Source of the DNA: Branchiostoma floridae
Taxonomy: Eukaryota > Chordata > Leptocardii > Amphioxiformes > Branchiostomatidae
Reading direction: 5' to 3'
DNA length: 64,000 nucleotides
Assembly (NCBI RefSeq): GCF_000003815.2
Contig: NC_049983.1
Location: 26,649,278-26,713,277, forward strand
Shown: piece by piece, positions 1 through 64,000 of the stretch
How positions within the stretch are numbered: position 1 is the stretch's first letter
How the letters are laid out: every line of letters starts with the position of its first letter
Notes under the pieces: generated by a model
Database searches by the model: none
The model's input: only the letters and a program-made list of their open reading frames with translations
Told to the model about the DNA's origin: nothing
Program-made: the position numbers and the translations under genes

Positions 1-692
1 TCTGTAAGCTATAATTCTTCGAAATTTAGAGCCAAGAAAAGAAAGCGATTCTTACAAACCATTCTGTTACGCTGTCAGCCTTTTGTTTGTTTGTTTGTTT
101 AGTTGTTTACATCGCATAACCTGTGGACCACTCTGAGGTATCACATATCGAGGCGTGCCCATACTCATATTGATGAATCTGGTGAGATCTTTGACCAGCT
201 CAATGCGTGGCTGTCCCGAAATATGGGACTTTAGCTTATCACCGTCTGAATCCTAGAATCTACATGCTTAAATCTGAGTGAAAGGTACATTTTGCGGGCT
301 TTTTCGATGAAACATTACTTGAGTTTTTTTGTCAATATTTGTGACCACCAAACGATCTCAGCGTATTACCTGACATCATCTTTTTCTTCTGTAATGTTTA
401 TTTCCTATGCCTCTGAACTTTATTAACCTTATTTGTTTAAGGGTTACCAAAGTTTGGTAACTATTTCTTCTTCTCTATTTTGTAATTGTTTTTTATTTCT
501 TTTTTGTGCTTGTTTGTACAAAATAAAACATCGACATCTACAGAGTATTTAGCAACGCCCATCGCTGGGAATAAAGCTCATGGAGTGAAATTCTCCCACA
601 GCATTTGTTTGTACAATAAACACACAGTTTCTCGCGGGTACGCTTTCAGTCCTGGTAGATGCGCACAGCTCTCTTTCATAGTTTGTTTCTTC
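1..692. other. Non-repetitive AT-rich stretch, no gene seen
   Basis: I see no coding signal here. The only local structure is a short (TTTG)n run near 81-103. The one open frame (486-695) has no recognisable domain and runs into the repeat array that follows. Confidence 0.5.
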
Positions 693-1555
693 TAACTGAC
701 CCTCATGTCTATAGTACACTAACGGATATTCGTGTTTCTAGTACGGTAATAGACCCTCGTATCTGCAATGCTTTGACGGATAATCGTGTCTGTAGTGCGT
801 TAACAGACCCTGGTGTCTATAGTACTACCCTGACAAACCCTTGTGTCTGTGGTACCCTAACAGACCCTCGTGTCTGTAGTACCCTAACAGACCCTCGTGT
901 CTGCAGTACCCTGACAGACCCTCGTGTCTGTAGCACCCTGACAGACCCTCGTGTCTGTAGTACCCTGACAGACCCTCGTGTCTGTAGTACCCTGACAGAC
1001 CCTCGTGTCTGTAGTACCCTAACAGACCCTCGTGTCTGTAGTACCCTAACAGACCCTCGAGTCTGTAGTACCCTAACAGACCCTCGTGTCTGTAGTGCCC
1101 TAACAGACCCTCGTGTCTGTAGTGCCCTAACAGACCCTCGTGTCTGTAGTGCCCTAACAGACACTGGTGCCCGTAGTACCCTAACAGACCCTCGTGTCTG
1201 TAGTACCCTAACAGAGCCTCGTGTCTGTAGTACCCTAACAGACCCTCGTGTCTGAATTACTTTATCAGACCCCCGTGCCTGTAGTACCCTAACAGACCCT
1301 CGTGTCTGTAGTACCCTAACAGACCCTCGTGTCTGTAGTACCCTAACAGACCCTCGTGTCTGTAGCACCCTAACAGACCTCTTGTCTGTAGTACCCTAAC
1401 AGACCCTTGTGTCTGCAGTACCCTAACAGACCCTGGTTTCTGTAGTACCCTAACAGACCCTCTTGTCTGTAGTACCCTAAGAGAACCTCTTGTGTGTAGA
1501 ACCCTAAGAGACCCTTTTGTCTGCAGTACCCTAACAGACCCTCCTGTCCGTACAC
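693..1555. repeat. 27-bp minisatellite, about 32 copies
   Basis: The 27-bp unit contains ACCCTAACAGACC followed by CTCGTGTCTGTAGT. The centre of the array (about 840-1250) is nearly uniform, and both ends decay into variants. Because 27 is divisible by three, frames stay open on both strands (nine-residue unit TLTDPRVCS on plus, VRVLQTRGS on minus). The units are not flanked by a start context, splice signals or a non-repeat domain, so I do not call a protein. Sharp decay at the edges is typical of unequal exchange. Confidence 0.95.
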
Positions 1556-2929
1556 TACACATCATGTACGTATTGCGGGATTGATCTTGGTATCAACAGA
1601 CAGGTGTTACAAGTGCCGGGGGAAAGTTACATATCTCCAGCTGTCAGCCCCGCCGTGTGTGGGGTCGCGGATCGATACTAAAAGTGAAAGTGATGGATGC
1701 GACAGGGCGATCTGCAGTACCCTGAACCGTGACCCCGCTCTTCGGTATTTGTTTATTTACTTTCACCCCGGAAAAATGTATATCACCTATCGACCATTGT
1801 GTCACCCGGAAAATATGTCACCTATCGACTACCAATGTTTGCCCATAGGAAAGCTATACATTTTCATACTACTACTTTATGCCACACGTCTTATTGTATT
1901 GTTTATGTTAAAATTGTACAATGTGTTCTTGTGAGTAGCAATAAGGTGCGATAATCAATGTAAACAAGCCTGATAATTCGGCTTTCGAGCCGCAAGTTGG
2001 TTGTGAAATGAATAAACCATTCTCTCTCACTCTCCCTCTCTCTTCATCCATGAGTAAAAACTGTCGGCTAGGTAAATATTGGTGGAAGGTAAGTGATGGG
2101 CTCCACCTTCAACACTGTAACAAAGTAGATAACAACTCACTGCCCCTACGGCTTTATAAATTACTACCGGTCCCCGGGACTACCTCTTAAAACTTCAAAT
2201 GAGGCGCCACAGTTTCAGCTACAAGGGACAGAAATGTGCGCAAAGTTTGGGAAATGATGGCTCATAGCTTGTTTTTTCTTTCTTTGCGCAAGAGAAAATA
2301 CACGAAAGAGCAAACTATAAACCTTGTACATAAGATCCAAACTGCAGCCATATCCGGTCCTTATTAGCACATTTAAGGTCGCTGAATGTGCACACAATCG
2401 CAAATGGACTATTTCGCCCAGTCACAGTGACGCAGGTCCACTGCCGTTACCGTTTCATCCCCTGTAACCAATATTTCACACATCCATCTTCAGACCTGCA
2501 AACGAGGCAACGTTCCTGGCTATAACTTATAGCCTTATATAGTCTTATAGTCTATGGCTCCTTTGTCTCACTTTTGTGTCGTCCGCCTCACTCGATTTGC
2601 TCGGGAAAGGATTTGTGATTTTTTTAAAAACTGTCACAAATTCGGGGCCTTTGCTTCTGACTAGTCCCCAACCAAGGTCAGTGCTGTGTTGGGAGTAGCC
2701 TGGAATCTGTCCTATATACTAGTTTCAATTATGTTTTAATTCATTCATACAGTTTGCTTGGCATACCTGATAAACCGCTTCATGGTGTAATACAACTGGT
2801 TTGTCCTGAGTACAAGCTGCTGCATACCCAAACAGATTTATTTGATCTGCTCACATAGGGATGTACCCCTATTCTTTTTTATACGCGTAAGTGTGGTGGT
2901 TTCTTTAACATGATCGCGTTGTGGCTCTC
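1556..2929. other. Non-repetitive stretch with a CT-rich tract
   Basis: No gene is recognised. A short hairpin followed by AATAAACC and a CT-rich simple tract (about 1975-2050) resembles the 3' end of a retroposed element, but no second copy in the window supports this. Confidence 0.4.
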
Positions 2930-3057
2930 TTCAAACGAGAGCCCTCATTTGACGTCCTGTGGTAAGGACGTCTCTAATGGCCGTAAGCACTAATCACAAT
3001 AAGTCAAAAGAGGAAATGGGTGTTAAGTGAATTTCCTCAGGGACACAACGTCGTGAG

Positions 3058-3122
3058 TTGTCAGGGATTGAAACTCAGTACCACCAGGCTTTGAGACCAG
3101 CACTCTCACCACAAAACCACCG
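3058..3122 (-). repeat. tRNA-like head of a SINE (minus strand)
   Basis: Read on the minus strand, this has an A-box-like block with GTGGTGAGAGT, an anticodon-arm-like segment around CTGGTCTCAAA, and a B-box-like GAGTTTCAATCCC. The arms do not pair well enough for a functional tRNA. It is more likely the head of a tRNA-derived SINE whose body lies towards 2930. That flank holds a GACGTCC/GGACGTC hairpin similar to the SINE body seen at 23330-23580. Confidence 0.45.
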
Positions 3123-3289
3123 TGTCATTGCCGGTTTGCTTCTCATGCCTGTATCCAGGCAGAGTATGGCATTCCCGACTTTTTTTCCAAAGTCCATTCT
3201 TGGATAGCGCAGACGGCATTTTAAGAATCGTAGGCAACTTCACCAACCAACCAACCAACCAAGTCTCAACCACACAGACGACCTTATTC

Positions 3290-4335
3290 ACGACCATGGT
3301 CTGGAGAAGGTTAGGAGGCCATGGTCGGCTATGTGTGACAGGTGCTTAATAAATCTCAACCATGGTCTGTAGAAGGTTGGGAGGCCATGGTCGGCTATGT
3401 GTGACAGGGGCTTAACTCCCAACCATGGTCTGGAGAAGGCTGGGAAGCCATGGTCAGCTATGTGTGACAGGTGCTTAACTCCCAACCATGCCCATGGTCT
3501 GGAGAAGGTTGGGAGCCCGTGGTTGGTTATGTGTGACAGGTGCTTAACTCCGAACCATGGTCTGGAGAAGGTTGGGAGGCCATGGTGGGCTATGTGTTAC
3601 AGGTGCTTAATAAATCTCAACCATGGTCTGTAGAAGGTTGGGAGGCCATGGTCGGCTATGTGTGACAGGTGCTTAACTCCGAACCATGGTCTGGAGAAGG
3701 TTGGGAGGCCATGGTGGGCAATGTGTTACAGGTGCTTAATAAATCTCAACCATGGTCTGTAGAAGGTTGGGAGGCCATGGTCGGCTATGTGTGACAGGTG
3801 CTTAATAAATCTCAACCATGGTCTGGAGAAGGTTGGGAGGCCATGGTGGGCTATGTGTTACAGGTGCTTAATAAATCTCAACCATGGTCTGGAGAAGGTT
3901 GGGAGCCCATGGTTGGTTATGTGTGACAGGTGCTTAACTCCGAACCATGGTCTGGAGAAGGTTGGGAGGCCATGGTCGGCTGTGTGTGACAGGGGCTTAA
4001 CTCCCAACCATGGTCTGGAGAAGGCTGGGAAGCCATGGTCAGCTATGTGTGACAGGGGCTTAACTCCCAACCATGGTCTGGAGAAGGTTGGGAGGCCATG
4101 GTCGGCTATGTGTGACAGGGGCTTAACTCCCAACCATGGTCTGGAGAAGGTCGGGAGGCCATGGTCGGCTATGTGTGACAGGGGCTTAACTCCCAACCAT
4201 GGTCTGGAGAAGGTTGGGAGGCCATGGTCGGCTATGTGTGACAGGGGCTAAACTCCAACCATGGTCTGGAGAAGGTTGGGAGCAAATAGTCAGCTACGTG
4301 TGACAGGGTCTTAAGTCTCAACCATGGTCAGCTAT
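3290..4335. repeat. 63/66-bp minisatellite, about 16 copies
   Basis: Each unit contains CCATGGTCTGGAGAAGG, then GCCATGGTCGGCTATGTG and a CTTAACTCCCAA or CTTAATAAATCTCAA tail. The two tails give 63- and 66-bp unit types. The 66-bp type dominates 3290-3900, mixed with the 63-bp type, and the 63-bp type alone fills 3940-4300. Both lengths are divisible by three, so 21- or 22-residue repeats read open on both strands. No start context or flanking domain indicates a gene. Confidence 0.95.
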
Positions 4336-5756
4336 GTGAACAGTTCTTTACTAACAGCTCTCCCGGCACGGATAACTACTTAACTGTTGGCACGCGAACC
4401 TACGAGCTGCCATCGACTATTTTAGTGAACACGGCGCTACAAATCAGCCACACGTTAGGGCGACGTTTTACTGTATTATCGATTCGTGTGTCAGTCTATA
4501 AAGTACAAGGCAGTCTATTTCTGCACACGCGACTGGATTGCGTAGGCAGGATCATAATTTACAAGCAAGCTACTTATATGAGCAAAACCTGGTGTAGACA
4601 GTGTTCGCAAATAAGACATACGGCACTAAAATCATTATCAAAACAACAAAATAGTCGTATCAACTGCTGATTTTCATTGAAAGATACTGAATCTCACGAT
4701 ATATCCGTGTCCCATTTGATTGTGACAAGCTATCATATTATAACTTATGTTACTCTTCATTGTTTAGTTTTCAAGTAGAATGTTATTGTTTTGTAAGCAA
4801 AGTTTTAAGATTCTTTCAGCATTTCTATTTCACAGTTGACTGTGTGGACGTCCCCATAGTTTTCGTTATGTCAGCGAAGCTTCTGTTAATGTATAAGGTC
4901 GGGGATCCCCTCACAATCTAGCCCAACATCACGGAGTCTACACAAATTAGCTCTCTGGAGAGCGCATGTCAAAAACCCTGGTGGGACTTCATGGGTGAAG
5001 GTTGGCTGGGCTGAACGGCAGGTAGTGAATTCATCAGGATATTCGTTACTATATCTTTAGATCCAGGTCACAGCTCTCGTAATGCTAAGATAAGTAAATA
5101 CATAAAACATTGCTTTGTGATTAGAAAAGTTAGTGACACTAAGCCCGCCTGATTGTATGGAGGTTTTCGTATAATCCTATATTATTTAGTTTGTAGAGTT
5201 TTAAGATTTATTCTGTATCCACTATTCTTTGTAGTTTACATTTGACCATATAAAATTCACTGTACTTTCTATCGTGTCAATAAAACTTGTTGTATCTTAT
5301 ATACCCATCATGTCGATATGGTGCTAAGATGAATTATTTTAATTGTGACTTTTTGGCCGTATTTGGGCTTAAGCCACCAGTTTTTGCTCAGAAAGTACAA
5401 GCTGCGTCGGACCTGATGTTTAACGTACTCAAAAGTGTAGCCAGCCACAAACACGGGGCCGTTGGTCGCACCAAGGAGGACGACCGAAGCACTTTTTTTC
5501 TGCGTGGACGTTTAGTGCTGTGTAGCTGTGTAGTGCAATTCTGAAGGGCACTGCATTGCGGCCTACCAAGGATTCATACCTAGAATCTTTACTTCTAAGT
5601 AAACCACAAGAAGACCACCTTTCTTCCTTGCCTTCCTTTATCTCGCCATTGTCCCGTCAGCATATTGATCAGGCTTCTCCTGGGATTCTTCCGGCAACCC
5701 GAGCCCTTTATCCAGCGGCCATATGACTAACACCACTTCCTCGGGCCTTCCGCCTG
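4336..5756. other. Non-repetitive stretch, no gene seen
   Basis: I see no recognisable coding exon or RNA gene. AATAAAACTTGTTG near 5279 resembles LINE-like tails elsewhere in the window (28200 and 30550), but it is too short to call. Confidence 0.4.
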
Positions 5757-6082
5757 TACAAAGGGCACCGATTCCTCAGACTTTACCCCATCCTTTCATT
5801 CATGTATTCCCTCTAAATCCCAACGCTCATCCACGCAAGGAATAAATGACCCTGCGGTTGACAAAAGGTCCCATAGACTTGGCAAGACATGGTCCCTGGC
5901 ATCTCATGGCCTATATATTGGTACAGATGTCTCATCTGCATGTTGATGTACAAAGGGCACCTAATCCCCAGACTTTACCCCATCCCTTCATTCATGTATT
6001 CCGTCTAAATCCCAAGGCTCATCCACGTGAGGAAGCAATGAGGAATCAATGACACTGCGGTTGACGGAAGGTCCCATAAAGG
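5757..6082. repeat. Direct duplication, about 125 bp, two copies
   Basis: The segment at about 5757-5885 recurs at about 5948-6082 with roughly 85-90% identity by eye. Both hold AGGGCACC, CAGACTTTACCCCATCC and a shared GACAAAAGGTCCCATA or GACGGAAGGTCCCATA end. The spacing is about 190 bp. No coding function is apparent. Confidence 0.8.
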
Positions 6083-6107
6083 GATAAGTAGGTTGATGGC
6101 AGGATCG

Positions 6108-7185
6108 ACCCAGTCTGTAATTACAAATGATGTACGGATGTCACCAGTACTGCTCATAATCACAGATGATATACGGATATAACGGCCCGTAATAACAGAT
6201 GACATGCGGATATCGGGGTCCGTAAATACAGATGATATACATAAATCACTGCATGTAATTACAGATGATATACGGATATCCCTGTTCATAATTAGAGATG
6301 ATATACTGATATCACCGCCAGTAATAATACATACCATGCCGGCATCACTGCCCATAGTGACAGATGACATACGGATATCACATCTAATAAACTCATTTTC
6401 CTTTCCTTTCCTTTTCTTTCGTAGCTAATAATTACAGATATCACGGTCCGTAATAACAAATGTACTCATATCACCGTCCATGATAAGACATGACATACCG
6501 GTATCACTGCTCATGAATATAGATGACATACGGATGTTGCATCTAATAATTACAGATATCACCGCCCGTAATAATACAAGCCATACCTGCATCACCGCCC
6601 GTAAATACAGATGACATACGGATGTCTCTGCCCATTATTACAGAAGATGTATAGAGATCATGGCTCCTAATAACACATGATATACGGATGCCATGGCCCC
6701 GTAATGTCAGATGGTTGTCACTGCCCATAATTTACGGATGTCCCTGCCCATTATTATAGAAGATGTATGCCTGTAATGGTGCATGATATACGGATGCCAC
6801 GGCCCCGTAATACCGGATGGTTGTCACTGCCCATAATTACAGATGATATACTGATATCACATCTAATAAACTCATTTTCCTTTCGTTTCCTTTCCTTTCC
6901 TTTCCTAGCTAATAATTACAGATATCACGGTCCGTAATGACAGATATACTGATATCACCGTCCATAATAAGACATGCCATAACGGTATCACTGCCCATAA
7001 TTAAAGATGACATACGGATGTCCCTGCCCATTATTACAGAAGATGTATGCATGTATGCCTATCATGGCGCCTAATAACACATGATATACGGGTGCCACGG
7101 CTCCGTAATACCGGATGGTTGTCACTGCCCATAATTACAGATGATGTACCGATATCACCGCCCTTAATAACACTTTTTATACGTA
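6108..7185. repeat. Diverged ~36-bp minisatellite with higher-order duplication
   Basis: The recurring core is ACAGATGATATACGGATATC followed by ACCGCCCATAAT, repeated with many substitutions and length changes. A larger block is duplicated at a spacing of about 480 bp: the polypyrimidine tract with TTTCCTTTCC at about 6395-6425 followed by AATAATTACAGATATCACGG recurs at about 6873-6935. Confidence 0.85.
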
Positions 7186-10100
7186 AATTACGGCCTGTGA
7201 AACTTTACCTATACGGAAACCCATAAGATAGCTACAATAAATAGGCACGACCTGTCCGCAGTGCTTCAACTAGTGCCGTTGTTGTAAATTCCGTAGGTCC
7301 GGTTCGTGGTGCTGGCTATAATACATCTGTTCTCGTCAGACATGTAGGAGCATGATTACAAAAGAGAGCTGTCCATGGTGCTGCTTTTACCGCTGTTCTG
7401 ATACCTATATATTCTGTCCTTAGTGCTGATTTTATTGCTGTTATGGCACCTTTATGGAATGACAGGCCTTAGGGCCATGCTCGAGCATGACGCACCGGCT
7501 TACACGAGTCAGGGTAGGAGGAACCCCTTACATTCTTGGTCGAAAGTCCTCCTAGGAGACGGAAACTCCAAATAACAAACCCGCATCTGCTGGGGCCGTC
7601 TTACACGTGACATGCAGTTCTAGTCCCTTTGAGACATAGTGGGCCAGTAGACGAGAGGGTAAAGAAGAAATTGCACACCCCTCCTTCACCTTGAAAAGTC
7701 AGGATGCCGAACATACCGGCAACTGCCTGTTTGCCTGCTCATCTGTCGAAAATTCCACAGCAGAATCCGATCTGGCACCTTGATGGTCTGTCCATGGTGC
7801 TAATTTTACCACTGTGCTTGAACCTCTATGGTGCTGATACAAGGTCTGGCCTTAGTACTGCATGTATTGCATTTGCTACAATTGACATTGATAGTCGTTG
7901 ACAATGTTGCCAGCAGAATACTGCCAGCAGAATATGCCAATATTTCTCACTTATTTCTAACTTTAAACCGTCAAACCACCCCCATTTTAACCCGTTGAGT
8001 GGTATCTGAGACTTGGTTTGAGCGTCCATTTTTAAGCAAACTTCCAAAGACAAAATATCTTCTCTAGCGAACCACCACCACTACACCAACATGCATGTCA
8101 TTTTTCAGACCCCCCAACGATGTACAAGATTACGGGAAAATCCAGGTGGGGTGAAGCAAATTGCAGGCGGGTCTTGATAAAGAGTAGAGGATTTGTTCTC
8201 CGTCAGAAGATCGATGATTCACCCTTGTAGAAGCGAAGTTTAAATTACAGCAAACAACCCCGGATCTGAACTGGATTCCGAGGCTTCCGTCTTGAGCGTG
8301 CGCGGAGGATTTGGAGCTAGTTAGGAGCTATTTCGCCGGTCACAGGAGAGGTTCAAACTATAACAACAGCTGGGAGAGCAGATTTACCACTGCCACTGGT
8401 AAATAACTCCTACAATCAATCCCGTTACAGGAAACATTAACTCTTCGTAAGAACTCGGGATAACATTTCTTTCCACGTACTGCAAAACTATGGAACTTTC
8501 TCAATGACAACTGTTTCCCTCCTGTTTATCCATCTAAACGAATATTCATCGCTATCTCAATGTGTGATTATTGCTACCACACAAGGCTTTGAAGTGGTAA
8601 AACAGCCTTGCTTTCAATACAGTATTGCGAGCAATTTACCCGTTCAATTGACAAAAAAATATGCGGTTGCAGCGTTCTGACAGAAGACTAAGTAAGATCT
8701 TCTTCTCTTACACCTAAGCGTCACAGGGGTTGAACTGTCTCTTCAAAACATCCCGTCGCACAAAAAATTATCCGGATTCAGCGTTCTCTCAGAAGACTGA
8801 GTACGATTTCTGCTCTGTTCCATATAACGGTGCACACACCAATTCTTCCGCGACATGAGTCCGAGATAGTGCGCGACAAAAATGTGACGAAAGGGTTTTG
8901 AGGGTCTGGGTTTGAGTTCAAATTTCTCATAATCTGCTGCGAAGGGTCATTTAATACTGACATGGCTAAAAAGCGTACGAAGTGATGTGTTTTTGGTGCT
9001 AATTGCTTTTGGGCCCAATTTTCATTTCCTTGTATTTCTACGCGTTGGAAGTGATTCGCCCGTTGACCCAGATTCACCGTCCATATGCGTTCCGTGAGCC
9101 GTGTTGGTATGCGCGTCGGGTTATTGTAAAAATCTTAGTGTTACGATTTTCTTTATATTTTGCTTGATTAATCCTAGGTGTATTCTCTTTCCGACAATAT
9201 CAGTCATTTTCATGACTAAACTATAGGTGATGGGTTTATTTCCACGTCAAAATTCCAATTTTTTTGCATACTTTTTTACGTGAAAAAAAAAATTCCTCCC
9301 CCAAAATTAAGAAAGCTGGAGAGAGTAAAGAAACTGAAACCCGACTGTTCTTAAAGCTGGACTGATACCCTTCATTCCCAGCTTTTCTGCTTTAGATTTA
9401 TTTTCTTGAAGAGACGGCCTCTCGACTTGAGGGTGCGCAGCCTCGATTTCAGACCCCAAATAAACTGGGGTGTGCACCGCTAAGGGTACCAGGGGCTGGA
9501 CTGTCTCTTCAAAACATCCCATCGCACAAACTGTTACGCCACAAGCATAAAACTTGCCATCACCAAAAAAAATGTGAACTATCTTATGGCAGCAAACACG
9601 TTAAACACAGAAAACAAAGTAATATGTCTTGGTCAATGAAGACATGTTTTGAGAATATACATGTACATAATACATGTACATATGTATCAATGTGTATTGC
9701 TATAAATTAGTTCATTTTATTACCTGTAATGTGTAGTAATCGGATACAAAATGAGTGATTTAACAGGTGAAGACAGACGATAAGTCACGTAATTAACATC
9801 TGGTTATCTCGTTAGTTCTCGTTACTATTTAGACGTTACAGCTTCAATACTAGTAGATTTACGGTATTAACAGGCGTCGTGTTAAGAACGGGTTTTATCT
9901 TTAGGAAGGATGGTAATGTCCTTAATCATCTCTGCGTTTCCGTTTGTAATTTCTTCACGGATGTCGAACACAGACAATATTAAGTTAGAATTGGTAGGTT
10001 CTGTGTTTGATAACACCGTGCGAGATACTTCAAAGCTAATGTGTAATGGCTAGATCACATCTAACTATTAGTAGTAGCGTATACGTAACTTCGGCCTTGA

Positions 10101-10619
10101 GAAAGCACATCGCTTTTCCGAATACACAGTCATAAACGGGATCAACAACACAGTAGACAAAAAGAAAACACAGGTACACTCAGAGATAAATAAAGTTACT
10201 AGGTGGGCCACATGAACGATTCTAGTTACATCACTCAATTTGAGATTAAGTGCAAGCAAAATAAGAACTGTGACTAATACTTAGGACAAACCTACAAATC
10301 TAACTGTAGTATCGAAACGGTGGGGGTAAGGGTGCTGGTGGGTTGAGAAAACGGCAGAGCGGACTACCGAAGAATGCCGTCCGGTCGCGCTCTGGGTGGG
10401 AATGGACGTGGGAGACGCCAGGCCTGGACATGTGCTCGCCTGGCACCCCGGGGAGGGGCGGAGCTTGTAGTCAGGCCAATTAACAAAAATGACTCGTAGA
10501 CATTTTTCCACCATTTTATTTGTCTATCTATGCGTACAAAGGTATCATGTATAATGCATACATGTAGCTGTAGAACTTCGCGTACCAGCAGCAAAAGTTA
10601 ATCAACTATTACCCAAGCA
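7186..10619. other. Mostly unique sequence with weak old duplications
   Basis: No gene is recognised. ACTGTCTCTTCAAAACATCCC occurs near 8730 and again near 9500, within a poorly conserved ~125-bp repeat. CTGCTCATCTGTCGAAAATTC near 7735 has a relative near 17990. A GC-rich patch lies at 10320-10480. An ACATGTACATAATACATGT palindrome lies near 9658. Confidence 0.45.
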
Positions 10620-11596
10620 AATGAGTGCGAACATACTTTCATGTAAATGCAGAACTGAATAACTACAGTATCGTAGTTATTCCGGCATTTAGTGACTACC
10701 TTGAAGTCAACTGTACAGAGTTATCTATCAGGTAGCACCGCATATACGTAACCACTGATGATCATACAAAGCTATCACAGTTTTTGTCGCTACAGTATCG
10801 GGTAACTACATCTGTCTACCAAATAGATGCACAGCTATCAATGTAGCTTTTAACTTTAGTTACATGTATATCTACCCATATACATATATAACCGCTCCGG
10901 TATCGTACACATCTACCAACGATTACGTAAACACAGGAATGAATACCGATTACCTATCAATGCCAACGCTTTTTATTTGTAACTATGACAAGAAACTACC
11001 ACCTGTACTTCTCCTTACATAACTACAAATGGCTGTCAACGGTTACGCATTTCCAGTCAACCATAACCCATATTTCTCCATACATCACGTTACATAACCG
11101 TGCTGTCAACGGTCACACAGCGTCGCCCCATTAGGGCCCATATTTCACCATATACTATGTTACGCCCTTTTTTCTCTTAAAGTTGTGACGCCTGTGTGGC
11201 CAAAACTTGGCAAATTGCTCAAGAAATTTGTAGATTTTAATTTTTGAATTACTGTACATCATATTCCAATTATGGATTCAAGGGTCAGACAAATCCAATC
11301 GCTTAACTGTCACTCTGCGATCATCGTCTAGTGAAAGGTGGCCTTACCGAGACGGTCACTCTTTTGCATATCAAGTGCGTATGGGCTCCGTATTGACATT
11401 TTGAGGCTTAGGTAAACTTTGCAGGTAAAAAGATGTTTGTTTTTTTACTTTAACCAGCCGTGGTGCAACCTGTTATAATCAAACCAAAAAGAATTCTTCT
11501 TCTACCACAAGCCACAAGCCACCTTGACAAAAATAACTCAATACGAAACTCATACGGACTTGACATACGCACAAGTGTTACAGACCCCTCAAGGCG
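10620..11596. other. AT-rich stretch with degenerate short repeats
   Basis: Short motifs such as TATCTACC, GTTACATGTA and AACTACAG recur irregularly between about 10640 and 11160. This suggests a very old tandem array. No coding signal is seen. Confidence 0.45.
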
Positions 11597-11826
11597 GGTT
11601 CACAATTGCGTATAAATTCAAATCCCTATGAGGTCCGTATGGACGCCTTAGCCTCTATGGTCACTGAAATAAAAAATGGCAGAAAATTGAAAAATATAGC
11701 CAAATAACATATGCAGGCCAGCGGAGTCTAAGCTGGTCGCAAACCGTACTCCTCGGACAGCTAACTCCTCTTGCATGTTATCTGGCTATATTTGTCCACG
11801 TTTTATGGTTTTGCACAGCGACCTGT
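11597..11826. mobile_element. Fragment of inverted-repeat MITE related to 62771-63073
   Basis: GGGTTCACAATTGCGTATAAA and the following TATGAGGTCCGTATG, plus an internal CAGCTAACTC and a distal GTCCACG...GCGACCTGTG, follow the same order as the better-preserved element at 62771-63073. The right arm is not completed; the sequence runs directly into the 30-bp array. This suggests that the array arose at the element's end or replaced it. Confidence 0.45.
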
Positions 11827-11833
11827 GTCACAA

Positions 11834-12360
11834 CCCCCCTTACATAACCAGTACGAAGTTACAGCCCCCTTACATAACCGGTACGAAGTTACAGCCCCCT
11901 TACATAACCAGTACGAAGTTACAGCCCCCTTACATAACCAGTACGAAGTTACAGCCCCCTTACATAACCAGTACGAAGTTACAACCCCCTTACATAACCA
12001 GTACGAAGTTACAGCCCCCTTACATAACCAGTACGAAGTTACAGCCCCCTTACATAACCAGTACGAAGTTACAGCCCCCTTACATAACCAGTACGAAGTT
12101 ACAGCCCCCTTACATAACCAGTACGAAGTTACAGCCCCCTTACATAACCAGTACGAAGTTACAGCCCCCTTACATAACCAGTACGAAGTTACAGCCCCCT
12201 TACATAACCAGTACGAAGTTACAGCCCCCTTACATAACCAGTACGAAGTTACAGCCCCCTTACATAACCAGTACGAAGTTACAGCCCCCTTACATAACCA
12301 GTACGAGGTTACAGCCCCCTTACATAACCAGTACGAGGTTACAGCCCCCTTACATAACCG
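11834..12360. repeat. 30-bp minisatellite, about 17.6 copies
   Basis: The 30-bp unit is CCCCCTTACATAACC followed by AGTACGAAGTTACAG. It is almost perfectly uniform; only a few copies differ (AACC to AACCG, GAAG to GAGG). Such homogeneity implies recent expansion or active homogenisation, so assembly may have collapsed the copy number. Thirty is divisible by three, so ten-residue repeats are open in several frames, which I treat as incidental. Confidence 0.97.
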
Positions 12361-12479
12361 ATACTATGTGCTGCGCATAGCTGTCAACCATCCTTACCCC
12401 CCGCATGACAAATCACCTGCGGCTATAGATAAACATTCATCAAGCGCGCTGCTCGGTAATTAAGCGCCTCAAGTCAAGG

Positions 12480-15400
12480 CCAACCGCGCGGAAGACGGAG
12501 ATTTGGGTTTATTATATCTCCCAGAGGGGCTTACAAGGACACTCGGTTAAGCGCTGTGAATATAAACTACGTGTAAACTTGAGTAAGAAGGGGGCTTATC
12601 ACAGATGCAACAGGACGGAGCCATTTGTTATCATTATCTGTGGCCGTGAACTCGGGGTGGTCAGACCTAGTCCCCGGCGGTTGGTATCAGTTAGGCCATG
12701 TTGTGTACATTAGATGGATGGCACTCATACGAGCATCACTTTCCGTCCGTTTAAAAAATAACGCTTTTAGTCATACCGTTAGTTGTACAAAGCAGCTGAC
12801 ATTGAGAACAAATATGAAAAAAATAGGATAACGGATACTAGTGTTGCAAGATATAAATCATGTCCAAAAGTAAAAGAATAAGATTTAAAAGAGCAAAAAA
12901 TAAGAATCTACTGTTCTATAAACCACGTGTAAACTTGAGTAAGACGAGGGTTTGTCACAAATGTAACAGGACGGAGCCCAGAGTGGTCAAACCAGTCAAC
13001 AGTCTGTGGTTCGTGTCATGTTGAGTCCATAAGATGGACGACGCTCACACAATCAGCACTTTCCGTCCGTCTCGGAAAAAACACTACCGCTTTTGATCCA
13101 ACTGTAAATTGTACAAAGCAGCTGCAATTGAGCACATTCATGTCGTCAAGAATAGAAAAACGGATACTAACGTCCTAAAAGATACATCATGTCCAGAAGG
13201 AAACGAAGAAGGAACAAAAATGAAGAATGTATTGGTCTCACACGCGGAAGACGAAGAATCGGGTTAGGTCTATTCCCCACTGAGCATACAGGGACGCTCG
13301 TTTGTGGCTGTGAATATAAACTACGTGCAAACTTGAGTAAGATGAGGGCTTATCACAAATGTAACAGGACAGAGCCATTTGTTATCATTACCTGTGGCCG
13401 TGAACCCAGCGTGGTCAAACCCAGTCAACAGCGGCTCGTGTCATGTTGAGTCCATAAGATGGACGACGCTCACACAAGCAGCACTTTCCGTCCGTCTCGA
13501 AAAAACACTACCGCTTTTGATCCAACTGTAAATTGTACAAAGCAGCTGCAATTGAGCACATTCATGTCGTAAAGAATGAAAAACGGATACTAATCGTAAA
13601 ATGTAAATCATGTCCCACAATAAAAGAATAAGATGTGAAGGAACAAAAGTGAAGAATCTATTGGTCTCACACGAGTAAGACGAAGAATGGGGTTCAGATT
13701 ATCCCCCGACGGGCTTAGAGGGACTCTAGTTTGTGGGCAGTGAATATAAACTATGTGCAAACGTGAGTAAGACTAGGGCTTATCACAGATGTAACAGGAC
13801 GGAGTCATTTGTTATCATTACCTGTGGCCGTGAACCCAGCGTGGTCAAACCCAGTCAACAGCGGCTCGTGTCATGTTGAGTCCATAAGATGGACGACGCT
13901 CACACAAGCAGCACTTTCCGTCCGTCTCGAAAAAACACTACAGCTTTTGATCCGACTGTAAATTGTACAAAGCAGCTGCAATTGAGCACATATATGTCGT
14001 AAAGAATAGAAAACGGATGCAAACGTCCTAAAAGGTACATCATGTCCAAGAGTAAAAGAATAAGATGTGAAAGAACTAAAGTGAAGGATCCACTGTTCTC
14101 ACAAGCGGAAGACGAAGAATCGGGTTAGGTTTATCCCCCAAGGAGCTTACAGGGACGCTAGTTTAAGAGCTGTGAATATAAAATAGGTGTAAAATTGAGT
14201 AATAAGAGGGCTTATCACAAATGTAACAGGACGGAGACATTTGTTATCATAACTTCCGGCCGTGAACTTGGTGTGGCCGAACCCTCTCCTCGGCGGTTGG
14301 TGTCAGTTAGGGAATCCATGAGATTGGCGGCAATCACACGAGCATCACTTTCCGTCCGTCTCGACGAAAAACTAACGCTTTTAATCATACTGTAAATTGT
14401 ATGAAGCAGCTGAAATTGAGCACATATATGTCGTATAGAATAAAAGAGCGGAAACTACTCGTAAAATATAAATCATGTCCAATAGTAAAAGAATAAGAAA
14501 TAACAAAAGTGAAGAATCTACAGGTCCCTCACGCGGAAGACGACAAATGGGGATAGCTTCTCCCCCTAAGGGCTTAAAAGGACGCTAGTTTAAGCGCTGT
14601 GAATATAAACTACGTGCAAACGTGAGTAAGACTAGGGCTTATCAGAAATGTAACAGGATGGAGCCATTTGTTATCATTACCGGTGGCCGTGAACTCCGCG
14701 TGGTCAGCCCCAGTCCCCGGTAGGTTCTGTCAGTTAGGCCATGTTTAGATTGACTTGCTTTAGATAATGATGCAATTTGTACAAAACAACTGAAATTGAA
14801 CACACACAAATGTCGAAAATAATAGGAAAACGGATACTAGCGTCGTAAAATGTGAATCATGTCCAAAAGTAAAAGAATAAGATGTGAAGGAACTAAGTGA
14901 AGGATCCACTGTTCTCACACGTGGAAGACGAAGAATCGGGTTTAGTTATCTACCGAGGGGCTTACAAGAACGCTCGTTTGTGGCTGTGAATATAAACCAT
15001 GTGTAAACTTGAGTAAGAAGGGGGCTTATCACAAATTTAACATGACTGAGACATTTGTTATCATTATCTGTGACCGTGAACCCAGCGTGGTCAAACCCAG
15101 TCAACAGTGGTTCGTGTCATGTTGAGTCCATAAGATGGACGACGCTCACACAAGCAGCACTTCCCGTCCGTCTCGAAAAAACACTAGCGCTTTTGATCCA
15201 ACTGTAAATTGTACAAAGCAGCTGCAATTGAGCACATTCATGGCGTAAAGAATAGAAAAATGGATACGAACCCCATAAAATGTAAATCATGTTCAAGAGT
15301 AAAAGAATAAGATGTGAAAGAACAAAATTGAAGAATCTATTGGCTCACACGTGGAAGAGGAAGAATCGGGTTTAGCTTATCTCCAAGGGGGCTTACAAGG

Positions 15401-16790
15401 ACGCTAGTTTGTGGCTGTGAATATAAACTACGTGTAAACTTGAGTAACAAGGGGGCTTATCACAAATGTAACAGGACGGAGCCATTTGTTATCGTTACTT
15501 CCGGCCGTGAACTTGGTGTGGCCGAACCCTCTCCTCGGCGGTTGGTGTCAGTTAGGCCATGTGGAGTCCATGAGATTGGCGGCAATCACACCAGCATCAC
15601 TTTCCGTCCGTCTCGAAGAAAAACTAACGCTTTTAATCATACTGTAAATTGTATGAAGCAGCTGAAATTGAGCACATATATGTCGTAAAGAATAAAAGAG
15701 CGGAAACTGCTCGTAAAATATAAATCATGTCCAATAGTAAAAGAATAAGAAATAACAAAAGTGAAGAATCTACAGGTCCCTCACGCGGAAGACGACAAAT
15801 GGGGTTAGCTTCTCCCCCTAAGGGCTTAAAAGGACGCTAGTTTAAGCGCTGTGAATATAAACTACGTGTAAACCTGAGTAAGACGAGGGCTTATCACAAA
15901 TGTAACAGGACGGAGCCATTTGTTATCATTACCGTCGACCGTGAACTCAGCGTGGTCAAACCCAGTCCCCGGCGGTTCTGTCAGTTAGGCCATGTTTAGA
16001 TTAATTTGCTTTAAATAATACTGTAATTTGTACAAAGCAGCTGAAATTGAACACACAAATGTCGAAAATAATAGGAAAAAGGATACTAGCGTCGCAAAAT
16101 GTTAGTCATGTCTAAAAGTAAAAGAATAAGATGTAAAGGAACAGTAAAAAGTGAAGAATCTAATGTTCACACACGCGGAAGAGACAAATGGGGTTCAGCT
16201 TATCGCCTGGAGGGGCTTACAAGGTCGCTCGTTTAAGGGCTGTGAATATAAACTACGTGCAAACTTACGTAAGAAGAGGGCTTATCACAGATGTAACATT
16301 TGTTATCATTACCGTTGGCCGTGAACTCAGGGTGGTCAGCACCAGTCAACAGCGGTTCGTGTCAGTTAGGCCATGTTGAGTCCATCCATGGGATTGACGA
16401 TACTCACACGAGCATCACTGTTCGTCCGTCACGAAAAAAAAACTAACACTTTTAATCATAATGTACATTGTATAAAGAAGCTGAAATTGAGCAAATTCAT
16501 GTCCTAAAGAATAGGAAAACGGATACTAGCGTCGTAAGATGTAAATCATGTCCAAAATAAATAAGATTTGAAGGAATCATTAAAACCGGCCGTGAACTCA
16601 GTGTGGTCAACTCCAGTTAACAGTGCTTTTTGTCTGTCAGGCTATGTCTATTTTATATGGATGACATTGACTCGAGCATCAAAAACAACCTTTGTGACTA
16701 TACTGTAATTCGCACAAAGCAGCTGCAAACTCAGCAAATATATGCCGTACATTACAAAAGAATACCGATACTAATGTCGTAAAATGCAAA
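12480..16790. repeat. ~430-bp satellite, about 10 units, higher-order structure
   Basis: A unit of roughly 390-435 bp recurs. Landmarks in each unit are a GCGGAAGACGA-like block, GGGCTTATCACAAATGTAAC, CATTTGTTATCAT, TTTCCGTCCGTCTCG and AATTGTACAAAGCAGCTG. The TTATCACAAATG landmark falls near 12594, 12950, 13349, 13778, 14210, 14637, 15025, 15453, 15884 and 16278. Units at 14210 and 15453 are near-identical and share ACTTCCGGCCGTGAACTTGG. Units at 14637 and 15884 share the same internal deletion. This gives a three-unit higher-order period of about 1245 bp. The last unit decays towards 16790. No conserved open frame spans units. Confidence 0.93.
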
Positions 16791-19596
16791 GTTACTTCCG
16801 ATGTGAAAGAAGAAAACTGAGTAATCTACTGTTCGGTATACTATACTCTTGTGTGTTTAGTCCTTTCTTCAACCTTCCTGACCACTTAGATTTCGTAATG
16901 AAGGCGACTTTTGTTTGCTCACTCGCATCAATTTTGGGATTCCCAGAGGGGAGGATGTCATTATTATAAATGAACCAACATGGCAGAAAGTGCACTGGCA
17001 GAACGAGATAGCCTTTTTTCTCACAGTTTGCTAATGACTGAAAGTGCAGCCAAACATGTCTACACACTCGAGGGCCATGATTAAAATGATCAAAGTAGAC
17101 AGGTGGTCACTACAGGGGGGAGACTTAATATTTGGGTCAATAAAGGAAAATCATTTCAGCGAAGAGCCAAAAGTTGCTAGAATGGCAGATGGTCCTTGTG
17201 TGTAGAATTGGTTTCAGGCTCTGATTACGAATTCAAATTTACAAGGCAGCTTTCAGTTAGCCATCCAACATGGCGTACATGCCAACGTCACAGTCACGTG
17301 AGCGGAAATGATCATATGCGAAAGTTTTGCTTGCTCTCGACTGTCGCGAAAGAAAGCTAACTATTAAATGTAAAGAAAACACAGCAGAACTAGATTTAGA
17401 AAGTTACCATTTGCAATCAAATACATGATGTTAAAATGCACATGGCCAGGCCAGACAAACTACTGTTCTGTTCATTCTTGCCCAAACGAATTCAAATACT
17501 AGTGTATGGTGCCCTGCCCCTCCAACCACTTGCTACATTTTGTAATCGTACACCACAGGGTGTTTGCTGCTTTTCCGGTAACAATGGTAACAGTCGTCTG
17601 GTCCATTGACCATATTTATCTGTAGAAAAAGTGGAAAGTGAGCAAAAACAACAGGATTTCCTTCCGTGAAGAGAAACATAAGTCCTGAGTCCGGACACGT
17701 ATCTTAACGCACGCCTGTACCAGGTGCGATCGTCAGACCTTCAGATCTTGACTAATGATCGTCTCTCTTGATGTCAGCGGCTGACTAGTCTGTTTTAGCC
17801 CTACCGCAGGGCAGAGATGACTCGTGCCGTCATGGCCTTCCCTTAGGGGAGAGATAACTCATTCCGCAATGGCCTTCCTATAGGGGAGAGATTACTCATT
17901 CAGTCATAGTATCACTCGGCACGTAGGCATTTGATAATTAACATCAGCCCTACGGCATCAGCTATGGTCTGATGAACAGTCCTACGTCTGCTCATTTGTC
18001 GAAAAATTCGACAGGAGAATCCGATAAGCTGATTAAGGTTTTCAGGCGGTATTCTTTTAAGACACCTTTGCAGATAACCCGGTAAAACACGTGACCAAGG
18101 AGGCAACAGATTCAAAGGCTGGCTCAGCACTGATTCATTCGTTACTGTTAAGGCAAACGTGTTGCAAAGTATAATATGAAGAGATTTAGGACAGAAAAAA
18201 ATTAGGGAAACAGTCTTCATGTGGCAGGCAATGTTGCCGTTCCTTCTTGTCAACCGTCAGGTCAGCCTTAACCTTGACTTTGATGAAAATCTGACGTTGA
18301 GAATGAAACGTGAAAGGTGACAGTGCCTGTAGGATCTGTATACAACCTCCCCCTTTGGTCTTCACAGTCTAACGGTCAACTCCGATCATTTCTTTTTTCG
18401 TATTAAACCGGCTAACACCTAACACCTTTTGTTGCCTCTTTATACCCGGTCTGTCACTTAAATTGTCATTTAAAGCGCTTTAGCAAGCTTTGTTCAATCC
18501 TTGATTCAGTGTCGTAGTTGACTAGGGAATGAGAGTTTTGCTTGGCTTCTGAACCGAAGTGATAAAATTTTGCGATGACATTCTAAACAATTATCACGAT
18601 ACTATCATATGTTTGAAATTAAAACGTCGCTTAATATAAGTTTTTTGCTTCTTGTCAGTGTCAGAAATTGTTACTAAACGCTTGAATATAGCGAAGACTG
18701 GTCAGTGATATGCCTGAGACCGCTCGAAAAAGCAACGACAACTTACGACACGGAAATTTGCGTTGCCTCCACAGGAATGATGTAATGTGGCAATCACACG
18801 CAGTGCTGGTTCAACCAACAGGTTTTATGACCTGCTTTAATGGTTCTGCCCAGCGATACTCGTGACTCGGCCTGACGCCGCGGCCCGTTTGTGTCAGCAG
18901 AGTGATGAATGGGTGTAACATACAGTGAGAACTTTATTGCACGACATTTGTACATGGTACAATGTATGGCAACAACTATTACCCAAAATGCAAAATAGGT
19001 GCATAGAATAAGACTTAACATCCTAATTAACACAACAAGAAGGCTAACATAAGTCTTTGATATAGTGTTATTATCGAGTTGGGCTAAACATGAGTTTCAT
19101 TATTCTTTCTAATAGCAAAGCAGTCTTTGATATATATTTGCCTATCTTTGCATTATGGGAGTTGTGGCATATGTGTGCTGCTGTAGCCCGTTTGTGTCAG
19201 CAGAGAGTGAGGAATGTGTGTAACAGATGTGTGCTGCTGTAGTCCGGCGTCTCAGATTGGCGCGCACGGGAAATATTCATGGCACCGGCAGGGTGGTAGC
19301 GATAAGGTGCATGCACACAGGGTTCTGGTGGCACGGCAGATGTGATGCCAGATACGGCACATCTACAAGTCAGGGTGGAGCTCTAGAAGTGATACCAGAT
19401 ACGCTACATCTGCAATTCAGGGGGCGATTCTGCATGAAGGTGGACAGGGCTTCGCACACGGACAAATTTTCAGAATCAGGAATAGTCAAAAAGCAACAGT
19501 CGTATGGGTGAATCCAATTAAACTACAGGGCTACCGTATGTATACTACCTCCTTCAGTTAATAAAATCCTATAAACTCAACAGCTTCGGGTATGGC
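16791..19596. other. Mostly unique sequence, no gene seen
   Basis: No exon is recognised. A ~42-bp motif with GGGGAGAGATAACTCATTC repeats about three times at 17805-17905. A 113-residue frame on the minus strand (17912-18253) lacks any motif I know and overlaps sequence related to 7735, so I do not call it. Confidence 0.45.
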
Positions 19597-20682
19597 TAAA
19601 TATAAGGCAGAGACCGCTATACATAAGGCAGAGACTGCTATTCATAAGGCAGAGGCCGCTATTTATAAGGCAGAGACCGCTGTTCATAAGACAGAGACCA
19701 CTATTCATAAGGCAGAGACCGTTATTCATAAGCCATAGACCGCTATTCATAAGGTAGAGACCGCTATTCATAAGGAAGAGACCGCTATTCATAAGGCAGA
19801 GACCGCTATTCATAAGGCAGAGACCACTTTTCATAATGCAGAGACCGCTATTCAAAAGGCAGAGACCGCTATTTATAAGGCAGAGACCGCTATTCATAAG
19901 GCAGAGACCGCTATTCATAAGGCAGAGACCGCTATTCATAAGGCAGAGACCGCTATTCATAAGGCAGAGACCGCTATTCATAACGCACAGACCGCTATTC
20001 ATAAGGCAGAGACCGCTTTTCATAAGGCAGAGACCCTTATTCATAAGGCAGAGACCCTTATTCATAAGGCAGAGACCGCTATTCAAAAGGTAGAGACCGC
20101 TATTCATAAGGCAGAGACTGCTTTTCATAAGGCAGAGACCGCTTTTCATAAGGCAGAGACCCTTATTCATAAGGCAGAGACCCTTATTCATAAGGCAGAG
20201 ACCCTTATTCATAAGGCAGAGACCGCTATTCATAAGGCAGAGACCGCTATTCATAAGGCAGAGACCGCTTTCCATAAGGCAGAGACCGCTATTCATAAGG
20301 CAGAGAGCCTTATTCATAAGGCAGGGACCGCTATTCAAAAGGCAGAGACCGTTATTCATAAGGCATAGACCGCTATTCTTAATGCACAGAACGCTATTCA
20401 TAAGGCAGAGATCGCTTTTCATAAGGCAGAGATCGCTTTTCATAAGGCAGAGACCGCTATTCATAAGGCAGAGACCGTTATTCATAAGGCATAGACCGCT
20501 ATTCATAAGGCAGAGACCGTTATTCATAAGGCAGAGACCGATATTCATAAGGCATAGACCGCTATTCATAAGGCATAGACCGCTTTTCATAAGGCAGAGA
20601 CCGTTATTCATAAGGCAGAGACCGCTATTCATAAGGCAGAGACCGCTATTCATTAGGCAGAGACCGCTATTCATAAGGCAGT
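19597..20682. repeat. 21-bp minisatellite, about 51 copies
   Basis: The 21-bp unit is CATAAGGCAGAGACC followed by GCTATT, with frequent single-base variants (CTTATT, GTTATT, GCTTTT, GGCATAGACC). On the minus strand the seven-residue unit MNSGLCL stays open for 365 codons (19577-20674). On plus the unit IRQRPLF is broken where GGCAGAG becomes GGCATAG. The array is bounded by ordinary sequence. I see no promoter, signal peptide or non-repeat domain. Confidence 0.97.
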
Positions 20683-20899
20683 TACTCCCTTGTAGGACTA
20701 TCTAGCCACAACCGAAGCTCTAGAGTTCATTGAGTGAAAAAAACTCTCTAATCCTGTAAGTAACGCCGAACTACGGGGCAATGACCTCGAGGCTTGGCAG
20801 AGAACAGCATCCAAAAATAGTTTAATTAGGTTGGTAGAATATAGGATATAGGAGAATTCTTTTTTTTTCACAACCAGCAGTTACTTACATTGCTTACGT

Positions 20900-21425
20900 T
20901 TCTATGTCTTCTTCAGAGAACAACAGATTTGATACAAGTCAGCCCAAGCCTACAGTCTACTCTTCAAGATTCTTCCCACTGTGTGACCTATCCCCTCCAA
21001 TCCTGAAAGCTGACTTTTATCCCACCTACCGGGCAGTGACCCTGTCCCGCTGTGCAGTTCTCAAGTCTATTTGTCATACCTCCATTCTTGGAAACATTCC
21101 CGAAGACTTGAATATCATCGAAGTGCAATGATTTGTAGCATGTACAACATCTGAAATATTTCTGAACATGATTTGTTTGTATTCGTGGTAATTTTGTATC
21201 GATGTTTCACCGTGAATAACGGATTTGTTACAAGTCAACCCAAACCTACATTATACTCCAGATCTATAAGTTTCATCCCAACAAAACCTCTCCAATCTTG
21301 AAATCTTTCATTTTATTCGACCTACCGGGCAGTGAACCCGTCCCGCTGTGCATTTCTCAAGTCGATTTGTCATACCTCCAGTCTTGGAAACATTCCCGGA
21401 GATGGGAATAGCACCAATTTGTAAC
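20900..21425. repeat. Duplicated ~200-bp block, two copies
   Basis: The block around 20915-21120 recurs at about 21210-21415. Shared landmarks are GATTTGTTACAAGTCA or GATTTGATACAAGTCA, CTACCGGGCAGTGA, CCCGCTGTGCA and CATACCTCCA. A 75-residue frame in the first copy is disrupted in the second, which argues against coding. Confidence 0.8.
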
Positions 21426-21529
21426 GCTACGTTACATCTATGATACGAAATACGTTACATGTCGGAATAATGTTCCGATTCACATTTTCAACGTCGATCG
21501 ATGAGCAGCCGGACTAGCTTGGATTCGAA

Positions 21530-21860
21530 TGGGAATCTTGACGTATGTAACTGTTACCCTACATATGTGATAGAAGGGAACTCGATATGAATACTGCACT
21601 CTACGTGGATAAAAAGGCGCCGTCCAAACCCCACATGTAATACGTGCAAAAATAATGGTCGTTTCATGTCGTTAAAGTAAAAGAACTAGCTTAAAATATT
21701 ACCAAACTCCTTATTTATGTTCCTGAAATATGAGACAGAAGGGAACTCGATGTAAAACCTTTACTCTACATGAATCGAAACGCGCCGTTCTAGCCCAACA
21801 TGTAATACGTGCAAAAACATAATGGTAGTTTCAGACATTCTAGATAGTCAATTTAAGTAC
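21530..21860. repeat. Duplicated ~170-bp block, two copies
   Basis: AGAAGGGAACTCGAT, CATGTAATACGTGCAAAA and AATGGTCGTTTCA or AATGGTAGTTTCA occur in the same order at about 21570-21680 and 21735-21850. No gene is apparent. Confidence 0.8.
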
Positions 21861-22735
21861 ACGAACTATCTTAACCCTATCTAGACTTTTCGTTGAATTA
21901 ATTGTTGGCAACAATATTTTAGGAAAATTCACGTGTCGTAGTCCTAGCAAACGTCCTTCGGCAGTAATACGACGTCAAATTTGGCGCAGGCCCTTTTAGC
22001 AAACCCCCACAACCCCTCCCCTTCTAGATAGGGTTATATTACCCACCCCTGATTTATGTACCTGACATAAGTGAACTATAGAACCTAATCTTTAACAAAG
22101 CCCCTTCGCCTCCCACCCTCCTGCTGACATTTCGCCGACCTAGTTGCGCGGTGACCCCGGCCTGCTCTTAACTCATTTTTTCATCAGTCCCATTACTTTG
22201 GCTTGAAATCAATGCCGTCAGACGAAATGTTCCATGCTCCGCCCGGCGTCAAACAAATCTGCTGTATATTCCAGCAGTTCGGGAAAAGACAGAAACAATT
22301 ATGGTGTTACCGGGGAAAATAGATGAAACAGCTTCACGGCAGTACTCCCCTCATGTGCGCGGAGGGTTTGACACTACCTGGGTAAAGGCAAGCATCGCGG
22401 ATATTGAAAACAATAAGTCCAGTATTCTTCTCTCTGCCCGTACACAATTTAGTCTCTTCTGCCCACCACAACCTACTCCACCTCCTTAAGTTTAATTTGT
22501 ACCTGAAAGAACACGACTTGCGAGGTTAAAAATCCGCTCATAGATGGTCCTTGCTCCCCGTTTGCGGTTGACGGTGAAGGTCGTCAAATGGCAGCCGCTC
22601 CATATCTTGCGATTTAGCACCGCCAATTGTAAGCTCCTCACAATTCAGCACCTGACTGCGAATAATGGTAATAATCAGTCAAGGGTCTTTCGGGAAGCCG
22701 CACGAATAACTTGAAAAAAATTAACATCTATCACC
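21861..22735. other. Non-repetitive stretch, no gene seen
   Basis: No recognisable exon or RNA. There is a C-rich region with CCCACAACCCCTCCCC near 22010. Confidence 0.4.
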
Positions 22736-22737
22736 AA

Positions 22738-22860
22738 AAAGTAGTTACTGAAGCAACCGGATATGGTTTTGAAACGGTCAGACGTTTCGGATAGAATTCA
22801 CTATCCTTCGTCAGTGACACTGACGAGATCTGGAAGAAACAGGTCTTTTATACTCTAACT
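22738..22860 (-). mobile_element. Penelope-like terminal fragment with hammerhead-like hairpin
   Basis: On the minus strand, 22784-22814 reads CTGACGA, an extra A, then GGATAG-loop-CTATCC, then GAAAC. This is the order of a hammerhead ribozyme core with stem II, and GAAACG can pair with a downstream CGTTTC as a stem III. I find no good stem I. The flanks (AAGCAACCGGATATGGTTTT) match a second copy at 56346-56414. Hammerhead motifs are known in terminal repeats of Penelope-like retroelements; assignment to that group is inference, because no reverse transcriptase is present. Confidence 0.5.
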
Positions 22861-22904
22861 ATGAATGAAGACAATTCCAGATGTCCAATAGGAAACGTTG
22901 TTAG

Positions 22905-23084
22905 ACAATTCAGACTGAAGACAATTTGGATTCCAAGCAAAACAAAGCTAAGCCAAAGTCAAGCTGAAGGCAATTTGGATTTCAAAGGATACCAAGGCTA
23001 AGACACAGTTAATGCAAATGAGTCAATTAGCTCCTGTTGTTTTAGTTGCAGGAGCTAAAAGTTTTGTTGCGGGGGGGGGGGGGT
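22905..23084. repeat. Short direct repeats ending in a poly-G run
   Basis: GACTGAAGACAATTTGGATT and GCTGAAGGCAATTTGGATT begin two diverged ~60-bp units. A homopolymer of about 14 G lies near 23071-23084. Confidence 0.6.
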
Positions 23085-23329
23085 AGTGCTATGTCCCAAG
23101 TGCCGGAAAGTTCCATACGTTAACATATCAGGCAGGCAAAATTGTACGATGGTCCCTGGCAGGAAAGAGTTGTGGATACGGAAAAAGATATGTATTGTCA
23201 TCAGGGCTAGCCCTTTGTTATAGCCACAGGCTAGTTGGACAGTCCTGGTTGTGCGTGCTGAACAGCCAAACCTATTTTTAAACACGAAAAAAGATGTGAT
23301 TTGTTCCGTTGAAATGAACCCACTGGCAA

Positions 23330-23580
23330 GGAGAGCGATTCTTCCACTGGCCGTGACGGAGAGTACAGACGCTATGTACATTATTTACAGGTTCATTGTA
23401 CCAGGGAAATCTCCTAGCAGAATGAACAGGGACCACGGCTTAACGTCCTGTCCTAAGGACTGCAACCCTTTCCAGTAGCGTGCCTGCCGGGTGAGCGGCA
23501 GAGCCGGGATCCTAACTCACGACTTCTTGACCCAGAGTTCACTAACCACATGGATACGCACAATACTAACTGTAGATACA
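23330..23580 (-). mobile_element. tRNA-derived SINE, family A (minus strand)
   Basis: On the minus strand a tRNA-like head (GTGGTTAGTGAAC as A box, GTGAGTTAGGATCCCGGC as B box) is followed by a body containing ACTGGAAAGGGTTGC, GTCCTTAGGACAGGACG and CACGGCCAGTGGAAG. The same body occurs at 32590-32840 (minus) and 36150-36375 (plus). It is non-coding and non-autonomous, and would depend on LINE enzymes. Confidence 0.75.
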
Positions 23581-24049
23581 AAACATGATATACAACACAA
23601 ATCAATAACAGCAATACAAAACCGTAGAATAGAGTACAGATCTCCACAATAAATCCAGCTCAATATACGCCTATCAGGATGAACCGGCTGGAAATCTCCA
23701 GTATTATTCATAGATAGTACATTCCTCTGGGGTGATTCGCTCTCTATCTGGCGGTCTCAGCGCCTTACATACGGCTATAAGGGCAAGGTTACGTTCGGAG
23801 GGGGTCAGGCCGATGATTCTCGGTGATGGCTCAACCGATCTGGCAATTTTGGCGGGAAATAAATCTTTCTCGCACGCTAAAGTTGGACTCTAGGATTAGG
23901 CCTCTAGATGGGTTCACGACTGAAGCATACGTTCATATTATATAGTTCTTACGGAAATAGGAGCTCACCATAACCCATCAATGTAATATTATTATCTGTA
24001 AGCGGAAAATTGGAAAATTCTATGTTTAGGTGAAAATCTACCGTATAGA

Positions 24050-24490
24050 GACTGTAAGTCTTCCAGAAAAGTATCATGTAGATCTATATGGTAACATTTT
24101 CGTTTAAGGAGACGTTGTTTTAAAAGCAAGGGAAAGCCTTGCAAAGAATTGATTGTCGAAGGTTGTCATATGATTGTTCCTATGGCGCCTGACCGTGGCT
24201 TCCATAGAAGTATAATGTAAATTTAAATAGATATGGTAACATGTTCTCAAGAGCCTTTGTTTTGAAAGCAAGGGAAAGCCTTTTGCAGAGAATAAACTTT
24301 GTCGAAGGTTCTCCCATGATTGTTCCTATGGGCCTGACCGTGACTTCCAGACAAGTATAATGTAGATAGATATGGTAAAATTTTCCTAAGATCCTTTGTG
24401 ATGAAAGCAAGAGAAAACCTTGTACGTAGAATATCCTTTGTTGAAGGTTTCCCCATGATTGTTCCTATGGGCCTGACCCTAGTGCTGAAC
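24050..24490. repeat. ~120-bp tandem repeat, three to four diverged units
   Basis: GAAAGCAAGGGAAAGCC, GAAGGTT with CATGATTGTTCCTATGG, and AAGTATAATGTAGAT recur in order at about 24070-24190, 24200-24350 and 24360-24480. Units differ by substitutions and small indels. No coding function is seen. Confidence 0.85.
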
Positions 24491-24589
24491 TGTCTGCTGT
24501 GGTTAGCACCCACGTGGGGCTCAACCTGCCTTCTCATGGCATATCCAAATAAAGGATCCTGCTGATGTATGTTTTAGTAGTGCTTTAAG

Positions 24590-24935
24590 TAGAAGAAGTA
24601 GTAGGCTGGTTTATTGTTCCACTTATAATGTAAAAACAAATATCACAAGACAAAAGCAGTCTTGCAGCATGAGGGCTGAATTGCTCAGCTTAACAATCAT
24701 AATGTGTACGTACACAGTATTGTTTTACAATAACGATTAACAAGCGCACAACAAGCATACTATATATTCAACAAGTACAAAGTACGTCACAGTTAACAAA
24801 AACAATTTGACCTATTTACAAGAATTTATGGACACTTTGTGAACATAGTTAATGGTTGTCCTAGATTGTCCTATATTTGAGTCATGGAGAACAGTTTGGT
24901 CATGAAATATAGAGCATTTAGTAAGCATTAGTAAG
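24590..24935 (-). mobile_element. Probable LINE-like 3' tail (minus strand)
   Basis: CTGGTTTATTGTT followed by GCAGCATGAGGGCTGAATTGC resembles the minus-strand tail at 43752-44000 (ATGGTTTATTTGTC, CAGCCAAAGGCTGAACTG). The layout (stem-loop, then AATAAA-like sequence) is typical of CR1/L2-type 3' ends. The family is not identified. Confidence 0.4.
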
Positions 24936-24944
24936 TTTTGACCC

Positions 24945-25224
24945 GTACAATGGCCAACTGGGTAGAGTGTTCGCCTTGCATTCGGTAGGTCGTGAGTTCG
25001 ACCCCGGCCGAGTTATACCAAAGATTTAAAAATGGTACATGCTACTTTCTCTGCTTAGCACTCAGCATTCGGGAAAGAGTATGGAAGTTGAACACACACC
25101 ACTACCAGTGGACTAGCCCCCTGCTGTAGTGATTACACACGAGTGGCCCAAGGCTACAGAAAGGGAGATAGGCGCCACCCTATGCGCCATCAGGCACGGG
25201 ATGAACTTTGACTGACTGAATGAT
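24945..25224 (+). mobile_element. tRNA-derived SINE, family B
   Basis: The head has ATGGCCAACTGGGTAGAG (A box) and GTGAGTTCGACCCCGG (B box) with TTGCATT in the anticodon-loop position. The body contains TTTCTCTGCTTAGCA, GGAAGTTGAACACACACCAC and GCCCCCTGCTGTAGTGATTA, and the 3' end is a GACTGACTGAATGA tail. A second copy lies at 44563-44847. The anticodon stem does not pair well, so it is a pseudo-tRNA. Confidence 0.85.
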
Positions 25225-26680
25225 TTAGTAAGTTGGGACTCTAGGATTATGACTCTAGGATTTACTTCCCTTTCACCCTGACCTTAGTGCTGAACTGTCC
25301 GCTGTGGTTAGCAGTGGACTAGCACCCTGCTGTACTGATTGCACAAAGTTGTACATTTGTGGCACAGGGCTACATAAAGGTAGATGGGTGCCGCTCTATG
25401 GGGAAGGAATGACTGATTTAGTAAGTATGGATTCTAGGATTTACTAACTTTTTACCTTGACCTTAGTGCTGAACTGTCCGCTGTGGTTAGCAGTGGACTA
25501 GCCCCCTGCTGTACTGATTGCATAAAGTTGTTCATTTGTGACACAGGGCTACAGATAGGTAGATGGGTGCTGCTCTATGGGGATGGACTGGCTGATTGAG
25601 TAAGTAAGGACTCTAGGATTTACTAACTTTTACCCTGACCTTAGTGCTGAACTGTTGGTTGTAGTTATCACGCACGCAGGGCCCAGTCTGCCTTCTCACG
25701 GCATAAGCTAATAAAGGTTCCTGAGCACTGATGTTTATGAGTGCTTTTACTTCCCTTTCATCCTGCCGAAGACTTTGGGTCAGCAGTTTGACCCTAAGGC
25801 TCTAAAGGATATCTCTGCCTCAATCTCAGTCTTGGCAGCTCGCCCAGAATCAAAAATGAAAACTCCCAAAGATTTGACTCGATTTAAAGAAATAAGCAGT
25901 TTTGACATTGACTTTGCGGCAAGGGACACATTAGCCCGAAACTTGACAATGGAAGGAAGAATAAAAGGTCCACTGTGATTCATCTTTAGAGTCCTTTTCA
26001 TTTCCCCCTACTGTTGCTGGACTGATTTGACCTGAGGTTGTGCCCCAGGCGCTGAACGTTCTGCTGCAAGTAGCGAATGGGGAAAACTTATCATAACAGG
26101 ATACACGAGATACAAAAGGTTCGTAAAGCCTTATACTTATAAGTACTTTTATTGTCTACTCACGGGCACTAAAGTGGTCTTTCTGCTGCAAGTAGCGTAC
26201 AGGGGAAACTTATTATAACAGGATACACGAGCTACAAAAGGTTTGTAATTCTCTGTACTTATAAGTATTTTATTGTCTACTCACGGGCACTAAAGTGGTC
26301 AACCGTAGTGGCCGTGAGAGAGGAGTTCTCATAACCGAATCTAGGATATGAAAGATTCACAATACCTGGTACTTTGAACTACTTTATTTCCTCTGCTTTT
26401 ATCCTATCTTAAAGATCCCTCCTTGTGTACTAAGAGGCGGTTGTGGCTCCCATGCGGAAGTATTTCTCATAACCAAGTCTGAGGACCTGTAAGGTTCCTT
26501 GCTGCTGATATTTAGGAGAGATCTTACTTCTCCTGTTATCACCGCAGGTCTGATTGCGGGTCCTGCCCCGAGCAGAATGGAAGTACTTTACCTCAGACAT
26601 GATGTAAAGCCTCCATTGTGGCTGGTTATCATGAGTTCTCCTGATGTCCTGTCTCTAAGAGCCACATTAGACTAGTCGTC
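25225..26680. repeat. Tandem mosaic: SINE-B tail fused to an older ~185-bp unit
   Basis: Three units of about 185 bp at about 25230-25690 carry CTGACCTTAGTGCTGAACTG, then GTGGTTAGCAGTGGACTAGC and CCCTGCTGTACTGATTG. The latter half matches the 3' half of SINE-B at 25100-25224. Further right, diverged units with GGGGAAACTTATTATAACAGG, TACTTATAAGTA and CACGGGCACTAAAGTGG recur at 26090 and 26200, and looser relatives continue to 26600. Confidence 0.75.
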
Positions 26681-27126
26681 GTGACTAGGGCTGGGTATCG
26701 GTACAGCGTACCGGTACAAAACCGGTTTTTCTTATTGGACCGGTCCAGAAAAACCGGACCTGAAAAAATTAGGTAGACCGGATGTTGGACCGATTAGAAA
26801 ATTAACAGATTATTTTATCAGGCATTCACACGTTTTGACGCTTGCAGGTGGAAGAAAATAACAAGAGTGAAGTAGAGTAGAGTTTATAGTAATTTCTACC
26901 AAGTTTTACCGTCAATGGTACAGGTGCAGTTAGCGTTGTAGGATTTTAAAACGTCAGTGTAAGTCTAATACTCCACCAAGCAGATTTCTTTGTAGTGAAA
27001 TGGACCATTGGTATGAGTCATACTACATCAGGTCCAGGTTCAGGTCCGGACCTGGACCTGATCCTTTGGACCTGAACCGGACCTGGACCTGAATTTTCTG
27101 TACCGGTACCCAGCCCTAGTCGTGAC
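26678..27126. mobile_element. 433-bp hAT-type MITE with 8-bp target duplication
   Basis: The element proper is 26686-27118. It begins TAGGGCTGGGTATCGGTACA and ends with the inverted copy (..GTACCGGTACCCAGCCCTA). It is flanked by a perfect GTCGTGAC duplication at 26678-26685 and 27119-27126. Subterminal regions are rich in GGACCTG/ACCGG motifs, as transposase-binding repeats often are in hAT elements. It has no open frame of note. A second copy of the same 433-bp length, inverted, lies at 61622-62054. Confidence 0.93.
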
Positions 27127-28000
27127 CTGATGATCAAAAGGTCTTCTGTACTTAACATCAGAGAACATTTTTGTTTCACATTCTTCTGACCCAAGGGAAG
27201 ACGGACGTTTTGATGTTGTTTTTACTTTGATGAGTAGTTTTGCCCTCCGCCATATGTTTGATTAAAAGTCTTGGCACTGGTGATTGTGGCGCCGTGTAGG
27301 CGTAACGGTTGGTATGTCTGGCCCAGGACCCAAAGGTCCAGAGTTCGACTCTGCCACAAATGTTGCGGGTTTTTTTAAATGGACTTTATTTGTGTGGCTT
27401 TCCTTACTGCGCTCAGGTGTAAAAATGTGCGCCTGACTTCAGTTGGGGAGGCAAAAAGCGATTGAATACTATCCCTGGAAGACAACCAAATGCAACCACG
27501 ACCTCAAAGGGACTATGGGACTACCTTAACTCCTTTCTTTACCCGAAAACGTTACAGAAAGGTGCAGAAAGGTGCATATCCACCATAAGCGATCCTAGTA
27601 TCTACCAGATCCCCGATGGCTGATATACGGATGCACGTTTCTTCCCCCGCCGTCTAACTGCAGGCCCTGATTGAGGTCATGACCCGGGTACTGAGAGGTC
27701 CGCTGTAACTGACATCCGGGATCGGTTCTGCACTGCTCTGCCATAACCGAATGTAGGATCAAAGGGATCCATTTGTACCGCTGATGTTTAAAGCATTACT
27801 GCCTTTGTCTGCGGTTCGCCGAACGTTTTGACCCTTCCGTGGAAGGTCCACTTTGTTTCACCGGCGGGAATAATTCTACTTCTCTCGCAAAGGGCAGACA
27901 AGGGGTATGAACTTTTCCCTTGCTTGTTACCTGGACGTGCTTATACTCCTCGTTGTTGCTTTAGACACTTTCAGCGAGGCTCGTGTTGAGATATGTATGT
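27127..28000. repeat. Right end of the 24-28 kb repeat mosaic
   Basis: Loose relatives of the unit to the left (CTGATGTTTAAAGCATTACT, CCGCTGTAACTGACATCC, TTTGACCCTTCCG) continue to about 27860. They are too diverged to fix a period. Confidence 0.45.
27285..27365 (+). repeat. tRNA-like sequence (probable SINE head)
   Basis: GTAGGCGTAACGGTTGG fits a Pol III A box, and CCAGAGTTCGACTCTGCC contains a B-box-like core with a TTCGA loop. GTGGC near the start can pair with GCCAC at the end. The D and anticodon arms pair poorly and the T loop is short, so a working tRNA is unlikely. It is followed by a T-run (TTTTTTT at about 27371). Confidence 0.5.
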
Positions 28001-29290
28001 AACATATAAAGAATGCAGATGTTATTCCGCACGACGTACCTGATATTTAAAAGAAATCAGTGTTCAAATATTTTAATGGCCTATATTTTTATATGGATTG
28101 GTGCCCTATATTGTTTTAAATGCAATACAGTGGAGTTATGATGTTCAGAACAATTCAGGATGTTTCCAACTGGACATCCTGAGAGTCTGTTCAATTTGAA
28201 TAAAACTTGTCAAACTTGAATAACCTCGGTGCTGAATGACCGGTTATTGAGCTTGTGGTGTACGCATAAACTGTGCTGCAGACGGTATGAACCATTATCC
28301 CGTTAAAGCCTAATGCCTTCATACATGTTCTGAAGCACACACCTATACCCAGTTTCTCCCATTCTTAGCTGAAGCATATGCACACCCAGGGATTGCTTCA
28401 AGCCAATTTTCTGCCCGTCTCTTCCTCATGTGTTGTAAGATATGCTCCCTGTACATTCTGGTAATGCTACAACTCGATAAGAGTATGACCATGTGTATGT
28501 ATGGTAGGGCGGAAGTTGAAAAGGATGGATCGGTTCTGACGTCGATTTGTCAACTTCTGTCGGACCGCATCACAACAACAACAGTTGAGAACGTGTAGCG
28601 TCATTGTGACATATTTTCTTGTCCTGATAAAGATATAGTGTTCCTCAAAGTAGTACATGGCCTCTAACGTAAATCTGGACCTTTCAACGTTAACCCAGTG
28701 TATTCAAAAAGTGCAGCTCCATTGTGAACATATGTTCCGGTCTTGTTAAGCATAAAGGCCGTCTTACATAACTTAACTTTAAACTCAGACTTTGACGTAG
28801 AGCAGTCACATTTGATGCGGTGGGTTATTGAAACAGTTGGAAACGTGTAGCGTCATTGTGAAAAAATCTGATATTCTGTTAAACACAGAAATGAAATCAA
28901 AGCTCTTAGATGACTATAGGTTTTCTACAAAATCTTTGCATACGTGAACTGCAGGATCCCAATCGCGTAAATCTGCATGTAGCCAATTCGCAAAGGCAAA
29001 CGACTCCGCTGAGTGAGAAGGCGTCCTATTCAGCTCCGGATCGATCAAGGCCGAGAACCGCTGCCGCGAGATAAGCAGACCTGGCGGAGATAAGCAAACC
29101 TGGCCGACCTGCTGTAGATGCACACCTCGGCAGGAGAATAATACTGAGGGGTGATGAACTAAAACCAGCGTTCCGTGCATAATTTCCTCAGGTTGGTACG
29201 TCACTGGGTAAAGAGAGTCTTTTAAACAGAAGTCTCAGCGAAGTCTGATATGCGGCGAGGATGAGTGAGAGCGAGTGAGAAAACAGAAGC
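28001..29290. other. Mostly unique sequence with one LINE-like tail
   Basis: AATAAAACTTGTCAAACTTG at about 28200-28219 matches 30551-30580 and looks like a CR1-like 3' tail with short terminal repeats. A minus-strand frame of 96 residues (28914-29204) has no motif I recognise. Confidence 0.4.
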
Positions 29291-29346
29291 ATTGCTTTAT
29301 TCTCACCGACGTTTCGGTGACCGTCCGTCACCTTCTTCGGAGCAAT
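29291..29346 (-). mobile_element. Hammerhead-like motif, Penelope-type fragment
   Basis: Minus strand: ATTGCT, then CCGAAGA, an extra A, GGTGAC-loop-GTCACC, GAAAC, a short linker, then AGCAAT. ATTGCT and AGCAAT can pair as stem I and GGTGAC/GTCACC as stem II. The first core block has C instead of U at its second base. Stem II differs in sequence from the 22784 and 56383 copies, yet still pairs fully. Confidence 0.5.
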
Positions 29347-31024
29347 TCTAAAGACAGTGCTGATTGTTCGTCGGCTTATGGGAGTCGGGGAAGGAGTGCA
29401 TTCTCTTCAAGAGCAGAAAGTTTCCATCTCACCGTTTGTGGAGCAGCCAGGCGGTCTAATGAGTGGTGAATGATTTTATGATAAGTTTACGATGTTAGTA
29501 ACCGTCCTTCGAAGTAAAGCACGCGTGCAGTCAGCGACCAGCACCTTTCGTCTTTCATGTTTTAGTTCACAGCTTCCTTGAGTCAATCCATCCATCTCCG
29601 ACTCGATAACCTACCCCACACACAAACACCGATCAAAAGGCCCACCCACAACCCGAACACCCACAGAAACCCTTAACACCCGGAGATAGCATCTATCCAC
29701 GTAACCAAAAAACGACTCACTCACCCACCCGTCTATACCTACACATCTACAAGAACATTGCTCTCAATTCTGTCTAACTCTCGAAATGAGAACGATGAAG
29801 GCAAGCTGTTAAGTGTATAAGAGATAGACAGGGCAAATAAGTTATTGAGACAAATTCAGTTAACTACGGCGTTAAGTCTTGTCTGGAATCCGAAAGACTG
29901 CAAACATACCGAGATACATGCAAGTTGTGAAGTAGTTGGGCTTAATCACTGCATCATAAGCACACACACACGCACACGACAAGGTGTCGGGATTAGGAAA
30001 GTACGTCGGTACCGATAGCAGTACTGTTAATCTTATCTTATTCACAGTGTTTTATTTTTGCAATCTGACGGTGACCCCACACCGGAAAACCATAACACAT
30101 TAATATTATGTATTTTGTATCCCATCTCAAAAGTAAGTCCCACAAAAGTCATTCATTTCATTTACAGGACGAAATTGCATTCCAGAAGCATGCAATTCGA
30201 TTCTCTAATCACAGCATCAAAAACAACACTTGCAAAATAATGTTCACTGGCTTGGAAATATGTATCGGCGGCTAACCTTGGGGGCTGGAATGGTGAGATT
30301 ACCGTCAAACGTTCGTCATTCAAATTAAAGCAACAGCAAGTACAGTTTCTGGATGACATCAGGGCGTTCATTGATTTTTGCCTGATTTCAGAAGAAAATC
30401 CCCTACATACCCTACAATATTCTAGTAAAGAATTGCTTGTAGGACATTATGTAAAGTTTTTAATAGTGTGCCCGTTCTTTTTACTACAGCTGTTTGTATT
30501 ATGTGAATGTCGACGCAATTCAGCTATCAGCTGCTATGTCGTACATGTTGCAATAAAACTTGTCAAACTTGTCAAACTTGAAAAATAATATTTGTTTTCC
30601 TATTCGGGGATGCTCAAATAGACCAAAATAGGTAGATATGTTGTGTTGTAGTCTAATAATCATACTTGTAGAAGTGGCACTATGGAGGTAGCCATGGCTA
30701 CAGTTGTAGAAGTGAAACTTGTTGGATATTTGTAAAAGTAGAAATATGGAAGCCATGAGTGTAGTTGCAAGCTTGGCAAGTGATACCAGTGTACCACACT
30801 AGTATCACTTTTACTACACTAGTTCACTTCTTTAAGAAATGAATGAATGCCTTGTTACTTGTGATGCCACGTTCTGTCACTTCAAATCTTGTTACGACAT
30901 TTATGGCATCTTTTTTTTTAATTTAGCCATCTTGTTGTTTTTTTACCCATCTTGTTTTTTCGCGCTACCTTATTATTTTTGCACTCTGCATAGGAAGTCA
31001 TCCGCAAACTTTACTTGCTGTGGC
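29347..31024. other. Mostly unique sequence, no gene seen
   Basis: No exon is recognised. There is a (CA)n-rich tract at about 29960-29980, a LINE-like tail TTGCAATAAAACTTGTCAAA at about 30548-30580, and short repeats with GTAGAAGTG at 30665-30840. Confidence 0.45.
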
Positions 31025-31995
31025 TTAACCCTCAAACACCCGAGTGGGGTCCGTTTGGACCCCAGACGTACATTTTGCAGTGCCATTTGAACATTTTTAA
31101 TTTGAAGAAAAATTCTTTCCGTGACTTTGTCAGCCAACATCTTCTATACCTTCTCCCAATTTTTTATGAAGATTGGTACAATACTGTGGAAGTTATAAAG
31201 GAAGTCCTTGATCAGTCCGTCTGGGGTCCAAACGGACCCCAGCAAAAAAGTGTAGCTTTTGAAAGAAAGTTTTGAGTCTAACTCCCTAAATATTTATTGT
31301 ATCACCACCAAACTTTCAGAGCATAATAAGCATGTAAAACTAAATCCTCATAAAAACTTATGTGTCATCACCATATAATATGACGACATTATGACGTCAT
31401 TAAGCTAATAAGGGCGGCCATCTTGGATTTCGACTAATGACGTCATGAAATTAGCATAAATTATAGATTATGAATTATGAAATTAGCATTGAATTTAATA
31501 GAATTTTATTGTTGTAAGAAGACAAGCATTGTTTACCCAAAAAACCTTGTTAAAATCGAAATTGGCAAATTTTGGCAAAAATATGCCTGTCATAATTCCG
31601 TTGCCATGGCAACCCCAAGTAATGATAAATTTACTTTATTGCCAAAAAAATTTACTAACAATATTTTGTGATAAGTTTCGTAGCTTTAGCACTAGCCGTT
31701 TAAGAGTTATGCGACATAAAGGTTGCTGAGGGCCTCAAAATTCCCCTCTCTGGTCAGAATAGGTTTAGTGCAAAAGATGGTCCTCTGATCTTTTGCATAA
31801 ATTATGATAATGAGGTGGAATAAGCAACACCTTAACATGTCGAAATATTCCTCTTACATTGATGAAGCGATGTATGTACAATGATCACCGATAGGAATTG
31901 GAACTGAGATTTTATGAACAAAACATTTTGGGGTCCGTTTGGACCCCACTCGGTCATTTTAGTCGCAAAAAAGAGGTCGGGTGCTTGAGGGTTAA
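31025..31995. mobile_element. 963-bp TTAA-flanked piggyBac-type non-autonomous element
   Basis: TTAA at 31025-31028 is followed by CCCTCAAACACCCGA. The far end has TCGGGTGCTTGAGGG followed by TTAA at 31992-31995. TTAA target sites and CCCT termini are hallmarks of piggyBac transposons. Inside are three copies of an 18-bp palindrome, GGGGTCC-(GTTT or AAAC)-GGACCCC, at 31046, 31223 and 31930. There is no transposase frame. A perfect X-box palindrome lies at 31600-31613. Confidence 0.8.
31600..31613. promoter_or_regulatory. Perfect RFX-type X-box palindrome
   Basis: GTTGCCATGGCAAC is the ideal palindromic RFX binding site. It lies inside the TTAA element, so if bound it would travel with the transposon. 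Occupancy is unknown. Confidence 0.5.
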
Positions 31996-32589
31996 TCCCC
32001 CATTCAGATCCCGTGCAGCTTGCGTAAAGGTTACCGTCCCCTCGTAACGTACATTCCATCACTTATGAAAAGGATAATAAAGCACCAATATAAAGCTGTC
32101 TGGTCTACAGAGATCCATTGGCATTTGTGGAAATGGCTGTATGGAACATCCTGCTCAGCTTCAAAGCATCTCCACTCAAAGTTACCGGCTACAACAAAAT
32201 TAATGTTCCTCGCACGTTATTATTATCTTTACAGTAAAACGCACGACATCCTTTACCCGCTACGTGCATAATTTTCCTTCTAGACAACGGAGGCGCTGAT
32301 TTTGGTGTTTTTACATCCTCGCGCTTCTCTAAACCTCCATAAATCTTAGCCATTCTCTTACACAAAATTAACGTTTATTACACATAATAACTGTACTAGA
32401 CACGCATGAGTGCTCACTATGGCATTTACACAATGGCATGACTGAAAGGAGGGCCCGGGCTATGCGAGGACGCATCTCCATCATGGCTTTCACTGTCACT
32501 GACCTCAAATCAGTATCGTCTGTATCTTTTTTGTTTTCTGTTTTACTGCCAGCTGTTAAAAACTTAAAGTGATCTAGAACTCTAGAACC

Positions 32590-32840
32590 GTATAGCTCAC
32601 TGAAAAGCTAGTCTTTCACTGGTCGTGACAGAGAAAGCAGGGATATGTACAGTATTTACAGGTTCATTGTACTGAGGGATATCCCCATAGCTCTATTCTA
32701 TAAGTACAATAATCACGGCTTAACATCCCGTCCTTTGATGGACTGTGACCAATGTGCATGTCTGGTGTGCGACACTGCCGGGATTCGCACTCCGAGCCTC
32801 TTCATACACATGCAGGCAACCTTACTTGTCTGATATTTTC
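32590..32840 (-). mobile_element. tRNA-derived SINE, family A (minus strand)
   Basis: TAGCTCACTGAAAAGCTAG, CACTGGTCGTGACAGAG and TTACAGGTTCATTGTA match the inverted copy at 36150-36375 and the copy at 23330-23580. The tRNA-like head (GTGCGAATCCCGGC on minus) lies at the right end and is more eroded than in the other copies. Confidence 0.7.
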
Positions 32841-33069
32841 CTTCTGGTTAACCAGTCTGAGAGTACACTCAACACCTAAGTTTGGTATTACAGGGAAGTG
32901 CTCTCGTGTGAGACTCAAAGATGGAGGTCCCGTGTTTGAGGAAATCACGTCTCGAGCATGGCTAAGTTTTGAGATAGAGCTACAGTTTAATTCAAACGAA
33001 CCTGTCGCTGGCTCTTTCATTTCGGGAGAATGATTGCAAGTCCTTTCCCCAGATAATGAAGAGTTACTT
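32841..33069. other. Short unique spacer
   Basis: CGTCTCGAGCATGGCTAAG near 32949 vaguely matches 50052 (CATATCTCGAGCATGATAAAG). There is no other signal. Confidence 0.3.
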
Positions 33070-33350
33070 AGCTAATCTCGCGAAAGATCTTTTCACGTGA
33101 TTATTACCTTCAGGTAATCTCGCAACTGCATAATTGTTGCTAATCTCGCGAGAGATCAGTTCACGTGATAACTGCATACCTGGAGCTAATCTCACGAGAG
33201 ATCAGTTCTCGCGATAACTGCATACCTGGAGCTAACCTCGCGAGAGATCAACTCACGCGATAACTACATACCTGTAGGTACTCCTGTAGGTAATCTCGCA
33301 CGAGATCGGTTCTCGCGATAACGAATTAGCTAATCTCGCGAAAGATCAGC
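33070..33350. repeat. ~46-bp tandem array of TCTCGCGAGA-like palindromes
   Basis: Units contain GCTAATCTCGCGAGAGATC, then TTCACGTGATAACTGCATAC. About seven variants of the CTCGCGAGA palindrome appear (33075 to 33345). A second CTCGCGAT half-palindrome sits in several units. TCTCGCGAGA is a known promoter element bound by BANP in mammals; function here is inference. Confidence 0.8.
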
Positions 33351-33479
33351 TCATGTCCCCACCACCGCCTTTGGTGGTCTCTACTCGTTACTTACCGTGT
33401 GAATCTCTTCCCAGAAAAGTTCCGAAAGTAGATAGGTAAAGAGTCACAAGTAAAAGGATAGCATTCTGTAACCTGTTCC

Positions 33480-33627
33480 AAAAAATAACCTAACCTAACC
33501 TGTTTAGAAATAGTCAACCTTAGGATAATTATGTTTATCACTGTTTACTGTGACATGTATGTGTCATATGTTTCCACCACGTACTTGCAATTTGCCTCCA
33601 GGCATGAACTTGCAAATGATAAACTTT
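33480..33627 (+). mobile_element. LINE-like 3' tail
   Basis: AACCTGTTTAGAAATAGTCAA, then ACGTACTTGCAATTTGCCTC and GGCATGAACTTGCAAATGAT. The same arrangement occurs at 39455-39592, and its distal part again at 52983-53028 and inverted at 48630-48690. The recurring core is TTGCAATT-GCC...GGC-TGAACTTGCAAATAAA, a stem-loop plus tail. No coding part is attached. Confidence 0.6.
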
Positions 33628-34074
33628 GACCACTTCGCGAAGATCATAGTAACGTTAATACGAGCAAACAGACTTGAGGAGCACGTAACTTCTCTCTGAA
33701 ATTGTTTTAGCGACCTTCGTCGCCACTCTGCGTTCCTCGGCGCCGAGCCAGTTTTGCCACATCAGCCCGCGTGTTCAGGACTGAGCCAGACATGATTACA
33801 GGAATATACAGCTTCCAGGAAAATACTGCTTTTTCCCGGAAAGGCTACATTAGCGACGGCGGGGAAATAATTGTGCAGGAATCTTGAGTCACGACTCTTT
33901 TCCTCCATCTGCTGTTTTGAACAGCATCCGCCTGGATCTCGCTAAGTGGAGACACGTCAGCCCTGCTTACCAACAGTTCCACCAGCGCCAGCCCTTCTAC
34001 CGAACGAACACCTCACGGCCGGATGGCCTGATTCTGGGTCAGGAGGATTGTCAACCTTCTCATCCTGTTAGAGC
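33628..34074. other. Unique spacer, no gene seen
   Basis: Moderately GC-rich sequence with an 89-codon frame (33884-34153) that has no motif and runs into the MITE. No splice-supported exon. Confidence 0.35.
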
Positions 34075-34314
34075 CTACGTTATAATCTCCAAGCAGATCC
34101 TACAATGGTATAAGATAGTACCAAACTGGCCAAGGAGTGTAGTCAGTCATTGAAGAGGCGTACATTTGCCTTGTAGAATCTGCCCCCCGGCTAGAACAAA
34201 GGCTATTAACATCCAATTGTTTCCCCGGTAGCGAAACACACTCCTAAGCCAGCTTGACTACTTTGCCAGCTTTTGATACCATCTTATGCTATCTGCTTGG
34301 AGATTACTACGTTA
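34075..34314. mobile_element. 224-bp MITE with 8-bp target duplication
   Basis: The element is 34083-34306. It starts TAATCTCCAAGCAGAT and ends with the inverted copy ATCTGCTTGGAGATTA. It is flanked by a perfect CTACGTTA duplication at 34075-34082 and 34307-34314. The arms stay partly complementary further in (GGTATAAGATAG versus GATACCATCTTAT inverted). An 8-bp duplication points to the hAT group. A solitary half-end (AATCTCCAAGCAGA) is at 45163. Confidence 0.9.
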
Positions 34315-34640
34315 GGCTTAGGTCCCAATTGCGCCGGTGCCCGTCAGGGATGTAACCCCGGCCGGGCTCCGAAGCCACAGATTTGTCCCGGTGGACTGAC
34401 GGATACCGGGGAGTACACATGGTGTTCCCCACGGGTAGGTTACGGAGTCTATTTGTTACCGGGTCCCGGCTTTGTGCCTCACGCTTGTACTGAATCATCA
34501 GTTTTGCTTTAGCTTAACACTTTTATTTGACTTTCTTATCGTGGTACAAATACGTAACGTCAGGCAAAAAGAGTCAGGTCTAGTGAGCTTCAATAGGCTT
34601 GAATTCTCAGCAAGAGACCCAAAGGAAGTCGCTGATCAAT
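34315..34640. other. GC-rich unique spacer
   Basis: GC-rich stretch to about 34480, then AT-rich sequence. No exon with splice signals is recognised. Confidence 0.3.
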
Positions 34641-35560
34641 GAGGATCGTTTGAACACGAGTCAATTTGATATACAGTGTCCTCTTTTGTAGTCTAACGTC
34701 CTTTTCGTAGAACATTTTCGTAAGTGGCCTCATGCATTAAAAAGGTCCATAACTCACATTTCGGGACACGATTATATAGCATAAAGTCTTTTATCAATAT
34801 CCCCTAAATTTCAAATAAGTGTTATCGTCAACTTGCAGGGAACACCCAAAAACGTTGAGTGAGAAAGGCCAAAAACATGGACAATTCAGTCTCGACCTAA
34901 ATTGTGAGGGTCAACTTGCTCTAATAAAAGCAAAGATACCCACTTTAATTCTAGGTGAAATACTAAGGGAACCCTCTTAAAACATGTTGACAATGGCTTC
35001 GAAGATTTTTTTAGCACAAGGAACAAGGCCCACTATTAACCATAATTTTTCTCGCCGCTGACCTAGTGATTTTCAAAAAGGCACGGACTGGAAAGTGATG
35101 AAATTTCGTCAATAATCATAAAAGGCTTCATACCAAAATATTCTACTTTTATTTCCGTGTGAGGCCCAGACCTTATTGATCACCCCTCGTAGTTCCGTGT
35201 ACATCGCGATAGACAGCTGCTCAAATCAGAGTACAGCATGTTGAATACTAACATGATGGATTATGGGCCAGGGCCCAATTTGATTAAGGATCTCCATGTA
35301 TCTACGCCAATTTTCATACTCTAACCTCGTGTACTTCCTTTTAATTTCCGTGGCTTCTGGCTGTGTATTGATAGCAACAGACTACATTCCCAACGAGCAT
35401 GATGGATTGTGTACTAGGTACCTATTTCATTAAGGGTGTCCTCTTTCCTATATATCATAGCCTTACCTCATATGTAGTTAGTTTAATGCGGCTTCGAGCG
35501 TCCAATATATAGCAACAGACAACTTAGACTACTTAGAAAACAGCTTGCAATACTCATCAA
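34640..35560. repeat. Very diverged ~170-bp tandem repeat
   Basis: GTGTCCTCTTT, CATGATGGATTGTG or CATGATGGATTATGG, and GATAGCAACAGACTA or TATAGCAACAGACAA recur at irregular 160-190-bp intervals. It is an old array with unclear edges. Confidence 0.5.
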
Positions 35561-35600
35561 GCAATTTGCAGTAGCGTGAGTGGTCTAGTGCCAGCGGTTA

Positions 35601-36128
35601 TACCCCCCTCACATTAGGCGAAAATCGATCGGACGACGAGTCTGCGAGCTCTAAATTACGAAGAGGCATGACCCTGCTGCCGACGAAGAAATGGCAGAGT
35701 TGCCCCCCCCCCCCCCCCCAAAATAATNNNNNNNNNNNNNNNNNNNNNNNNNNNNNNNNNNNNNNNNNNNNNNNNNNNNNNNNNNNNNNNNNNNNNNNNN
35801 NNNNNNNNNNNNNNNNNNNNNNNNNNNNNNNNNNNNNNNNNNNNNNNNNNNNNNNNNNNNNNNNNNNNNNNNNNNNNNNNNNNNNNNNNNNNNNNNNNNN
35901 NNNNNNNNNNNNNNNNNNNNNNNNNNNNNNNNNNNNNNNNNNNNNNTCGAGGTGCGCAACACGCTCGAAGAATTCGAGGGCCCGTTCAACTACCGGCGGC
36001 GCGAGGACAGTGGCGAAGTGGGCGGAGGGGCCATCGAGCTCTTTCCTTCCCGTCAGGGTCATGCCTCCTCGTAATTTAGAGCTCGCAGACTCGTCGTCCG
36101 ATCGATTTTCGCCTAATGTGAGGGGGAT
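35601..36128. mobile_element. Long inverted-repeat element, interrupted by a gap
   Basis: The left arm 35601-35676 (starting TACCCCCCTCACATTAGGCG) and right arm 36054-36128 are inverted copies of about 75 bp with only two or three differences. TA lies just outside each end, compatible with a TA-duplicating transposon. The interior holds a ~17-bp C-run, then unknown bases, then GC-rich sequence. Any coding content is hidden by the gap. Confidence 0.85.
35728..35946. other. Assembly gap (219 N)
   Basis: A run of N directly after a poly-C tract. Frames crossing it are artefacts. Confidence 1.
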
Positions 36129-36149
36129 ATATTAGCAAACCTGATTTTG

Positions 36150-36375
36150 GACATGCTTCGTACCCCGGCTGTGTCGCTCACCTGGCACGCACGCTACTGG
36201 AAAGGGTTGCTGTCTTTACACTGGCCATTAAGCGGAAGTCCCCTGTTCATCGTACTGCATAAAAAGAGCAAGTTGAATTTCACAGTACAAAGAACATGTA
36301 AATACTACATATAGCGTCTGTCTCTGTCACAACCAGTGGAAGATTAGCTCTTCAGTGAGCTAAACATGTTGGAGA
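36150..36375 (+). mobile_element. tRNA-derived SINE, family A (plus strand)
   Basis: CACGCTACTGGAAAGGGTTGC, GTCTGTCTCTGTCACAACCAG and TCTTCAGTGAGCTAAACATG match the reverse complements of the two minus-strand copies (23330-23580, 32590-32840). The tRNA-like head is largely missing; it begins right after the inverted-repeat element. Confidence 0.75.
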
Positions 36376-36429
36376 TCACCTTTACTTTTTTTCAGGTTCA
36401 GAGAGCACTTCAATGCTCGGGGATATCTG

Positions 36430-36592
36430 TACCTGTATCTATATAGCCGGTATAGCCGCCCTTGGGCGTAACACACCAGCTTCTGTATCTGTATCTATAT
36501 AGCCGGTATAACCGCCCTTGGGCGTAACACATCAGCTTCTGTATCTGTTTCTATATAGCCGGTATATCCGCCGTTAGGCGTAACACATTCCA
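36430..36592. repeat. 56-bp tandem repeat, three copies
   Basis: CTATATAGCCGGTAT, CCGCCCTTGGGCGTAACACA and CTTCTGTATCTGT repeat with a 56-bp period (landmarks at 36441, 36497, 36553). A diverged single unit with CATTTAGCCAGTATAAC and CGGCGTAATG is at 44245-44285. Confidence 0.93.
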
Positions 36593-36879
36593 ACTTTGCA
36601 GGCACGCAACACAACTGAACACCCGTCACACCTAATTTTTGTACGTCTTTCTGCAAGTATTCCTTAAGGGGGCTGAAAACTTTCAGAATCACTCATTTGG
36701 AACCGAAGTTGCCTCTACTCTGCTTTTTCATAATGCATCAAAATAACAAAAGTCGGATTTCAAAATTAGAATACATTTTGATTAATATGGGCATGTTAGA
36801 TGGTCGAGCAGGAACCAATCCTATTAAGAACAAGAGACAATTGAAGATCACGTTAATGGGACAAGCTTGTGTCGGGCGG

Positions 36880-37335
36880 TGATTTGTCATCCTGTCATGA
36901 CGTCAGGGCATGACGTATGGGCCGGGCTCCCTCCGTTGTCAGGGGTGATGGATCGGGTTGTTTTACCGGGATTTATGACGTTATTAGTGACAGTAATCCT
37001 GCTGATGATGACAAATGTGTTTTGGAAAGGGCTCATCTGTTCTCCAACTCAACAAAATTGGAGTCAAGGGAATTTACAACTGAATCACTCAGTCTTCTTT
37101 CAGCCCGCTGAATCAATCGCCCAGGACACGTGACATCTCGCTCGTGTGACGTCAGCAATGAGTCAAACGTTATTGGAAGTCCATAGCACCCCTGTCACGT
37201 TTGAGAGAAGGTTGTTGCGCCCCGATGTAAATTACATTGTAAGCTTGACGTCAGCAATGGGTCAAAAATAGCAGGGAGTTGATATCGCCCCCTGTCTATG
37301 AGAAGGCTGGTGCGCCCTGATGTAAATTACATACT
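36880..37335. repeat. Interspersed repeat with internal ~93-bp duplication
   Basis: CGTGTGACGTCAGCAATGAG with GAAGTCCATAGC and GCGCCCCGATGTAAATTACA, and then TTGACGTCAGCAATGGGTC with GCGCCCTGATGTAAATTACA, form two tandem units. The preceding CTCAGTCTTCTTTCAGC and the TGACGTCAGCAATG block match 45945-46115. This makes it a dispersed element, possibly of Penelope type. Confidence 0.7.
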
Positions 37336-37458
37336 TTACTTCTCTCACAGAGTGATGTTTGGTATCCAGACCCATACATACACCAACGAACCGTGCGATT
37401 CGAGGACTCGATTTGAATATGCTGTGAAACCGCTGATGGGGAAGACTATCCTTAATCT

Positions 37459-37558
37459 NNNNNNNNNNNNNNNNNNNNNNNNNNNNNNNNNNNNNNNNNN
37501 NNNNNNNNNNNNNNNNNNNNNNNNNNNNNNNNNNNNNNNNNNNNNNNNNNNNNNNNNN
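37459..37558. other. Assembly gap (100 N)
   Basis: Exactly 100 N, the usual placeholder for a gap of unknown size. Confidence 1.
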
Positions 37559-38870
37559 ATAGCCCTACTCATAACATATTTATGCGTGGCACAACTTTGC
37601 ACAGTGATGACGTAAAAATGAACAAAGAAAACTTCAAATGCCATAAACTTTAGTATGTCATGATGGCATTTTTACACACAGAACATAATCAAATTAAATT
37701 GATAACAGTATTATGATTTCAAATTACAATGTTTTATCATCAAATGTGGGCGTCTGCCTACTATGTCTCCATACGTTCACTGCAAAACGTGTAAATGTCA
37801 TAAAATCCTCCTTTGTCGTAAAACGGTTGGTACCGCTAATGAACTCCAACCAAGGGCGGTCCGTGAGGAACCATGTCTTTAGATTGATTCACTTTAACAA
37901 CAATACCGAAAATCAACTTTATCTTGATATTATGGGATCAAATCTAATTTTGAACTTAATTTTCAAAAGATGTGTTTGTTCGCTCCCTACGTGGCCTTGA
38001 AACTTGCAAACTATCGACTCAAATTTCGGTAACCAAATATTTCCTTGCTGTAACCTGATTACAACAACCCAACCTTCCGGGGAGGAGGATCTGATTTCCT
38101 GTGGGGACGTGATGAAGACACGGGGTGGGAAATGACGAGATGCGTTTTAATTAGAGCTCATTAAAAGTCTCGCTGATTGCTTTGATGCTACAGGAAAGGA
38201 CGGTTTGTTTGAGTTACGGCGCCGGTCCCCAGAGGTAGCGGGAGGAGAGGTGCTTATTTCCCGGAACACGCGCCGCTCCCGGAATATGCGGGAACAAGAT
38301 AGGACAGAAATAGTGCTTACGGCGGTGCTTACGCTGAGCAGTAGAAAAGTGACTTTTGCTTTTGTGTGAGCTTTTGTTTATTCCTGTAAGCTCAAATCGG
38401 CCTGCATGCCGCTTTTCATTGAGGTCATGAGGGAAGAGGCGAGGGTCAGTCAAAGTATATAACAGGGATACAGTTTAAAGTCCTATAGAGTTTTGTACAG
38501 TATTACCGGAATGCTCTATTATATGCGTATATGGCTTGAGATCGTATCTCTTTTTTTGCCCTTTTACAATTTTTCGATCCGGAGGTGGTGGACTTCCTTG
38601 ACTTTGACTTGGCTTGCCTTTTTCTTGATGTCGATAATTTGAAATTGAAATGTTGCTTTGTATCTTCTTGTCAGGCATGAAAAAGTTATAAAACGCTCGG
38701 GTTTTGTTTTCACCTGTCAGTGATATAGTGACGGCCGCTTGAAAAGGCAAATACTTTATACAGCCCCCGTAGAACACTGATGACCCCGTGGCACGACCTA
38801 AGCCCGGGCCGCTGACCCTTCGAGTCGGGCTGATCATGTACAATAGTAGGTAATCTCTGCACTCTGATCA
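37559..38870. other. Non-repetitive stretch, no gene seen
   Basis: No exon is recognised. A GC-rich patch with CCCGGAACACGCGCCGCTCC lies at about 38210-38310 and could be regulatory, but nothing specific supports this. Confidence 0.4.
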
Positions 38871-39265
38871 TGTCAGACGTGGATGATGTGCTTTTGAAAA
38901 TTACTTACAAGTTAAACTGGTTAGCGCTGAAAACCCCTAAAGTCTGGAGTCTCTGGAGAAAATCAGGGGAATTTGTCTGTCTGGTCATGTCACGGTTTAA
39001 AAGGCAGAAATCTTCAGACTCAGTCTAGAGGATGTGCTGGTGAAGCTCTACCAACAGTTAACACCGAAAACTCGGATGTCTGGAAAAAAAACAGGGAAAT
39101 GTGTCTGTCTGACCATGTTTAACGGTTTGATAGCCTGAAATATTCATATCTTGATTACCTCAATGTGCTGGTAAAACTCTCTCACAAGTTAGCAATAAAA
39201 CGTTGAGTGTCTGGACGTGGAATCTGCCTGTCCGACCTTGTTTCACGGTTTAAAGCCACACTGTT
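38870..39265. repeat. ~135-bp tandem repeat, three units
   Basis: GATGTGCTTTTGAAAAT, GATGTGCTGGTGAAGCTC and AATGTGCTGGTAAAACTC mark successive units. Each is followed by ACAAGTTA or ACAGTTA, a TCTGGA block and a CATGTTTAACGGTTT-like block. Confidence 0.85.
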
Positions 39266-39454
39266 CTCCTGAGGAGAGTGTTCAAATTCTGCTAGTGATA
39301 TTTTTCTGAATCCCAGAACGAAGTATTATCCCAACTTCCCCACATTGACAGACGAACAGAAAGCTACTTTTCTCTTGAAATCGCAGAACCCACAAATTCT
39401 AGAAAATGTGGGGCTTTTCGTCTCCCTCTGCTTCCAAAAAAGAAGTCAAACCCA

Positions 39455-39592
39455 ACCTGTTTAGAAATAACCAACACTAGTATTAGATTAGAATATTATT
39501 TATGGCTGTCCATTGTCACTATGTGTATACCATGTACATGTACTTGCAATTAACCCTCGGGCACGAACTTGCAAATAAACTTCCAATTATAT
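39455..39592 (+). mobile_element. LINE-like 3' tail
   Basis: CCTGTTTAGAAATAACCAAC, then TACTTGCAATTAACCCTCGG and GCACGAACTTGCAAATAAAC. It is collinear with 33480-33627, with a stronger tail stem-loop. Confidence 0.65.
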
Positions 39593-40014
39593 TTTGAGCT
39601 TAGACAAGGCGGCAGTTGCATTATAAAGTTTCAACCCCCCCCCCCCCGAGTTCCCTCCAGATGAATTCTAGCCAGGTGTAACATAGTATACAGAGTATTT
39701 CGAACAACAATTTGAATTCAACCACTTCAACTTGGGCGCTCTTGAGAAATACTTGAGCTTGAATATCACTTTTTCAATGTGTTTCTGGATACTTATTTGA
39801 CAACTTATAACCTTAGTAACTTTATTTCCCACTCCTCTTAAGTGCAACATACCTTTTAACAGCTAGCGATTTTGGAGGACAATCATGTATGTCTCTTGCA
39901 AAGTTCAACTGTCATGGTACACTGTTTTTGATCCATGTATACGTGGTTAATTCTGGTACGAACTGCTTGAAAATCGCATGGCACCAAAATCGTGATCTGA
40001 TACCACAACCTATA
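39593..40014. other. Unique spacer with poly-C run
   Basis: A run of about 13 C at 39637-39649. No gene is recognised. Confidence 0.4.
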
Positions 40015-40845
40015 TGTGACCTCACCTTAACCAATCACCACTGCCCCGCCTCCCTGTCTCATCATGTGACCACACCTTAACCAATCACCACGGCCCCGCC
40101 TGTCTGTTTCATCAAATGACCGCACTTTAACCAATCACCATCGCCCCGCCTATCTGTCTCATCAAATGACCGCACCTTAACCAATCACCATCGCCCCGCC
40201 TGCCTGTTTCATCATGTGACCACACCTTAACCAGTCACCATCGCCCCGCCTGCCTGTTTCATCAAATGACCGCACCTTAACCAATCACCATCGCCCCGCC
40301 TATCTGTCTCATCAAATGACCGCACCTTAACCAATCACCATCGCCCCGCCTGCCTGTTTCATCATGTGACCGCACCTTAACCAATCACCATCGCCCCGCC
40401 TGCCTGTTTCATCAAATGACCGCACCTTAACCAATCACCATCGCCCCGCCTATCTGTCTCATCAAATGACCGCACCTTAACCAATCACCATCGCCCCGCC
40501 TGCCTGTTTCATCATGTGACCGCACCTTAACCAATCACCATCGCCCCGCCTGCCTGTTTCATCATGTGACCGCACCTTAACCAATCACCATCGCCCCGCC
40601 TGCCTGTTTCATCATGTGACCGCACCTTAACCAATCACCATCGCCCCGCCTGCCTGTTTCATCATGTGACCGCACCTTAACCAATCACCATCGCCCCGCC
40701 TGCCTGTTTCATCATGTGACCACACCTTAACCAATCACCATCGCCCCGCCTGCCTGTTTCATCATGTGACCACACCTTAACCAATCACCACCGCTCCGCC
40801 TCACCGTAACTAATCACCATCGCCCCGCCTGCCTGTCTCGTCATG
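40015..40845. repeat. 50-bp array carrying CCAAT and GC boxes, about 16 copies
   Basis: The 50-bp unit is CCTTAACCAATCACCATCG, CCCCGCCTGCCTGTTTC, then ATCATGTGACCGCA. Each unit has AACCAATCA, a good NF-Y CCAAT box, and GCCCCGCC, a GC box. Between about 40240 and 40510 three subtypes (TGCCTGTTTC-ATCAAATGAC, TATCTGTCTC-ATCAAATGAC, TGCCTGTTTC-ATCATGTGAC) cycle, giving a 150-bp higher-order period. From 40510 on, a single subtype is homogeneous. Confidence 0.95.
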
Positions 40846-41210
40846 TTCGGATTCAGCTGCGCGATGACCAGACATGTCATCACGCCGTCTCTCAACTTTT
40901 ATTACTTTCGTCGCGACGGCTGCACTTTCGCAACGCCCACAGATTGGCGATGATAAAAACTTTCGTGTCTGACCAAAGTCCAGGGAATCTGCAAGTCTAC
41001 AAAACAATAACAGGAGCCTTCCTATAAAGTTATACATCATTACAAAACTTAAGGTCTCTACTTTTCACAAATGTAGCATAGTGAAAACAGTACCCCTACT
41101 TTAAAAAAGGGTCTAAAACGCCCAACATTGGAAAAATGTTTACTAGCGAAAATTTGCCTGTCAGCGAAACAATAACAGATCTCTTCCAACGTGTTAATAT
41201 CTTGATACCC
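40846..41210. other. Spacer right of the CCAAT array
   Basis: Contains CAGCTGCGCGATGACC and CGTCGCGACGGCTGC; mildly GC-rich to about 40990. No start codon in a convincing coding frame is seen. Confidence 0.35.
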
Positions 41211-43300
41211 CTCTTAGGAATATATGCTCTTTTGTTCATCTCCCGGCTTATTGCTTAACGCCAATATCTAGTGTCTAAGACCAAAGCCTCGGCCATTGCT
41301 CCCTCTTACCCGTCTGATCATTCTGTGGTACCTAGACTTACGGTCTGTGGCAAGATAATAGGACATGCTGTCGTCTCTATGCTTTTATAGCCTTTGCCTC
41401 GACGGATATTCCTTTTAAGTTATAATGCTAGTCAGGCTGAGGGCTTCTGGGGATGTCTTGAAAATCCTACTTAGTGGTATCTCTGGCGCTTGATTTTTTT
41501 TCTTACCCTTAAGCGTTAAAGGATTGCTTAGGTCTCTGATGCAAGCCCGCAGAAACCGCCTGCCTCACCATGTTCTAGAAAGCAATTAACCATTTCAGAG
41601 GTTTGCCAATTGCGAGTAGAATAGTTTGTTCTTTTAATCTTCGAATTCGGGCTTATTGCATAACTCCCATAACTCGTGTCCTGGACCTTAGCCCAGGCCA
41701 TTGACATTGTGAGTTCTTGTTAACGCTTATCGGTGAGCGAGAAATCCAATCCCAGCCCGAACAACCAACCTGCCCGACCATGTTATACGCTACCATAATA
41801 GGACCTGCTCTGAGTCGTTGATACCCTTACAAAGTAGAGTGTGTTCATTCTTTAAACTCGTGTCTCTGACCGAATCCCCGGTCGTTGCTCCCTCCTTACT
41901 AAAGGCGATACTTTACGCTACAAAATTGGTGTAGTTAATTTGATACTTTTGCGAGTAGAGTGTGTTAATTTCTTTTCATCCCTAGGCATCCCGATAACTC
42001 GTGTGTCTGACCGACTCTCAGGTCATCGCCCCCTCCTGACTGCATGACTATACTTTACGCTACCATAACATCACCGGCTCTATGGTTTTGATACCTTTGC
42101 CGAGAATAGTGTGCTCGTTCCTGTTAATCCTCAGGCTTGTTGTCTAACGCCGATATCTCGTGTCTCTGACCGAAGCTCGGGGCGTCGCCCCATCCTGTCT
42201 GCATGACTATACTTTACGCTACCATAACATCACCGGCTCTATGGTTTTGATACCTTTGCCGAGTAGAGTGTGCTCGCTTCTTTTAATCCTCAGACTTGTT
42301 GCCTAACGCCGATATCTCGTGTCTCTGACCGAAGCGCGGGCCGTCGCCCCATCCTGTCTGCCTGATCATGCTCTGTAGTAGTTAGAGTTACGGTCTGTGG
42401 TACTGGTCGGAACAGTCAACCTGTCTGGTCATCTTCCACGCTACCATAATAGGACCTGCTCAGAGTCGTTGATACCCTTACAAAGTAGAGTGTGTTCATT
42501 CTTTAAACTCGTGTCTCTGACCGAATCCCCGGTCGTTGCTCCCTCCTTACTAAAGGCGATACTTTACGCTACAAAATTGGTGTAGTTAATTTGATACCTT
42601 TGCCGAGTAGAGTGTGTTTATTCTTTTTATCCCCAGGCATCCCGATAACTCGTATGTCTGACCGACTTCCAGGTCGTCGCCCCTTCCTGTCTGCATGACT
42701 ATACTTAACGCTACCATAACAGCACCGGCTCTATAATTTTGATACCTTTGCCGAGTAGAGTGTGCTCGTTCCTTTTAATCCTCAGACTTGTTGCCTAACG
42801 CCGATATCTCGTGTCTCTGACCGAAGCGCGGGCCGTCGCCCCATCCTGTCTGCCTCATCATGCTCTGTGGTACTTAGAGTTACGGTCTGTGGTACGAGCC
42901 GGAACAGTCAACCTGTCTGCCAATGCATGTTCCACGCTACCATAACAGGACCTGCTCTGTGCTGTTGAAAACCTTCCAAAGTACAGTGTGTTCATTCTTT
43001 AAACTCGTGTCTCTGACCGAAGCCGGGGCCGTTGTCCCCTCATGACTGCCTGGCTGATGATACTTTACGCTACGAAAAGGCTGTAGTTTATGTGATACAT
43101 TTGCCGAGTAGAGTGTGTCATTTCTTTTAATCCTCAGGCTTGTTGCTGACGCCGATAACTCGCGTCTCGAACCTAATTCAGGTCCTCACCCTTTTCCTGT
43201 CTGCCTGACCATGTTTTACGCTACCTTAACAGCGCCGGCTCTGTACTTTTGATGCCTTTGCCGAGAAGAGTGACTGTGTTCATTTCTTTAAATCTTCAGG
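41210..43300. repeat. ~150-200-bp diverged tandem array with ~650-bp duplication
   Basis: AACTCGTGTCTCTGACCGAA, CGCTACCATAACATCACCGG and TTTGATACCTTTGCCGAGTA recur about eleven times. The block 41788-41950 is near-identical to 42438-42600, and a weaker third relative is near 42945-43090. This implies a second-order duplication of about 650 bp. Confidence 0.88.
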
Positions 43301-43308
43301 CTTATTGT

Positions 43309-43535
43309 TTATGCCCCCTTTCCACCTGAGCGGTGCTCTCACCGCGCTCTTTCTGCGACCTCAAATTTGACATATCGCTCAACGGATTGTATAGAAAAGA
43401 ACTTTGTGTGGTTTGTTATCCTTTCGGTCTCACTTTAAACTTTTTGTACGATATACCCAGTGTGACAGCGAAGGATCATATTTAGGTCGCAGTGAGAGCG
43501 TAGCGCGATCGCCGTCAAGTGGAAAGGGGGCCTTA
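43309..43535 (-). mobile_element. 221-bp inverted-repeat MITE, family C
   Basis: The element is 43312-43532. Left end GCCCCCTTTCCAC and right end GTGGAAAGGGGGC are inverted copies, continued inward as CGGTGCTCTCACCGCGCTCT against inverted GGCGATCGCGCTACGCTCTC. TTA flanks both sides (43309-43311, 43533-43535), suggesting a 3-bp target duplication as in PIF/Harbinger. Relatives lie at 54949-55189 and 62187-62437 in the opposite orientation. Confidence 0.8.
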
Positions 43536-43751
43536 ACAATGACAATGACAATGACAACTAATTTCTGATTCTGTAATTGGGTAATCTATAGGCCCTTGCT
43601 TTGTGTTACATTCATCTAATATCTTTAGTTTGTCTATAATTTTCTTCTCAAATGCGGTGTACTACTTTGACTGAAGCCCGAGATCTTGCTCCCTACCTGA
43701 TCATGTCCTGCGTTATTCAGACTAACTACGCTACGATAACGGGAATCTTGC

Positions 43752-44000
43752 CTTCTCCAGATCAATCAATCAATCAATCAATCATGACAATCAAATGGTT
43801 TATTTGTCAGAACGGCGTGGCAGCCAAAGGCTGAACTGTGCCTTCTTTACAAAACAAATGATGTATTATAATACACCATCTCGTGCGTCACATATTGTTA
43901 CACAACATCATACATTTAAAACAATTTTCAAAGCATTCACACGTATAGCATTAAAATAATGTATCGGCGTTAAAATTATCTCATAGGTTAAAATCTAATA
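43752..44000 (-). mobile_element. Retroposon with (ATTG)n tail, minus strand
   Basis: Five ATCA units at about 43763-43784 are the tail read backwards. Inwards follow GGTTTATTTGTC and GGCAGCCAAAGGCTGAACTG, a stem-loop plus AATAAA arrangement like LINE tails. The inner boundary is uncertain. Confidence 0.55.
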
Positions 44001-44562
44001 TCGTCTAGATCACTTCATGGAATTGAGAAAGCGCAGCAATGATCGATGGGACTGGGCTTTATTGGCTGCCCGCTTCGTTTCACCATTTACGGCTACACAA
44101 TAGCCGGCATTGCTGATGTCCCCGCGCCATTATTATCTCCGTCATGGGGGCTGGGCTGTCTTAGTGTTTATTGGCTTCGTACTTAACTCGGGTGCTTGAC
44201 CGCAGCTCGGGCCGTTGACCCAGCCTGCTTGTCTGTCTGTATCTGCATTTAGCCAGTATAACTGTCATTCGGCGTAATGTACCTCTATTCCATCACCTCT
44301 GCCTCCGTTAAGGAGGTTGAGATTTCGCTCTCGCAAGTTAAGAAGCAAAGTCATGTACATGCTTGCCTTGCTTGTGCAAAAGTTGAGGGTAAATAAAAGA
44401 GGCGGCCACATGTACAGTCAATGTTTGAAACAGACTATCCATATGGTGCAGGAGTTCTAACTCTATTTTGAAATAGGAATCCGTATTTTTCAACGTTCAT
44501 CATCAAATGATTCTACGTTTTTATGAAACATCATCTGTGTTGATAGATACTATCTATAACCA
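44001..44562. other. Spacer with one diverged 56-bp unit
   Basis: 44234-44285 matches the 56-bp repeat of 36430-36592. Otherwise no gene is seen. Confidence 0.4.
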
Positions 44563-44847
44563 GTGCAATGGCCGAGCAGGTAGAGTGATCGCTTTGCATT
44601 CGGTAGGTCGTGAGTTCGACCCACGGCCGAGTCATACCAAAGATGCTGCTTTCTCTGCTTAGCACAAATGAGGAAGAATATGGAAGTTAAACACACATCA
44701 CTACCAGCCCTCTGCTGTAGTAGCGTGCACAAATATGTGGCCCAAGGGCTTCAGGAATGGAGATGGACGCCACCCCATTAGTACGGATTAACGGGCCCGT
44801 GGGGAGGGTTTAATGGGACGTACTGATGGCGGATGAAAGAATGAATA
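44563..44847 (+). mobile_element. tRNA-derived SINE, family B
   Basis: GCAATGGCCGAGCAGGTAGAG (A box) and GTGAGTTCGACCCACGG (B box) head a body with TTTCTCTGCTTAGCA, GGAAGTTAAACACACATCAC and CTCTGCTGTAGTAG. It ends in GATGAAAGAATGAATA. It is collinear with 24945-25224. Confidence 0.85.
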
Positions 44848-45925
44848 TTTTTTACGTCGTTCATTTGCAACATTCAGCATCAGCTTCATGTGCTGAAATG
44901 CAGTGCGATTTACAACTAAAGGTAATCTAAAGGCAAGAAAGATACATGTACACACATAGAATAAGCATTACAAACCTTGCAATACTCACTTTTAAGTTAT
45001 ATGTGTACTCGTCTGAATGCTTATTGTCGCTTATTGGATATCTATCGGTTCTACGTTTGAATTTCTTTATCTGGTATTTAGGCCAGATGTGAAAGGGGTA
45101 TTAGGACAGAGATCTTGCCACGGAGACTCACATGGGAGTTTTGTGAAAAGGGAGTAATCTCCAAGCAGACGTGTCAGCTGGATGAAAAATTGAGAAAATA
45201 AGTTGCCATGGGATCTCAGCCTTCTGCAGTCTATCCAGCTAGGAGAGGGGATACCACGGATGTGAGCCCCTTGATCGTCCAAAAGTTTAGCAATATTCAA
45301 AGGTCTACAAATAATCACTCAGTCAACGATTTTACAATTATCTCAATAGCTTTGAGCACATACAAGGTCGTGCAATGATCTCCCAACTATCTTCAAGGTC
45401 ATTCAATTATCTTTCAAGGATCTTTTAGGTCTTTGGAGCGACCTCTCAATCATCTTACAGAGCTCTCAACGACCAGTGATGTTTGGTTTGCTTATCTCCG
45501 CCTGCCAATCGGTCTGCGTCATGTGAAAGTGGGATCTTGGTGACATTATCTACGTACGGATAACCCCCCTCTTACGGTGTTTCTTGACTCACAGATGCAG
45601 AGATACAAAAGTGGCAATATAACAGCCGAATCTACATTGAAGGACGACCTTTTGCATTAGCCGTGCGCGCGATGAAGCGTTTGTGACGAATCGCCGGTAA
45701 CGGCTGTCAACATCGATGACACGTCACCGGTAGGAACTGTCACGACTGTTGGTGGGAGCTTCCAAAGAATCAGGTTCACTTGCTGCCATACCTATAGCAA
45801 ATTACCGATGAATCTGCGTATCGTATCCTGACTTTATTTAGCGTAGACGTCTTCGAAACTGCCTTTAGAAAGTAGCTGTTACGGGGACGTCTGGGTGAGG
45901 CTTACACAATTCGAACTCTCCAACT
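44848..45925. other. Mostly unique sequence
   Basis: AATCTCCAAGCAGA at 45163 is a half-end of the 224-bp MITE family. An 83-residue minus-strand frame here (45067-45318) includes that end and is not called. Confidence 0.4.
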
Positions 45926-45929
45926 AAAA

Positions 45930-46115
45930 AAATACTCTTTCCAATAAAAACATGGACTCATTTTACTGAATTACTCAGCCTTCTTCAGGTCTCTAAACCC
46001 AATCGCTCTCGATACGTCACTTTCACACGTGTGACGTCAGCAATGGGTCAAAGGTTGTTGCAAGTCTATATTGCCCCCCGTCCTGATAAGGTTGGTACAC
46101 CTAGTGACATTGTCT
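45930..46115. mobile_element. Interspersed repeat, second copy of the 37-kb element
   Basis: GAATTACTCAGCCTTCTTCAG, then CACGTGTGACGTCAGCAATG and CCCCCCGTCCTGATAAGGTT match 37085-37200. On the minus strand CTGAAGAAGG followed by CTGA-loop-TCAG resembles the hammerhead-like layout of the Penelope-type fragments, but without the GAAAC block. Confidence 0.6.
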
Positions 46116-46554
46116 TTGACAGTATTCTTCATCAAGTCCAAGACTCCGTCCTAAATCATGTTTGCCCCACGCCGTCGTCAATACCGATTTGCTACAATGT
46201 ACGGGGCAACCACCGCGGCTTGTATCAGAGTAATTTGGCGGGGTTGTTTTGCGTTTCTGTGTCCCTAATCTTAACCTCCACAATAAGGGTTTTACTCGCC
46301 CTGAGTTATAGCCGCTTGGCCTATCGCGCCTCTGTAAGTGTTGTGCCATCAATAGGCTTTAAATTTTAACGTATACACGACTTGTGCCTGACATTTTACA
46401 TGGTGTAACCTTTTTGTGTTTATAACCCAATCTCATGCGGACGGTTTACGGTGTATCAAAGACGACACAAGCCACAGGACCGAATGGATCGTTTTTAAAG
46501 GTCCAGTTTTGTTATCAGAAACAAAATTAGAACCGACAAATTAGAATTTAAATC
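46116..46554. other. Spacer, no gene seen
   Basis: A 112-codon frame (46031-46369) begins inside the dispersed repeat and has no known motif. Confidence 0.35.
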
Positions 46555-46625
46555 CCCTACGGCTTGAACTCTTGACCTCCCGTTCCACAGACAGGGGTCA
46601 CTGACCGCTGGGTCATTCACACGTT
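46555..46625 (-). repeat. tRNA-like sequence, minus strand
   Basis: On the minus strand, CCTGT-CTGTGGA-ACGGG is a well-paired five-base anticodon arm with GUG in the anticodon position (histidine type). It is followed by AGAGTTCAAGCC as a weak B box. The T stem does not pair, so it is a pseudogene or SINE head. Confidence 0.45.
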
Positions 46626-46729
46626 CACCTTTAGCACACTTTATACTCATAAGTTTCCTGTTGATGACCCATGTGCGTTATATGCGTAGGCGGCAAGGGT
46701 AGGCACCGCACACTTCATCAGACACGTGG

Positions 46730-48950
46730 ATGGCACCGTTGGGCCTGAACTGGCCCAGAACAACTGTTAGTCAGGCGCGGGAGTTAGTCAATGGTTATAG
46801 ACGGTCTAAAGAACAGATTCAGGTTGTAAAGACTAAAAGTGTGTCGCTGTTTCCATCATTGTTCTGCTCTAAAACGTTAATGCAGTCAGTTGGTTATCAC
46901 GTACAGAACTACTCAGTGGGGTGTTGTTTATTGTACTCGAAGGAGAGATTTTGAACGATGCAATTCGCTTCAACGCTCTCTTAAAGAAAGTTATAATCTA
47001 AGAAAAAAGTTAAACTGTCCATCTCTTGGCAATTCTGCCTACCGTTAGTAATGGGTTTCCTACAAATGATTCCATCACGATAGTTGTGTAGGTGGCCAGG
47101 GCAGATCCCGCATACTTCATCAGACGGGGAGGTCACATAGTTGCATGAACTGGTGCATGAACATGCACTAACTGGCAAATACCCCAGAAACCGAGTTCAC
47201 CAGGGTACATGAGTCAATCAAGGGTTATAAACTAGCTATTACTTTCAAAGACAAAAACGTGGTTTCATTTCCACCTTTGTTCTCGAGTCAGTCACATGTA
47301 GAATTTGGAAGGAGTATGACCTTACTCTGTACATGTTGCAGCATGCACTTTTCTTATTTCTCTGCAATAAGTTTAAGAATAAAATCAAATTGTCCATCTA
47401 TGTTCTTGGCTATTCCCCCCACCGTTAGTAATGGGTTTCCTGGAAGTTATTCCATCACGTTAGTTGCGTAGGTGGCCAGGTCAGACCCCTCACACCTTGC
47501 CAGACGGGTTAGTCGTATGGTTGCGCCTGAACTGGCAAATACCCCCAGAAACCGAGTTCAACAGGGCACAAGGGTTAGTCATCGGTTATAGACGGTCTAA
47601 GAAAACTGGCTCAGCTTTCAGAGACCAAAAATGAGTCTTTTTTCATCTTTGTTCCTCAATCAGTCACATGTAGAATTTGGGAGGATTTCTTTTGTAACTT
47701 TTGTATTTCTCTTCAATAAACTTAAGAATAAAATCCAACTGTCCGTCTATGTTGGCAATTCTGTCTGTCGTTAGTAATGGGTTTTCTGCAAATGATTCCA
47801 TCGCGTTATTAGTGTCGTAGAGCTCTAGGTGGCTAGGCCACACACTTCGCCAGACGGGTAAGCCGTATGGTTGCGCCTGATCTGGCAAATACCCCAGAAA
47901 CCGATTTCTCCTACCACACTGAGGGTTAGTCATGGCTTATAAACGGTCTAAAAAAAACTTGCTTTCAGAGACCAAAATTTGTTGTTGTTTCCATCTTTGT
48001 TCTTCGATCAGTCTGTTATCACACGTAAAATATGGGAGTGTATTGTTCGTTTTACTCTGCATATGTTGTAGGACGCAATTTGCTTATTTCTCCTCAATTA
48101 ACTTGAAATAAAATCCGACTGTCTTTTCATGTTCTTGGCTAAAAAAAACTATTACCCCACCATTATTAATGGGTCTCCTGCAATTTATTTCATCATGTTA
48201 GTTTCGTAGGTGGCCAGGCCAGACCCCGCATACATCATCAGACGGGGAGGTCACATAGTGGCATGAACTGGTGCATGAACACGCACGAACTGGCAAATAC
48301 CCCAGAAACAAAGTTCACCAGGGCACATGAGTTAGTCATGGGTTATAGACGGTCTTAAAAAACTAGCTCAGTTTTCAGAGACAAAAAAATGTTTTTGTTG
48401 CCATCTTTGTTCTTCAATCTGTCGATATTGCATGTAGAATTTAGAGGAGTCCGTGTGTTGTTCGTTGCACTTTTGATAGATGTTGTAGGGTGCAATTTGC
48501 TTTAGAGCTCCCTTAAAAAAATGTCCATGCGAGTTGGCACTTCCACTGACACCTACCGTTAGAAATGAGTTTTATGTAGATGGTTCAACACGTAGGTTGT
48601 TTATGCCCCACACACGCATATAATGATAATAACTTTATTGCAAATTCATGCCTGAAGGCTAATTGCAACGGTACATGAAAAGACAATAATGATCAAAATA
48701 ATGATACGGTATGGAATACAGTAACGAAATAAACGTAAAGCGAAATAAAAGTCGTCATCTAGTGCTACTGTTAATCTAAAAAGGTTGCTATTGGGTTTGA
48801 TTTCTTTTCTGTGTGCAGTGGAGGATGAAATTGCCGACCTCTTGGGAAATATATGCATTTGGTGGTGCTGGCAGAAAATAACCTGCCGGACACATCCTAC
48901 AATTGGGCCTGACCTGCCAAATACAACCAAACCAGGGCACAGGAGTTAAA
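46730..48950. repeat. ~370-400-bp tandem array, about six units
   Basis: AACTGGCAAATACCCCAGAA, GGTTATAGACGGTCTAA, TCAGTCACATGTAGAATTTG, CCGTTAGTAATGGGTTTCC and GTTAGTTGCGTAGGTGGCC recur in order. The AACTGGC landmark is near 46750, 47165, 47530, 47880, 48288 and 48910. The last unit is split by a retroposon. No frame is conserved between units. Confidence 0.9.
48615..48895 (-). mobile_element. LINE-like retroposon inserted in the array, minus strand
   Basis: TAATAACTTTATTGCAAATTC, GCCTGAAGGCTAATTGCAAC and GGTACATGAAAAG are the reverse complement of the tail core seen at 33590 and 39550. The insertion separates the two halves of an array unit (GTAGGTTG... and ...GGGCCTGACC), so it is younger than that unit. 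Confidence 0.65.
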
Positions 48951-49189
48951 AAAAAGAAGTTTTAGGTTTATAGAAGTTTATTGAAGACTCTTAGTGAGCT
49001 GAGCTGGTCTCAATCATGATGTTTCTGACCTAGGGAGAAGAGATGCTGTTACAGTTGCAATGTAAAACGTAACCTTGGAGTGGCCTTCAGGTCTTGGTTA
49101 CGTGGTGACCATTAAGTAAAGAAAAAGTCTTTTGAAACAACTATAAAAACATTACAATTCAAAATAGTAATTATCATAAAATACTTCTA

Positions 49190-49950
49190 CATTGTAAGTC
49201 CGGCCTTTGTACCTGCTCCTGATGTGCCAGTGAAGAACAGTGAACAACCTTACATAAGTCTTTGTAGAACTGTGATTGACCTTAAGAAAGCCTCAGCACG
49301 TGGATAATGAAGTCTACCCCGTGCCGAGAGGCGGCAGACGACATACCTGGCCCTACAGTTGTTTTGAGGAACAGTGAGCAACTTAACAACCTTACATAAC
49401 TCTTTGTAGAACTGTGATTGACCTTAGGAAAGCATCAACATGTGGATAATGAAGTTTTCCCCCGTGCCGAGAGGCGACAGAACTACCCTATCAGTCTGGC
49501 CAGCCTGCCCGACTTTATTACCTACAGCCGCACCCTGCAAGCTGTACACATCTCACTGTCTGGCCCTACTAATGAAACCGGCAGTCTTTTAAAACAACTA
49601 TAAGAAATCTGCAGAACAACATTACAATTCAAAATCGTATTCATCAGCCTAACAAATACTTCTACAAATACATATAAGCCTGTTTTTTTTGTACCTGGCC
49701 CACATTGGCTTAAAGAATAGCCTCTGTACTCTGTAGTACTGTGATTGACCTTAAGAACGCCTCAGCCTGTGGATAATGAAGTTTTCCCCAGTGCTGAGAG
49801 GCGGCAGGTGACCCTATCTGTCTGGCCAGCCTGCCCGGCGTTATTACCTACAGCCCCACCCTGCCAGCTGTACACATCTCACTGTCTGAACCTTACTAAT
49901 GAAACTGGCAGGCGTCCCAGAAAAACGTGCGTTCCAGCAGGCCAAGGAGA
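49190..49950. repeat. ~170-350-bp tandem repeat, three units
   Basis: GTAGAACTGTGATTGACCTT, GTGGATAATGAAGTTTTCCC, CGAGAGGCG, GGCCAGCCTGCCCG and ACACATCTCACTGTCTG recur at about 49265, 49405 and 49740. The first unit is shortened. Confidence 0.85.
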
Positions 49951-50359
49951 TTTGTAGAACAAAAAAAAGTAGTTTTCAGCTTAAGGACAACTGAGTTTTC
50001 TCCAAACCTGTCCCTCAAGCTGGGGGTTTAAGAGTTTGACGAGAGTCATATCTCGAGCATGATAAAGTACCCACCACACTTATCAGAAGGAGTAGGGGCC
50101 CTTCCCAGTGTGATTGGATCAAATTGTACAGTCTGGGCTCCGTGTTGAGCTCTTGACAAGCTAATAGCCACATGTTATTTCAATCCTTCCACAAAATGTG
50201 GTTAATCTCAATCTCAAATAATATCAAGCAAAAAGAAATGCATTACAGTGAAAGACCATCTGTTTGGATAGAACACGCATTGAAAAGTTTATATTGTAAA
50301 CCCAATACCAAAACGCACCATACAACTTTTGGCCGTCTTCTCCAGTCTTCACCTGGCAC
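49951..50359. other. Spacer, no gene seen
   Basis: No recognisable gene. See 32949 for a weak relative of CATATCTCGAGCATG. Confidence 0.35.
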
Positions 50360-51080
50360 TGGGTCCACTCTCTGTTGATTGGTTCACAATTTTCCAGAAA
50401 TGTGATGTCAAAGGGGTCAAAGGTGACTAGAAGTTTGCGCAATGCGTGAGGAGGCTATTTACAACAGAGCCCTATTTATCAAACTTCTTGTAACTTATAA
50501 ACTCACCATCTAAGTTGGCAATTCCAACTAACATTATTAGTAATAAGAACTTCAGAAACTTTTAACTATAAACGCACCCTCATCCTCTGGCATTCCCGCA
50601 AGCAATGAGCAGCTATTGGTCCACAAAGGTGACGTCAAGGGGGTCAAAGGTGACTGGAAGTCTGCAAAATACCCGAGGAGAGCTACTTACAACAGAGCCC
50701 TTTTTCTCAAACTTCTGGTAACTTATTAACTCACCATCTAAGTTGGCAATTCCAACAACCATTATTAGTAATAATAAGAACGTTTCAAAGAACTTCAGAC
50801 ACTTTTAACTATAAAAGCACCCTCATCCTCTTGCATTCCCGCCAGCAATGAGCAACTATTGGTCCACAAAGGTGACGTCATGGGGGTCAAAGGTGACTGG
50901 AAGTTTGTAAAATACCTCAGGAGAGCTACAACAGAGCCCTTTTTATTAAACTTCTGGTAAGTTACAAACTCACCATCTAAGTTGGCAATTCCAACTACCA
51001 TTATTGGTAATAATAAGAACTTTCCAAACTTTTTTCCTATAAATGCAAGCCTCCCCCCCCCTGGCATTCCCGCCAGCAAT
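50360..51080. repeat. ~200-240-bp tandem repeat with CRE and DR1 motifs
   Basis: Units at about 50360, 50580, 50820 and 51010 (partial) share CATTCCCGCCAGCAATGAGC, CTATTGGTCCACAAAGG, the block TGACGTCA-GGGGGTCAAAGGTGA, CACCATCTAAGTTGGCAATT and ATTATTAGTAATAA. TGACGTCA is a CRE, and GGGTCA-A-AGGTGA is a DR1-type nuclear-receptor site; ATTGG is an inverted CCAAT box. Confidence 0.9.
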
Positions 51081-51109
51081 GATCAGCTATATCCCACTTC
51101 CCACAACAA

Positions 51110-51640
51110 TAACCGTGACTCCTGCCCTTTCGCGATTCTGATATCTTCCTGCTTGTAAACGCCCCCAGGGTAATCCAGCCCAATCCTGCAGCACGACTGA
51201 CTTTTCAAACCTCATTCCAAGACGTTCTCACTTAGCGCTGACGACCAACCAGAGCCAACTGACGGGCCGAGAAAGTGAAAGTGTGATGGACCGCACACGG
51301 CGTACCCCCCAGGGGTAAAAGGGAAAGTTGTATTAACTGATCGAAAACTCATCTTCGTCAAATATCGCCGGATCGTGAGAGGTGGTGCTTATTACTGGCC
51401 GGAGCGTGAAATAAGGTGTCAGATTAAGGCAGACGGAGCGGCAAATTCGCGCCTCATTTCCCTCAATCTTCCCCCTAATAATGACATCTCCTGCCGCGGG
51501 AGGGGGGGGGGCTGATGACGTCAGTGCCGTTGTCATAGCAACGCCCTGGAGACGGGAAGCGGACCGTGAGAGGAGCCGCCGAATATGTGACAGTGGGAGG
51601 GTCGTAACAAGGACAAAACGCAAAGGTTAAAAGTAATAAC
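51110..51640. promoter_or_regulatory. GC-rich putative promoter region with CRE and X-box
   Basis: The sequence is CpG-richer than its surroundings and not repetitive. It holds TGACGTCA at 51516-51523 and GTTGTCATAGCAAC at 51529-51542, an RFX X-box, with only five bases between them. A 96-residue minus-strand frame (51333-51623) covers both, so promoter and coding readings compete. No gene is visible on either side. Confidence 0.4.
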
Positions 51641-51679
51641 CGAAAGTTTTCCTGTGAACCCCACCTATTGTTAGACTAC

Positions 51680-51930
51680 TCCATGTTTGATCATAGTGTA
51701 ATAACAGACTGTACATATTCCTTGTATTTTGACAAATGTACTACATGTATTTGTCTTCCCTGACTGTTTCACTGCCCATGTACTGCATGTTAAGTTACAC
51801 ATGTTATTCGTCCAGACACACCAGTATATGTTATCCCTCCATGTGCAATAGTACTCGACTGTACAAACACTAGTCTTAGTGACAAATGTACCATTGTTGT
51901 TGTTGTTTTTAATTAAAAAAAAAATTTAAA
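51680..51930 (+). mobile_element. Possible retroposon 3' end with A/T-rich tail
   Basis: Repeated GACAAATGTAC, CATGTACTGCATG and a terminal TTGTTGTTGTTG then A-rich run look like the 3' UTR and tail of a retroposed element. There is no second copy in the window, so the call is weak. Confidence 0.35.
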
Positions 51931-52189
51931 AAAAGAAAGTTTTCCTGTAGACCCGTCGGTATGCAATACACACATAATTCCACCTTATGTCTAACGACCT
52001 CAAACACAGCGAAAAGTGACAAGTGCCAAAGTGAATGAGCAGGTAACAGCAACTTACCACAGTAGCTACTAGTAGTGCAAAGCGGCTTCATTTCCTTGTA
52101 CCCTCCACTTTTGAATCTGAATCGTTAACATTGTCATCCCCGTTCGATAGTTTGTCCCAAATGTTTCCCTTTAATCCTGCGCCTTGACC

Positions 52190-52560
52190 ATACAGTACCA
52201 ATATTTATCTACATAATCTTAATATCTCGTTATGCAATATGAATAATTGACCATACAGTACCAATATTTATCTACATAATCTCAATATCTCGTTATGCAA
52301 TATGAATAATTGACCATACAGTACCAATATTTATCTACATAATATGAATATCTGATTATACAATATGAATAATTGACCATGCAGTACCAATATTCATCTA
52401 CACAAAATATTAATATTTGATTAATAATATACAATATGAATGATATGCCATACAGTACCAATATTTATCTATTTATCAATATCTGTTTATACAATATGAA
52501 TAATTGACTATACAATATCAATTTTTAGCTCCACAATACCAATACCAACATACAATACAC
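52190..52560. repeat. AT-rich ~62-bp tandem repeat, about five units
   Basis: GACCATACAGTACCAATATT, TATCTACATAATCTCAATAT and CAATATGAATAATT repeat. The first two units are nearly identical; later ones are diverged. Confidence 0.92.
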
Positions 52561-52699
52561 GCTGTGAAGCCAAGCTAAGATCGACATGCGCATAGCCTGA
52601 TCCCTTGTTCCCAATCTTGTTCCATGGCACAATCAATACAGTGTGGCCACGAATTACAATCTACATGACAAAAAATCCATATGTATCGCATGAAACTGG

Positions 52700-54440
52700 A
52701 GCAAAGGACCTCACAGGCATGTACAAACTCTATTGATGTGTTATCAAACTTAATTACGCTTGACACTTTAATTACATGCATCCAACCAATTTTATTTGCT
52801 AGATGAATGGATATCTGCAAGCTAAAAAGTAATTTTGATATCGTGAACTTGAAGAACCAATACACACTGGCTTATTTAACTCTGTTGATGTCTTCTCAAA
52901 CTTAATTCCTCTTGACACTTTAAGCACATGCATCCAACCTATTGTAATGGCTTGTTGAATGTATATCTACTATGTTTATACTATGTACTTGCAATTAGGC
53001 CTAGGGCACGAACTTGCAAATAAACTTCTGCATATCTACGTGGTAAAAACTTATGAACTTGAAGCAAATGGCCCTTACACACCGGCGTATCGAATTCTGT
53101 TGATCTGTTATGAAACTTAATTCCTCTTGACACTTTAAGCATATGCATCCAACCGATTTTAATGGCTAGTTGAATGGATATCTGCATGCTAAATATAGTC
53201 ATTTTGATCTCATAAACCTAAAGAAGAGGATCCTCACACACCGGTGTATTTATCTATATGGACGTGTTCGCAGACTTAATTTCTTTTAATACTTGCATCC
53301 AACCAACTTACTTGCGTCCAAAAAGTACATGCATCCAACCGATTGTAATTGCTTGTTGAATGTATATCTACGTGCTAAAAACTTATGAACTTGAAGCAAA
53401 GGACCCTTCCACACCGGCGTATCTTACTCTGTTGATCTGTTCTCAAACTTAAGTCCTCTTGACACTTAAGCATATGCATCTAACCTATAAACCTAACGAA
53501 AAGCATCCTTACACACCGGTGTATTTATCTGTATGGACGCGTTCACAAACTTGATTTATTTTGATACTTTAAGCACATGCATCCAACCGATTGTAATTGC
53601 TTGTTGAATGGATATCTACGTGCTAAAAACTTATGAACTCGAAGCAAAGGACCCTTACACACCGTCGTATCTAATTCTGTCGATCTGTTCTGTAACTTAA
53701 GTCCTCTTGACACTTAAGCATATTCATCCAACCTATAAACCTAACGAAAAGGATCCTTACACACCGGTGTATTTATCTGTATGGAAGCGATTTATTATTT
53801 TGATACTTTAAGCACATGCATCCAACCGATTGTAATTGCTTGTTGAATGGATATCTACGTGCTAAAAACTTATGAACTTGAAGCAAAGGACCCTTACACA
53901 CCGTCGTATCTAATTCTGTCAATCTGTTCTGTAACTTAATTCCTCTTGACACTAAAGCATATGCATCCAACCTATATGCGACTGTAATTGCTAGTTGAAT
54001 TGATATCTGCATGCTAAGAAGTCATTTTTATATCATGAACTTGAACAACCCTTACACACTGGCGTATTTAGTTCTGTTAATCTGTTCTCAAACTAAGCCC
54101 TATTGACACTTGAAGCATGTGCATCTAACCGATTATAATTGCTAGTTTAATGTAAATCTATCTACATGCTAAAAACTTATGAACTTGAAGCACAGGGCCC
54201 TTACACACCGGCGTATCTAACTTTGTTGATCTCTTCTCAAACTTATTTCTCTTCACACTTAAAGCATGAACTGTATTTTGTTAGTTGAATGGATATCTAC
54301 ATGTTAAAATAACATGTTAACCTTATGAACTTGAAGGAAGCTGGTATATTAAAACTTTATGGCATCAAATTGGCAAGTCCCTGAGCTTGGAGTAAAGGCA
54401 TCTTACAAGCTGGCATATTGAAACTTAATTGATGTGTTCA
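52700..54440. repeat. ~155-bp tandem array with higher-order pairs
   Basis: TTCCTCTTGACACTTTAAGC, GCATCCAACCGATTGTAATT, TTGAATGGATATCT, GCTAAAAACTTATGAACTTG and CCTTACACACCGGCGTAT recur about eleven times. Units with AAACCTAACGAAAAGGATCC alternate with longer ones, giving a ~250-bp pair structure around 53380-53950. A LINE-like tail core is embedded at 52983-53028. Confidence 0.9.
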
Positions 54441-54948
54441 CAAACTTAATTTACGACGATGTATGTAGCTGTATGTATTATGCATGTAGCTTATGCTGTA
54501 ATTGCATTTGTTGGTTGAATGACTGTCTACTGCTCAGACATGGCAGGACAGTTATTGAATAAAATGTATTTGTTCTTATATTCTGGTTTTGTGTCTCCCA
54601 AACGTCTTATGAATACCTTCTGTAGTCGTTGCCACTTATGTGTATCAATGCATTACATGAATACGATCACAGAAAGAATAGTCAGCCAATTAAGTCAATT
54701 ACGTCAACGTCAAATATAAAACCCATGTCAACCTCATTACCTTTATTGAAAAGAAAATAATCGAAACTCCGGCTGATGTGGTCTCAAACTTAATTTCTGA
54801 CGACGCTTTTATGCGATGCCATGTGCATGACCGATTGTATTACACAATGTAGTCAGACAAATCAGGATAACTCTTTATGTATATCGCCATGTCGGCTGGT
54901 CTAAAATCGATTTTCTCTAGTCGTAAGTTTCCCCTGGTGGTAGTCACA
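54441..54948. other. Spacer, no gene seen
   Basis: No recognisable exon. The 66-codon frame at 54519-54719 has no motif. Confidence 0.35.
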
Positions 54949-55189
54949 GGCCCCCTTTCCACTAGACAGCGATCTCGCTGCGCTCTCACTGCGACCTGAA
55001 TAGGATATGTGTAACCTTCGCTTTCATACTGGGTATATCATACAGCATGTAAAAGTGTGACGGAGAAGACAACAAAGCACACAAAGTGTAAAAAAGATTC
55101 GTTTCTTTTCTATACAATTCGTTGAGCGATCTGTCAAATTTCAGGTCGCAGAGAGAGCGCGACGAGAGTGCCGTCCTGTTGAAAAGGGG
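54949..55189 (+). mobile_element. ~241-bp inverted-repeat MITE, family C
   Basis: It begins GGCCCCCTTTCCACTAGACA and ends in the imperfect inverse (CCTGTTGAAAAGGGG). Internal arms CTGCGCTCTCACTGCGACCT and AGGTCGCAGAGAGAGCGCG pair. The core matches 43312-43532 inverted and 62187-62437 directly. Confidence 0.8.
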
Positions 55190-56345
55190 ATATAAAGAAA
55201 GGACACGGAGAAACATGATTCGATTTCCCAGTGAAAGCTGATTGTATTATCTCTCCGATTTCCCTCCTTACAGGTTTGCGGAAACGTTCCCCAGCGATCT
55301 GGCAACGTTGCGACGTGGGCGGAAGGAAATCCGACAGGGACGGATTCTGATCCTGGGAAGAAGCATCGGCGGCTTCCCGAGGCCATCATTGTTCTCCGAT
55401 TGACTCATCAATAACGGAGACGATCTAAAGGAGTCTTTAAGGCGGCGTGGATGAGGGGTCGCTCCTTGGAAGTGTTTGTCGTGATGCCTGCAGGGATTTT
55501 TATTAACGGACTACAATCGTTCTGAAAGTGTTGGTGAGCCGGACTATCTGTTTTATACAGCAACCGGGCAGGTCGCTGACCTCAGCACATCGTGTGGGAG
55601 GGTTACTCACCTGTGTGGGTTTGTACGGACCGAGGAGGGTTGGTTACTCACCTGTATGGGTCTATACGGACTGAGAAGGGTTACTCACCGGTGTGGGTAA
55701 ACGGGAAGACTTAAATCAAACAAAAATTTGAGAGTTCTTTTGTATTGAGCCGAAAAAAAAGAAAAGTTCATCCGGAAATCGATAGGAAACGATTCAACAA
55801 TTAGAACAGTCTCTGTCCTGAGGAACTGTGTATGTCATGCAAATTTGGCCCTAAGATAATATTCTGGAATCTATAATTGAACTATCACATCGTGTATTCG
55901 CAAAGGGTGGGAGGAGCAAAGCTTACAAGTGATTGACTCTTCACAAGATATCACCAACTTTCCCTCAAATGATGACCTTGCTATGAGCTGTAACCGGTGA
56001 AACATCCTCCTGACCTCCCCACAGGCGGACTGACACATCCCTAATCAGGCCCGGAAATAGCGCGGCGTGATTACACTTCCCACCGGCAGCACACCTCACC
56101 AGGGCTACTCACCACTTCGGGTCTGACAGCTCATATCGCAGCCCGCCCCATCCATCGTGTAATCGGATTAAGTGCCTGACTCGACATTCCCGGAACATTC
56201 CCGGAGGTGGTGACTTTTAATAAAGACTTGTCAGGAATGATGCGGCGCTGTGGGTGATACATGCCGCCAGGGGCGCAGGCTTAGCTCGGGCTAGCACCAG
56301 CCAGAATTGGGAAACGACATTGCGGGTTACGCCTAAAAGCAATTA
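55190..56345. other. Upstream region of the receptor gene, mostly unique
   Basis: A ~45-bp repeat with GGGTTACTCACC(T/G)GT occurs three times at 55608-55705. The rest is moderately GC-rich, with no exon recognised. It could hold distal regulatory sequence for the receptor. Confidence 0.4.
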
Positions 56346-56445
56346 CTCAAGCAACTGGATATGATTTTGGAAACAGTCAGACGTTTCAGACAACCAATTA
56401 CTGTCTGTTGTCAGTGACACTGGAGAAATCTTGTTGGGGGGGGGG
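56346..56445 (-). mobile_element. Penelope-like fragment, degenerate hammerhead-like hairpin
   Basis: Minus strand: CTGACAA, CAGACA-loop-TGTCTG, then AAAC (56383-56414). The flanks (AAGCAACTGGATATGATTTT) match 22751-22770. The core has lost G8 (A instead) and the G of GAAAC, yet the six-pair stem is fully kept with a new sequence. A poly-G run follows at about 56435. Confidence 0.5.
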
Positions 56446-56589
56446 GGAGAGTTTGGTATCCTAGCTGTGAATTGATATGCAGAAAGAGATCTAGTTGGGA
56501 AATTGCGGGTTGCTCCAGCCATCCGTAAAGCCGGGAAAATTTGACGCGCTGAGTCTGACTTGCACCGTGGCAATCCCCTGGTTCATCCC

Positions 56590-56882
56590 CTGTGTGTGTG
56601 TGTGTGAATGAGCGATCACGTGGCTTGCACGTGATGTGGTGACGTAGAAGGAGGGTTTACCCTCAGGAGGACACGGACAGATAAAACACGCCTACTCGGC
56701 TGGTAGGTCTAGTTCACGTGTCGGCGTTTCGGTGGGCTGAATGACTCATAACCACGCTGCCTTTGACAGAAGATTGTTCATGAAAAGCTTTCATGAAAAG
56801 ACGACTTTTAAGAACTTGACTTGAAGAGAAGACGAGTGTATAAGAACTTGACTTGACGCGAGGACTAGAGTGAGTGTGAATC
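56590..56882 (+). promoter_or_regulatory. Putative promoter and 5' UTR of the amine GPCR gene
   Basis: A (GT)8 tract is at 56592-56607. CACGTG occurs at 56617-56622, 56628-56633 and 56715-56720; the first two are 11 bp apart, about one helical turn. TGACGT is at 56640-56645. GATAAAA at 56680-56686 is a weak TATA-like sequence. The start codon context is GAATCATGG, with A at -3 and G at +4, which is favourable. The transcription start site is not determinable here. Confidence 0.45.
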
Positions 56883-57272
56883 ATGGCCTTCAACGTTACG
56901 TGCCAGCTGACGGCCGGCGCTAACAGCAGCTCCGCGCTCGAGCTGCTGCTCCCGTGCAACGCCACCGGGGGCCCGGACGCCTGGCCGGCGGGCGCCCTCG
57001 CACCCGACGGCCGCCTGTGGAGGTACACCACCACGGCGGTGTGGAAGGACACGGCGCTCGGCATCGTGCTGGCCTGCCTGTGCCTCGTCACCTGCGTCGG
57101 CAACGCCATGGTGCTGCACGCCGTGCGGACCAACAAGGAACTGCAGACGGTCAGCAACTTCTTCATCGTGAGCCTGGCGGTGTCTGACCTGGTGGTCGGG
57201 ACGGGCGTCATGTCGCTCAGCACCGCCTACATCCTGGCGGAGGAGTGGCGGTTCGGGCTGGCGCTCTGTCAG
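56883..57272 (+). CDS. Amine-type class A GPCR, first coding exon (partial; histamine H1-like)
   Basis: The exon encodes 130 residues of a plasma-membrane G-protein-coupled receptor for a biogenic amine. N-glycosylation sequons lie at N4, N14 and N26 in the extracellular N-terminus. TM1 spans about 56-81 with the conserved GN pair at 73-74. A short first loop, AVRTNKELQTVSN, follows. TM2 spans about 91-116 with LAVSDL at 98-103, including the conserved aspartate D102. The first extracellular loop has W122 and the disulfide cysteine C129. From memory of family sequences, TM1-loop-TM2 resembles histamine H1 receptors most, with muscarinic receptors next. The exon ends in CAG followed by GTACGTGA, a strong donor, phase 0. 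TM3-TM7 are missing, so the gene continues in exons not seen in this window. The codons are strongly GC-rich compared with the surroundings, as expected for a real exon. Confidence 0.9.
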
Positions 57273-57431
57273 GTACGTGACGCTGTTAGGTACGTGTTAG
57301 GTACGTATTAGGTACGTGTTAGGTACGTGTTAGGTACGCGTTAGGTACGTGTTAGGTGAGTGTTCGGTACGTGTTCGGTACGTATTTGGTACGTGTTAGG
57401 TACGTGTTAGGTACGTGCTAGGTACGTGTTG
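57273..57431 (+). repeat. 11-bp minisatellite of splice-donor-like units
   Basis: It starts at the exon's own donor. Units of GTACGTGTTAG repeat about 13 times with variants (GTACGTATTAG, GTACGCGTTAG, GTGAGTGTTCG). Most units contain AG followed by GTACGT, a good 5' splice site. TAG in each unit and the 11-bp period put stops in all frames. Confidence 0.93.
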
Positions 57432-57518
57432 GACCAGGAAGTGGGGACGGGCGTCATGTCACTTAGCACCGCCTACATCCTGGCCGAGGAGTGGCGATTC
57501 GGGCTGGCGCTCTGTCAG
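57432..57518 (+). pseudogene. Duplicate of GPCR exon 3' end, copy 2
   Basis: 87 bp equal to exon bases 57186-57272 (residues D102 to Q130). It encodes DQEVGTGVMSLS and on to ALCQ with no stop and a preserved CAG-GTACGTG donor. Two substitutions replace L103-V104 with QE. No polypyrimidine tract or good acceptor precedes it, so it is probably not a usable exon. Confidence 0.85.
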
Positions 57519-57657
57519 GTACGTGGTGCTGTGTTAGGTACGTGTAAGGTATGTGTTAGGTACGTGTTAGGTACGTGTTGGATACGCGTTAGGTACGTAT
57601 TTGGTACGTGTTAGGTACGTGTTAGGTACGTGTTAGGTATGTGCTAGGTACGTCTTG
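57519..57657 (+). repeat. Second block of the 11-bp donor-like minisatellite
   Basis: GTACGTGTTAG-type units resume after copy 2, including GTATGTGTTAG and GTACGTATTTG variants. It has the same layout as the first block. Confidence 0.9.
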
Positions 57658-57744
57658 GACCAGGAAGTGGGGACGGGCGTGATGTCGCTCAGCACCGTCT
57701 GCATCCTGGCGGAGGAGTGGCGATTCGGTCTGGTGCTCTGTTAG
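57658..57744 (+). pseudogene. Duplicate of GPCR exon 3' end, copy 3
   Basis: 87 bp starting with the same DQEVGTGV as copy 2, so it derives from that copy. A115-Y116 became VC, A127 became V, and the final Q codon CAG became TAG. The donor-like GTACGTGACGC is kept. Confidence 0.85.
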
Positions 57745-57817
57745 GTACGTGACGCTGTGTAAGGTACGTGTTAGGTACGCGGCAGGTACGTGTTAGGTAC
57801 GTGTTAGGTACGTGTCG
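57745..57817 (+). repeat. Third block of the donor-like minisatellite
   Basis: About six GTACGTGTTAG-type units lie between copies 3 and 4. Confidence 0.85.
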
Positions 57818-57904
57818 GACCTGGCGGTTGGAACGGGCGTGATGTCGCTGAGCACCGCCTACATCCTGGCCGAGGAGTGGCGATTCGGGCTGGCGCTGTG
57901 TCAC
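57818..57904 (+). pseudogene. Duplicate of GPCR exon 3' end, copy 4
   Basis: 87 bp encoding DLAVGTGVMSLS and on to ALCH. The Q codon changed to CAC and the following GTACGT to GTAGGT, so the original donor is lost. It retains DL like the true exon, so it did not come from copy 2. Confidence 0.85.
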
Positions 57905-58180
57905 GTAGGTGGCGCTCTGTTAGGCACTGTCAGCTGTCAGGTACGCGGGCTTGTGGGTCATGTCAGGTAGGTGGCGATTAGGCGGACGCTTCGGTTGGCC
58001 CTGTCTCGAACTGGCGCTCTGTTCGGTAGGTGAAGCTTCGGTGGACGCTTCGTCAGACGCTCTGTCAGGTACCTGACGCTTCGGGCAGGCGCTCTGTCGG
58101 GTACCGGGCACTTCGTCAGACGGTATGTCAGGTGGGGGTGGGACTTCGGCGGGCGCTACGTCGTGTAGAGAGCGTTCGTT
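57905..58180 (+). repeat. Degenerate short copies of exon tail plus donor
   Basis: GGCGCTCTGTCAGGTA-like segments (GACGCTCTGTCAGGTACC, GGCGCTCTGTCGGGTACC, GACGGTATGTCAGGTG) recur every ~30-50 bp. They are worn or truncated copies of the last ~20 exon bases and donor. Confidence 0.75.
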
Positions 58181-58983
58181 TATCAAAACCGTCTCTATTA
58201 CGACAAAGCTAAGTTTTCACGGGGAATCTCCAAAAAGTTTCAGACTGGCCATAAAAAAACAGTAAGTCAGCCGACTAACTAAGCTCCGTTATTTGTCGAA
58301 TAGGCGGTCATTTCATACGTGTACTTAGTACTAACTTCATCCTTTGGATATAATCTGGGAGTCATAAGTCTTTCAACTTTTCAACCCACCAAGTTTCAAA
58401 CTGGCACGTCTCTAGAAAACATTAAGCCAAGCGACCAACTAGAGCCGGCTATTCGTAAAACAGCGTGTATCATACGTGTAGTAATAACTTTTTCCTTCAT
58501 CCTATAATCTCAAAGTCACTTTCAACTTTCTTTTACCCACTTTCACATCATCAGACGGTCTTAAAAGAAAGTAAAGAACAGTTTCTTCCAGAGAGAGCCC
58601 CGACTGTGTTTCCCCATTAACTGCGGATTCCCGGTAACGACATTTTATACGCATGGAGGAGTTTTACAGACACGAACCGTTTTACTGTCGTCTCTGCAGC
58701 TGCTTATCGGAGACGGGAACGTCGCTTTGAAGAGTTTTCATTATCCACGGTTAGGCCACACTGAGTCAATCCTGTGGATGACATCCGCGCGAGCATTGAT
58801 TTTTTGCCTGTTCTCAAACAAGAACGCTTCTGAAAAAAGCTGGCCGGTGCGTATTTTGGAGAAAGCCTGGATGTTAAACAAAATCACATGAAAAAGAGGT
58901 TTTAAACATCGAATTACTGGATTGGTCTGTCTTCTATAAAAAAAACATTACATGAGAATTGTCTAACAAAGAATAAAAATTTT
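58181..58983. other. Probable intron sequence, no exon seen
   Basis: A pair of diverged blocks with AAGTTTCAGACTGGC or AAGTTTCAAACTGGC at about 58235 and 58390 is present. No DRY motif or TM3-like exon is recognised on plus. Confidence 0.4.
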
Positions 58984-59072
58984 AACAAGTGGGATGCGAA
59001 CCCACGATCCACGGCTGCAGAAACAAATTGCTATCTGCACCCAGATCCTTAGACGGTCGGCCACGCTGATTC
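58984..59072 (-). repeat. tRNA-like sequence, Leu/Ser-type layout, minus strand
   Basis: On the minus strand, GTGGCCGACCGTCTAAGG is an A box, and GTGGG-TTCGCAT-CCCAC is a perfectly paired T arm and B box. Between them is a long hairpin GCAGA...TCTGC as in class II tRNAs. The acceptor stem pairs poorly and the anticodon loop is irregular, so it is a tRNA pseudogene or SINE head. Confidence 0.6.
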
Positions 59073-59834
59073 AATAACGCAATCAGGCTTACAGAAGGGC
59101 TATTAGAAGGATTTGTTTAAAATGACCGATCCATGCATCCATGCATCCATCCATGCATCCAAACGAACGGTTGAACCAACCGCTTCTGTCGATTAAAAAA
59201 ACGTGGCCACTCAAAAGCATTCCTGGTCAATTAGAATTTTATGCTTACCAGAGGATGTGCTCTCCAGGGTAAGGGCACACATGGTCAGGACATGGGTCCA
59301 CAGCTTCTTCAAACGAGAATAGCAATAAAAACAGTATTGATCAAATGGTGACGATTGTCTCTTACAGTCTTATATTGGAGGTGAACATAAGACAAACTAA
59401 AGTCTGAGAAATAACGGACTGGATGTTTAGTCCTGTGGTTTAGCGGCATTTTTAATGGATACTGTAAATGCAGAAACTTTTGCGGTGGTTTAATGTTTTC
59501 CTTGGCAGTAAGAGACTACAGTTCATGGTGCTACCGCGAAATGTCCCTTTTCCCGCTACCGCGAAATAAAATACCCGCCAACTTAAATACAGTTACAGTA
59601 TTTCTTTTTCTCGCCCTTGCGTAGTCTGTGTAACACAAACTCCGCTGTCCAGGGCTGTAACTGGCCCCTCCCGCGGAGGGCCGGCGGATGTTTGGCGGGC
59701 TGCTATAAGCGAGATTTAATCAGGCTAGCCCTTGCGCATTAGTTTGGGTGTGTGCAGAGGATGTTATCCATAAAAGTAAGTCTGTGCGGCCCAATACAGT
59801 TCTAACTACCTGTCTGTGGACTCCGCATGACAAC
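59073..59834. other. Unique spacer with short ATCC repeats
   Basis: ATGCATCC/ATCC repeats at 59131-59162. No exon is recognised. Confidence 0.4.
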
Positions 59835-60245
59835 TTTGCAGACTGGTACTTTACCATCTGTGGGGAGAGTTTATGGAGCAGAGAACAGATGTGCGTAAAA
59901 CCGACCATACTCATGGTAGGGACGTTTTATAGATCTTGTACACGGGAGATGTTATAAAGACTCCCTAAGTTGAAATTCTAACATCTCTATGGGGTTTGGC
60001 TAGGAATTCGCTATCTAAACAGTATGGATAGGACAACAACAGACAGAAAATGGTACTTTACCCTCTGTAGGGAGCATATGGAGCAGGCGACAGATGCGCG
60101 TAAAACCGATCATGCTTATGGTAGGGACGTTTTTATAGATCTTGTACACCGGCAATGTTTAGATAAACTCTCTAAGTTGAAATTCTCTAACATCTCTATT
60201 GGGTTTTGGCTACGAATTCTCTATTTAAATAGCATGTATAGGACT
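59835..60245. repeat. ~205-bp tandem duplication, two copies
   Basis: TGGTACTTTACC, GCGTAAAACCGA, TATGGTAGGGACGTTTT, TATAGATCTTGTACAC and CTAAGTTGAAATTCT recur in order at about 59835-60037 and 60040-60245. Each copy has a partly open frame, but neither shows a known domain. Confidence 0.9.
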
Positions 60246-60334
60246 TCAGTTATTCCTTCAGCAATCAGCTTGTGATGTCAACTGTAAATAGTGAAAGCAG
60301 TAAACGTTACATAAAGGTAGAAGAAAGGGAAACG

Positions 60335-60357
60335 GAGAAAGGAAAAAAAGGAAGGAA

Positions 60358-60431
<74 letters not shown>

Positions 60432-60515
60432 AAAGAAAGAAAAGAAAGAAAAGAAAGAAAAGAAAGAAAAGAATGAAAAGAATGAAAAGAATGAAAGAAA
60501 GAAAGGCAAACGAGA
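60335..60515. repeat. (GAAA)n microsatellite
   Basis: Pure GAAA then AAGAAA variants, with GAATGAAAA near the right end. The low-complexity lysine-rich and phenylalanine-rich frames it creates are not genes. Confidence 0.97.
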
Positions 60516-61099
60516 GTAAGAACAAGAGAAAAATTGATGAAGAGGGTTATAGAGGAGGATGTTGGCCTCCAAGATGGAGACCTCCTGTCTGTCATGAGCG
60601 ACAGAGTCGTCTGGAGGAACTTAAGTGTTACCTGATGGGGATGAACTGAACCTGAACCTGATTGAGGAAGAGAAAATAGATACTGTTAACTCAAGAGCAA
60701 AACAGAATTGATCCATAATGTGAACGTACGAATGAGCCATCTTTCCCCAGCAATCTCCAGAGTCTTGAGACTTTATTTACGACCTTAAAGACCCAATGAG
60801 GCTTTACGGGGCGACCCTCCGTCCGTTCCCCTACCAGTGACGTCACGAAAGTCGATACCCCTGACTGCCGGCGCCGACACCGCAGCTCGAACCTTCAATC
60901 CGCAGCTTCAAAACCACGTCGATTCGAGACGGGGATAAAAATAAGTCTATATTGATGGATGTTTCTTACGGAGCATTTATACTTGCGCCCACTGGCGGAA
61001 ACTGTCTGGACAAAAATAAATTCTTTCCCAGAACTAACGGTGATTTTCTCTCTAGAGATATTTTGCTGTAGTTGCGTATAAAGGATTGTCTTTTTAAAA
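60516..61099. other. Spacer, no gene seen
   Basis: Contains TGACGTCACGAAAG (CRE-like) near 60838 in a short GC-rich stretch. No exon is recognised. Confidence 0.35.
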
Positions 61100-61613
61100 G
61101 TTATGGCGCTTGCAATCGCCGCGGTGAACTGGAAAATGGCAAAACATAAAGTTTTCCACGTAACCAAAGCTTACGGCGGGTTTGGATTGGGACTTACACG
61201 CACTCGGACTTCCAGAGACCCCCTCTGGCTTGCTTTAGACTAAGCTTGACAACCACAGGGGGAGGAACTGGAAAATGAAAGATACCAAACCTTCCCGGTA
61301 ACCGGAGCTTACGGTGCATTGGGATTAGCTATGGTGAAATGTGCTATAAGTACTCTTGAAAACGCCCCCCTATGGCGTGTTCTAGGCTTTAGACAAAGCT
61401 TGAAACGTCACAACTGACGCAAGAAGTTGGAAAATGAAAAATGCTAGATTTTGAGACTTTTCTCTAGTTATTTCACTATAGCGTGCTTCAGGCCAAGCTC
61501 AAAATGTGATAATGCCGAAGGAAATAGTATTGAAGAACATGAAAACTTCTGAGTTGAATTGTCCGTAAAAAATCTTCCCAGTAACCAGAGCTTACGCTGC
61601 GTTCGAATGATGT

Positions 61614-62062
61614 GTTGTGAGTAGGGCTGGGTACCGGTACAGAAAATTCAGGTCCAGGTCCGGTTCAGGTCCAGAGTATTAGGTCCAGGTCCGGATCTGA
61701 ACCTGGACCTGATGCAGTATGACTGATACCAATGGTCCATTTCACTACAAAGAAATCTGTTTGGTGGAGAATTAGACTTACACTGGCGTTTTAAAATCCT
61801 TCAACGCCAACTACACCTGTACGATTGGCTGTAAAACTTGTTAGAAAGTACTATAAAGTCTACTCTACTTCACTCTTGTTATTTTCTTCCACCTGCAAGC
61901 GCCAAAACGTGTGAATGCCTGAGAAGATAATCCGTCAATTTTCTAATCGGTCCAACATCCGGTCCACCTAATTTTTTCAGGTCCGGTTTTTCTGGACCGG
62001 TCCAATGAGGAAAACCGGTTTTGTACCGGTACGCTGTACCGATACCCAGCCCTAGTTGTGAG
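61614..62062. mobile_element. 433-bp hAT-type MITE, second copy, inverted
   Basis: The element proper is 61622-62054. It is flanked by a perfect GTTGTGAG duplication at 61614-61621 and 62055-62062. It is collinear with the reverse complement of 26686-27118, has exactly the same length, and has TAGGGCTGGGTA...TACCCAGCCCTA ends. The identical length and clean target duplications suggest a fairly recent, once-active family. Confidence 0.94.
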
Positions 62063-62186
62063 ACTTTGCTCTAATTATTTCCTGTTCCCCCCCGTTATGT
62101 CGTGCTTCAGGCCTAGCTTAAAACCTTCTAACGCCGACGGAAACCGTCTTGGAGAACATTATATGAACATTACATCTTACCCATAA

Positions 62187-62437
62187 GGCCGTCTTCCCAC
62201 TAGACGGCGGTCGCGTTGCGCTCTCACTGCGACCTAAATAGGATATGTGTAAACTTCACTTTTACACCGGTATATCATGCAACCCGTAAAAGCGTGACTA
62301 AGAGGACAACAAAACACACAAAGTGTTAAAAAAAATTAGTTTCTTTTCTGTGCAATTCGTTGAGCAATTCGTTGAGCATCTGTCAAATTTTAGGTCGCAT
62401 AGAGAGCGCGGCGAGAGCGCTGTCCTAGTGGAAACCA
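62187..62437 (+). mobile_element. ~250-bp inverted-repeat MITE, family C
   Basis: GGCCGTCTTCCCACTAGACG at the left and CGCTGTCCTAGTGGAAACC at the right. Inner arms GCGCTCTCACTGCGACCT and AGGTCGCATAGAGAGCGCG pair. It carries a small internal duplication, CAATTCGTTGAG twice. The ends are worn, so the target duplication cannot be read. Confidence 0.75.
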
Positions 62438-62770
62438 GCAATAATGGCCATCTTGATCGTCTGTACGGCGGATTTCCTAAACCCCCCCCCCCCCCCGCCC
62501 CGGTTTGTCAGCTTTAATGCCCCATTTGTTCGGCTTTACTCGCGGAACCGCCTGCGGATATCGTCTGGGAGAGTCCCGAGTTCTTAGCCGTTACCAACCG
62601 TTATGGTACGTTTGGATAATCTATGGGGACATTAGCAGAGATTTAGGTCTAATCATGTCGGTATCTTCTGTGCAGCTTACATCAGGGTAGTTTTGCCGAT
62701 TAACGAAATTTATAGGTGCGCACCATGCGAAAAACTGCCTAGAGAACGTTCGATTTTTTCCTCACCGTAA

Positions 62771-63073
62771 AGGTAGGGTCACACAAGCGTATATATTCAA
62801 GTACGTTTGAGGTGCGTTTGAAGCTCTTAGTCTCTACCAGGCTCCACAGGTCGCGGTAAAATAGTACAAATTGGACAAATATAGATGCATAACCTGCCAG
62901 ATGAGTAAGCTGACCGAGAATTATGGTTAGCGACCCAGCTAACTCGTCTGACTGTTTACGTTTGTGAATTTGTCCAATTTCTATTATTTTTCCAACGACC
63001 TGTGGGGCCTGGTGGAGGCAGATATTTCTATGCGCGCCTCATACGGACTAAAATATATACGCAGGTGTGACCC
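62771..63073. mobile_element. ~303-bp inverted-repeat MITE, family D
   Basis: GGGTCACACAAGCGTATATA at the left pairs with inverted TATATACGCAGGTGTGACCC at the right. Complementarity continues inward through AGGCTCCACAGGTCG / CGACCTGTGGGGCCT and AATTGGACAAAT / ATTTGTCCAATT-like segments. CACCGTAA lies at 62763-62770 and 63074-63081 and may be an 8-bp target duplication, but five unpaired bases at the left end make this uncertain. A relative is at 11597-11826. Confidence 0.8.
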
Positions 63074-64000
63074 CACCGTAACAAACTTATCTGGTGCGTG
63101 TGGATGGTCACCAGTAGCGACAGAGCTAAGATGCTTCTCTGGTTAGGTCACACTGACATCCGCGCGTTCATCAGTTGTTGTCTGTCTGTTTGTTGCAAAC
63201 AAATTTGCGAAGTTACTAATAATCTTTCAACGAAGCGTCAAAATGAGCAAGTGTATATTGAAAAAATCATCGGAAAGAGGTAGAATATTAAAGAGCGAGG
63301 TCTTCTTAAAGCAAAGAACATTGAGATCATTCAGATTTCATAATGCAAGTACTTTCTTGCCCAACTTTTGTTTCGCACGGTGGCATCGGTTTTGGTGTGC
63401 TTAGGGTGCACCTCGTCCATAGAATCAAACCAGAATGGCCTTACGTCGGATCAGCCAAAGCTCGCGCCAAAGTTTGCTTTAGGGTGAGAAGTTTTAGGCT
63501 TTCCTTGTACGCCCGCGGCAGAAATCAGTCTTAGAAAATATCGAATCCTTTCTCGTCAAAAAACCCTTACGGAAGGTTTGGAACTTTTATAGGGCTCTAC
63601 TCAGATTTTGTTCCCATTTCGTCGGAATACCAAAAACGCAATAGTTAGCTCAAAGGCAGGTCTTGAAAAATATTGAATTTTTTTTGCCGCGCGCGCGTAC
63701 TTACGAGCTCACGGTGCTTTGATATATTTTGATCGCCCATGCTAACATTAGCTAAAATTACGCTATAGTCATGACGAAATGCCCAGAACTCCCGCTATGG
63801 CTTGCTTTAGGGCAGATCTTCCATCCTTTATACGCACAACCGCCAGTTTTCCGGCTTTCTAAGCACAAAAACAGTCTTGAGAAATATTGAATTCTCTGCC
63901 CAAAGGAGAGCTTACATTAGCTGAGATTCTACTATAGGCACGACGAAATACTCAAAAGTCTCGCCATGATTTGCTTAAGGGCAGCATATTTGGTTTTCTG

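Follow-up and report, generated by a model that had tools for sequence, protein, structure and literature searches.

The end of the first coding exon of a Branchiostoma floridae receptor gene is repeated in tandem, together with its splice donor, inside the intron that follows it. Tandem repeats of this type, lying across exon-intron boundaries, are called "mirages", a term that comes from the lancelet Adh3 gene (PMC3087553 and PMC3902484; this and the other published data cited here are drawn from parts of the papers). In our view, the locus is very probably a mirage of the lancelet type, that is, a tandem array that arose at an exon-intron junction and is tolerated as intron sequence without a function of its own.

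The receptor exon and the copies of its end

The exon belongs to a rhodopsin-family receptor and ends in phase 0 with CTC TGT CAG|GTACGT. Intron 1 is 22,257 bp long, and exon 2 begins at L006:5530, also in phase 0, with VWLSLDYVASTASIFNLFVLNLDRYW, a sequence by which, as predicted, it completes the H1-like receptor. When exons 1-3 are joined, the top match among the sequences of solved structures in the PDB is the histamine H1 receptor (E 2.1e-56). Other exons of the receptor were not detected by a motif scan of the window, i.e. the whole stretch of 64,000 nucleotides that was analysed, in which a Pfam scan of 20 of the 79 open reading frames of at least 80 aa gave no match at E 0.01, and Rfam gave none at gathering scores. 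Directly 5' of the receptor start codon there is a 31-bp imperfect duplication (84%, window 56809-56871). The features of the locus are the following:

56883..57272, + strand: first coding exon of the rhodopsin-family (histamine H1-like) receptor, N-terminus and TM1-TM2 (Pfam 7tm_1, E 1.4e-13)
57180..57286, + strand: exon tail and donor, copy 1, the authentic exon end (sole frame-0, stop-free site of 32 donor-like ones)
57273..57283, + strand: authentic donor GTACGT and first intron bases (the intron ends at L006:5529, beyond the window)
57284..57425, + strand: 11-bp donor-like minisatellite, array 1, unit TGTTAGGTACG (repeat analysis)
57426..57532, + strand: exon tail and donor, copy 2, open and with an intact donor (alignment of copies)
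57531..57651, + strand: 11-bp minisatellite, array 2 (106 of 121 bases equal to array 1 at a step of 226)
57652..57758, + strand: exon tail and donor, copy 3, last codon a stop, donor intact (alignment)
57757..57811, + strand: 11-bp minisatellite, array 3, about 5 units (repeat analysis)
57812..57918, + strand: exon tail, copy 4, donor damaged (alignment)
57934..58167, + strand: 32-bp repeat of exon end and donor, seven degenerate, partly incomplete units (repeat matches against shuffles)

The final 93 coding bases of the exon and the donor CAG|GTACGT are found in three further copies, at 57426, 57652 and 57812, the successive steps being 246, 226 and 160 bp. The initial annotation had described an 87-bp tail, from D102 on, that recurs at 57432, 57658 and 57818. 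These coordinates are correct, and the homology begins 6 bp before D102 (57186), at V100 (57180). Over 107 aligned bases, the pairwise identity of the four copies ranges from 82 to 89% in the six pairs. What had been said about the state of the single copies also holds: copy 2 has an open translation, VLDQEVGTGVMSLSTAYILAEEWRFGLALCQ, and retains CAG|GTACGT; copy 3 terminates in TGT TAG, a stop at the last codon, and retains GTACGT; and copy 4 has lost its donor (CAC|GTAGGT).

The unit of the 11-bp minisatellite matches the exon end TGTCAG|GTACG at 10 of 11 positions, with a single different base. This minisatellite had been reported after each copy; it does follow copies 1-3, whereas copy 4 is followed instead by a worn 32-bp repeat, whose unit is composed of the last 21 bp of the exon and 11 bp of the intron. 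The worn fragments noticed downstream of copy 4 correspond to this repeat: seven matches to the 32-bp unit, several of them partial, score at least 20 in 57919-58200 (those of 57934-58167), while 200 dinucleotide shuffles of the same segment give 0.71 matches on average and never more than 3.

Both elements were matched only at this locus. When two mismatches were allowed, a 28-base probe from the minisatellite was matched genome-wide at 15 places, all 15 at this locus, with none on the other strand and none for the reversed control; three exact 11-bp units, in the one register tried, were found at no place of the genome, this locus included. The search for the exon tail in the assembly of 513,431,437 bases gave four places, none outside the locus, and no second copy of the locus was found among the 431 contigs; in these DNA searches the best candidates alone were scored and very common words were skipped. 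Because minisatellite and exon tail were matched at this locus alone, we take it that the 11-bp array was made here, from this donor. The original proposal of a minisatellite that grew out of an exon-intron boundary and carried coding sequence with it is therefore supported, both by the 10/11 match to the donor and by the single locus. Further support comes from the start of each copy, which is GTGT or GTCT, a motif common to the exon, where it lies in GCGGTGTCTGACC, and to the minisatellite, where it lies in ACGTGTTAGG. From these sequences we infer that the short homology seeded the larger duplications.

With respect to splicing, 32 donor-like sites scoring at least 2 bits are present in 57170-58199, the first of them being the real donor, 57273 (the cut-off was 2 bits, and the matrix and the U1 5' end are unsourced). 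Two of the other 31 shift the frame and 29 lie beyond an in-frame stop; only 57273 keeps the frame open. The site TAG|GTGAGT at 57356, in the minisatellite, reaches 6.9 bits and a U1 pairing of -11.4, versus 5.3 bits and -8.7 for the real donor, all with this unsourced matrix. From frame and homology we infer that the first donor is used; a point against it is that the higher-scoring 57356 would have to be ignored in splicing.

Order of duplication and possible coding constraint among the copies

From one block to the next, the arrays are identical at 106 of 121 bases and the tails at 93 of 105. Since tail and array are about equally diverged between blocks, they were probably copied as one block. 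The relationships among the four copies are less simple. Six sites at which the copies divide two against two, distributed along about 100 bases, back all three groupings: copies 2 and 3 are grouped at 57184, 57190 and 57194, copies 1+2 against 3+4 at 57209, and copies 1+3 against 2+4 at 57239 and 57280. Because these groupings are in conflict, the sites suggest that the copies have exchanged or converted sequence with one another, or that the same changes have recurred. For this reason, the idea that copies 2 and 3 arose by stepwise duplication stands only in part: the DQEV change is indeed common to both, but a simple stepwise tree accounts for the mosaic sites only if exchange, conversion or repeated change is added.

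In the last 25 codons, the private changes, given as synonymous:replacement, are 1:0 in copy 1, 2:0 in copy 2, 1:4 in copy 3, and 3:1 in copy 4. Thus, 5 of the 6 private changes of copies 2 and 4 are synonymous (P 0.007 against a neutral 27%), and so are 6 of 11 when copies 2-4 are pooled (P 0.05). The comparison of copies 2 and 4 (5:1) with copy 3 (1:4) gives a Fisher P of 0.08, for a split that was chosen after looking and involves small numbers. The mostly synonymous private changes of copies 2 and 4 are not what would be expected if dead copies had simply drifted. They are a hint, although not a proof, that these two copies derive from, or were once part of, the coding exon end.

The same data bear on a rather unlikely explanation, in which unequal exchange would swap copies through the functional position at the exon end and most of the copies would once have been under coding selection. 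All three groupings of the mosaic sites and the contrast in private changes could be explained in this way, and differences in haplotype length, somatic instability and homogenisation between units are on record for mirages (PMC3087553). However, the numbers are small and were picked after looking, recurrent third-position change could mimic the mosaics, and a similar pattern would result if the functional exon had been copied at different dates.

Copy 2 could also be regarded as a real cassette exon of 81 nt (57438-57518, EVGTGVMSLSTAYILAEEWRFGLALCQ) that inserts 27 residues into the receptor, but this is very improbable. The CTG to CAG change in the DQEV block does create a candidate acceptor, CCAG|GAAGTG, the exon would be open, in phase 0-0 and with an intact donor, and 6 of the 10 differences between copies 1 and 2 are concentrated in the first 18 of the 93 bases (P 0.003 for random placement). 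However, the AG is preceded by no pyrimidine tract (44% pyrimidine, 16 nt upstream, the mean being 50% ahead of 1800 [CT]AG sites in the window), the insert would give the receptor a second TM2 end and first loop, and copy 3 possesses the same would-be acceptor yet terminates in a stop.

Splice-site arrays at other junctions and in the genome

The acceptor end of intron 1 is amplified too. The array that leads into the start of exon 2 (L006:4859-5549) contains 15 modules, including the real one, which are spaced 43 bp apart except for one step of 69 bp, and it opens with an additional degenerate unit without the CAG. In each module, a pyrimidine-rich stretch is combined with CAG and the 18 bases that open exon 2 (with one change in two modules). 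The motif CTAAC lies upstream in 14 of the 15 modules, the remaining one having TTTAAC, at a place where a branch point could plausibly be expected. Of the 14 spare acceptors, 13 reach a TAA at the seventh codon, after VWLSLD in 11 cases and VCLSLD in 2; the 14th carries extra exon-2 bases that are joined at a unit-like TAACC stretch and, as judged by eye, also meets a TAA. Because of this join, the acceptor array is a mirror image of the donor end, a short homology having again brought coding sequence into the repeat. Among the sites tested, the frame is kept by the first donor and the last acceptor alone.

Other junctions of the gene are also affected. Donor 2 shows two copies of exon end and donor, 130 bp apart (L006:5790-5948), and donor 3 shows three, 149 bp apart (L006:6318-6765). 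In total, near copies are present at 4 of the 12 predicted junctions of the gene and at none of the remaining 8, in a set where the junctions past exon 3 were predicted by eye and the last donor was guessed and is one base out of register. All copies detected sit intronward of the real junction. Of 3000 positions drawn at random from this repeat-rich region, 529 likewise have a near copy no more than 700 bp away, and at that background 4 or more of 12 junctions would be expected with P about 0.15 (calculated by hand). A targeted mechanism at junctions is therefore not claimed, since 4 of 12 is not clearly above the local repeat density. Coding exon 4 contains an in-frame imperfect repeat (L006:7058-7167) of LPKFPDDRER-like units, in which a 29-nt match occurs four times at steps of 30, 21 and 30; its expected location is the third intracellular loop.

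A genome-wide search for triplets of AGGTRAGT donors with a spacing of 8-38 bases gave 492 places (309 + 183), versus 116 (51 + 65) for the reversed pattern; the places overlap within arrays, and those listed (C1, C2 and part of C3) fall by eye into about 21 arrays, simple repeats included, a clustering confined to the listed places of the forward pattern. Wide-spaced donors give 2354 places (1114 + 1240) versus 120 (62 + 58), and tandem acceptor-like TTACAGGT/TTNCAGGT give 722 (345 + 377) versus 70 (36 + 34); because of dispersed repeat families and overlapping places, these two counts are not to be taken at face value. For triple tandem consensus donors, the places outnumber those of the reversed patterns by a factor of 4-20, an excess that is inflated by overlaps and by a dispersed repeat.

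Two of the first six AGGTRAGT arrays listed, taken in order, begin immediately at the end of a coding exon that Pfam identifies. In L035 the exon belongs to TALPID3 (E 7.1e-8) and in L028 to a dynein (AAA_7, E 4.5e-7), and in both it passes without a break into tandem consensus donors. An open frame of 62 aa without a Pfam match precedes the array of L041, the 76-aa frame at L025 is mostly repeat, and no convincing exon was found beside the arrays of L039 (27 aa) and L047 (no frame of at least 25 aa).

A dispersed 51-bp tandem repeat occurs on C1, for instance at 9479867-9481040, 20224900-20226504 and 29239707-29241319. Its units carry the consensus donor AGGTRAGTAAG, in both orientations at two of the three places, and it is possibly part of a mobile element. 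The 64-kb window itself contains about 22 minisatellite array regions. The densest cluster of donors of at least 5 bits among them is a 41-bp tandem repeat on the - strand (55598-55698, about 2.6 copies), with CCG|GTGAGT once and CAG|GTGAGT twice. It is a possible second mirage, next to which no exon was recognised.

That the copies are an assembly artefact, with haplotypes wrongly joined or repeats misassembled, is scarcely credible: the mirage locus BflGb6 did appear wrongly assembled in the draft genome (PMC3087553) and our genome search, made in the window's own assembly, is not independent of it, but the copies differ by 11-18% and are separated by arrays that have diverged as well, the same form is seen at other junctions of the gene and in other genes, and the repeats of PGBD5 were confirmed by resequencing data (PMC3902484).

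Lancelet mirages and the origin of the arrays

After Adh3, mirages were described in the lancelet globin genes BflGb6 and BflGb9, in troponin C and in PGBD5, with units of 10-72 bp in Adh3, 150-160 bp in the globins, and 60 and 108 bp in PGBD5 (PMC3087553, PMC3902484). In the cited parts of these papers, mirage units span the exon-intron boundary, many of them carry AG/GT, and the real gene end lies at one edge. The receptor locus shows the same anatomy: the unit spans the real boundary, and AG/GT is present in many units, though not in all (32 donor-like sites, that of copy 4 having been lost). As judged from its sequence, the locus therefore joins a kind already known in lancelets. The 11-, 32- and 43-bp units are within the Adh3 range, and the steps of 149 and 160 bp are close to those of the globins. 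However, the steps of 226 and 246 bp exceed the mirage units cited, levels of 11, 32 and 160-246 bp are nested here at one donor, both ends of a single 22-kb intron are amplified, and the gene has repeats at 4 of its 12 predicted junctions. No mirages at both ends of one intron, and no genome-wide count, were found in a literature search that covered mainly open-access papers.

The authors of the globin study consider that their data suggest regular splicing, and put forward the idea that new introns may come from mirages (PMC3087553). In the Rogers model, as cited there, introns are gained via tandem duplication of exon sequence containing AG|GT, and the potato RdRp is a case of intron gain by such a duplication (PMC4974935). 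As in those cases, a duplication across the intron-exon boundary supplies splice signals in the receptor gene. Unlike in those cases, no new intron is seen, and the copies appear to be confined to an existing one.

The lancelet-type mirage was probably built as follows. Short duplications across the junction, by slippage or template switching, would have produced the units of 32 bp and of 11 bp, of which those of 32 bp, being worn, look older. Later, the GTGT common to the minisatellite and to exon codons 100-101 would have allowed duplications with steps of 160-246 bp, which would have carried along 93 bp of coding sequence, and exchange or conversion between copies would then have mixed them. 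Because the copies sit downstream of the real exon end, the spliceosome could still pair donor 57273 with the last acceptor, which would leave the protein unchanged; the array would therefore be tolerated as intron sequence with no function of its own. The repeats seen at the acceptor of intron 1 and at donors 2 and 3 probably arose by the same process.

A duplication inside an exon would often break the protein and be lost. One that straddles a junction would leave exon and splice site intact, and its additional copy would end up in the intron and do no harm while splicing uses the exon-adjacent site. Since straddling duplications spare both exon and splice site, arrays at junctions would be expected as survivors without any targeting. 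Such a mechanism fits the frame results and the intron-side location of the copies, and the junction arrays probably have no selective effect and are simply a by-product of minisatellites arising at junctions.

A bolder reading, which we consider distinctly unlikely, is that junctions in this genome are routinely amplified into complete splice modules, comprising donors but also branch point, pyrimidine stretch, AG and exon start, and that exchange keeps the spares interchangeable. The exon edge would then be multicopy and self-repairing, and a standing source of new introns and cassette exons. Stepwise (recursive) splicing might even make use of the AG|GT acceptor modules with which the 22-kb intron ends.

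The origin of new introns and exons is an old question, for which duplication spanning AG|GT is one of the leading models. In this gene, the raw material is present at several junctions at once: intron 1 has 3 spare exon tails and 14 spare acceptors, and only the outermost donor/acceptor pair keeps the frame. The locus thus offers a natural test of spliceosomal choice of the exon-adjacent site among near-identical ones, and of how frequently spare copies are recruited.
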